The notes beneath the pieces are model-generated. The model was given only the letters and a program-made list of their open reading frames with translations. It was not told the origin of the DNA and made no database searches. Below are positions 1 to 33,633 of a stretch of DNA of 33,633 nt, piece by piece. A program made the translations under genes and the position numbers. This DNA comes from Lachnospiraceae bacterium. GTDB lineage: Bacteria; Bacillota; Clostridia; Lachnospirales; Lachnospiraceae. Location of the stretch: assembly GCA_017428265.1 (NCBI GenBank), contig JAFRRD010000007.1:1-33633 (forward strand), given 5' to 3'. Every line of letters starts with the position of its first letter. The stretch's first letter is position 1.

Positions 1-3000
1 CCTTGCTGACCTCGGGCCTTCCGGAAGCCAGGTAAGTATAGGTCGTTTTCATTCCGGCCTGGTCGATGACCTCCGTCATTCTGCCTTCGCTGTCATAGGT
101 ATAGCGCTCGCCGTAGCGTTCCCGGAACAGGCAGACGTCGTCAAAGATGACCGTGTTCTTCTGGTAGTAATAGAGCAGTGCGACCTGGACCTTGACATAG
201 GCGGCTGACGCCGTTGCCGTGCCGGACAGGTACTGCCAGTTCGGCGTCTTTGCCTCAAAGCTGTAGTAGTTCTGGGTGTAGTTGCCGTCGCTCTTGATGA
301 AGCGGATCCTGACGGCGAAGTAGCGGGTATTGTTCTTGTACGGTCCCGTCTTCGGGATGGAGTCCGCCTTGGCCCAGACACCGAAGACGTAGGAGTCACC
401 TGCGGCTCCGTTCTTTATGTCGACGTTCTGATAGATGTTCTTGGCTGTCTGCGAGCCCCCGGTGATCTTATAACCGCGGTCGCTGTGCCCGCCGCTTACG
501 GTCTTATCGTAGCTGCCCAGGCTGCTCCCGCTCCAGGAAGAAGGGACTGCCGTATCAACGGCATCCTTCATGTGGCCGTTCTGGAGAAGGTTGTAGCGGT
601 TCGAGACCGCGCCTTCCTCCAGCTGAGCGGCATCGACATAGCAGCTCCCCGTCTGGAAGTAGAAGACGATGGCGGCATGAATGGAGTCAGAGGAGGCGTC
701 CTCAGGCACGCTTACGGTCCAGCTGACGCGGTGCCAGCCGGTCGCCGCCGGCATGGGCTGGCTGTAGTTGCTTACCCAGCTGCCGCCCGCATTCTTATAG
801 CGGATGTTCAGGCGGAAGCCGCAGGAACCGGTCGGCGTATAGCTTTCATAGTTGACGTAGGCAGAGAAGGTGAGCATCTTCCCGGCTGCGTTCGGGACGC
901 TGACGCTCTGGAACACGCCGTAGGTCGCCGACGTTCCGGTGCTTACGATCTTCAGGCTCTTGTTCCCTTCGTATACCGTGCTGCTGTTCTGGGTCAGGCT
1001 TCCCTCCGTACTGGTCGAGTAAGCGCTCCAGCCGGACGTGCTCTGTTCGAAGCCGTGGTCGGCCAGGTAGTTTACGACGCTCCCCTGCATGGAAGAGGCA
1101 TACATCAGGGTGTGCTTCTTGTTGTCGTTCGAGTTGTTGAAGTTGCCGCTGACCGCGCCGCCAGCACCGTCTCTTATGCAGACCGTATGCCCGCTGTAGT
1201 CAAAGAGCATGGTCTCGCTTCTGCCTTCGCGGTCAGTGATCTTCGTCTCACCGGCGTTATAGGTCCAGGTGAGTTTCCGCCCTTCCGCTCCGGTGCTGCT
1301 CTTTTCCAGCAGCTGTTTGACCCGGTAAGGGGCATAGTTATAGTAGCTGATCTCAACGGACGATCCGTCGATGTCGGTGATCTTGCTGATCAGGTATCCG
1401 CCGCCCTTGCTGACGTAGCTGATGGAGACCGTGGTCCCGTCAGGGCGGGTGATGGTCGAAAGGCAGTTGTTAGAGTTGTAGGCATAGCTCGTGGTCCTGC
1501 CGGCCGGGTCGGTGATCCCGGTCAGGTAGTTGCTCGAGTTGTAGCTTAAGCTCGTCTCCCTGCCGTCCCCGTCCGTGATCTTCGTCAGCCTGCCGCCGGA
1601 ATAATCGAGCGTCTGCGTCTTGCCGGTCGTGATGTCGCGGATCGTTAAGAGGCACCCGCTGGAATTGAAGGTATAGGTAAGGTTCCCGCCGTCTTCCAGG
1701 GTATAGCCGGAAGAGGTCTTCGTCAGCTTCGTATTGCTGTCGAACTCCTTGACGTAGACCGAGCCGGCCGCACCCGAGGTGCCGCTCTTTAAACTGAAGT
1801 AGTGGACCGTCCCGTCGGCATCGGTCAGCTTATAGGGATAGCCGTTTACGGAAGAGGTCTCGACTCTTAATGAAACGTTCAGCCGCACGCCCCTGCCGAA
1901 GCGCATGGCGGAGAAGTTTGCCGGGTTGAGACTTGCTTTCTGGCTGGCGTTATAGACGTGGGAGATGTTCGCAGGCAAGTGCGCCCCGCTCATGGCAAGG
2001 TCGTCAAAGGTATAGATGAGGTTCCCGTTGAAGTCGCCGACATTGATGACGCCCATCGTATCGGAGTCCGAGCTGTGGTAGGAAAGGTAAGGCTCCATTC
2101 CTTCCTGGTTGAGGTAGGTCAGCTGGAAGGACGGAAGGATCGTCGTGTCCGTCGAACCGATCGCACTGTAGAGCATCACGTAGCGGATGGTCGACGCGGA
2201 TTCATTCTCCGAGATCATCGCCATTCCGTAGTTGTTTCCGTTAAGGTACCAGTTCTTGACCGTTTTCGTGATGTCCCAGGTGACCCGGGGATGCGCGGAG
2301 GAATTGAAGTCGGCCGGCAGGATGGTCTCACTGTCAGTCACTATGCTGCTGTACTTACCCTGCAGTGTGTTCCAGGTGGCCGTGCTGAGGTTCAGGCTCT
2401 GGGTCAGGGGATGAAGGTTAATGGTGACCGGTCCCTGGTGGCTGGAGGCATATGCGCTGTAAAGACGCACGACGAAGCTGACGCGGGCGTCAATGACCGT
2501 CTCGGACTCCGCAAGGGTGGGAAGGTTATCCAGTTTGAAGAGCGCGCGGACGTTGTTCTGGCTGTAGTTACGGCCGACGGAGATGTTATAGTTTTCGGTC
2601 GCGTTAGGGCTGGCGGAATAGACGGTAGACGCCTCAAGGCAGCCGTAACCGCCGATGAGATAGGCAAGTGAAGGGTCGATGGTGACAGGAAAGACACGCT
2701 CTTCGGATGAAAGCCAGGAAAGGTCGGGAAGGAGCTTAACGAGGAAGCTGCCATCATCCTGTGCTTCAATGTCCAGGGACAGATCGGAACTGCTCGCGCC
2801 GGTTTCATCCGTCATGATGGGAGCAGTGAGCTGGTAAACCTCGGTGCCGTCAAAATCGAGGAAGGTGAGAGTCCGGTCATCGGTTTGAGTTACAGTATAA
2901 CCTTCGGCTTCAAGGCGGAAGGTCAATCCTTCTTTGAGAGAAGTCAGTGCTTCCCGGCTCTCCAGGACGATGTCTTCCTTGATCGTCTGGCCGAGGATAC

Positions 3001-3745
3001 GGTAGTCGGCATGGATGAAAGGGAGGATGTCATCGTAACGCAGATGGTCACCGGCGCTCTTCGGGACAAGAAGGGAATAGCCCTCGGGGATGGCAACAGG
3101 GGTGAAAGCGGCAGGCTTGGCTGACTCACTCAGACCTAAGAGCCCCCAACTGATATGCCCGGCGGCAGTCTCAACGCTCAGTAGCCGGCCGTCCTCAGCT
3201 ACCTCGGCGAAGCGGACTTCATCGTGCAAGCCTTCCCTGCCGTAATACGATAACCCGTTCTCATCTTTCTTCAGGGAAAGGCGGTTATCGATCGCCTGCC
3301 ACTCACCGTCCGCGTCCTTTTCGTGAACGGGATATGAATAAACGGCAGCACTCAGGCTGCCGTCGGTAAGACGAAACTGTATGGTATCAATATCGCGCTT
3401 TTCAGCGAGTTCGGAAACGATCGTCGCATCGCAAACCTCGATCTTCTCGTCGTCATAAGGAGAAGGAACAGGCTCTGCGATATCCTGCGCGATCACTTCA
3501 GGCGAAAGGGCAAGAGGCTCCCCGCTCTCGAAGTCATGGATCTCCTCATCCTCCGCTCCGGGGACTACCCAACGGTTGAAATCGCTGTCATCAGCCGGAT
3601 TATCCTCAATCGCACTTTCCGCCGCCGGTATATATTCACCGGCAGGAAGACCTTCCGCATGCGCGGCAGGATCAGCGAGGGTCAGGACCAAAACGATGGA
3701 TAAGATAAAGGACAGAACACGAGAAAAAGAACTATGCTTGGACAT
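1..3745 (-). CDS. Secreted YD/RHS-repeat protein with DNRLRE-like region (partial, C-terminus outside window)
   Basis: An open frame runs without a stop from ATG at 3745 to the window edge: 1248 codons, so it is the N-terminal part of a giant surface protein. Residues 1-30 form a signal peptide (basic start, hydrophobic core, cleavage after AHA). Roughly 365-520 resembles the DNRLRE domain common in Gram-positive RHS-like proteins. About 685-800 holds tandem YD-type repeats (SYNSSNYLTGITDPAGRTT is one). About 890-1205 contains two jelly-roll/carbohydrate-binding-like segments, and YD repeats resume at the edge. The start is supported by GGAGA 9 nt upstream and a promoter at 3802-3830. Such proteins are exported to the surface; many end in a variable toxin or adhesion domain, which cannot be judged here. 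No partner gene is visible upstream. RHS identity is confident, function is not. Confidence 0.88.
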   Translation of the reverse strand, partial: MSKHSSFSRVLSFILSIVLVLTLADPAAHAEGLPAGEYIPAAESAIEDNPADDSDFNRWVVPGAEDEEIHDFESGEPLALSPEVIAQDIAEPVPSPYDDEKIEVCDATIVSELAEKRDIDTIQFRLTDGSLSAAVYSYPVHEKDADGEWQAIDNRLSLKKDENGLSYYGREGLHDEVRFAEVAEDGRLLSVETAAGHISWGLLGLSESAKPAAFTPVAIPEGYSLLVPKSAGDHLRYDDILPFIHADYRILGQTIKEDIVLESREALTSLKEGLTFRLEAEGYTVTQTDDRTLTFLDFDGTEVYQLTAPIMTDETGASSSDLSLDIEAQDDGSFLVKLLPDLSWLSSEERVFPVTIDPSLAYLIGGYGCLEASTVYSASPNATENYNISVGRNYSQNNVRALFKLDNLPTLAESETVIDARVSFVVRLYSAYASSHQGPVTINLHPLTQSLNLSTATWNTLQGKYSSIVTDSETILPADFNSSAHPRVTWDITKTVKNWYLNGNNYGMAMISENESASTIRYVMLYSAIGSTDTTILPSFQLTYLNQEGMEPYLSYHSSDSDTMGVINVGDFNGNLIYTFDDLAMSGAHLPANISHVYNASQKASLNPANFSAMRFGRGVRLNVSLRVETSSVNGYPYKLTDADGTVHYFSLKSGTSGAAGSVYVKEFDSNTKLTKTSSGYTLEDGGNLTYTFNSSGCLLTIRDITTGKTQTLDYSGGRLTKITDGDGRETSLSYNSSNYLTGITDPAGRTTSYAYNSNNCLSTITRPDGTTVSISYVSKGGGYLISKITDIDGSSVEISYYNYAPYRVKQLLEKSSTGAEGRKLTWTYNAGETKITDREGRSETMLFDYSGHTVCIRDGAGGAVSGNFNNSNDNKKHTLMYASSMQGSVVNYLADHGFEQSTSGWSAYSTSTEGSLTQNSSTVYEGNKSLKIVSTGTSATYGVFQSVSVPNAAGKMLTFSAYVNYESYTPTGSCGFRLNIRYKNAGGSWVSNYSQPMPAATGWHRVSWTVSVPEDASSDSIHAAIVFYFQTGSCYVDAAQLEEGAVSNRYNLLQNGHMKDAVDTAVPSSWSGSSLGSYDKTVSGGHSDRGYKITGGSQTAKNIYQNVDIKNGAAGDSYVFGVWAKADSIPKTGPYKNNTRYFAVRIRFIKSDGNYTQNYYSFEAKTPNWQYLSGTATASAAYVKVQVALLYYYQKNTVIFDDVCLFRERYGERYTYDSEGRMTEVIDQAGMKTTYTYLASGRPEVSK

Positions 3746-3801
3746 AACATTGTCTCCAATTTTTCAGTTTTCTTCTGAAGCCGTGCATCAATTGTAATAT
3801 T

Positions 3802-3830
3802 ATCATAGCATATTGCTGTCTCTTCTTCAA
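3802..3830 (-). promoter_or_regulatory. Promoter of the RHS-like gene
   Basis: On the minus strand TTGAAG (3830-3825), a 17-nt spacer and TATGAT (3807-3802) with an extended -10 TG. The predicted start leaves a leader of about 50 nt before the ATG at 3745. Confidence 0.6.
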
Positions 3831-3876
3831 TACGATCGATAACAACAGGACGTTTGTATTTTCTCCACTGCAGGGC

Positions 3877-3905
3877 TTGAAGAACGACTTGCTTCGTGCT
3901 ATAGT
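3877..3905 (+). promoter_or_regulatory. Promoter of pfp
   Basis: TTGAAG (3877-3882), 17-nt spacer, TATAGT (3900-3905) preceded by an extended -10 TGC. GAGGAG at 3933-3938 is the ribosome binding site for the ATG at 3947. The promoter is divergent from that of the RHS-like gene in the same 200-bp gap. Confidence 0.7.
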
Positions 3906-3946
3906 ATGGGCTGTTAAAAATTTAACGTCTATGAGGAGTTTGAGTT

Positions 3947-5173
3947 ATGGCAAACGTAGTGGTTGGACAATCCGGCGGACCTTCCTCCGTCATCAACAAT
4001 TCCCTGGCCGGCGTGTACAAGCGCGCCAAGATCCTGGGGGCAGATAAAGTTTACGGCATGCGCCACGGCATCCAGGGCTTTCTGGAGGAGCGCCTGGTGG
4101 ATCTCGACGAATACCTGAAGGATGACAGGTCCTTCAACCTGCTTCGCGCGACGCCGTCGTCCTTCCTCGGTTCCTGCCGCTACAAGCTGCCGGATTTCGA
4201 GATCAACGACGCGGTCTACCGCAGGATATTCCAGATCCTGGCCAAGTATCAGATCGAAGCTTTCGTTTACATCGGCGGCAACGATTCCATGGATACCATC
4301 CGCAAGCTGGCGGACTACGGGCAGAAGATCGGTTCTTCCGTGACCTTCGTGGGCGCGCCGAAGACCATCGACGACGATTTGATGGAGACGGACCACACCC
4401 CCGGCTACGGCAGTGCGGCGAAATACATCGCCACCACGACCAAGGAAGTCATCCGCGACATGGTGGTCTACGAGCACAAGCCCAGCGTCTTCATCATGGA
4501 GATCATGGGCCGCAACGCCGGCTGGCTGACGGCGGCGAGCGCCCTGTCCCGCGGCAGCGACTGCGTCGGTCCCGACCTCATCTATCTGCCGGAAATGCCT
4601 TTTGACCTGGGTGAGTTCCGCGCGGACGTGGAAAAGCTCCTGAAGCGCAAGGACTGCGTACTGGTCGCGGTCTCCGAAGGCATCCATACCGCCGACGGGA
4701 CCTTCATTCCCGAACTGCAGGGCGCCGATCTTGCGGTCGACTCCTTCGGCCACAAGGCCATGGGCGGCACGGCTGAAGTGCTGTGCAAGTACTGCGAGAA
4801 GGAATTCGGCGTGAAGACCCGTTCGCTCGAACTTTCCGTGATGCAGCGCTGCGCGGCGCATCTGGCTTCCCGTACCGACGCCGAGGAAGCCTTTGCCTCC
4901 GGCGCCGCGGCCGTGGAAGCGGCCCTGCGCGGACAGACCGGCCTGATGGCGACCCTGGTGCGTGAATCGAGCGATCCGTACATCTGCTCCATTTCGCTGG
5001 CGGACGTCCACAAGATCTCCAACGCGGAACGCAAGGTCCCGCGCAGCATGATCAATGAAGCCGGCAACGACGTGACTGACGAGTTCATCGCCTACGCGCG
5101 GCCTCTGATCATGGGCGAGCTGCCGCCGGTCATGAAGGACGGCATCCCGCAGCACCTGGTGATCAACGACTAG
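3947..5173 (+). CDS. pfp: Pyrophosphate-dependent 6-phosphofructokinase
   Basis: Phosphorylates fructose 6-phosphate to fructose 1,6-bisphosphate in glycolysis, most likely with PPi and reversibly. The PFK fold is clear: GQSGG near the N-terminus, GGNDS at residues 110-114, PKTIDDD at 138-144 and MGRNAGW at 187-193. The donor-specificity positions are PPi-like: Asp113 where ATP enzymes have Gly (GGDGS), and Lys139 where ATP enzymes have Gly (PGTIDND). The length of 408 aa suits the clade of long PPi-PFKs. It has its own promoter and is followed, after a gap, by a strong terminator, so it appears monocistronic. The donor choice rests on these two residues and has not been tested. Confidence 0.93.
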   Translation: MANVVVGQSGGPSSVINNSLAGVYKRAKILGADKVYGMRHGIQGFLEERLVDLDEYLKDDRSFNLLRATPSSFLGSCRYKLPDFEINDAVYRRIFQILAKYQIEAFVYIGGNDSMDTIRKLADYGQKIGSSVTFVGAPKTIDDDLMETDHTPGYGSAAKYIATTTKEVIRDMVVYEHKPSVFIMEIMGRNAGWLTAASALSRGSDCVGPDLIYLPEMPFDLGEFRADVEKLLKRKDCVLVAVSEGIHTADGTFIPELQGADLAVDSFGHKAMGGTAEVLCKYCEKEFGVKTRSLELSVMQRCAAHLASRTDAEEAFASGAAAVEAALRGQTGLMATLVRESSDPYICSISLADVHKISNAERKVPRSMINEAGNDVTDEFIAYARPLIMGELPPVMKDGIPQHLVIND

Positions 5174-5439
5174 GGAGTGATTCCCCGCGATTGGCAAGCC
5201 GAAGGCGCAGACAGAGCGGTTGGAATCACCCCCGCTACAGGAGCCCGCAGAGCGAATCCGAAGGATGAAGCTGTGCGGAGCGCGACGATCGCGAGTCAGA
5301 GGAACTGAATATTCCGAAAGGGCGGCCTGAAGACGGACCTTGCGGGTGTTGGCTGCCTGGCCGTCATCCTTCTGGCGCAGAAGTTCGTCTTCAACAAAGC
5401 CAAACCCAAAGAAGCGGCGGCTTGACGCTGCCCGGCTTC
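5174..5439. other. Gene-free stretch with inverted repeat after pfp
   Basis: No intact gene is visible here. Just after the pfp stop there is a perfect 8-bp inverted repeat, GTGATTCC (5177-5184) and GGAATCAC (5222-5229), enclosing 37 nt. Further on, a CCGAAGG motif seen inside that loop recurs in a second purine-rich segment (about 5246-5300). The rest is a stop-closed coding remnant listed separately. The stretch is probably the pfp 3' untranslated region or an inserted small repeat element. Confidence 0.4.
5309..5425 (+). pseudogene. Possible C-terminal remnant of a membrane protein
   Basis: Between an in-frame TGA and the stop at 5423-5425 the frame reads about 37 residues with a hydrophobic helix (AGVGCLAVILLAQKFVF) and a Lys/Ala-rich end (NKAKPKEAAA), like the last TM helix and cytoplasmic tail of a transporter. 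No ATG, GTG or TTG precedes the helix in frame and no ribosome binding site is seen, so it is not an obvious intact small gene. The parent protein was not recognised. Chance coding-like sequence is possible. Confidence 0.3.
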
Positions 5440-5476
5440 AAAAGTGCCCCGGCTCCCCGGCCGGGGCACTTTTTTG
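5440..5476 (+). terminator. Rho-independent terminator after pfp
   Basis: A 13-bp perfect stem, AAAAGTGCCCCGG (5440-5452) with CCGGGGCACTTTT (5461-5473), has an 8-nt loop and runs into a T tract. It separates pfp transcription from the next promoter at 5526. Confidence 0.9.
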
Positions 5477-5525
5477 CTGTTTTCACCTGCTTTTCGGGCC
5501 AGGAACGTGCCTTTTTGCCGAAAAC

Positions 5526-5554
5526 TTGCATGCCTTTGCGAAACCTGCTATAAT
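5526..5554 (+). promoter_or_regulatory. Promoter of the rlmL-rdgB-dnaG-deoC operon
   Basis: TTGCAT (5526-5531), 17-nt spacer, consensus TATAAT (5549-5554) with an extended -10 TGC. The predicted transcript starts about 20 nt before the ATG at 5582, which excludes the longer in-frame start further upstream. Confidence 0.8.
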
Positions 5555-5581
5555 ATGCCCCGAAAGAAAGATGAGGGCAGC

Positions 5582-6736
5582 ATGTATACGTTTATCGCAC
5601 CGTGCCATTTTGGCCTGGAAGCGGTCCTGAAGAAAGAGGTATGGGACCTCGGCTATGACGTCGTGAAGGTGGAAGACGGAAAGGTCTTCTTCGAAGGCGA
5701 CGCGGAAGCCGGGGCGCGTGCCAATGTCTTTCTGCGGACGGCGGAGCGCGTGCTGCTGCAGGTCGGTTGCTTTACGGCGAAGACCTGGGACGAACTCTTC
5801 GAAGGCACGAAGGCCCTTCCCTGGGAAGAATACCTTCCTGTCGACGCACGCTTCTGGGTGGCCAAGGCCGCCTCGATCAAGAGCGCGCTGTTCTCGCCCA
5901 CGGACATCCAGTCGGTCATGAAGAAGGCCGTCGTGGAGCGCCTGAAGGGGAAATACCACCTCAATTTCTTCCCGGAGAGCGGGGCATCCTACCCCATCCG
6001 CGTCGTGATCATGAAGGATGTTGTCACGGCGGCGGTCGACCTGTCCGGCGATTCGCTGCACAAGCGCGGCTACCGCAAACTCGTCAGCAAGGCGCCCATC
6101 ACCGAGACGCTCGCGGCGGCGCTTCTGATGCTGACGCCGTGGAAGGCCGGCCGCATTCTGGTCGATCCTTTCTGCGGGAGCGGGACCTTCCCAATCGAAG
6201 CGGCACTGATCGCGGCCAATATCGCGCCGGGCATGAACCGGAGCTTTACCGCGGAAAGCTGGAAGAACCTCATTCCGGAAAAGATCTGGACCGAAGCGAA
6301 GGAAGAAGCGCGCGACCTCGTGCAGCTGCCGGAAGACGGCGACATCCAGGGCTATGACCTGGATGGCGAGATCGTCAAGGCGGCGAGAGACAATGCCCGC
6401 GCGGCCGGTGTGGACAGCCTGATCCATTTCCAGCAGCGGGATGTGGCGGCGCTCAGCCACCCGAAAAAGTACGGCTTCATCGTGACGAACCCGCCCTACG
6501 GCGAACGCCTGGAGGACAGGGCGGCGCTGCCGTCGCTGTACCGGACCTTCGGGGAGCGCTTCCGGGCGCTCGACTGCTGGTCCGCCTACGTCATCACCGC
6601 CTATAAGGACGCGGAGCGCGACATGGGCCTTCAGGCCGCGAAGAACCGCAAGATATACAACGGCATGATGAAGACCTATTTCTATGAATTTCCGGGACCG
6701 AAGCCCCCGAAAAGAAAGCCGGAGGAAGAAGCGTGA
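5582..6736 (+). CDS. rlmL: THUMP-domain 23S rRNA (guanine-N2) methyltransferase, RlmL/YpsC family
   Basis: SAM-dependent RNA methyltransferase expected to modify 23S rRNA (G2445 in the E. coli/B. subtilis family). Residues about 45-155 are the THUMP RNA-binding domain. The Rossmann methyltransferase domain follows, with motif I DPFCGSGT at 195-202 and the catalytic NPPYGERL near residue 303. From ATG 5582 it is 384 aa, matching B. subtilis YpsC. An open frame extends upstream to 5444, but that part overlaps the terminator and promoter. GAGGG lies 4 nt before the chosen ATG, slightly close. The stop overlaps the rdgB GTG start by 4 nt, so the two are probably translationally coupled. The exact methylated base is inferred from the family. 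Confidence 0.9.
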   Translation: MYTFIAPCHFGLEAVLKKEVWDLGYDVVKVEDGKVFFEGDAEAGARANVFLRTAERVLLQVGCFTAKTWDELFEGTKALPWEEYLPVDARFWVAKAASIKSALFSPTDIQSVMKKAVVERLKGKYHLNFFPESGASYPIRVVIMKDVVTAAVDLSGDSLHKRGYRKLVSKAPITETLAAALLMLTPWKAGRILVDPFCGSGTFPIEAALIAANIAPGMNRSFTAESWKNLIPEKIWTEAKEEARDLVQLPEDGDIQGYDLDGEIVKAARDNARAAGVDSLIHFQQRDVAALSHPKKYGFIVTNPPYGERLEDRAALPSLYRTFGERFRALDCWSAYVITAYKDAERDMGLQAAKNRKIYNGMMKTYFYEFPGPKPPKRKPEEEA

Positions 6737-7344
6737 AGACACTGATCTTTGCCACGGGCAATGCCCACAAGGCCTACGAAGTGCGGAAGATGCTGGAGGG
6801 GCTCGACGTCGAAGTCCTGACCCTGCACGAAGCGGGTCTGGACCTCAATATCGTGGAGGACGGCACGACCTTCCGGGAGAATTCCCTGATCAAGGCCCGC
6901 GCGGTCTTTGCGGCGTCGGGGAAGGCGGTACTGGCGGACGACTCCGGGATCGAGATCGATGCCTTCGGCGGTGCGCCGGGCGTTTACAGTTCCCGCTTTA
7001 TGGGTGAGGATACGCCCTATCCGGTCAAATGCGCCGCCATCCTGGAGCGGATGAAGGACGTGCCGGATGAGGAGCGCGGCGCGGATTTCCGCTGCGTGAT
7101 GAGCTTCATTTATCCGGATGAGAACGGCAATGCGACGGAGTTCGTCGAGGAAGGCGCCGTGTACGGACGGATCGCCTACGCGCCGGCCGGAGAAAACGGC
7201 TTCGGCTACGATCCGGTCTTTTACCTGCCGGAACTCGGAAAGACCACGGCGGAGCTTTCCGATGAAGAGAAAAATGCGCTGAGCCACCGCGGACGTGCGC
7301 TGGAGGCCGTAAAGCCCCACATTATCCGCTGGATCACGGAATAA
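6733..7344 (+). CDS. rdgB: XTP/dITP diphosphatase (non-canonical purine NTP pyrophosphatase)
   Basis: Hydrolyses ITP, XTP and dITP to monophosphates, cleaning the nucleotide pool. Family marks are FATGNAHK at residues 6-13, LADDSG at 67-72, GYDPVF and SHRGRAL in the C-terminal half; 203 aa is typical. The start is GTG in a GTGA overlap with the rlmL stop, with GGAGGA just upstream. It sits in the run leading to dnaG, fitting a genome-maintenance role. Confidence 0.95.
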   Translation: MKTLIFATGNAHKAYEVRKMLEGLDVEVLTLHEAGLDLNIVEDGTTFRENSLIKARAVFAASGKAVLADDSGIEIDAFGGAPGVYSSRFMGEDTPYPVKCAAILERMKDVPDEERGADFRCVMSFIYPDENGNATEFVEEGAVYGRIAYAPAGENGFGYDPVFYLPELGKTTAELSDEEKNALSHRGRALEAVKPHIIRWITE

Positions 7345-7397
7345 AAAGCAACAAGGATGACTGAAAAGCCTGATACAGGAAAGGAGCAACACCTGAT

Positions 7398-8321
7398 ATG
7401 AAACGCTATGAGATCTCGCTTCCGTCTTCGGACGGCATCACGACGCTGCACGGCTTCCGCTGGGATCCCGACGGGGACGCCCGCGCGGTGGTCCAGCTCG
7501 TCCACGGGATGGAAGAGTATATCGAACGCTACGATGAATTCGCCCGCTTCCTGGCCGACCAGGGCATCGCGGTGATCGGCCACGACCATCTGGGCCACGG
7601 CGGCTCAATAACGGATGAGAGCGAGCTGGGCTATTTTGCGAAGGAAAAAGGCTACGAATGCGTCCTGCGCGACATGCACGCGGTCACGCTCCTTGCGAAG
7701 AAGGAATATCCGGACCGCCCGGTGTTCATGTTTGCGCACAGCATGGGGAGCTTTTTCGGCCGCCGCTACATCACCGTCTATCCCCGCGAGCTCGCCGGGA
7801 TCGTTTTGAGCGGCACGGGCAGCCAGCCCTACATCGCCGTCCACGTCGGCAAGCAGCTGTCCCGCCTCATCGCGCGGATCAAGGGCGACCACTACAGAAG
7901 CAAGATGGTCGAGAACCTGGCGGTCGGCGGCTACGGCGGACTCGAGAACTGGCTCTGCACCCGCAGCGAGATCGTCGAAGCCTACAAGGAAGACCCGCTC
8001 TGCGGCTTCCCCTTCACCGTCTGGGCCTACAAGGATTTCTTCAAGACGATGGAATACCTGGCGCTCGGCAAGGATCAGGACCGCATCCCGAAAGACTTCC
8101 CGGTGCTGCTGATCGCCGGCATGCTCGACCCCGTGGGCAACAAGTCCAAGGGTGTCCTGCAGGTCTACAACCACTACAAGAAGATCGGTCTGACCGACGC
8201 CGACGTCTTCCTGTACAAGGATGACATGCACGAGGTCCTGAACGAGAAAGACCGCGACGATGTCTTCCACGACGTCCTGAGATGGCTTGACAAGAGAATC
8301 GATAATATTAAAACTACTTAA
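7398..8321 (+). CDS. Alpha/beta hydrolase, monoacylglycerol lipase/lysophospholipase-like (Hydrolase_4)
   Basis: A serine hydrolase of the Hydrolase_4 (serine aminopeptidase S33) type. The oxyanion region LVHGMEEY is at residues 34-41, the GHDHLGHGGS segment at 61-70, and the nucleophile elbow AHSMGS puts Ser115 as nucleophile. Asp244 (GMLDP) and His278 (DDMHEV) complete the triad. There is no signal peptide, so it should be cytoplasmic. An AAGGAG ribosome binding site lies 12 nt before the ATG. The 53-nt gap after rdgB and 11-nt gap to dnaG suggest the same transcript. The substrate is unknown; esters of glycerol or lysophospholipids are the usual ones. Confidence 0.85.
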   Translation: MKRYEISLPSSDGITTLHGFRWDPDGDARAVVQLVHGMEEYIERYDEFARFLADQGIAVIGHDHLGHGGSITDESELGYFAKEKGYECVLRDMHAVTLLAKKEYPDRPVFMFAHSMGSFFGRRYITVYPRELAGIVLSGTGSQPYIAVHVGKQLSRLIARIKGDHYRSKMVENLAVGGYGGLENWLCTRSEIVEAYKEDPLCGFPFTVWAYKDFFKTMEYLALGKDQDRIPKDFPVLLIAGMLDPVGNKSKGVLQVYNHYKKIGLTDADVFLYKDDMHEVLNEKDRDDVFHDVLRWLDKRIDNIKTT

Positions 8322-8332
8322 TCGTTGAAAAA

Positions 8333-10147
8333 ATGGCCGCATATTACCCTGATGAACTGATCGAAGAAGTCCGGAGCCGCAGCGACATCGTTGCGGTCAT
8401 AGGTTCGCGGGTCAAACTCACGAAAAAGGGCGCCAACTACTGGGCCTGCTGCCCTTTCCACAGTGAGAAGACCCCTTCTTTCAGTGTGTCGCAGAACAAG
8501 CAGATGTATTACTGTTTCGGCTGCGGTGCCGGGGGAAATGTGGTCACTTTTCTGATGAATTACGAAAGCTACACCTTCCCCGAAGCCCTCGAATATCTTG
8601 CGGAACGCGCCGGCATCACCCTGCCGAAGCGCGAAATGACCGGCGAGGAGAGAAGCCGCGAAGGTCTTCGTGCAAGGCTGCTTGAGATCAACGGCGAAGC
8701 CGCCAGATTTTACTATTATCAGCTTCGCCAGCCGGTCGGAAAGCCCGGCATGGATTACCTCACAAGGCGCGGTCTTTCTGCGGAGACCATGCGCCGCTTC
8801 GGCCTCGGCTACGCCCCCGACGAAGGCTACTACAGCCAGGTACTGTACCGCTGGCTGCACGAGAAAGGCTACTCGGACGAGGAACTCCGAACGAGCGGCC
8901 TCGTCCGCTTCAAGGAAGGACGCGGCGCCTACGACTTCTTCCGCGGCAAGGTCATGTACCCGATCATGGATAAGAACAGCCGCGTCATCGGCTTCGGCGG
9001 ACGGGTCCTTGACGGGCGCCTGCCGAAATACATGAACACGGCGGAAACGCCTCTTTTTGACAAGAGCCGGAACCTCTACGGCCTCTTTGCCGCGAAGCTT
9101 TCGAAGCGTCCCTACCTGCTGGTGATGGAAGGCTACATGGACGTCATCGCCCTGCACCAGGCGGGGATCGACTGTGCGGTGGCCTCGCTTGGCACGGCCC
9201 TGACCGAAGGGCAGGCGCGCCTTCTGAAGCGCCACACCGACAACATCATCCTGACCTATGACAGCGACGCTGCGGGGACCAAGGCGGCGATGCATGCGAT
9301 CCCGATCCTGCGTGCGGCCGGTTTCAACATCCGCGTGCTGGACCTGAAACCCTACAAGGATCCCGACGAACTCATCGTCCACGAAGGCGCGGCCGCCTAC
9401 GAGGCCCGTATTAAGAACGCCGTCAACTTCTTCCTTTACCAGTCGGACGTCTGGAAAAAGGATTTCGACCTGACCGACCCGGCCGGGCTGACGGCTTATT
9501 TCCGGAAACTTGCCGAAGAACTGACGACCTTCCCGGACGAACTGGAGCGGGAGAACTACCTGCAGGCCGTCTGCGAGCGACAGTCGATCGACCCGTCGCT
9601 GCTGCGCAAAATGATGAACCGCATCGGCAACAGGCGGATGTCCGCGGAGCCCGACTACGGCGAAACACCCGATGAAAATGCCCTCGCGACCCAGAGCGGC
9701 CGCAAAAAGGAAAAGGACGAAGGCCTGCTCGTGGCGGCCCAGATGCTGCTGAACTGGGCGGCCTGCTCCGGTGCGTCAACGAAGCGCATCCGCGCCTTGC
9801 TCGAGGAAGAGGACATGCCGACGGAGACCTATAAGGACGTTTACCGGCGCATTTTGAGCGAGAAGGAAGAAAAGGGCAGCGTGCTTCCTGCCTCGATCCT
9901 GAATCGCTACCTCGAGGACGAAGCGCAGAGCAAGGAAGCGGCGGCGATCTTCAGCAAGGGCTTCCCGGAGGATACGCCCGCCGAAGAAAAGGCGCGCATC
10001 CTGACCGAGAGCCTGCGGCGCCTGCGCCGCGAGCGCCTGAACCGCGAGCTCCGCGAAGCCGACAGCGCGGCGAAGATCCAGCAGCTCGCGAAAGACAGAC
10101 AGAGCGTTTACCGGCTGACCGTCACGGCGGCCGATACGGAAGAATAA
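8333..10147 (+). CDS. dnaG: DNA primase
   Basis: Synthesises RNA primers at the replication fork. The N-terminal CHC2 zinc finger has Cys40, His43, Cys61 and Cys64 (CPFH and CFGC). The TOPRIM catalytic core shows VMEGYMDV with Glu266 and TYDSDAAG with Asp310 and Asp312. The C-terminal helicase-binding region follows, about 430-604. The length of 604 aa is normal. No good Shine-Dalgarno precedes the ATG, only an A-rich stretch; with the stop of the hydrolase 11 nt upstream, translational coupling is likely. The usual dnaG-rpoD pair is absent: deoC follows instead. Confidence 0.97.
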   Translation: MAAYYPDELIEEVRSRSDIVAVIGSRVKLTKKGANYWACCPFHSEKTPSFSVSQNKQMYYCFGCGAGGNVVTFLMNYESYTFPEALEYLAERAGITLPKREMTGEERSREGLRARLLEINGEAARFYYYQLRQPVGKPGMDYLTRRGLSAETMRRFGLGYAPDEGYYSQVLYRWLHEKGYSDEELRTSGLVRFKEGRGAYDFFRGKVMYPIMDKNSRVIGFGGRVLDGRLPKYMNTAETPLFDKSRNLYGLFAAKLSKRPYLLVMEGYMDVIALHQAGIDCAVASLGTALTEGQARLLKRHTDNIILTYDSDAAGTKAAMHAIPILRAAGFNIRVLDLKPYKDPDELIVHEGAAAYEARIKNAVNFFLYQSDVWKKDFDLTDPAGLTAYFRKLAEELTTFPDELERENYLQAVCERQSIDPSLLRKMMNRIGNRRMSAEPDYGETPDENALATQSGRKKEKDEGLLVAAQMLLNWAACSGASTKRIRALLEEEDMPTETYKDVYRRILSEKEEKGSVLPASILNRYLEDEAQSKEAAAIFSKGFPEDTPAEEKARILTESLRRLRRERLNRELREADSAAKIQQLAKDRQSVYRLTVTAADTEE

Positions 10148-10183
10148 ATGCGCCCGGCATCCCGGACGCAGGGAGGAAATACC

Positions 10184-10840
10184 ATGAAACTCGAAGAGAT
10201 CCTGCAGGCCTGCGACCATACCCTGCTGAAACCCGAATCCACCTGGGAACAGATCCGCGCGATCTGCGACGACGGGATGAAGTATCACACCGCATCCGTC
10301 TGCATCCCGGCTTCCTTCGTGAAGCAGGCAAAGGAATACGTGGGCGACAGGCTGAAGATCTGCACGGTCATCGGCTTCCCGAACGGCTATTCCACCACCA
10401 AGGTGAAGCTGATCGAAACGCTCGACGCGGTCGACAACGGTGCGGACGAGATCGATATGGTCATCAATATCGGCTGGGTCAAGGAAGGCGCCTACGACAA
10501 GGTCTACGATGAGATCCGCCGCCTGCGCCTGGCGCTGCCGGACAAGGTCCTGAAGGTCATCGTCGAGACCTGCCTGCTGACCGATGAGGAGAAGATCGAA
10601 ATGTGCCGCGTGGTCTCGAAGGCCGGTGCGGATTTTATCAAGACCTCGACCGGTTTTTCTACCGGCGGTGCGACCAGGGAGGACGTGGCGCTCTTCAAGC
10701 AGTACGTCTCGCCCGGCGTCGGCATCAAGGCCTCCGGCGGCATCGCGAGCCTGCAGGATGCGGAAGATTTCCTGAAACTCGGCGCGACCCGCCTCGGCAC
10801 CAGCCGGCTCGTGAAGATCGCAAAGGAACAGGGATTATGA
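10184..10840 (+). CDS. deoC: Deoxyribose-phosphate aldolase
   Basis: Splits 2-deoxyribose 5-phosphate into glyceraldehyde 3-phosphate and acetaldehyde, the last step of deoxynucleoside catabolism. The Schiff-base lysine is Lys153 in FIKTSTGF; Asp91 (DEIDMV) and Lys182 (IKASGG) are the other catalytic residues. The ATG at 10184 is chosen over an in-frame codon at 10148 because GGGAGGAAA lies directly before it and the product (218 aa) then begins like the family. The stop overlaps the cdd start (ATGA). Confidence 0.96.
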
Positions 10841-11241
10841 AAGACGGTACGCTGATCCGGAAATGCCTGGAGGCAAGGAAGAGCGCCTACGTTCCGTATT
10901 CGCATTTTGCGGTAGGGGCGGCGCTCCTGTGCGCGGACGGGAAGGTCTATACCGGCTGCAACATTGAAAATGCGTCATTTTCGCCGACGGTCTGTGCGGA
11001 GCGGACGGCCTTTTTCAAGGCGGTCAGCGAAGGGCACCGGGATTTCGAGGCGATCGCGATCTGCGGCGCGCCGGAAAATGAAGAGCCGACGGTCATCTGC
11101 CCGCCCTGCGGCGTCTGCCGCCAGGTGATGCAGGAATTCTGCCGGCCGGATTTCCGCGTGATCCTCTATGGGTCCGAAGGAAGAACGAAGGTCTATACGC
11201 TGAGCGAGATCATGCCGCTGCGGTTTGATTTGATGGATTGA
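10837..11241 (+). CDS. cdd: Cytidine deaminase
   Basis: Converts cytidine and deoxycytidine to uridine and deoxyuridine in pyrimidine salvage. The zinc site is complete: Cys53 with the catalytic Glu55 in VCAERTA, and Cys91/Cys94 in [15 protein letters not shown] at 41-47 binds the nucleoside. At 134 aa it is a standard homotetrameric-type enzyme. The true start is inside a longer open frame: ATG 10837 overlaps the deoC stop by 4 nt and has AAGGA upstream. Confidence 0.96.
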
Positions 11242-11251
11242 GGAAAAAGAG

Positions 11252-12553
11252 ATGAGAATGGTCGATTTGATCCATAAAAAGCGCCGGGGAGAGGAACTGA
11301 CGGATGAGGAGATCCGCTTCTTCGTTAACGGCGTTACCGACGGGTCGCTGCCCGATTACCAGATCAGCGCCTTCTGCATGGCGGTGGTCTTTCAGAGCAT
11401 GAGCGACCGCGAGATCGCGACGCTCACCGACGCCATGGCGCACTCTGGCGACGAGATCGATCTGTCCGAATTCGGCACGCTCTCCGTGGACAAGCATTCC
11501 ACCGGCGGCGTGGGCGACAAGACCAGCCTGATCCTCGCTCCGATCGTGGCGGCCTGCGGCGCGAAGACGGCGAAAATGTCCGGCCGCGGCCTCGGCCATA
11601 CCGGCGGGACCGTCGATAAGCTGGAATCCATCCCCGGCTACCGTGTCGAGCTGTCGATCGAAGATTTCCTGAAGCAGAGCCGCGACATCGGCGTCTGCGT
11701 GATCGGCCAGAGCGCGGACCTCGCCCCGGCGGACAAGCGCCTTTATGCCCTGCGCGACGTGACGGCGACCGTGGAAGCCATTCCGCTGATCGTTTCGAGC
11801 ATCATGTCCAAGAAACTCGCGGCCGGCGCGCACTCCATCGTGCTGGACGTGACCGTGGGCAGCGGCGCCTTCATGAAGGACATCGAATCTGCCGAAGTAC
11901 TGGCGCGGAAAATGGTCGACATCGGCCGCCGCTGCGGCCGGAACATGGCTGCCGTCATCAGCAACATGGACGAGCCGCTCGGCCACGCGATCGGGAACCT
12001 TCTGGAAGTGGAAGAGGCCGTCGCCGTGCTGAAGGGCGAAGTGAAGGGCGACGTTTACGAGGTCTCTCTGGAACTCGCCGCAGCCATGCTGTCGCTGGTC
12101 TTCGGCATTTCCCACGAAGAGGCCCGGAAGATGGCGGATGAGACCATCACGTCGGGCAAAGCCTTCGCGAAGTTCAAGGAGTGGATCGCCTACCAGGGCG
12201 GCGACACCGCCTGCCTCGACGATCCGTCGAAGATGGCGCGGGCGCGCTTTGCGCATGAGGTAAAGGCTCCGAAAGGCGGTTACATCACCCGCATGGAGAC
12301 CGAAGCGATCGGCAACGCGGCGGGCCTTCTCGGCGCCGGCCGCATGGTCAAGAGCGACCCGATCGACCCGACCGCCGGCATTGTCCTTGCGAAGAAGACG
12401 GGAGAGAAGGTAAAGAAGGGCGACGTCCTCTGCACACTCTACGCCGATAAGGAAGAACTCTTCCCGGCAGCCGAAAAAGCCTTCCTCGGGAGCCTTTCCT
12501 TCGGCAGGACCAAACCCGGGCCGGAGCCGCTCATCTATAAGATCATCCGCTGA
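11252..12553 (+). CDS. pdp: Pyrimidine-nucleoside (thymidine) phosphorylase
   Basis: Phosphorolysis of uridine, deoxyuridine and thymidine to base plus (deoxy)ribose 1-phosphate. The signature KHSTGGVGDK is at residues 81-90 (phosphate binding) and RGLGHTGGTVDKLESIPG at about 111-128. The length of 433 aa is that of Bacillus Pdp. It begins 10 nt after cdd. With cdd and deoC it gives a route from deoxycytidine to glycolytic intermediates, apart from the phosphopentomutase step, which is not in the window. Whether it prefers thymidine or accepts uridine as well cannot be read from the sequence. Confidence 0.95.
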   Translation: MRMVDLIHKKRRGEELTDEEIRFFVNGVTDGSLPDYQISAFCMAVVFQSMSDREIATLTDAMAHSGDEIDLSEFGTLSVDKHSTGGVGDKTSLILAPIVAACGAKTAKMSGRGLGHTGGTVDKLESIPGYRVELSIEDFLKQSRDIGVCVIGQSADLAPADKRLYALRDVTATVEAIPLIVSSIMSKKLAAGAHSIVLDVTVGSGAFMKDIESAEVLARKMVDIGRRCGRNMAAVISNMDEPLGHAIGNLLEVEEAVAVLKGEVKGDVYEVSLELAAAMLSLVFGISHEEARKMADETITSGKAFAKFKEWIAYQGGDTACLDDPSKMARARFAHEVKAPKGGYITRMETEAIGNAAGLLGAGRMVKSDPIDPTAGIVLAKKTGEKVKKGDVLCTLYADKEELFPAAEKAFLGSLSFGRTKPGPEPLIYKIIR

Positions 12554-12574
12554 GAAACAGTGGAAACAGGCACG

Positions 12575-12602
12575 AAAAAAGGACCCTCGCGGGTCCTTTT
12601 TT
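12575..12602. terminator. Bidirectional terminator between pdp and the thyA operon
   Basis: Stem GGACCC (12581-12586) with GGGTCC (12591-12596) and a TCGC loop, flanked by six A and six T that extend the stem and serve as T tracts on either strand. It stands between convergent transcription units. Confidence 0.9.
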
Positions 12603-12614
12603 GCTGCGATGCCG

Positions 12615-13100
12615 TCAGTCCTCAAACGTTACGCTGTGCGCCCAGGCGCTGAAAGCATCGATGCATTTGTCATAGCGGTTCTCGGCGCAGAAGAACTGCA
12701 CGCCCCAGAAGGCGTCCTCCGACTCGAAATGTGCCGTGTAATACTTATACATCAGCTGGCTGCGGAAGGTGTATTCGTAGTAGGGGATGTCGCCGTCGTG
12801 CTTGATCTCGCCGATCGTGCGGCCGCTCATCTCGGTCATGGCTTTGGTAAACGCGGCATAGTCGTCCGCCGACTTGACGGAATCGCCGACCGTGGATTTC
12901 TCCTCGCGGAGGATGACCACGCCGACCGCCCTGCGGTTCGATTTCAGGAGCGCGGCATAAAGGTCATTTTCCTGCGGCTTGAACGAATCGTCCAGTTCAA
13001 TGCGGAGTTCTTCGACGGCGAAGGTCTTTTTCTCCGGCGCGGCGCAGCCGGTGCAGCAAATGACCAGCAGCAGGGCAAGCAGCAGACATCTGATTTTCAA
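12615..13100 (-). CDS. Putative lipoprotein of unknown function
   Basis: 161 aa with a lipoprotein-type leader: MKIR, a leucine-rich core and Cys19 in a CTGC context (a poor lipobox, but followed by a typical linker AAPEKKT). The mature part mixes beta-type and aromatic stretches; no family was recognised. The start is TTG at 13100, overlapping the folA stop (TTGA) with AGGAGA in front, so translation is coupled to folA. It is the last gene of a thyA-folA operon and ends just before the shared terminator. Why an exported protein is tied to thymidylate synthesis is not evident. Confidence 0.75.
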   Translation of the reverse strand: MKIRCLLLALLLVICCTGCAAPEKKTFAVEELRIELDDSFKPQENDLYAALLKSNRRAVGVVILREEKSTVGDSVKSADDYAAFTKAMTEMSGRTIGEIKHDGDIPYYEYTFRSQLMYKYYTAHFESEDAFWGVQFFCAENRYDKCIDAFSAWAHSVTFED

Positions 13101-13606
13101 TGGGTTCTCCTTCTGCGCCAGACCGCGAAGCGGTACACGGCGCCGTTTTCTTCGGTATGTGCTTCGGAAGCTGATTCCATGACCCAGCTGCGCTTTTTCG
13201 ACAGATCCGGGAAGAAGACGCTTGCCTCGATGGGCGCTTCGGTCTCGACCATGGTGACATAGCAGGTATCGCAGTCGGGAAGGAGCTTTGCGTAGATCTC
13301 GCCGCCGCCGATGACGAAGAAGTGTTCGTCCGGCCGTGCCGCGACCAGGCGCCGGAGAGCAGCAACCGAATGCACCACGGTCACGCCCTCTGCAGTGAAG
13401 CTTCTATCCCTGGTCAGCACGATGTTCTCACGCCCCGGGAGAGGTTTCCCGCCGGGAAAGGACTGCAGGGTCTTGCGTCCCATGATCACGGGGTGGCCGA
13501 GCGTCACCTTCCGGAAGTATTTCAGATCGCCGGGCAGGCGGTAGAGCATGCCCTTTCCGTCGCCGATGCCCCAGTCGGGGCTCACGGCCACGATCGCTGA
13601 TACCAT
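13097..13606 (-). CDS. folA: Dihydrofolate reductase
   Basis: Reduces dihydrofolate to tetrahydrofolate with NADPH, regenerating the cofactor oxidised by ThyA. Marks: GIGDGKGM at residues 13-20, the catalytic acid Asp27 in LPGDLKYF, MGRKT at 42-46, LPGREN at 56-61 and VIGGGEIY in the second half. At 169 aa it is standard. Residues 21-22 are Leu-Tyr where most bacterial enzymes have Pro-Trp. It starts 8 nt after the thyA stop. The next gene overlaps its stop. Confidence 0.95.
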   Translation of the reverse strand: MVSAIVAVSPDWGIGDGKGMLYRLPGDLKYFRKVTLGHPVIMGRKTLQSFPGGKPLPGRENIVLTRDRSFTAEGVTVVHSVAALRRLVAARPDEHFFVIGGGEIYAKLLPDCDTCYVTMVETEAPIEASVFFPDLSKKRSWVMESASEAHTEENGAVYRFAVWRRRRTH

Positions 13607-13614
13607 GGCGCGCC

Positions 13615-14445
13615 TCAGATCGCGACCGGGATCTTCGCGGTGAAGGGATGATACTGATAATCCTCAACTTTGAAGGAATCCTTGGTGAACTTGTAGAAAT
13701 CGGTGATCGACGGGTCGAGCGTGACCTTCGGGGCCGGGAACGGCTCCTTCTCGATCATTTCGCGGACCAGATCGACGTGCCGGTCATAAATGTGGCAGTC
13801 GGCGATCACGTGCACGAATTCGCCCGGCTCCAGCCCGGACACCTGCGCCATCATCATCGTCAGCATCGCGTACTGGCAGGTGTTCCAGTTGTTCGCGGTC
13901 AGCATGTCCTGGGAGCGCTGATTCAGGATCGCGTTCAGCTTATTGCCCGAGACGTTGAAAGTCATGCTGTAGGCGCAGGGGTACAGCCCCATTTCATACA
14001 GATCGTGATGGTTGAAAATGTTCGTCAGGATGCGGCGGCTCGCCGGATTGTTCTTCAGATCGTAGAGCACGCGGTCCACCTGGTCGAACCAGCCCTCCGC
14101 GTATTTGTGCTTCACGCCCAGCTGATAGCCGTAGGCCTTGCCGATCGTGCCGTTTTCATCGGCCCAGGAATCCCAGATATGGCTGCCCAGCTCGTGGATG
14201 TCGTTGGACTTTTTCTGCCAGATCCACAGCAGCTCGTCCAGGGCGGACTTCCACGCGGTGCGGCGCAGGGTCATCATGGGGAATTCCTTCTGCAGGTCGT
14301 AGCGGTCCACGACCCCGAAGATCTTGACGGTATGGGCAGGCGTGCCGTCTTCCCAGCGCGGCCTCACCTCGTAATCGGTATCCCAGACGCCGTTTTCCAG
14401 GATGTTCCGGCAGTTTTTGATAAACAGTTCATCTGCGTAGCTCAT
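13615..14445 (-). CDS. thyA: Thymidylate synthase
   Basis: Methylates dUMP to dTMP with methylenetetrahydrofolate. The catalytic cysteine is Cys157 in LYPCAYS (the usual PPCH or APCH is changed), followed by QRSQD at 176-180 for phosphate binding and the ANNWNTCQYAML helix. At 276 aa it is close to B. subtilis ThyA. GAGGAGG lies 8 nt before the ATG. It is the first gene of thyA-folA-lipoprotein, driven by the promoter at 14475-14503. Confidence 0.95.
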   Translation of the reverse strand: MSYADELFIKNCRNILENGVWDTDYEVRPRWEDGTPAHTVKIFGVVDRYDLQKEFPMMTLRRTAWKSALDELLWIWQKKSNDIHELGSHIWDSWADENGTIGKAYGYQLGVKHKYAEGWFDQVDRVLYDLKNNPASRRILTNIFNHHDLYEMGLYPCAYSMTFNVSGNKLNAILNQRSQDMLTANNWNTCQYAMLTMMMAQVSGLEPGEFVHVIADCHIYDRHVDLVREMIEKEPFPAPKVTLDPSITDFYKFTKDSFKVEDYQYHPFTAKIPVAI

Positions 14446-14474
14446 GGATGGACCTCCTCGAAATCATTTCAATA

Positions 14475-14503
14475 AGCATAGCGCATTTCGCGGGAAAGTA
14501 CAA
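14475..14503 (-). promoter_or_regulatory. Promoter of the thyA-folA operon
   Basis: Minus strand TTGTAC (14503-14498), 17-nt spacer, TATGCT (14480-14475); the transcript would start about 25 nt before the thyA ATG. No terminator is visible between it and the permease gene ending at 14518, so read-through from upstream is possible. Confidence 0.6.
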
Positions 14504-14517
14504 GAGGAAGGCGATCG

Positions 14518-16722
14518 TCAATTGACCGGAATCGGCTGCGGTTCTTCAACTGAGGCAAAATACGGTGCAAGCATCGGCAGAAGGGAGACGTCTGCACAGA
14601 AAAACGTGTGCAGCGAGCATCGCTGACTGCTGCTTCCGTCAGTCTCCAAAAGCGGAGCAAGAAGCCTTATCTCGGTCAAAGTCTGGCTCGGATCCAGCGG
14701 ACTTGTGCTTGCCTCGCGCAGGTATTCTGCCACTTCAGCAAGAATGGCTTCAGCCGGATCAGAATGATTGATCAGCCATGTCCCATTGGCATTAGAAAAG
14801 GTGACACGCTTGCTGTCAGATCCTTCTTCCGGCCGGCAGATGCTGAGGATAATGCCGTATTCCGTGCTTCCCTTGATCGGAAAACGTGACAAACGCTCGA
14901 GCTGCGTCAAACAAAGAGGACGGAACCGTTGGGCATTCTGTTCCCGTGCCTCCCAGAGCGCATTCCACAGCGCAGGAAAATGCGGAGTGACCGGAAGCAT
15001 CAAACGCTTTGTTTCGCCATTTGCTTGAAATTGAATCGAAAAGTATTCCGAAGCAGACTCATCATTCGCGACTTCCCCTTTGAGAAGGTGATACCAGTCG
15101 CTATCCGATACGGTGTCTGCATCCTTCAGCAGTGCCAGATACAGGGGCGGCAGCATTTTTCTGCTGATTTCTGTGGCATCCAGTGTTAAGCGCGGATCAT
15201 CTGCGTCCGGGAAAGCTTTATAACAGCGCATATATGTTTCGTTTTGTGACAATTCTTCTATTAGCTTTTGATAATTTTCCTCCGAGGCAAAAATCTTACG
15301 ATAATGGTCTTTCCCATTTACGCGGACAGCGACCTTCAGAAAAATACCGCCGTGCATGTAATTATCGTTGTTTGGGTCAGCATCCAATATCGTTTGGAGC
15401 CCTTCTGCACAGACCTGTTTAAGAAAGGGAGACTGGAGCGGTACCTGCGCTGTTTCTTCCAGGAAAAACGCATCGGTGTCATCCTCCAAATGGCTGGCAG
15501 TCCCCAGATAACGGACAGATTCGATTTCTTCGGCGGCAGGCCGAAAACGGTTGACAGCCGAGCCGGCAAGCAGCGGGATCCCAATAAACAGCAGGTCCAT
15601 GACGAGAAGAATGGGCACTGACCTTAATGCATTTTTCAGAGAGCTCAGTTTTCTGCTTGAGACCAGTTGATAGAGCGAAAGTACCAGAACAGCCAGAAGG
15701 AAGATCGGCAGCACAAGGCGCCACAAGCTTACAGTATAGGAAGTTCTTTGAACCAGGACTTCAATAAGCGAAAGCAGTGTTTTCAGACTGATCAGAAAAG
15801 CCAGCAGTAAGCCGATGACGGAATTGATCAGCGGTGAGACTGCCGGGAGTTCTGCTGTTTCGCTGCGGCGGCGTACAAAAAGGAAAGAGGCAAGGAGTGC
15901 CCATATCATTGCCAGACCGACCGTATACCATTGAATTGATGCATAAAGGAGATTGTCCAGTCCGGGCGGATTTTCCGGCGTGTTGGTGTAGGCAGGCGCA
16001 TATTTCTGGAGAGTCATCAATAAATTCTGGAAAACCACACCGGGCATGTGAAAACGGGAGTCGATCAGGAAGAAAGTGTGATCGCGCAACAGGCCTTTGC
16101 TTGCGGAGAAAACCCCCTGCGCAAGATAGTGCAGAATCAGACGCGGGGCAAAAACAAACAGAAGTGCAGTAACAACCGAGGTAAAAAGGGTCCCGCACAG
16201 GGCGGCGGCACAGGCTGCAGCAGCGCTGACGTAAAGGCTCATGCAAAAGGATCCCACAGCGAATCGGAACAGTTCCATCCAGCTGAAACTGATAAAACCG
16301 GGTCTTATCCAGGCAACGCAGATACCGGAAAGCAGGGAACTGCCAAAAATCAGAAGCGCGAGGCAGGTCCATACGGCGGCCAGAAAACTGCCGTACAGAC
16401 AGAGCCTGTTCTGCGGCACCGCATGATAATAATCACTGCCTTTTTGGCTGTTCAGAAAGGAAAAGACCCGGAATGTCAGCAGCGGGGCGATGAAGAGACA
16501 CAAATGCGGCAGATAGGGATGCAGAGTGACGGCAGTCATGTAACTCGGCAGATATTCAGCTCTCAGCTCAGGGGTGTTGAACATAGTTGTCCAGATACTG
16601 ATGATATGCAGGGAAGGATAGCATGCAGAAAAGAGCAGAGGCAGTAAGCTGAAAATGACGAAAGAACGCAGCTGCCGCAGAGCTTCCGTGTACAGCCTGA
16701 GGTCAAACACTTTTTTCTTCAT
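14518..16722 (-). CDS. ABC transporter permease with multiple TM helices and large C-terminal soluble domain
   Basis: 734 aa from ATG 16722, chosen because AAGGAGG lies directly before it; an in-frame ATG at 16752 lies inside the ATPase gene and lacks that support. Residues about 20-390 hold roughly ten hydrophobic segments (ABC-2-like), including a DYYHAVPQNR loop like those of permeases paired with YtrB-type ATPases. About 400-734 is a soluble, mixed-charge region of unknown fold, probably exposed outside. It overlaps the ATPase gene by 20 nt and completes a GntR-ATPase-permease unit. Relatives are often linked to cell-wall antibiotic or peptide stress; the substrate is unknown. Base composition is more AT-rich than in neighbouring genes. 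Confidence 0.8.
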   Translation of the reverse strand: MKKKVFDLRLYTEALRQLRSFVIFSLLPLLFSACYPSLHIISIWTTMFNTPELRAEYLPSYMTAVTLHPYLPHLCLFIAPLLTFRVFSFLNSQKGSDYYHAVPQNRLCLYGSFLAAVWTCLALLIFGSSLLSGICVAWIRPGFISFSWMELFRFAVGSFCMSLYVSAAAACAAALCGTLFTSVVTALLFVFAPRLILHYLAQGVFSASKGLLRDHTFFLIDSRFHMPGVVFQNLLMTLQKYAPAYTNTPENPPGLDNLLYASIQWYTVGLAMIWALLASFLFVRRRSETAELPAVSPLINSVIGLLLAFLISLKTLLSLIEVLVQRTSYTVSLWRLVLPIFLLAVLVLSLYQLVSSRKLSSLKNALRSVPILLVMDLLFIGIPLLAGSAVNRFRPAAEEIESVRYLGTASHLEDDTDAFFLEETAQVPLQSPFLKQVCAEGLQTILDADPNNDNYMHGGIFLKVAVRVNGKDHYRKIFASEENYQKLIEELSQNETYMRCYKAFPDADDPRLTLDATEISRKMLPPLYLALLKDADTVSDSDWYHLLKGEVANDESASEYFSIQFQANGETKRLMLPVTPHFPALWNALWEAREQNAQRFRPLCLTQLERLSRFPIKGSTEYGIILSICRPEEGSDSKRVTFSNANGTWLINHSDPAEAILAEVAEYLREASTSPLDPSQTLTEIRLLAPLLETDGSSSQRCSLHTFFCADVSLLPMLAPYFASVEEPQPIPVN

Positions 16723-17632
16723 TTTTTGCCTCCTTCTCCAGCACGTCTTCAAAAGAATAGCCGAGTTCTTTCATTTCGTAGGTAAAGATTTCTTCCAGAT
16801 TCAGAGGAAGTACATCCAGCAGGACGGGATCAAGCTGCTTTAATCGGGACAGGATCTCGTATTTGTCGCCGCGCAGGATCAGCTGGGCAACGCCGCCGTT
16901 TATCCGGCAGTTCTCGACCTGAAGCGAAGAAAAAAGTCCTTCATTGAAAGGACGGTCGAAGGCAATCTGCACCTTGAACAGAGAGGTTCTTAAGTCCTGT
17001 ATGTTGCTCTGCAGGATGAGGCCGCCCTTATGAAGGAGAGCAAGCTGATCGCAGCTGTCCTCCAATTCCCGCAGAGAGTGGGATGTGATGATGGCGGTCG
17101 CGTTTTTATCCGCCACGTCCTCATTGATCAGGCCTTTGACAAGCCGGCGCATCACCGGATCCAGTCCGTCAAAGGTTTCGTCGAAAAAGTAGTAGTCCGG
17201 TCTGCAGGAGAGAGCAAGCAAGGTGGCGGACTGCCGCCGCATTCCTTTGGAAAAACCGTGGATCAGACGCTTTTCGTCCAAATTGAAAGCGTTTGTCAGA
17301 AAATGGAAACGTTCTTCGTCAAAATGCGGGAAAAAACTCCGATAGAAGACGGCCATGCGTGTAAGGGTCGATCCCGGCAGGAAAAATAATTCGTCCGGAA
17401 CAAAGACCAGACGGGCTTTGACGGCAGGATTGTCAAAGACCGGGGCCCCGTCAATGGTGACAAGACCTCCGTCAGGCTTGTAAACGCCGCTGAGCAGCCG
17501 CAGAAAGGTGGACTTCCCGGCACCGTTGGATCCAACCATGCCGTAAACTGAGCCTTCCTCAATACGGCAGCTGATATTCTTCAAAGCTGTAATGCTGCCG
17601 AATCGTTTGACAGCTTGCTGTACCTGGATCAT
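16703..17632 (-). CDS. ABC transporter ATP-binding protein (YtrB-like)
   Basis: Energises the permease encoded downstream. Walker A GSNGAGKST is at residues 34-42, signature FSKGMRRQ at 127-134, Walker B YYFFDE at 147-152 and the switch histidine in ITSHS. The Q-loop position reads VFVPDE rather than containing Gln, as often seen in this ABC-2 subfamily. At 309 aa it has a C-terminal extension of about 90 residues. GAGGAGG precedes the ATG, and the GntR gene stops 2 nt upstream, so the three genes are tightly coupled. Confidence 0.92.
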   Translation of the reverse strand: MIQVQQAVKRFGSITALKNISCRIEEGSVYGMVGSNGAGKSTFLRLLSGVYKPDGGLVTIDGAPVFDNPAVKARLVFVPDELFFLPGSTLTRMAVFYRSFFPHFDEERFHFLTNAFNLDEKRLIHGFSKGMRRQSATLLALSCRPDYYFFDETFDGLDPVMRRLVKGLINEDVADKNATAIITSHSLRELEDSCDQLALLHKGGLILQSNIQDLRTSLFKVQIAFDRPFNEGLFSSLQVENCRINGGVAQLILRGDKYEILSRLKQLDPVLLDVLPLNLEEIFTYEMKELGYSFEDVLEKEAKNEEKSV

Positions 17633-17634
17633 GA

Positions 17635-18012
17635 TCAGGCCTCCTCTTTATTCGCATAGAGTTTATGAAGGCTTTTTTCAACGGCCGAAAGAGGAATACC
17701 GAAACTGATCATCTGACGGACGGTTTCTTCAAAACGGGCCATCTGACGGGTCCGAAGCCCGAAAAGGAAGGAACTGATATCCTGGCGGATGAAGCAGCCC
17801 TTTCCGGCTGCGGAGACAATGAGTTCGCGGCGGTCCAGCTCCGAATAGGCTTTCTGAATGGTGTTGGGATTGATGCCTAATGTGATGGAGAGGGTGCGGA
17901 CGGACGGCAGCGCATCGCCCGGCTTTAACACTTCGCGGGCAACCAGCTGCTCAGCCTGTGTGATAATCTGTTCATAGACCGGCGTACGGGAAAGGGAATC
18001 AATTTGAAACAT
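17635..18012 (-). CDS. GntR-family transcriptional regulator, YtrA subfamily
   Basis: 125 aa from ATG 18012 (AAGGAG upstream); the longer open frame to 18138 crosses the promoter. Residues about 10-75 are the GntR winged helix (PVYEQI, PSVRTLSITLGINPNTIQKAYSELDRRELI split over the HTH). The short C-terminal part of about 45 residues lacks a large effector-binding domain, which defines the YtrA subfamily. It leads the ABC operon and should repress it through the operator at 18048-18070. Effectors of the subfamily are mostly unknown; cell-wall-active peptides induce some. Confidence 0.9.
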   Translation of the reverse strand: MFQIDSLSRTPVYEQIITQAEQLVAREVLKPGDALPSVRTLSITLGINPNTIQKAYSELDRRELIVSAAGKGCFIRQDISSFLFGLRTRQMARFEETVRQMISFGIPLSAVEKSLHKLYANKEEA

Positions 18013-18047
18013 GCAAGACTCCTTTTTGACATTCAGCACTTGACTGT

Positions 18048-18070
18048 GTGTATTAGTTGTATTAGTACAC
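18048..18070 (-). promoter_or_regulatory. Likely GntR (YtrA-type) operator
   Basis: A 23-bp element whose ends form an inverted repeat (GTGTA and TACAC); on the minus strand it contains two head-to-tail copies of ACTAATACA. It lies just downstream of the -10 box, over the predicted transcription start of the GntR-ABC operon, as expected for an autorepressor site. Confidence 0.65.
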
Positions 18071-18072
18071 AT

Positions 18073-18101
18073 ATAATATCGTGCTGTGCAGATGTTGTCA
18101 A
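18073..18101 (-). promoter_or_regulatory. Promoter of the GntR-ABC operon
   Basis: Minus strand consensus TTGACA (18101-18096), 17-nt spacer, TATTAT (18078-18073). It is among the strongest-looking promoters in the window, which fits control by a repressor. Confidence 0.8.
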
Positions 18102-18114
18102 GGGGTGCCGGCCG

Positions 18115-18162
18115 AAAAAAAAGGATGCGAAAAAGCAAACGACAGGCTTTTTCACATCCTTT
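18115..18162 (-). terminator. Rho-independent terminator after the serpin gene
   Basis: A long stem, 18120-18136 with 18146-18162 (one mismatch), with an unpaired loop of 9 nt; on the minus strand it is followed by eight T (A run at 18115-18122). It insulates the sigma/serpin unit from the GntR-ABC operon. Confidence 0.85.
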
Positions 18163-18180
18163 GGTTAACTGTGCTTTAAA

Positions 18181-19698
18181 TCACGGCTGGTTGACGATGC
18201 CGGCGTAGAGCGGCAGGTCGTCCGCGCTCGTCAGCAGGAAAAGGAAGGGGCGGTTGAAGATGAGCGTGACTTCATCCGGGATGGCCGCCTTGCTGTCAGC
18301 TCTCCCGAAGGTAAAGGAAACGGCCCGGACGCCTTCTTCGTTCGCAATCAGGCGGGAGGCCTGCCTGAGTTCGCCGAGGTAAGCGCCCTCGTTCGAAATC
18401 CCTGAAAAATCGGCGACGCCTGGGGAAAATACTTTATCAAGGCCGAGCCGCCGGAAGCTTTCCTTCAGGTCGTTTTCCGCGGTAATGTCGAAACGCGGCA
18501 GGGTCAGGTGAACCTTGACGGGCTTCCAGGCAAGGCCTTCGCCGATCTCGCCCCAGCCCGCCCGGTATTGCTGCTGAATGAGCGTTCGGACAAAGGTTCG
18601 GCAGGTCTCATTCTGCAGTAGTTCTTCAGGTGTAAAGCCGCCTGTGCCGCCGTTCGGTAGGATCAGCCACATCCTCATGCCGCCGCCCATTTTGACGGAA
18701 ACTGCCTGAAAACTGTCGCCCAGAACATAAGTGGTGCTTTCGATATCCTGGTACATATAGGTGACGTCCCGCTTCCCGTCCGGAGCATTAAACGTGCCGG
18801 GGTGGGAATCAATCTTCTTGAATCCATCCCATTTGACGTCCAGGTTTATAGCGGAGACTACGGCCACCACGGTATTGGGCGTCATGGAGACGCCGTTCGT
18901 ATAGCGGCCGTCCAGCAGGCCGTCGGTCGCTTCTTTGATCCAGGTGCGGAGCGCCTTGTTGTATCCCTCGGAGCCCATTTCGCCGCGGAAGGAAGAGGCA
19001 AAGTAGGTTTCGGCCAGCGTTTTCACGGTGTCTTCCCGGTAGGAAAGTGCCTTTGACAGCCAGAGCGAATTGGCAAGGACGCTTTTTGCCTCGTGCGTAT
19101 AGAGTGAATTCGCGAGGTAAATCGACGAGGCCTGCTTCCGCAGCGTTTCAATGCTGTCCGCGCCGAGCAGCTGCAGGATCTCTTCGCGGCTTTCACCGCC
19201 GGCGCATTCCGCGAGCATCGCCAGGGCCATATAACTGTTCAGGGGAGAGTAGACGCGGTTCGCGTGGTTTCCTTCCGTTTCCGTGCCGCCCAGGATCTCT
19301 GCCATACTGTCCGTGAAGAAATCAGCAAGCGTGATGCCGCAGCCCTTGGCCTCGCCGGCTTTCTGCAGATCGTCCGCGGACCGGCTTCTTTCCGGGTGTT
19401 CGGCTTCTCCGAGGGCATAGGCCTTCATAACCAGCCCGCTCCGGATATGGAAGGTCCCGTCCAGAATGACGGCGAGCGCGAGCACGGAAAGTATAGGCAC
19501 CGCTATTCTTAAGAACTTATGTTTCTGGAAAGCGCCGGCGACGGCGCCGAGGAGCCCTCTGATCCTTTTTCCAAGTCTTTTCTTCTCCGCTGCCGGAGCG
19601 CTCTCGCCAAGCGCGTCCCACGCTTTTTCCGGCGCGGCAGCTTCGACGAGCTGCATATCGACGCCGTTCAGGGCGTCTGAAATATCCATCTTATTCAT
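18181..19698 (-). CDS. Membrane-anchored serpin, putative anti-sigma factor fusion
   Basis: 505 aa. Residues 1-61 are a basic, cytoplasm-like segment; 62-80 one TM helix (LRIAVPILSVLALAVIL); about 115-505 a serpin domain on the outside. Serpin marks: VYSPLNSYMALAMLAECAGG (149-168), NSLW, and the C-terminal RPFLFLL with the final beta-strand YAGIVNQP. The reactive-centre loop runs from Gly456; counting against alpha-1-antitrypsin puts P1-P1' at Lys470-Ala471. The hinge (GVRAVSFTFG) lacks the small-residue run of inhibitory serpins. The start at 19698 is chosen for GGAGGAGG 9 nt upstream; it overlaps the ECF sigma stop by 8 nt. Gene order and topology suggest an anti-sigma role for the N-terminus, with the serpin as sensor; this is inference. 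A plain surface protease inhibitor is the alternative. Confidence 0.85.
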   Translation of the reverse strand: MNKMDISDALNGVDMQLVEAAAPEKAWDALGESAPAAEKKRLGKRIRGLLGAVAGAFQKHKFLRIAVPILSVLALAVILDGTFHIRSGLVMKAYALGEAEHPERSRSADDLQKAGEAKGCGITLADFFTDSMAEILGGTETEGNHANRVYSPLNSYMALAMLAECAGGESREEILQLLGADSIETLRKQASSIYLANSLYTHEAKSVLANSLWLSKALSYREDTVKTLAETYFASSFRGEMGSEGYNKALRTWIKEATDGLLDGRYTNGVSMTPNTVVAVVSAINLDVKWDGFKKIDSHPGTFNAPDGKRDVTYMYQDIESTTYVLGDSFQAVSVKMGGGMRMWLILPNGGTGGFTPEELLQNETCRTFVRTLIQQQYRAGWGEIGEGLAWKPVKVHLTLPRFDITAENDLKESFRRLGLDKVFSPGVADFSGISNEGAYLGELRQASRLIANEEGVRAVSFTFGRADSKAAIPDEVTLIFNRPFLFLLTSADDLPLYAGIVNQP

Positions 19699-20248
19699 GC
19701 CACAGATCCTCCTCCTGAAGGAAATGCCAAAGTTTGTTCCGCGTGCGTTCGAGGCGCATCTTGACGCTGCCTTCGCTCGCGCGCAGTTCGGCCGCGATCT
19801 CACGGATGGGGCAGGCGTACCAGTAGCGAAGCAGAAAGACGCGGCGGTCCTTCTCCTTCAGCGTCTTCAGAAAACGGTCCAGCGCCTCCCGCAGAGCCAC
19901 CTCGTCGGCGATGGCGTTTTCGGAACCGTCCGGCAGAACGTCCTCCAGTTCTTCCAGGCTCTGCTCGTACGCTTCCGTAAGCTTCCGCTTCGGATCCTTC
20001 CGCCGTTTGTCGACGGCGATCTGGCGGGAGAGCATGCCGAGATAGGAGCGAAGCGACGCCGGCTTCGCCGGCGGGACCGTCCGCCAGAGCTTCAGCAGCA
20101 CGTCGTTCTCCACCTCCTCGACGTCTGCCGGATCCGCCAGGATCTGCCCCGCGATATAACGGCAGTAGGCGCCGTATTTTTCTCTGATGCTGCCGACCGC
20201 ATCTTCGGAACGCTCAAGGAGCGCCGCGATCAATGCTTTGTCATCCAT
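19691..20248 (-). CDS. ECF-type RNA polymerase sigma factor
   Basis: 185 aa from ATG 20248. Sigma region 2 spans about 20-85 (ADVEEVENDVLLKLWR, then a YLGMLSRQIAVDKRRK segment) and region 4 about 120-180 (RRVFLLRYWYACPIREIAAE, then the recognition helix SEGSVKMRLERTRNKL). There are no large accessory domains. An in-frame ATG at 20314 would add 22 residues containing a hairpin-coding segment; the shorter start matches family length, with a modest GAGCAGG site. The serpin gene follows with an 8-bp overlap, the usual position of an anti-sigma gene. The regulon is unknown. Confidence 0.9.
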   Translation of the reverse strand: MDDKALIAALLERSEDAVGSIREKYGAYCRYIAGQILADPADVEEVENDVLLKLWRTVPPAKPASLRSYLGMLSRQIAVDKRRKDPKRKLTEAYEQSLEELEDVLPDGSENAIADEVALREALDRFLKTLKEKDRRVFLLRYWYACPIREIAAELRASEGSVKMRLERTRNKLWHFLQEEDLWHE

Positions 20249-20273
20249 GATCCTGCTCACTTTCGTGATGTGT

Positions 20274-20291
20274 GCGGGACGTGTGTCCCGC
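20274..20291 (-). promoter_or_regulatory. Perfect hairpin in the sigma-factor leader
   Basis: GCGGGAC and GTCCCGC form a 7-bp perfect inverted repeat around GTGT, 25 nt before the sigma start codon and outside its ribosome binding site. It has no T tract, so it is not a terminator; an operator or RNA structure is possible. Confidence 0.4.
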
Positions 20292-20369
20292 CTGTTCCAA
20301 AGGCCTTCACCCATAGAAACGAAGCCCGAAGGAGAAAAGTAACATTTTATGGAACATTTCTTTTCTGTC

Positions 20370-20400
20370 AGTATAGCATGGCTTTTGAAACTTTTGTGAA
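20370..20400 (-). promoter_or_regulatory. Possible promoter of the sigma-serpin unit
   Basis: Minus strand TATACT (20375-20370) with an extended -10 TG. The best -35 match, TTCACA (20400-20395), is 19 nt away, longer than ideal. A separate ECF-type self-activated promoter was looked for and not convincingly found. Confidence 0.4.
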
Positions 20401-20416
20401 CTCTCTGCGGCCGTTC

Positions 20417-20445
20417 TTGAAATCTGCCTCCTTACGTGTTAAAAT
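20417..20445 (+). promoter_or_regulatory. Promoter of the yhbY-nadD operon
   Basis: TTGAAA (20417-20422), 17-nt spacer, TAAAAT (20440-20445) with an extended -10 TG. It leaves a leader of about 58 nt before yhbY and is divergent from the sigma-serpin unit. Confidence 0.75.
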
Positions 20446-20509
20446 CATACTGCCGTAATGGTGAGGTGAGGGGACGTACAGCCTCCGGGGATACCGCAGA
20501 AAGGAATTT

Positions 20510-20803
20510 ATGGCACTTAACAGCAAACAAAGGAGTTTCCTGATCGGGCTGGCATCCAAAGAGGATGCCCTCTTTCAGGTGGGAAAAGCGGGCATCACGC
20601 CCGAGGTCTGCGAAGCGGTCTCCGATGCGCTGGAGGCGCGGGAACTGGTGAAGATCAAGCTTTTAAAGAACTGCTTCGACGACGTGCGCGGCGCGGGAGA
20701 GACCCTTGCGGGGCGCACCCGTTCCGAATTGGTCAAGGTGATCGGCAGGACGCTCGTCCTGTACCGCCCGTCGAAAGAACATAAGAGGATCGAACTGCAG
20801 TGA
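20510..20803 (+). CDS. yhbY: CRM-domain ribosome assembly RNA-binding protein YhbY
   Basis: 97 aa, one CRM (YhbY) RNA-binding domain: the N-terminal LNSKQRSFLIGLAS, the GKAGIT loop and the GRTLVLYRPS end are diagnostic. It associates with pre-50S ribosomal particles. AAAGGA lies before the ATG. It is first in the conserved Firmicutes order yhbY-nadD-yqeK-rsfS; the stop overlaps the next start (GTGA). Confidence 0.95.
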   Translation: MALNSKQRSFLIGLASKEDALFQVGKAGITPEVCEAVSDALEARELVKIKLLKNCFDDVRGAGETLAGRTRSELVKVIGRTLVLYRPSKEHKRIELQ

Positions 20804-22008
20804 CCGAACAGACGGAAAAACACATTGCCGTCGTGGGCGGGACCTTCGATCCCATCCATTTTGCGCACCTCGAACTGGGGCGGGCGGCGCTGCGCGCCAT
20901 CGACCCGGACGAGGTCTGGTTCATGCCGTCCGGCTCGAACAATTACCGCTCGGTCAGAGGCCGGCGCGCGGAGAAATACCACCGCGAGGCGATGGCCAAA
21001 CTGGCGCTTGAGGGCGAGGATGAACATTTCCGCCTGTCGGACTGGGAACTGAGGGAGCCTGGCTCCACCTACACCTCCCGGACCTTCGCGGAATTAAACG
21101 CCATCTATCCGGACGTGACCTGGTATTATGTGGTCGGTGCGGATACATTGAGCAGCCTGAAATACTGGGAGGAGCCGGAGCTCATCTGCAATTCGACGGT
21201 GCTGCTCGTTGCAGGCCGCGAAGAGCAGGTCTCGGCAGCGGACACCCAGGCGGCGGCGGAAACGCTTCGCGCCAGATATGATGCGGACATCCGCTTTATC
21301 CCCTGGAACGACCGGCCGGTCTCGTCCACGAAGGTCCGGCAGAGCTTTGCCGACGGCACGATCCGGGAAGAAGACCTGCCGCACGGCGTTTACGACTACG
21401 CGGTGAAGCACCATCTGTACCGGATGCTTGACACCCTGAGCGATGAAGAGATGCTGGAGCGCGCAGGCGCGACAGCGGAGGAATTTGAATATTTCGAGCG
21501 GCTGAAGGCCGAACTGAAGCCCAAGCGTGTCAAGCACAGCCTCGGGGTCATGCATATGGCCATGCTGCTCGCAGACGGCTACCGGAACGTCCCGCTGGAA
21601 AAGGCCAGGCTGGCCGGGCTGCTCCATGACTGCGGCCGGATCGCAGGCGCGCCGAACAATGCCCTCGGCCATGCGCCGGCAGGTGCGCTGAAGGCCCGCC
21701 GGGACTACGGGGTCACGGACGAAGCTGTCCTTTCCGCCATCCGCTGGCATACCACGGGCCGTCCGGGCATGACCGAACTGGAAAAAATCATTTACGTGGC
21801 CGACTATATCGAGCCCTTCCGCGGTTCGATGGTGTATCTGGACAAAGCCCGCCGGATCGCCTATACGGATCTTGACCGCGCCGTGTTCTTTGCGGCGCAG
21901 AACACCGTGCGTTACCTTAAAGCGCGCGGCGAGGAGATCGACCCCATTACGCTGGACTGCATGGAATACTACCGGTCCGCGCTCGACAAAAAAGGAGTTT
22001 TCAGATGA
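20800..22008 (+). CDS. nadD: Fused nicotinate-mononucleotide adenylyltransferase / YqeK HD hydrolase
   Basis: 402 aa with two enzymes. Residues about 8-208 are NadD, which adenylates nicotinate mononucleotide in NAD synthesis: GGTFDPIH at 13-20, His23 and SSTKVR at 175-180. About 232-400 is YqeK, a metal-dependent HD phosphohydrolase that cleaves diadenosine tetraphosphate symmetrically: His246 (KHSLGV), HD at 276-277 (LLHDCGR) and RWHTTG. In B. subtilis these are two adjacent genes; here no stop or restart separates them, joined by an acidic linker of about 20 residues. The GTG start overlaps the yhbY stop. The stop overlaps rsfS (ATGA). Confidence 0.95.
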   Translation: MTEQTEKHIAVVGGTFDPIHFAHLELGRAALRAIDPDEVWFMPSGSNNYRSVRGRRAEKYHREAMAKLALEGEDEHFRLSDWELREPGSTYTSRTFAELNAIYPDVTWYYVVGADTLSSLKYWEEPELICNSTVLLVAGREEQVSAADTQAAAETLRARYDADIRFIPWNDRPVSSTKVRQSFADGTIREEDLPHGVYDYAVKHHLYRMLDTLSDEEMLERAGATAEEFEYFERLKAELKPKRVKHSLGVMHMAMLLADGYRNVPLEKARLAGLLHDCGRIAGAPNNALGHAPAGALKARRDYGVTDEAVLSAIRWHTTGRPGMTELEKIIYVADYIEPFRGSMVYLDKARRIAYTDLDRAVFFAAQNTVRYLKARGEEIDPITLDCMEYYRSALDKKGVFR

Positions 22009-22403
22009 CGACAGACGAACTCATGAAAGCCGTATATAATGCCCTGACCGAAAAGCAGGGCAGGGACATCACCGTGATCGATATCCACGAGATCTCGACG
22101 CTTGCCGACTATTTCATCATCACGCACGGCAACAACACGCCGCATGTGGAGAGCTTGGTGGATTGCGTGCAGGAGACCATGGACAGGGCGGGCGTGGCCT
22201 GCCGCAGCCTGGAAGGCCTGCGCGGCGGCCGCTGGGTCCTGCTGGATTACGGTGACATCGTCATCAACGTCTTTTCAAAGGAAGACCGGATGTGGTATGA
22301 TCTGGAGAGAATCTGGCGTGACGGCAAGCTCGTCAACATGAATGCGCCGGAGAAGGCCGAAGAGCCGGCGGCGCCGGAGACTCCGGAGGAAAAACAGGAC
22401 TGA
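22005..22403 (+). CDS. rsfS: Ribosomal silencing factor RsfS
   Basis: Binds ribosomal protein uL14 and blocks joining of the 30S and 50S subunits under starvation. The DUF143 core is complete: DIHEISTLADYFIITHG at about 26-42, then DYGDIVINVFS and WYDLERIW. The last 20 residues or so are an acidic, Pro/Glu-rich tail beyond the usual fold (132 aa against about 110-118). The start overlaps the nadD-yqeK stop. Confidence 0.95.
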   Translation: MTTDELMKAVYNALTEKQGRDITVIDIHEISTLADYFIITHGNNTPHVESLVDCVQETMDRAGVACRSLEGLRGGRWVLLDYGDIVINVFSKEDRMWYDLERIWRDGKLVNMNAPEKAEEPAAPETPEEKQD

Positions 22404-22428
22404 CCGGCACCCGGCGAAGGAGTTCGTG

Positions 22429-22824
22429 ATGGCAAAAAGCAGGAATAACGATACGCAGCCGGAACCGCTCTTTCCCTGGAGCATCCTCATTTCGCGGAGC
22501 GGGCAGCTGCCTGCGGATCCGGAGGAGATCGACCCGGCCGCAGCCGGAGAGAAGAAACGCCCCATGACCGATAAGGAGGGCCGCGCCGCCTTCATCCTGT
22601 GGATCGTTTCGGGCGCCGTGCTGTGCATTCTGGTCGCGCTCTACGCGGTCTCCTGTACGCAGGGAACGGCCCCTGAGGAAGGAAGTTCCCGCAGCGGACT
22701 GCTGGTCGCGGCAGGCGCGCTCGCCGTGATCATCATCCTCGTTGTCGCGGCTTTTGACATCCGCAGGGCCTGGAAGGCGCAGGAGGGCAAAAAGGCCGGA
22801 AAGAAGCCGGCAGCGAAAAAGTAA
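22429..22824 (+). CDS. Small two-TM membrane protein of unknown function
   Basis: 131 aa from ATG 22429, with AAGGAG upstream; an in-frame extension to 22342 lies inside rsfS and encodes an Arg-rich shadow. The acidic N-terminal 50 residues precede two TM helices, about 53-75 and 85-107 (the second LLVAAGALAVIIILVVAAF), and a Lys-rich tail ends the protein. Both termini are probably cytoplasmic by the positive-inside rule. It lies 25 nt after rsfS and 64 nt before pspA. No family recognised. Confidence 0.75.
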   Translation: MAKSRNNDTQPEPLFPWSILISRSGQLPADPEEIDPAAAGEKKRPMTDKEGRAAFILWIVSGAVLCILVALYAVSCTQGTAPEEGSSRSGLLVAAGALAVIIILVVAAFDIRRAWKAQEGKKAGKKPAAKK

Positions 22825-22888
22825 AGGCAATCCGGGGGGCATGCTCCCCATTGCATAAAGACGAATATTTGTAAAGGAGAACACCATT

Positions 22889-23578
22889 ATGAGCATTCTT
22901 TCCCGTTTCAAAGAGATCATTGCTTCGAACCTGAACGCGATCCTGGACAAGGCCGAGGATCCGCAGAAGATGATCGAGCAGTATCTGAAGGAACTGACCG
23001 GCGATCTGGCTGAGGTCAAGCGCGAGACCGCTTCCGTAATGGCTGACGAAGCTAAGGCCAAGAGAAATCTGGTCGCCAATCAGGAAGAAGTCGTGAAGTA
23101 TACGCAGCTGGCCCGCAAGGCCCTGGAAGCCGGCGACGAAGCCAACGCCAAGGTCTTCATCAAGAAGAAACAGAGCCTGGAAGAAGTCGGCGAGACCCTG
23201 CAGCAGGTGTATGACGTCGCTGCCTCCAACAGCCAGAAGATGCGCCAGATGCACGACAAGCTGGTCAACGACCTGAACGAACTGCACACCCGCAAGGCTG
23301 CGATCGAAGCGAAGATCAAGATCGCCGAAGCGCAGAAGAAGGTCAACGAAGTGGCCGGCGCCAGTGCTGCGAACAAGGCCGAAGCTTCCCTGAACGCGTT
23401 TGCGCGCATGGAAGAGAAGGTCGACCACATGCTTGACGAGGCGAATGCCATGGCCGAGCTGCAGATGGAACGCACCGACGATGCGATCGCCGCGGAAGCC
23501 AAGTACTACGAAGCCATCTCCAACAGCAAGGTGGATGCCGAGCTCGAGGCGATGAAGGCGGAACTGGGCCTGGCGTAA
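22889..23578 (+). CDS. pspA: PspA/IM30 family phage-shock protein
   Basis: Peripheral membrane protein of the ESCRT-III superfamily that forms rods and stabilises stressed membranes. At 229 aa it has the family start (SILSRFKEIIASNLNAILDK), the DPQKMIEQYLKEL segment and a long charged coiled coil to the end; Lys, Glu and Ala dominate. AAAGGAGA lies 8 nt before the ATG. It follows the small two-TM protein, which could be its membrane partner. No separate promoter was found in the 64-bp gap. The gene ends at a GC-rich hairpin. Confidence 0.93.
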   Translation: MSILSRFKEIIASNLNAILDKAEDPQKMIEQYLKELTGDLAEVKRETASVMADEAKAKRNLVANQEEVVKYTQLARKALEAGDEANAKVFIKKKQSLEEVGETLQQVYDVAASNSQKMRQMHDKLVNDLNELHTRKAAIEAKIKIAEAQKKVNEVAGASAANKAEASLNAFARMEEKVDHMLDEANAMAELQMERTDDAIAAEAKYYEAISNSKVDAELEAMKAELGLA

Positions 23579-23590
23579 GGGCTTTTACGG

Positions 23591-23625
23591 GGAGGCGGCC
23601 CAAAGCCGCCTCCTCTCCTTAAAAT
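23591..23625 (+). terminator. Probable terminator after pspA
   Basis: GGAGGCGGC (23591-23599) pairs perfectly with GCCGCCTCC (23605-23613) around CCAAA. The following tract (TCTCCTTAAAATTTT) is a poor T run, so efficiency may be moderate. Confidence 0.55.
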
Positions 23626-23640
23626 TTTCAAAAATACTGC

Positions 23641-23669
23641 TTGCATTCCCGAAAAACGTGTTGTATAAT
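23641..23669 (+). promoter_or_regulatory. Promoter of tRNA-Gln
   Basis: TTGCAT (23641-23646), 17-nt spacer, consensus TATAAT (23664-23669), about 20 nt before the mature tRNA 5' end. Confidence 0.8.
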
Positions 23670-23689
23670 CGCACGTGCGTTGAAAATAT

Positions 23690-23761
23690 AGCGCTATCGC
23701 CAAACGGTAAGGCAACGGACTCTGACTCCGTCATTTCAAGGTTCGAATCCTTGTAGCGCTG
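23690..23761 (+). tRNA. tRNA-Gln (anticodon CTG)
   Basis: 72 nt folding into a cloverleaf: acceptor AGCGCTA with TAGCGCT, D arm GCC/GGC, anticodon stem ACGGA/TCCGT with loop CTCTGAC (anticodon CTG, reading CAG), T arm CAAGG/CCTTG with TTCGAAT, discriminator G. The CCA end is not encoded. It has its own promoter and terminator. Confidence 0.95.
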
Positions 23762-23769
23762 CGAACGGG

Positions 23770-23801
23770 GGCCCTGTCGGAAGATAGAGCCTTTTCTTTT
23801 T
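23770..23801 (+). terminator. Terminator after tRNA-Gln
   Basis: GGCCCTGTC (23770-23778) and GATAGAGCC (23783-23791) pair with one mismatch and one G-U around a GGAA tetraloop, followed by TTTTCTTTTT. Confidence 0.75.
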
Positions 23802-23823
23802 AGGCAAAGGAGATATTTACGCC

Positions 23824-24666
23824 ATGTGGGAACTGGGGAAAACGGCGCAGCTGGCTGTCGATCATTTCACGGATAACGGTGCGTACCTGCGGCATACGGA
23901 CGATCTTTCGGAAAAGCCGGAGACCGTACTTTTGCCGAACCGCTATATCCCGGAGGGGACGAAAAAAGGAGACCTGCTCGAGGTCTTTCTTTATAAGGAT
24001 TCGGAGGACAGGCCGATCGCGACGACGGACCGGCCGCTCATCGAAGCCGGCGGCCTCGCGCAGCTGAAAGTCAAGGCGGTGACAAAGATCGGCGCCTTCC
24101 TGGACTGGGGGCTGCCGAAGGACCTCTTCCTGCCCTACAAGGAGCAGCGCGGCGAACTCGTGCCCGGGCAGAGCGTGTTCGTGACGGCGTACGTCGACAA
24201 GTCGGACCGCCTCTGCGCAAGCATGCATGTGGACCGCTTTTTCCGCACGGATCCGCCCTATAAGGAAGGCGACCGGGTGAGCGGCACCGTCTATGCGCTG
24301 AACCCCGAGATCGGCGCCTTCGTCGCGGTGGACGGCCTGTACTACGGCCTTATCCCGAAGCAGGAACTCTATGAGAAACTGCGTGTGGGCGATACGGTCG
24401 AAGCGCGGGTACTGAAGAAGCGCCCGGACGGGAAACTCAACCTTTCCACCCGCAAAAAAGCCTATGCCCAGATGAAGACCGACGCCGAGACCGTGATGGA
24501 GCATCTGGAAATGGCCGGCGGGATCCTGGGCCTCGGCGATAAAAGCGATGCCGTGCTCATCAAGGCGGAGCTTTCCATGAGCAAGAGTGCCTTCAAGCGC
24601 GCGGCCGGCGCCCTGCTGAAGGCAGGAAAGATCCGCGTATTCGACGACAGGATCGAGAAGGTCTGA
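23824..24666 (+). CDS. cvfB: S1-domain RNA-binding protein, CvfB/YitL family
   Basis: 280 aa, the family length. Three S1-like OB folds are visible: residues about 5-62, about 68-132 (KIGAFLDWGLPKDLFLP) and about 145-210 (EIGAFVAVDGLYYGLIP), then a winged helix to the end (SKSAFKRAAGALLKAGKIRV). In staphylococci CvfB affects virulence gene expression; the biochemical target is not settled. AAAGGAG precedes the ATG. It is a single gene between the tRNA terminator and the ftsE leader; no clear terminator follows it, so read-through into ftsE is possible. Confidence 0.92.
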   Translation: MWELGKTAQLAVDHFTDNGAYLRHTDDLSEKPETVLLPNRYIPEGTKKGDLLEVFLYKDSEDRPIATTDRPLIEAGGLAQLKVKAVTKIGAFLDWGLPKDLFLPYKEQRGELVPGQSVFVTAYVDKSDRLCASMHVDRFFRTDPPYKEGDRVSGTVYALNPEIGAFVAVDGLYYGLIPKQELYEKLRVGDTVEARVLKKRPDGKLNLSTRKKAYAQMKTDAETVMEHLEMAGGILGLGDKSDAVLIKAELSMSKSAFKRAAGALLKAGKIRVFDDRIEKV

Positions 24667-24695
24667 GCCGTAAATCCTCCTATAAAGAAAAAGAC

Positions 24696-24724
24696 TTTTC
24701 AATTTGCACAAAATCGTGTAGAAT
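24696..24724 (+). promoter_or_regulatory. Possible promoter of the ftsEX operon
   Basis: TTTTCA (24696-24701), 17-nt spacer, TAGAAT (24719-24724). The -35 is poor and the -10 good. The roughly 72-nt leader contains a small GACGA/TCGTC hairpin. Confidence 0.4.
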
Positions 24725-24803
24725 AATAAGTTGACGAATTGTTGATCGTCAGCGACCGGACCGGCAATACCGCTCCGGAATCCAAAAACGGCAAAGGAAC
24801 AGT

Positions 24804-26195
24804 ATGATCCAATTCCGACAAATCAGCAAACAGTACAACGACGGCGCGAAGACTCTCGCGCTTGACGGCGTGGATCTGTCGATCCGTGACGGAGAGTTCG
24901 TCTTCATCACGGGGGACAGCGGCGCCGGCAAGAGCACGCTGGTCAGGCTCCTGATGGGCATGGAGAAACCGACTTCCGGGACGATCCTGGTGGACGGCAT
25001 CAACGTGGCCCAGTTGGAACGCAGCAAGCTGCCGAAGTTCCGCCGACGCTTCGGCTGCATCTATCAGGATTTCCAGCTGCTGTCGGACTTCACCGCCTAT
25101 GACAACGTGGCCTTTGCGCAGCGTGTGATCGGAACGAAAGCGAAGAATATCAAAAAGCGCGTGCCGAAAGCCCTGGCGGAAGTCGGTCTGGAAGAGAAGG
25201 CAAAGAGTTATCCTTCCCAGCTGTCCGGCGGGGAGCAGCAGCGCGTCGCGATCGCACGGGCGCTCGTGAATGGGCCTCTGTACCTGATCGCGGACGAGCC
25301 GACCGGCAACCTGGACAGAACGAATACCGACGAAGTCATGGCGCTGCTCGAAGCCTTCAACAACAGCGGCAACACCGTGATCGTGATCACGCACGACGAA
25401 CAGGTCGTTGAGCGCATGCATAAGCGCGTGATCGAGATGAAGAGCGGCCGCATCATCGCGGATACCGCCTGGCTCGCCGCCGAGAAAGAGGCCGAGTCGG
25501 TACAGCCCGTACCGGACAATATCGAACTTGCGGCGCCTGCTCCTGCGGTGGAATTGCCGAAGGCCGAAGAGGCGCCGGCCCCGAAGCCGGCGGAACCGGA
25601 GCCGGAACCCGTCCTTGAAGCGCAGCCCGAGGAAGATGACGGCTACGTGCAGCAGACGCTGGACCTGAGTCCGGAGCCTGAGGAAGAGGAGGCGGAGCAG
25701 GTGGTCATGGACCTCGAAGCCATCACTCCCCCGCAGCCCGAACCGGAGATCCTGCCGGATCTGCCGCCTCTCGTGGTCCCGACCGTGGAACTGCCGGAGA
25801 GCGAGTCGGCAAGAAAATCGAAAGTGGTGTCCGAAGTCCTGAAGGGCTGGAAGGCGCCGACGGAAGCGTTGGAGATCCCGAAGGAGGAAACCGCTGCGGA
25901 GGAACCTGTCGGGGAAGAACCGATCGACAGCGCCGAACCGGCTGAGGAAGAGCCTGCCGAAGAAACGCCTGCTGAAGAAAAGCCGGCTGAAAAAGAAAAC
26001 GCAGGGGAAGAACCCTCCGATAACGCGGAGCCTGCTGCAGAGGAAGTTGCAGCGGAAGAGCCGACCGCGGAAGAAGCGGTTAAAGAAATGCCTGCCGCAG
26101 AGGAACCTTCGGAAGGAAAGAGCGAAACTCCCGCTGCAGAAGCCGTAAAGCAGTTTCCGGAAGCCGTGAAGGTAGGAGGCGCCGACCATGCGTAA
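24804..26195 (+). CDS. ftsE: Cell-division ABC ATPase FtsE with long acidic C-terminal tail
   Basis: ATPase of the FtsEX complex, which activates peptidoglycan hydrolases at the membrane. Residues 1-228 are a normal FtsE: Walker A GDSGAGKST at 37-45, Q-loop YQDFQLL, signature LSGGEQQR at 140-147, Walker B LIADEP at 161-166, switch ITHD. Residues about 229-463 are an added tail, very rich in Glu, Pro and Ala with imperfect AEEP-type repeats, predicted disordered; the family normally ends near 228. No frameshift explains it: the frame stays open and the ftsX ribosome binding site is embedded in its last codons. AAAGGA precedes the start. The ftsX start overlaps the stop by 8 nt. Confidence 0.95.
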   Translation: MIQFRQISKQYNDGAKTLALDGVDLSIRDGEFVFITGDSGAGKSTLVRLLMGMEKPTSGTILVDGINVAQLERSKLPKFRRRFGCIYQDFQLLSDFTAYDNVAFAQRVIGTKAKNIKKRVPKALAEVGLEEKAKSYPSQLSGGEQQRVAIARALVNGPLYLIADEPTGNLDRTNTDEVMALLEAFNNSGNTVIVITHDEQVVERMHKRVIEMKSGRIIADTAWLAAEKEAESVQPVPDNIELAAPAPAVELPKAEEAPAPKPAEPEPEPVLEAQPEEDDGYVQQTLDLSPEPEEEEAEQVVMDLEAITPPQPEPEILPDLPPLVVPTVELPESESARKSKVVSEVLKGWKAPTEALEIPKEETAAEEPVGEEPIDSAEPAEEEPAEETPAEEKPAEKENAGEEPSDNAEPAAEEVAAEEPTAEEAVKEMPAAEEPSEGKSETPAAEAVKQFPEAVKVGGADHA

Positions 26196-27090
26196 CATTT
26201 TCTTCCTGATCGGACGCGGATTTCGCAATATCATCAAAAATCCCATGACCTCATTTTTCTCTCTGCTGGTCATGGTGACGACGATCTTTCTGTTCTGCAC
26301 GTCTTATGCGACGCTCATCAACATCCGGTCCGTGGTGAAACAGGCCGAAGACAGCGTCGGCATCACGGTCTTCTTTGACGAAGGCCTGAGCGATGCCGAG
26401 ATCCGGAAAATCGGCCAGGATATCGGCGCGAGAGAGGAAGTGGCGCGGATGGTCTACACCTCCGCGGAAGAAGCCTGGGAGAATTTCAAGGAGATCTATT
26501 TCAAGGGAAATGAGGAACTGGCGGACGGTTTCATCGACGACAACCCGCTGGCCAATTCCGCTTCCTATGAGGTCTTTCTGGCGAATATCGCCGACCAGCA
26601 GGATTTCGTGGAGGAACTTGAACGCATCGAAGGCGTGCGCAAGGTGAACGCTTCGAACCTTCTGGCCGACGGGCTGAACAACCTCGGCCGGATCATCGAG
26701 GCCGTGACCATCGCCGTCGTGACCGTGCTGCTCATCATTTCCGTGATGCTGATCAGCAACTCCATTTCCGTCGCCATCGCGATGCGGAAGGACGAGATCC
26801 ATATCATGCGCTACATCGGCGCGACGAACCGCTTCATCCGCTTCCCCTTCGTTCTCGAAGGCATGATCATCGGACTGATCGGCGCAGCGATCCCGCTCGC
26901 CGTCGTCTGGTATTTCTATGACCCGGTCGTCCATGACCTGAGCAAGCGGCTCATGGCTTTCGGGACGCTTCTGAACTTCCTGAAACGGGCCGAGGTCTTC
27001 AAAACGCTCCTGCCGATCGCCCTGGTGCTGAGTATCGGCATCGGCGTCGTAGGCAGTATTTTCTCAATGCGGCGGCATCTTAAGGCATAG
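26188..27090 (+). CDS. ftsX: Cell-division permease-like protein FtsX
   Basis: Membrane partner of FtsE. At 300 aa it has the FtsX topology: a cytoplasmic N-terminus, TM 22-44, an extracellular loop about 50-165 that in relatives contacts wall hydrolases or their adaptors, then TM 172-194, 221-243 and 273-293. RYIGATNRFIRFPFVLEG at about 208-225 is the conserved FtsX segment contacting FtsE. AGGAGG lies upstream within ftsE. ctpA starts 15 nt after the stop. No PcsB-type hydrolase gene is adjacent. Confidence 0.96.
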   Translation: MRNIFFLIGRGFRNIIKNPMTSFFSLLVMVTTIFLFCTSYATLINIRSVVKQAEDSVGITVFFDEGLSDAEIRKIGQDIGAREEVARMVYTSAEEAWENFKEIYFKGNEELADGFIDDNPLANSASYEVFLANIADQQDFVEELERIEGVRKVNASNLLADGLNNLGRIIEAVTIAVVTVLLIISVMLISNSISVAIAMRKDEIHIMRYIGATNRFIRFPFVLEGMIIGLIGAAIPLAVVWYFYDPVVHDLSKRLMAFGTLLNFLKRAEVFKTLLPIALVLSIGIGVVGSIFSMRRHLKA

Positions 27091-27105
27091 CGGGAGGATA
27101 TAATC

Positions 27106-28392
27106 ATGGAAGAAAAAAACAACGGCTTTCTCAAAGGCTTCTGGGTAGGCTTCGGCGTCTTTCTGGTCTGCGCGCTCCTGATCGGCGGCATCATGGTCAT
27201 GCAGGGCATCAAGGGCTTTGAAAGATGGCAGGCAAGTCAGGAGACGGAAGACGTCCGCCCGACGAAACCTTCGAATTCGGCAAAACCGACCGACCCCGCG
27301 GATCCGGCCGATCCTGCAGGCACCGATGAGGCGGATGAGTACTCCGCCGCAGCGCAGCGCTTCGAAGAAGTCATGGAGTACGTGGATGTCTATTTCGTGC
27401 TCGACTATGACAAGGAAGAAATGATCAATCAGGCGCTGAAGGCCTATGTGGACGCTTCGGACGATCCCTATTCCGAATATATGACGGCTGAAGAACTGGC
27501 CAAGACGATGGAGGATTCCGACGGCAGCTACTGCGGCATCGGCGTACAGATCCAGCAGAGCACCGAGACCATGGAAACGACGATCACCAGGGTCTTTTCG
27601 AACGGCTCTGCGATGGAAGAGGGCATGAAAGCCGGCGACGTTATCATCAGAGTCGGCGATGAGGACGTGAGAAAGATATCCATCGATGACATCGTGGCGC
27701 TGGTGCGCGGCAAGGAAGGCACCACCGTGAACGTTACGGTCTACCGCTCGTGGGAAGATAAGGAGATCACTTTTACCCTGACCCGCCGCCCTGTCCAGGT
27801 CGATACGGTTTTCTATGAAATGCTGACGGATAAGATCGCCTACCTGCAGCTGACGGAATTCGACATGGTCTCGGTGGAACAGATGGAGGAGGCGCTCAAG
27901 GCGCTGAAGAAGGAAGGCTGCGAGCAACTGATCCTGGATATCCGGGACGATCCCGGCGGACGGCTCGACAGCGTCCTGGACATTGCCGACTTTTTCCTCA
28001 AGAAGGATCTTCTGATCATGTCCATGGAGGACAAGACAGGGTATGTTACCGAGTGTTACAGCAACAGCAAAGCTCTCTTTACGGGGGATCTGGTGGTACT
28101 CGCGAACGGCTATTCCGCCAGCGCTTCGGAGGTGCTGACCGGCGCCCTGAAGGACCACGGAAGAGCGGTCGTCATGGGCGAGAAGACCTTCGGCAAGGGC
28201 ATCGTGCAGGGCTTTTTCACCCTGTCCGACGGCTCCGGGATCAAACTGACCACGGAGCATTGGATGACGCCTTCGGGTGAGTGCATCGACAAGATCGGCA
28301 TCGAGCCGGATATTGAAGGTGCGGACGATCCGGCAACGGAGGACGTGGACGAACTGGTAGAGCAGGCAAAGGAATATCTGCAGAAGAAATGA
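27106..28392 (+). CDS. ctpA: Carboxyl-terminal processing protease (S41 family, PDZ)
   Basis: Membrane-anchored serine protease, 428 aa. TM helix 12-33 is followed by a Pro/Asp-rich linker, a PDZ domain about 145-215 and the S41 catalytic domain. The Ser-Lys pair is Ser339 (GYSASASE) and Lys364 (EKTFGKG), with Gln368 placed as in B. subtilis CtpB. It acts outside the membrane on exposed C-termini. It follows ftsX closely, and FtsEX-CtpA neighbourhoods are common in Gram-positives, suggesting regulated proteolysis during wall remodelling. The substrate is not known. GGGAGGA precedes the ATG. Confidence 0.94.
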   Translation: MEEKNNGFLKGFWVGFGVFLVCALLIGGIMVMQGIKGFERWQASQETEDVRPTKPSNSAKPTDPADPADPAGTDEADEYSAAAQRFEEVMEYVDVYFVLDYDKEEMINQALKAYVDASDDPYSEYMTAEELAKTMEDSDGSYCGIGVQIQQSTETMETTITRVFSNGSAMEEGMKAGDVIIRVGDEDVRKISIDDIVALVRGKEGTTVNVTVYRSWEDKEITFTLTRRPVQVDTVFYEMLTDKIAYLQLTEFDMVSVEQMEEALKALKKEGCEQLILDIRDDPGGRLDSVLDIADFFLKKDLLIMSMEDKTGYVTECYSNSKALFTGDLVVLANGYSASASEVLTGALKDHGRAVVMGEKTFGKGIVQGFFTLSDGSGIKLTTEHWMTPSGECIDKIGIEPDIEGADDPATEDVDELVEQAKEYLQKK

Positions 28393-28420
28393 TGCCGCAG
28401 GGCTTGCAGGAGGAAACGGC

Positions 28421-28672
28421 ATGATCTACGCATTTGATGCGGAGGTCTCCGCGCCGAAGGGGAAACTGTCCCGGGAGGACCGCGGAGAGATCAGGGACTA
28501 TATGGCCGAGGTGCGCGTGGAAGCGGCCGATCCCGACAAGGCGGTAAAGCTGCTGGTCAAACAGCTGCAGGGCCGCCTGAAGGGAGAAGTCAAAGGCGGC
28601 GAAGCCGTGATCGGCCTGCCGGACTACGGCAGTGCCTGCACGGTAAAGGTCAAAGCACATGAAGAAACTTAA
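28421..28672 (+). CDS. Small conserved-looking protein of unknown function
   Basis: 83 aa with GGAGGAAA before its ATG and a 14-nt overlap with holA, so it is very likely translated. It is charged and has no TM helix or signal peptide. The pattern (alternating strands, an amphipathic helix ADPDKAVKLLVKQLQ, a final strand ACTVKVKAH) suggests a small alpha/beta fold. No family recognised. Its place between ctpA and holA gives no clear hint. Confidence 0.7.
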   Translation: MIYAFDAEVSAPKGKLSREDRGEIRDYMAEVRVEAADPDKAVKLLVKQLQGRLKGEVKGGEAVIGLPDYGSACTVKVKAHEET

Positions 28673-29636
28673 ATCGGACATCGAAGTCGGCGCATTTGAG
28701 CCGGTCTACCTGCTGTACGGACCCGAAGCGTATCTGAGACGCCGTCTCAAAGGGACGCTTCGGGAAGCCGTCACGGGCGGAGATCCGATGAATTATACCT
28801 ACAGAGAGGGCAGGGAGATCGTGGCTTCCGAGATCAGGGAGATCGCGGAGACCTTGCCTTTCTTTGCGGAAAGACGGCTGATCATCCTGGAGAATTCGGG
28901 GCTGTTCAAAAAGGGCGGCGACGAACTCGCGGCCTATATCCCGGAGATCCCGGAGACGACGGTGATCGTCTTCGTGGAAGAGGAGATCGACAAACGCTCG
29001 AAGCTCTGGAAGGCCGTCGATAAATGCGGCCACGCGGTCGAGTGCACGCGCCGCTCCGAGGACGAGTTGAAGAAGTTTGCCCTGTCGTACTTTGCGAAGA
29101 ACGGCCAGCGGATCACGGAACAGGCGATGGAGCTTTTCCTGGACCGCAGCGGCGACGACATGGGCCATCTGGTCACGGAAATGGAGAAACTGTCGGCCTA
29201 CGCAGCCGGGCGGGATATCCTGCCGGAGGACGTTCTCGCAATCACCTCGGTGACCGCGCAGAACCGCGTCTTCGAGATGCTGGACTGCATGCTGAGACGC
29301 CAGCCGCAGGCAGCGCTCGAACGCTACGCCGAGCTGACGGCGCTCCGCGAACCGCCCATGCGCATCCTCTACCTGATGACGCAGCAGATGAACCGCCTGC
29401 TGCAGGTAAAGGAAATGGACAAAGCGGGTTTCCGCCAGGACGGCATCGCGCAGAATCTGGGGCTTCGGCCTTTTGCCGTGCGGCAGTATCTGCGCCAGGC
29501 GGCGTCCTTTACCGAAAAGGACCTGCGAGCCGGGCTGGAGAAGCTGTCGGAGCTGGACTATGCCGTAAAGAGCGGCAATCTGTCCGACCGGATGGCAGTG
29601 GAACTGGTCCTGGCTGATTTCGGGAGAACGAAATAA
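28659..29636 (+). CDS. holA: DNA polymerase III delta subunit
   Basis: Clamp-loader delta subunit that opens the sliding clamp. At 325 aa it has the family start (PVYLLYGPEAYLRRRLKG), the ETLPFFAERRLIIL strand, and the C-terminal collar helices (ITSVTAQNRVFEMLDCMLRR, then RPFAVRQYLRQA). It is AAA+-like but lacks a functional Walker A, as expected for delta. The start overlaps the preceding small ORF by 14 nt; hflX begins directly after its stop. Confidence 0.94.
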   Translation: MKKLKSDIEVGAFEPVYLLYGPEAYLRRRLKGTLREAVTGGDPMNYTYREGREIVASEIREIAETLPFFAERRLIILENSGLFKKGGDELAAYIPEIPETTVIVFVEEEIDKRSKLWKAVDKCGHAVECTRRSEDELKKFALSYFAKNGQRITEQAMELFLDRSGDDMGHLVTEMEKLSAYAAGRDILPEDVLAITSVTAQNRVFEMLDCMLRRQPQAALERYAELTALREPPMRILYLMTQQMNRLLQVKEMDKAGFRQDGIAQNLGLRPFAVRQYLRQAASFTEKDLRAGLEKLSELDYAVKSGNLSDRMAVELVLADFGRTK

Positions 29637-30887
29637 ATGATAGAAACCAAAGAACGGCCTGAGAAGGTCATCCTTGCCGCCGTCTCGGACAAGGACGCGG
29701 ACACGGCGCTCGCTTCGCTTTCGGAGCTGGAGGCGCTGGCCGACACGGCGGGCGCCGAGGTGCTGGAATTGTTCCTGCAGACCCGTGAGCATCCGCATCC
29801 CGGGACCTATTTCGGGAGCGGCAAGCTGGAAGAACTGGCGGAGCGTGTCCGGGAACTGGAGGCGGACGGCGTCATCTGCGACGATGAGCTGACGCCCGCG
29901 CAGATGCGGAACATGAGCGACGTCCTGAACACGAAGGTGATGGACCGGACGCTCCTCATCCTTGACATTTTTGCAAAGCATGCGGCGACAAGAGAGGGCT
30001 GCATCCAGGTGGAACTGGCGCAGCTCCGCTACCGCGCGACGCGGCTGACCGGACGGGGCGTGAGCCTGTCCAGGCTCGGCGGCGGCATCGGGACGAGAGG
30101 CCCCGGCGAGAGCAAGCTGGAGACCGACCGGCGGCGCATCCACGAACGCATTTCCGTGCTGAAGGCGGATCTGCGGGAAGTGGAACAGCACCGCATGACG
30201 ACCCGCGCTCAGCGGAAGAAAAATGCCGTCCCCGTGATCGCGGTGGTCGGCTATACGAACGCCGGCAAGTCCACCCTGCTGAACGCGCTGACGGGCTCAG
30301 ATATCCTCGCGGAGGACAAACTCTTCGCGACGCTCGACCCGACAACGCGGAAGCTCGTCCTGCCGGGTGCCGAAGAGGTGCTGCTTACCGACACGGTCGG
30401 CTTCATCAACAAGCTGCCGCACGACCTGATCGACGCCTTCCGAAGCACGCTGGAGGAGGCAAAATACGCCGACATCCTGCTGCACGTCGTGGACGCGTCC
30501 GACCCGGAGATGCGCACCCATATGGATACGGTCTACAAGACGCTGAACGACCTGAAGGTGGAAGACAAGCCGGTCCTCACGGTCTTCAACAAGTGCGATA
30601 AGCTGCCGGAAGGCGCGCTGCTTTATGACGGGCGTGCCGACGAGGCCGTTCGCATTTCCGCGCTGCGCGGAGACGGGCTGGATCGCCTGCAGGAGAGCCT
30701 GCAGAGCCTGCTGCAGAAGCAGAAGGTGTATCTCGACCGCGTCTTTCCCTATGCGCAGGCAGGTGAGGCGGCGCGGGTGAGGAAATACGGGCAGGTGCTG
30801 GAGGAAAGCTACGAAGAGGACGGCATCCACATCAAAGCCTATGTCCCGAAGGCTCTGGCTGGCGAGTTCCAGGCCGCGGGAAAGTAA
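29637..30887 (+). CDS. hflX: Ribosome-associated GTPase HflX
   Basis: Splits stalled or stress-damaged 70S ribosomes. The N-terminal HflX domain (about 1-195) carries HPGTYFGSGKLEEL and GGGIGTRGPGESKLETDRR. The G domain has G1 GYTNAGKST (205-213), G3 DTVGF, and G4 NKCD. The C-terminal domain completes 416 aa. There is no gap after the holA stop (TAAATG), so coupling is likely; no strong ribosome binding site is visible. Confidence 0.95.
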   Translation: MIETKERPEKVILAAVSDKDADTALASLSELEALADTAGAEVLELFLQTREHPHPGTYFGSGKLEELAERVRELEADGVICDDELTPAQMRNMSDVLNTKVMDRTLLILDIFAKHAATREGCIQVELAQLRYRATRLTGRGVSLSRLGGGIGTRGPGESKLETDRRRIHERISVLKADLREVEQHRMTTRAQRKKNAVPVIAVVGYTNAGKSTLLNALTGSDILAEDKLFATLDPTTRKLVLPGAEEVLLTDTVGFINKLPHDLIDAFRSTLEEAKYADILLHVVDASDPEMRTHMDTVYKTLNDLKVEDKPVLTVFNKCDKLPEGALLYDGRADEAVRISALRGDGLDRLQESLQSLLQKQKVYLDRVFPYAQAGEAARVRKYGQVLEESYEEDGIHIKAYVPKALAGEFQAAGK

Positions 30888-30929
30888 GCGAAAAAAGACA
30901 ATGATTCTGAGAAAAGACTGGTGACTGTG

Positions 30930-31943
30930 ATGAAAACTGCAATCTACGGTGCAGGCTCGCTCGGCACGGTGCTGGGCGCCTACATGACGAAGGCCGGCGT
31001 GCCGGTGGAACTGGTGAACCGCAACAAAACCCACGTGGAAGCGCTGCGGGCAAACGGCGCCCATATCGGCGGAACGGTCGACATGACCGTCCCGGTGAAA
31101 GCCGTTTTTCCGGACGAGATGGAAGGCATTTACGACGTGATCTTCCTGATGACCAAGCAGCTGCACAACCGCGAGGTAGTGACGAAGCTGCTGCCCTTCC
31201 TCGGCGAAAAGAGCGTCATCGTGACCCTGCAGAACGGGATCCCGGAACCGCTGATCGCGGAGATCGCGGGGCCGCAGCGCACGATCGGCTGCGTGGTCGA
31301 ATGGGGCGCGACCCTGGCGGCGCCGGGCGTGTGCGAACTCACCTCCGACCCCGACAGCATGTCGTTCCACATGGGACGGATGGAAGGGATCACGGATGAA
31401 CAGCTCGCGGCGGTAAAGGAACTGCTGGAGACCATGTGCCCGGTAGAGATCGAAGAGAACCTCCTGGGCGTGCGCTGGTCGAAGCTCCTCATCAATGCGA
31501 CTTTCTCGGGCCTCGGCACCGTGATGGGCGGCCGCTTCGGCGACGTGTCCGAAACGAAGGAAGCCCGCCCCGTCGCCCTTGCCTGCATGAAGGAATGCAT
31601 GGATGTCGGCCGCGCCGCAGGCGCCGTTTTCGCCCCGGTGCAGGGCAAGGACATCACGAAACTGTTCTACTGGCGCGGTCCCGTGAAGAAGGCCTTTGCC
31701 TCCTTCCTGCTGCCGATCGCGATGAAGAAGCACCGGCTGATCGAACCGTCGATGCTGCAGGATCTGAAGAAGGGCAAGCCCTGCGAGATCGACGCCATCA
31801 ACGGCGTGGTCTGCGAGTGGGGAAAGAAGACGGGCATCCCGACGCCGGTCAACGACCGCATCGTCGAGATCGTCAAGAAGGAGCAGGCCGGCGAACTGCC
31901 GCTCAGCAAGGAAAACATCAAGCTTTTTGATTTGAGGAAATAA
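30930..31943 (+). CDS. panE: 2-dehydropantoate 2-reductase (ketopantoate reductase)
   Basis: Reduces ketopantoate to pantoate with NADPH in pantothenate/CoA synthesis. The NADPH loop GAGSLG is at residues 7-12, the catalytic Lys185 lies in RWSKLLINA, and [19 protein letters not shown] (274-292) carries Glu286. At 337 aa it is slightly longer than E. coli PanE. The start is set at ATG 30930; GTG 30921 in frame would add three residues, and the ribosome binding site is weak for both. Broader family members act on other 2-ketoacids, so the substrate is likely but not certain. lepA starts right after. Confidence 0.88.
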
Positions 31944-31944
31944 C

Positions 31945-33633
31945 ATGGCGATACCGCAGGATCATATCCGAAATTTCAGTATCATAGCCCATATCGACCA
32001 CGGCAAATCGACGCTCGCGGACCGGATCATCGAACAGACAGGCCTGCTGACCAAGCGTGAGATGCAGGACCAGATCCTGGACAACATGGATCTGGAGCGC
32101 GAGCGCGGCATCACCATCAAGGCGCAGGCCGTGCGCACCGTCTATACCGCGAAAAACGGCGAGGAATACATCCTTAACCTGATCGATACCCCCGGCCACG
32201 TCGACTTCAACTACGAAGTCTCGCGCAGCCTTGCGGCCTGTGACGGGGCTCTCCTTGTCGTGGACGCGGCGCAGGGCATCGAGGCGCAGACGCTCGCGAA
32301 CGTCTATCTGGCCCTGGACAACGATCTGGAGGTCATCCCGGTCATCAACAAGATCGACCTGCCGAGCGCCGAGCCGCAGCGCGTCATCGAGGAGATCGAA
32401 GACGTGATCGGCCTGGAGGCGCAGGATGCCCCGCTCATTTCCGCGAAGAACGGCATCAATATCGAGGACGTCCTCGAAGCCATCGTGCACCGCCTGCCGG
32501 CGCCCGAGGGGGATGCGGAAAAGCCCCTGAAATGCCTCATTTTCGACTCCTTCTACGACAACTACCGCGGCGTCGTGGTCTTTTTCCGCGTGCTTGACGG
32601 CAGAGTGAAAAAGGGCTCGCGCATCCGCCTGATGTCGACCGGCGCCGAATACGACGTGGTCGAGGTCGGGTACTTCGGTGCGGGCCAGCTCATCCCCTGC
32701 GACGGGCTTGAGGCCGGCATGGTCGGGTATCTCACCGCCAGCATCAAGAACGTCAAGGACACCCGCGTGGGCGATACGATCACCGAGGCTTCGCGCCCCT
32801 GCGCGGAAGCCCTGCCCGGCTTCAAGACGGTCCAGTCCATGGTCTTCTGCGGCATGTATCCCGCGGACGGCGCAAAATACCCGGACCTGCGCGACGCGCT
32901 CGAGCGCCTGCAGCTGAATGACGCTTCGCTCACCTACGAGCCGGAGACCTCGGTTGCCCTCGGCTTCGGTTTCCGCTGCGGATTCCTGGGCCTTCTCCAC
33001 CTCGAGATCATCGAGGAGCGCCTGGAACGCGAATATAATCTGGACCTTGTGACCACCGCCCCGAGCGTGGTCTACAAGGTGCATAAGTTGAACGGCGACA
33101 GCTTCGACCTCTCAAACCCGACGAACCTGCCGGATCCCGCGGAGATCGACTACATGGAAGAGCCCGTGGTCTCGGCCGAGATCATGGTCACGACCGAATT
33201 CATCGGCCCGATCATGAAGCTCTGCCAGGAGCGCCGCGGCGTCTACATCAGCACCGAATACATCGAAGCGACCCGGGCGATCCTGCGGTACGAGCTGCCG
33301 CTCAACGAGATCATTTACGACTTTTTCGACGCCCTGAAGTCGCGCTCCCGCGGCTATGCGTCGCTCGACTACAGCCTGAAGGGCTATGTGCAGTCAAAAC
33401 TGGTGCGTCTGGATATCCTCATCAACCACGAACTGGTGGACGCCCTCAGCTTCATCGTGCACGATTCAGTCGCGTATGAGCGCGGCCGCCGCATGTGCGA
33501 GCGCCTGAAGGAGGAGATCCCGCGCCATCTCTTCGAGATCCCCATCCAGGCCGCCATCGGCAGCAAGATCATCGCCCGCGAGACCGTGAAGGCCGTCCGA
33601 AAGGACGTGCTGGCCAAGTGCTACGGCGGCGAC
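31945..33633 (+). CDS. lepA: Elongation factor 4 (LepA), partial at window end
   Basis: 563 codons are visible of about 600; the C-terminal domain is cut by the window end. A translational GTPase that acts on the ribosome during initiation or back-translocation. G1 AHIDHGKST, switch II DTPGH and NKID are present; the [14 protein letters not shown] segment (LepA/EF-G domain V region) confirms LepA. GAGGAAA precedes the ATG, 1 nt after the panE stop. The frame is intact to the last base. Confidence 0.97.

Follow-up and report, generated by a model that had tools for sequence, protein, structure and literature searches.

Why should a serpin, anchored in the membrane of a Lachnospiraceae bacterium, be encoded directly behind the gene of an extracytoplasmic function (ECF) sigma factor? 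The two genes lie in a 33,633-bp stretch of contig JAFRRD010000007.1 (hereafter the window). An earlier note on this DNA had proposed that they form a protease-sensing signalling system, with the membrane protein as anti-sigma factor and its serpin as extracytoplasmic sensor. The features of the locus are as follows.

20315..20344, minus strand: candidate ECF-like promoter, TGTTAC, 17-bp spacer, CGTTTC(T), then TATGGGTGAAGG; a footprint common to the upstream regions of related sigma genes
19691..20248, minus strand: ECF sigma factor gene, 185 aa, regions 2 and 4, from profile matches
18181..19698, minus strand: one-TM membrane protein with serpin, 505 aa, candidate anti-sigma factor, overlapping the sigma gene by 8 bp
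19516..19698, minus strand: cytoplasmic segment, residues 1-61, with a putative class-I sigma-partner module in the first ~24 residues, then an unusually long basic stretch
19459..19515, minus strand: transmembrane (TM) helix, about residues 62-80, predicted by hydropathy (helix start 62-64)
19279..19458, minus strand: extracytoplasmic linker, residues 81-140, with AYA at 93-95
18184..19278, minus strand: serpin domain, residues 141-505 (PF00079)
18289..18339, minus strand: predicted reactive-centre loop, P17 Glu454 to P1 Lys470, EEGVRAVSFTFGRADSK, with P1 placed by the canonical 17-residue spacing

Organization of the gene pair and topology of the membrane protein

The deduced sigma protein (gene 20248..19691) matches the Pfam profiles Sigma70_r2 and Sigma70_r4 and TIGR02937, all above cut-off; it has regions 2 and 4 without region 3, and its length falls within the 150-200 aa expected of an ECF sigma factor. 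Its 3' partner, the serpin gene (19698..18181), overlaps it by 8 bp, ATGAATAA. The hydrophobic helix of the serpin protein starts at residue 62-64, so the 61-residue cytoplasmic segment holds, and profiles and hydropathy agree with the layout given in the earlier note (8-bp overlap, 61-residue segment, one TM helix, serpin). The segment lacks cysteine, the first Cys of the protein being residue 120. A comparison with PHROGs gave no match. Downstream of the serpin gene and on the same strand, positions 14518-18138 of the window hold genes named by eye as a GntR-type regulator, an ABC ATPase and a large membrane protein.

Net charge is higher before the helix than after it in 78 of the 79 linked proteins, i.e., those encoded behind an ECF gene (means +5.1 and about 0, respectively), which supports an N-in orientation. 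The linked proteins carry 23-71 residues ahead of the TM helix, with an overall median of 35, L035 and its duplicate row excepted. Unlinked serpins mostly begin with a signal peptide or lipobox; a loose lipobox pattern fits 56 of 70 of them but also 15 of 81 linked rows, and cannot by itself separate the two classes. An AxA motif that might be cut by signal peptidase follows the TM helix in 56/79 linked and 31/70 unlinked proteins and, among proteins with a YP motif, in 43/53 and 13/22, respectively; commoner in linked proteins yet not specific to them, it was not taken as evidence of site 1.

Recurrence and distribution of ECF-serpin pairs

The genome to which the window belongs (2.16 Mb, 52 contigs) yielded eight serpin matches, four of which, including that of the window, lie directly behind an ECF gene (L004, L005, L006 and L007); the binomial chance of such a coincidence is ~2e-7, with 15 sigma matches above cut-off and 2000 genes assumed. 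In a sample of 150 genomes of the same family, one per genus and our own included, serpins were present in 62. The linkage counts leave out two short pieces, G051 and G097, as well as L027 (G106), which showed no sigma gene and whose domain was not delimited. At least one linked serpin ORF was found in 13 of 59 same-family genomes (own included), and the 96 serpin ORFs of these 59 genomes comprised 20 linked and 49 unlinked ORFs, 14 behind another serpin, seven fragments and six with too little upstream DNA. The best 80 of 366 named relatives contributed 91 serpin ORFs (60 linked, 21 unlinked, eight tandem and two without data), in a sample biased to linked serpins because the query profile was itself sigma-linked; L163, the same contig as L060, is counted twice among the linked rows.

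The named relatives are labelled as Lachnospiraceae, Oscillospiraceae and other Clostridia and include many gut or rumen MAGs and a few isolates. The closest of them, L111 (Lachnospiraceae Tb.RUG.433), has 62% identity and an overlap of the same 8-bp length; most often, in 56 of the 81 linked rows, the sigma and serpin genes overlap by 4 bp. In a phylum-wide sample of 249 genomes, 17 besides our own matched at E<=1e-50, and two of these 17 were linked, namely L241 and L242, labelled as the same phylum but another class, in each of which the sigma gene overlaps the serpin ORF. The adjacency on which the earlier note had staked its proposal is thus conserved, in other genera and in two genomes labelled as other classes.

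Several loci depart from the simple pair. One of the 20 linked serpins, L035, is a secreted-looking protein whose gene lies between the sigma gene and that of another serpin, anchored in the membrane; in the region of this locus (L231, serpin ORFs from 1397 and 2927) the ECF gene is followed by the secreted-looking serpin and then by the membrane serpin with a sigma-partner N-terminus, an order which suggests that sensor and soluble trap are produced together. Two ECF-serpin pairs per locus occur in L156 and L116, and one of the L156 serpins is without a recognisable hinge. An ECF-linked serpin with a different-looking N-terminus (L013:700-2850, minus strand) is followed within its polypeptide by BspA-type leucine-rich repeats. 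At L071:597-7676, five tandem lipoprotein-like serpins are encoded without a sigma gene, forming with L070 a long separate branch.

A probable sigma-partner module shared with other ectodomains

A profile built from the linked N-termini (A2) found, in the window's own genome, four non-serpin membrane proteins, L080, L081, L082 and L083, each encoded directly behind an ECF gene. No Pfam family scored above cut-off in these four one-TM proteins, whose ectodomains would be sensors as yet without a name. A wider profile (A4), which includes the window row, had matches in 33 of 40 family genomes at E<=0.01, the weakest of them covering mainly the helix; at E<=1e-5 the 40 genomes gave 31 matches, seven on serpins and 24 on other proteins. 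Directly behind an ECF gene stand 21 of these 24 non-serpin carriers, with four in the window's own genome counting L083, found by A2; in the other three (G003:C6:65981, G009:C54 and G003:C32) no ECF gene was found directly upstream. The locus L264:195-4199 has two consecutive ECF genes, and behind each of them a module-bearing non-serpin protein is encoded. The N-terminal similarity to other ECF-linked membrane proteins that the earlier note had thought worth seeking therefore exists, as related segments on other ectodomains behind ECF genes.

The window protein itself is a weak member of this group, unreported by A2 at E<=1 and with a best-domain E of 0.08 to 0.5 on A4 without the window row, because its basic stretch is ~30 residues longer. 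When scored with a position matrix from which the window, L111 and L129 had been left out, its first 24 residues reached 19.5; the second-highest score among 703 start positions of the window was 6.6, and the training rows themselves averaged 29.6, with a minimum of 3.4. Its probable membership of the module thus rests on these 24 residues and on the relatives L111 and L129.

Among the matches listed, no named anti-sigma family of Pfam or NCBIfam scored above cut-off on the module. Sub-threshold matches to the NCBIfam 'antisigma' and 'CU044_5270' families and to RsiV fall mostly on the basic stretch and the TM helix, and a named anti-sigma family for the cytoplasmic segment was dropped for that reason. 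Compared with PDB sequences, the segment had no sensible match up to E 10.

Co-variation with the sigma factor and phylogeny

In a Mantel comparison of 62 pairs, sigma distance correlated with the distance of the partner's first 32 residues with r 0.62 (0.585 given the serpin; permutation p 0.0005) and with serpin distance with r 0.33 (partial 0.235 given the N-terminus); the remaining 17 of the 79 pairs had been set aside in advance because the sigma belonged to another class or was truncated or misparsed, or because the serpin was the secreted L035. Since the N-terminus co-varies with the sigma factor more than the serpin does, it is the short module that follows the sigma factor and the serpin that is more exchangeable. 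This fits an anti-sigma segment with a swappable sensor, a pattern that co-inherited adjacent DNA would also produce in part.

On the serpin tree (170 rows) the linked/unlinked label requires 23 changes, at least 13 of them forced by starred branches; none of 500 label shuffles was as low (mean 49.6), and the label as placed on this tree is clustered but was switched often. On the sigma tree (95 rows: 79 with serpin partners and 16 non-serpin loci that were chosen, not sampled) partner type changes ten times, with at least six changes forced by starred branches. Eleven serpin-linked sigmas do not belong to the main clade of 84, and the partners of several of them have different-looking N-termini (the L121/L128 group, L013/L050/L230, L063 and L005). 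As far as these branchings go, serpins have been joined to several sigma lineages. Both trees were made with FastTree only; for the serpin tree, fragments, ORFs with too little upstream DNA, near-identical rows and duplicates were dropped.

Serpin domain and reactive-centre loop

PF00079 matches the window protein with an E-value of 5e-45 and 155 bits (cut-off 27), over profile positions 16-370 of 370, and the nearest solved sequences are conserpin 6ee5 (E 3.5e-21) and tengpin 2vh4 and 2pef. In the alignment of 79 linked domains, P15 is Gly and P12 is Ala or Gly in all 79, P8 is Thr in 72, and P10 and P11 are each Ala in 70, while at P14 Val or Cys predominates and at P9 Tyr or Phe. The hinge consensus of inhibitory serpins reads E-E/K-G-T-x-A/G/S (P12-P9)-T, and the linked serpins deviate from it at P14 and P9. 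The aligned linked loops nonetheless keep much of an inhibitor-type hinge. In the window protein, with V-R-A-V-S-F-T, the EEG of P17-P15, the P12 Ala and the P8 Thr are kept, and Val at P14, Val at P11, Ser at P10 and Phe at P9 are found; furthermore, Gln446 stands where 64 of the 79 linked rows have His. As this hinge is less canonical than most, protease inhibition by the window serpin is rated only as likely.

P1 as placed by the 17-residue rule in 75 parsed loops (of 78) is Ala in 30, Gly in 16, Ser in 11, Thr in six, Lys in three and another residue in nine; it is thus small (Ala, Gly, Ser or Thr) in 63 of 75. The window protein and its closest relative L111 have Lys. Lys470 suggests a trypsin-like attacker for the window serpin, and the small P1 of most relatives suggests elastase- or subtilisin-like proteases; the trypsin-like specificity foreseen in the earlier note would thus apply to the window protein and L111 but not to most relatives.

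At the shutter positions, window residues 154 and 282, which we take to be equivalent to S56 and N186 of alpha-1-antitrypsin, the 170 domains carry mainly Ser/Asn (57), Asn/Ser (54) or Asn/Thr (39), the two residues changing together as if swapped.

A candidate promoter of the operon

The candidate promoter of the window, TGTTAC-N17-CGTTTC at 20344..20316, has an exact match once in the whole genome, before its own operon. Its -10 extension is also unique in the genome at <=2 mismatches; a backwards control pattern likewise gave a single match. A wider regulon, sought genome-wide with the window promoter, came down to the own operon, and with one promoter match in the genome no wider regulon is in sight. 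Among upstream regions of related genes, a first pattern, fixed before the alignments were seen, was weak (5/70, 1.7 expected). Pattern A was found in 21 of 71 linked regions (shuffle mean 1.8) and in 3 of 70 unlinked ones, and pattern B in 13 of 71 (shuffle mean 0.1) and 0 of 70, respectively; both were drawn up after inspection of 20 upstream regions and are no independent test. These patterns, tuned on the present data, suggest that the sigma operon may be autoregulated through its ECF-like promoter.

Comparison with known systems

The SigV-RsiV systems of Bacillus subtilis, C. difficile and E. faecalis likewise pair an ECF sigma factor with a one-TM partner, RsiV, whose ectodomain serves as the receptor for a host enzyme and at the same time inhibits it; according to the available parts of PMC4183432 and PMC5014341, this anti-sigma factor binds and inhibits lysozyme and is then cut by signal peptidase and RasP. 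The RsiV ectodomain consists of DUF4163/DUF3298 and is directed to lysozyme, whereas here it is a serpin with no Pfam match to those domains. By analogy, RsiV would offer the closest mechanism to the proposed serpin system.

SigI is not known as an ECF sigma factor. Several sigma/anti-sigma pairs per genome that sense different substrates are also known from SigI-RsgI of Clostridium thermocellum (PMC12203970, in the part available), but the RsgI cues are cellulosome substrates, and here the partner is an ECF sigma factor. The Pfam family RsgI_N had no match in P0001 or in the nine proteins scanned.

Class I anti-sigma domains, such as those of RsiW, RseA, RskA and ChrR, bind ECF sigma factors from the membrane or the cytoplasm. 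They average about 101 aa and often contain Hx3Cx2C, as stated in the accessible text of PMC7406223, in contrast to the median of 35 residues before the TM helix and the Cys-free 61-residue segment of the window protein. Neither the Hx3Cx2C motif nor a domain of about 100 aa is present here. The ectodomain of CnrY differs from a serpin. In class II, the two-helix segment of CnrY wraps round the ECF sigma factor (PMC7406223, same text), and among PDB matches up to E 10 there was none to CnrY. By sequence, then, the window protein is not RsiV, RsgI or a class I zinc domain.

The serpins of gut bacteria (siropins, miropin and the B. longum serpin; groups T and U) have the same fold and likewise come from host-associated bacteria, but in the available portion of PMC8233489 they are discussed as inhibitors, without a sigma or operon link. 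No such link appears in the text of PMC8233489, PMC8201313, PMC5127057 or PMC6718151, where 'sigma' is a supplier's name and 'operon' occurs nowhere. Searches by title and abstract start, in literature with few subscription papers, found no described serpin anti-sigma factor, in keeping with the earlier note. The ECF-serpin architecture is real and recurrent and, as far as the literature was searched, undescribed.

Proposed mechanism and alternatives

The membrane protein is encoded directly behind, and co-inherited with, its sigma factor, as expected of an anti-sigma factor, and on these sequence grounds it is likely, with high confidence, that the two form an anti-sigma pair. Of the anti-sigma and sensor reading put forward earlier, the recurrent unit and the interchangeable sigma-partner N-terminus that co-varies with the sigma factor stand; binding of the sigma factor, protease inhibition and protease-triggered release are steps that we infer. 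That proteases are the cue of the pair is less certain, with the balance tipping in their favour. We lean to a similar degree towards a modular one-TM anti-sigma factor that carries a serpin as extracytoplasmic sensor and would work in the manner of RsiV. The short cytoplasmic segment would hold the sigma factor at the membrane until the reactive loop comes under attack by an external serine or cysteine protease; insertion of the loop, whether or not the protease is trapped, would alter the ectodomain and lead to a site-1 cut near the membrane by an enzyme of the signal peptidase or PrsW type. By analogy with RsiV, a single M50 site-2 protease would then free the cytoplasmic segment and with it the sigma factor, which would transcribe its own operon and yield more sensor; the extra sensor protein may double as a surface inhibitor. 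Genes for one M50 site-2 protease and two PrsW proteases are present in the window's genome.

The serpin could instead be the output of the circuit, a surface protease shield made by the ECF sigma factor, with the module controlling the sigma factor and envelope stress or something else as the signal. Such a role would suit the related serpins without sigma genes, which are mostly lipoprotein-like, plain surface inhibitors by the loose lipobox count given above, as well as the sole genomic promoter match before the own operon and the pairing of a secreted with a membrane serpin in L035/L231. However, other ectodomains on the same module occupy the same slot, as expected for a sensor position, and serpins entered this slot repeatedly, on different sigma lineages; we regard a mere output as unlikely. 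A chance neighbourhood, in which the membrane protein is functionally unrelated to the sigma factor, is scarcely credible in view of recurrence, gene overlap, module sharing and co-variation.

Two further alternatives concern what the serpin perceives. The fold might be a non-inhibitory conformational sensor of heat, pH or a ligand, like non-inhibitory eukaryotic serpins; Val or Cys at P14 and an aromatic P9 are unusual for inhibitors by the consensus above, and the window protein deviates further (Val, Ser and Phe at P11-P9, and Gln446), but nearly all linked rows retain Gly at P15 and a small residue at both P12 and P10, and P5-P2' is more variable, as in inhibitors selected by different proteases, which makes this very unlikely. 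It is quite unlikely that the loop is bait for a protease of the cell itself or of a neighbour, not of the host, so that the circuit reports endogenous or community proteolysis: the preponderance of Ala, Gly, Ser or Thr at P1 also fits subtilisin- or elastase-like bacterial enzymes, and a serpin of C. thermocellum inhibits subtilisin (PMC6718151, in the part available), yet this alternative differs from the best explanation solely in the source of the protease.

Implications for gut and rumen Clostridia

Returning to the serpin as sensor of an RsiV-like anti-sigma factor, gut and rumen Clostridia might, on an even balance, possess sets of membrane-anchored serpin receptors that differ in bait loop, each coupled to an ECF sigma factor of its own. 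Such cells would read nearby proteases by the irreversible springing of a trap, an arrangement that could, with equal weight for and against, have arisen several times on different anti-sigma modules. We know of no serpin signalling receptor in bacteria before this one, which, if the reading is true, would be the first. The data also point to a group of ECF-linked one-TM proteins, here without a Pfam or NCBIfam name, with interchangeable sensors. The wiring of a serpin to a sigma factor would give the serpin a concrete role and connect the proteases of gut and rumen with gene regulation in bacteria, and the pair would offer a natural, modular protease-to-transcription switch.
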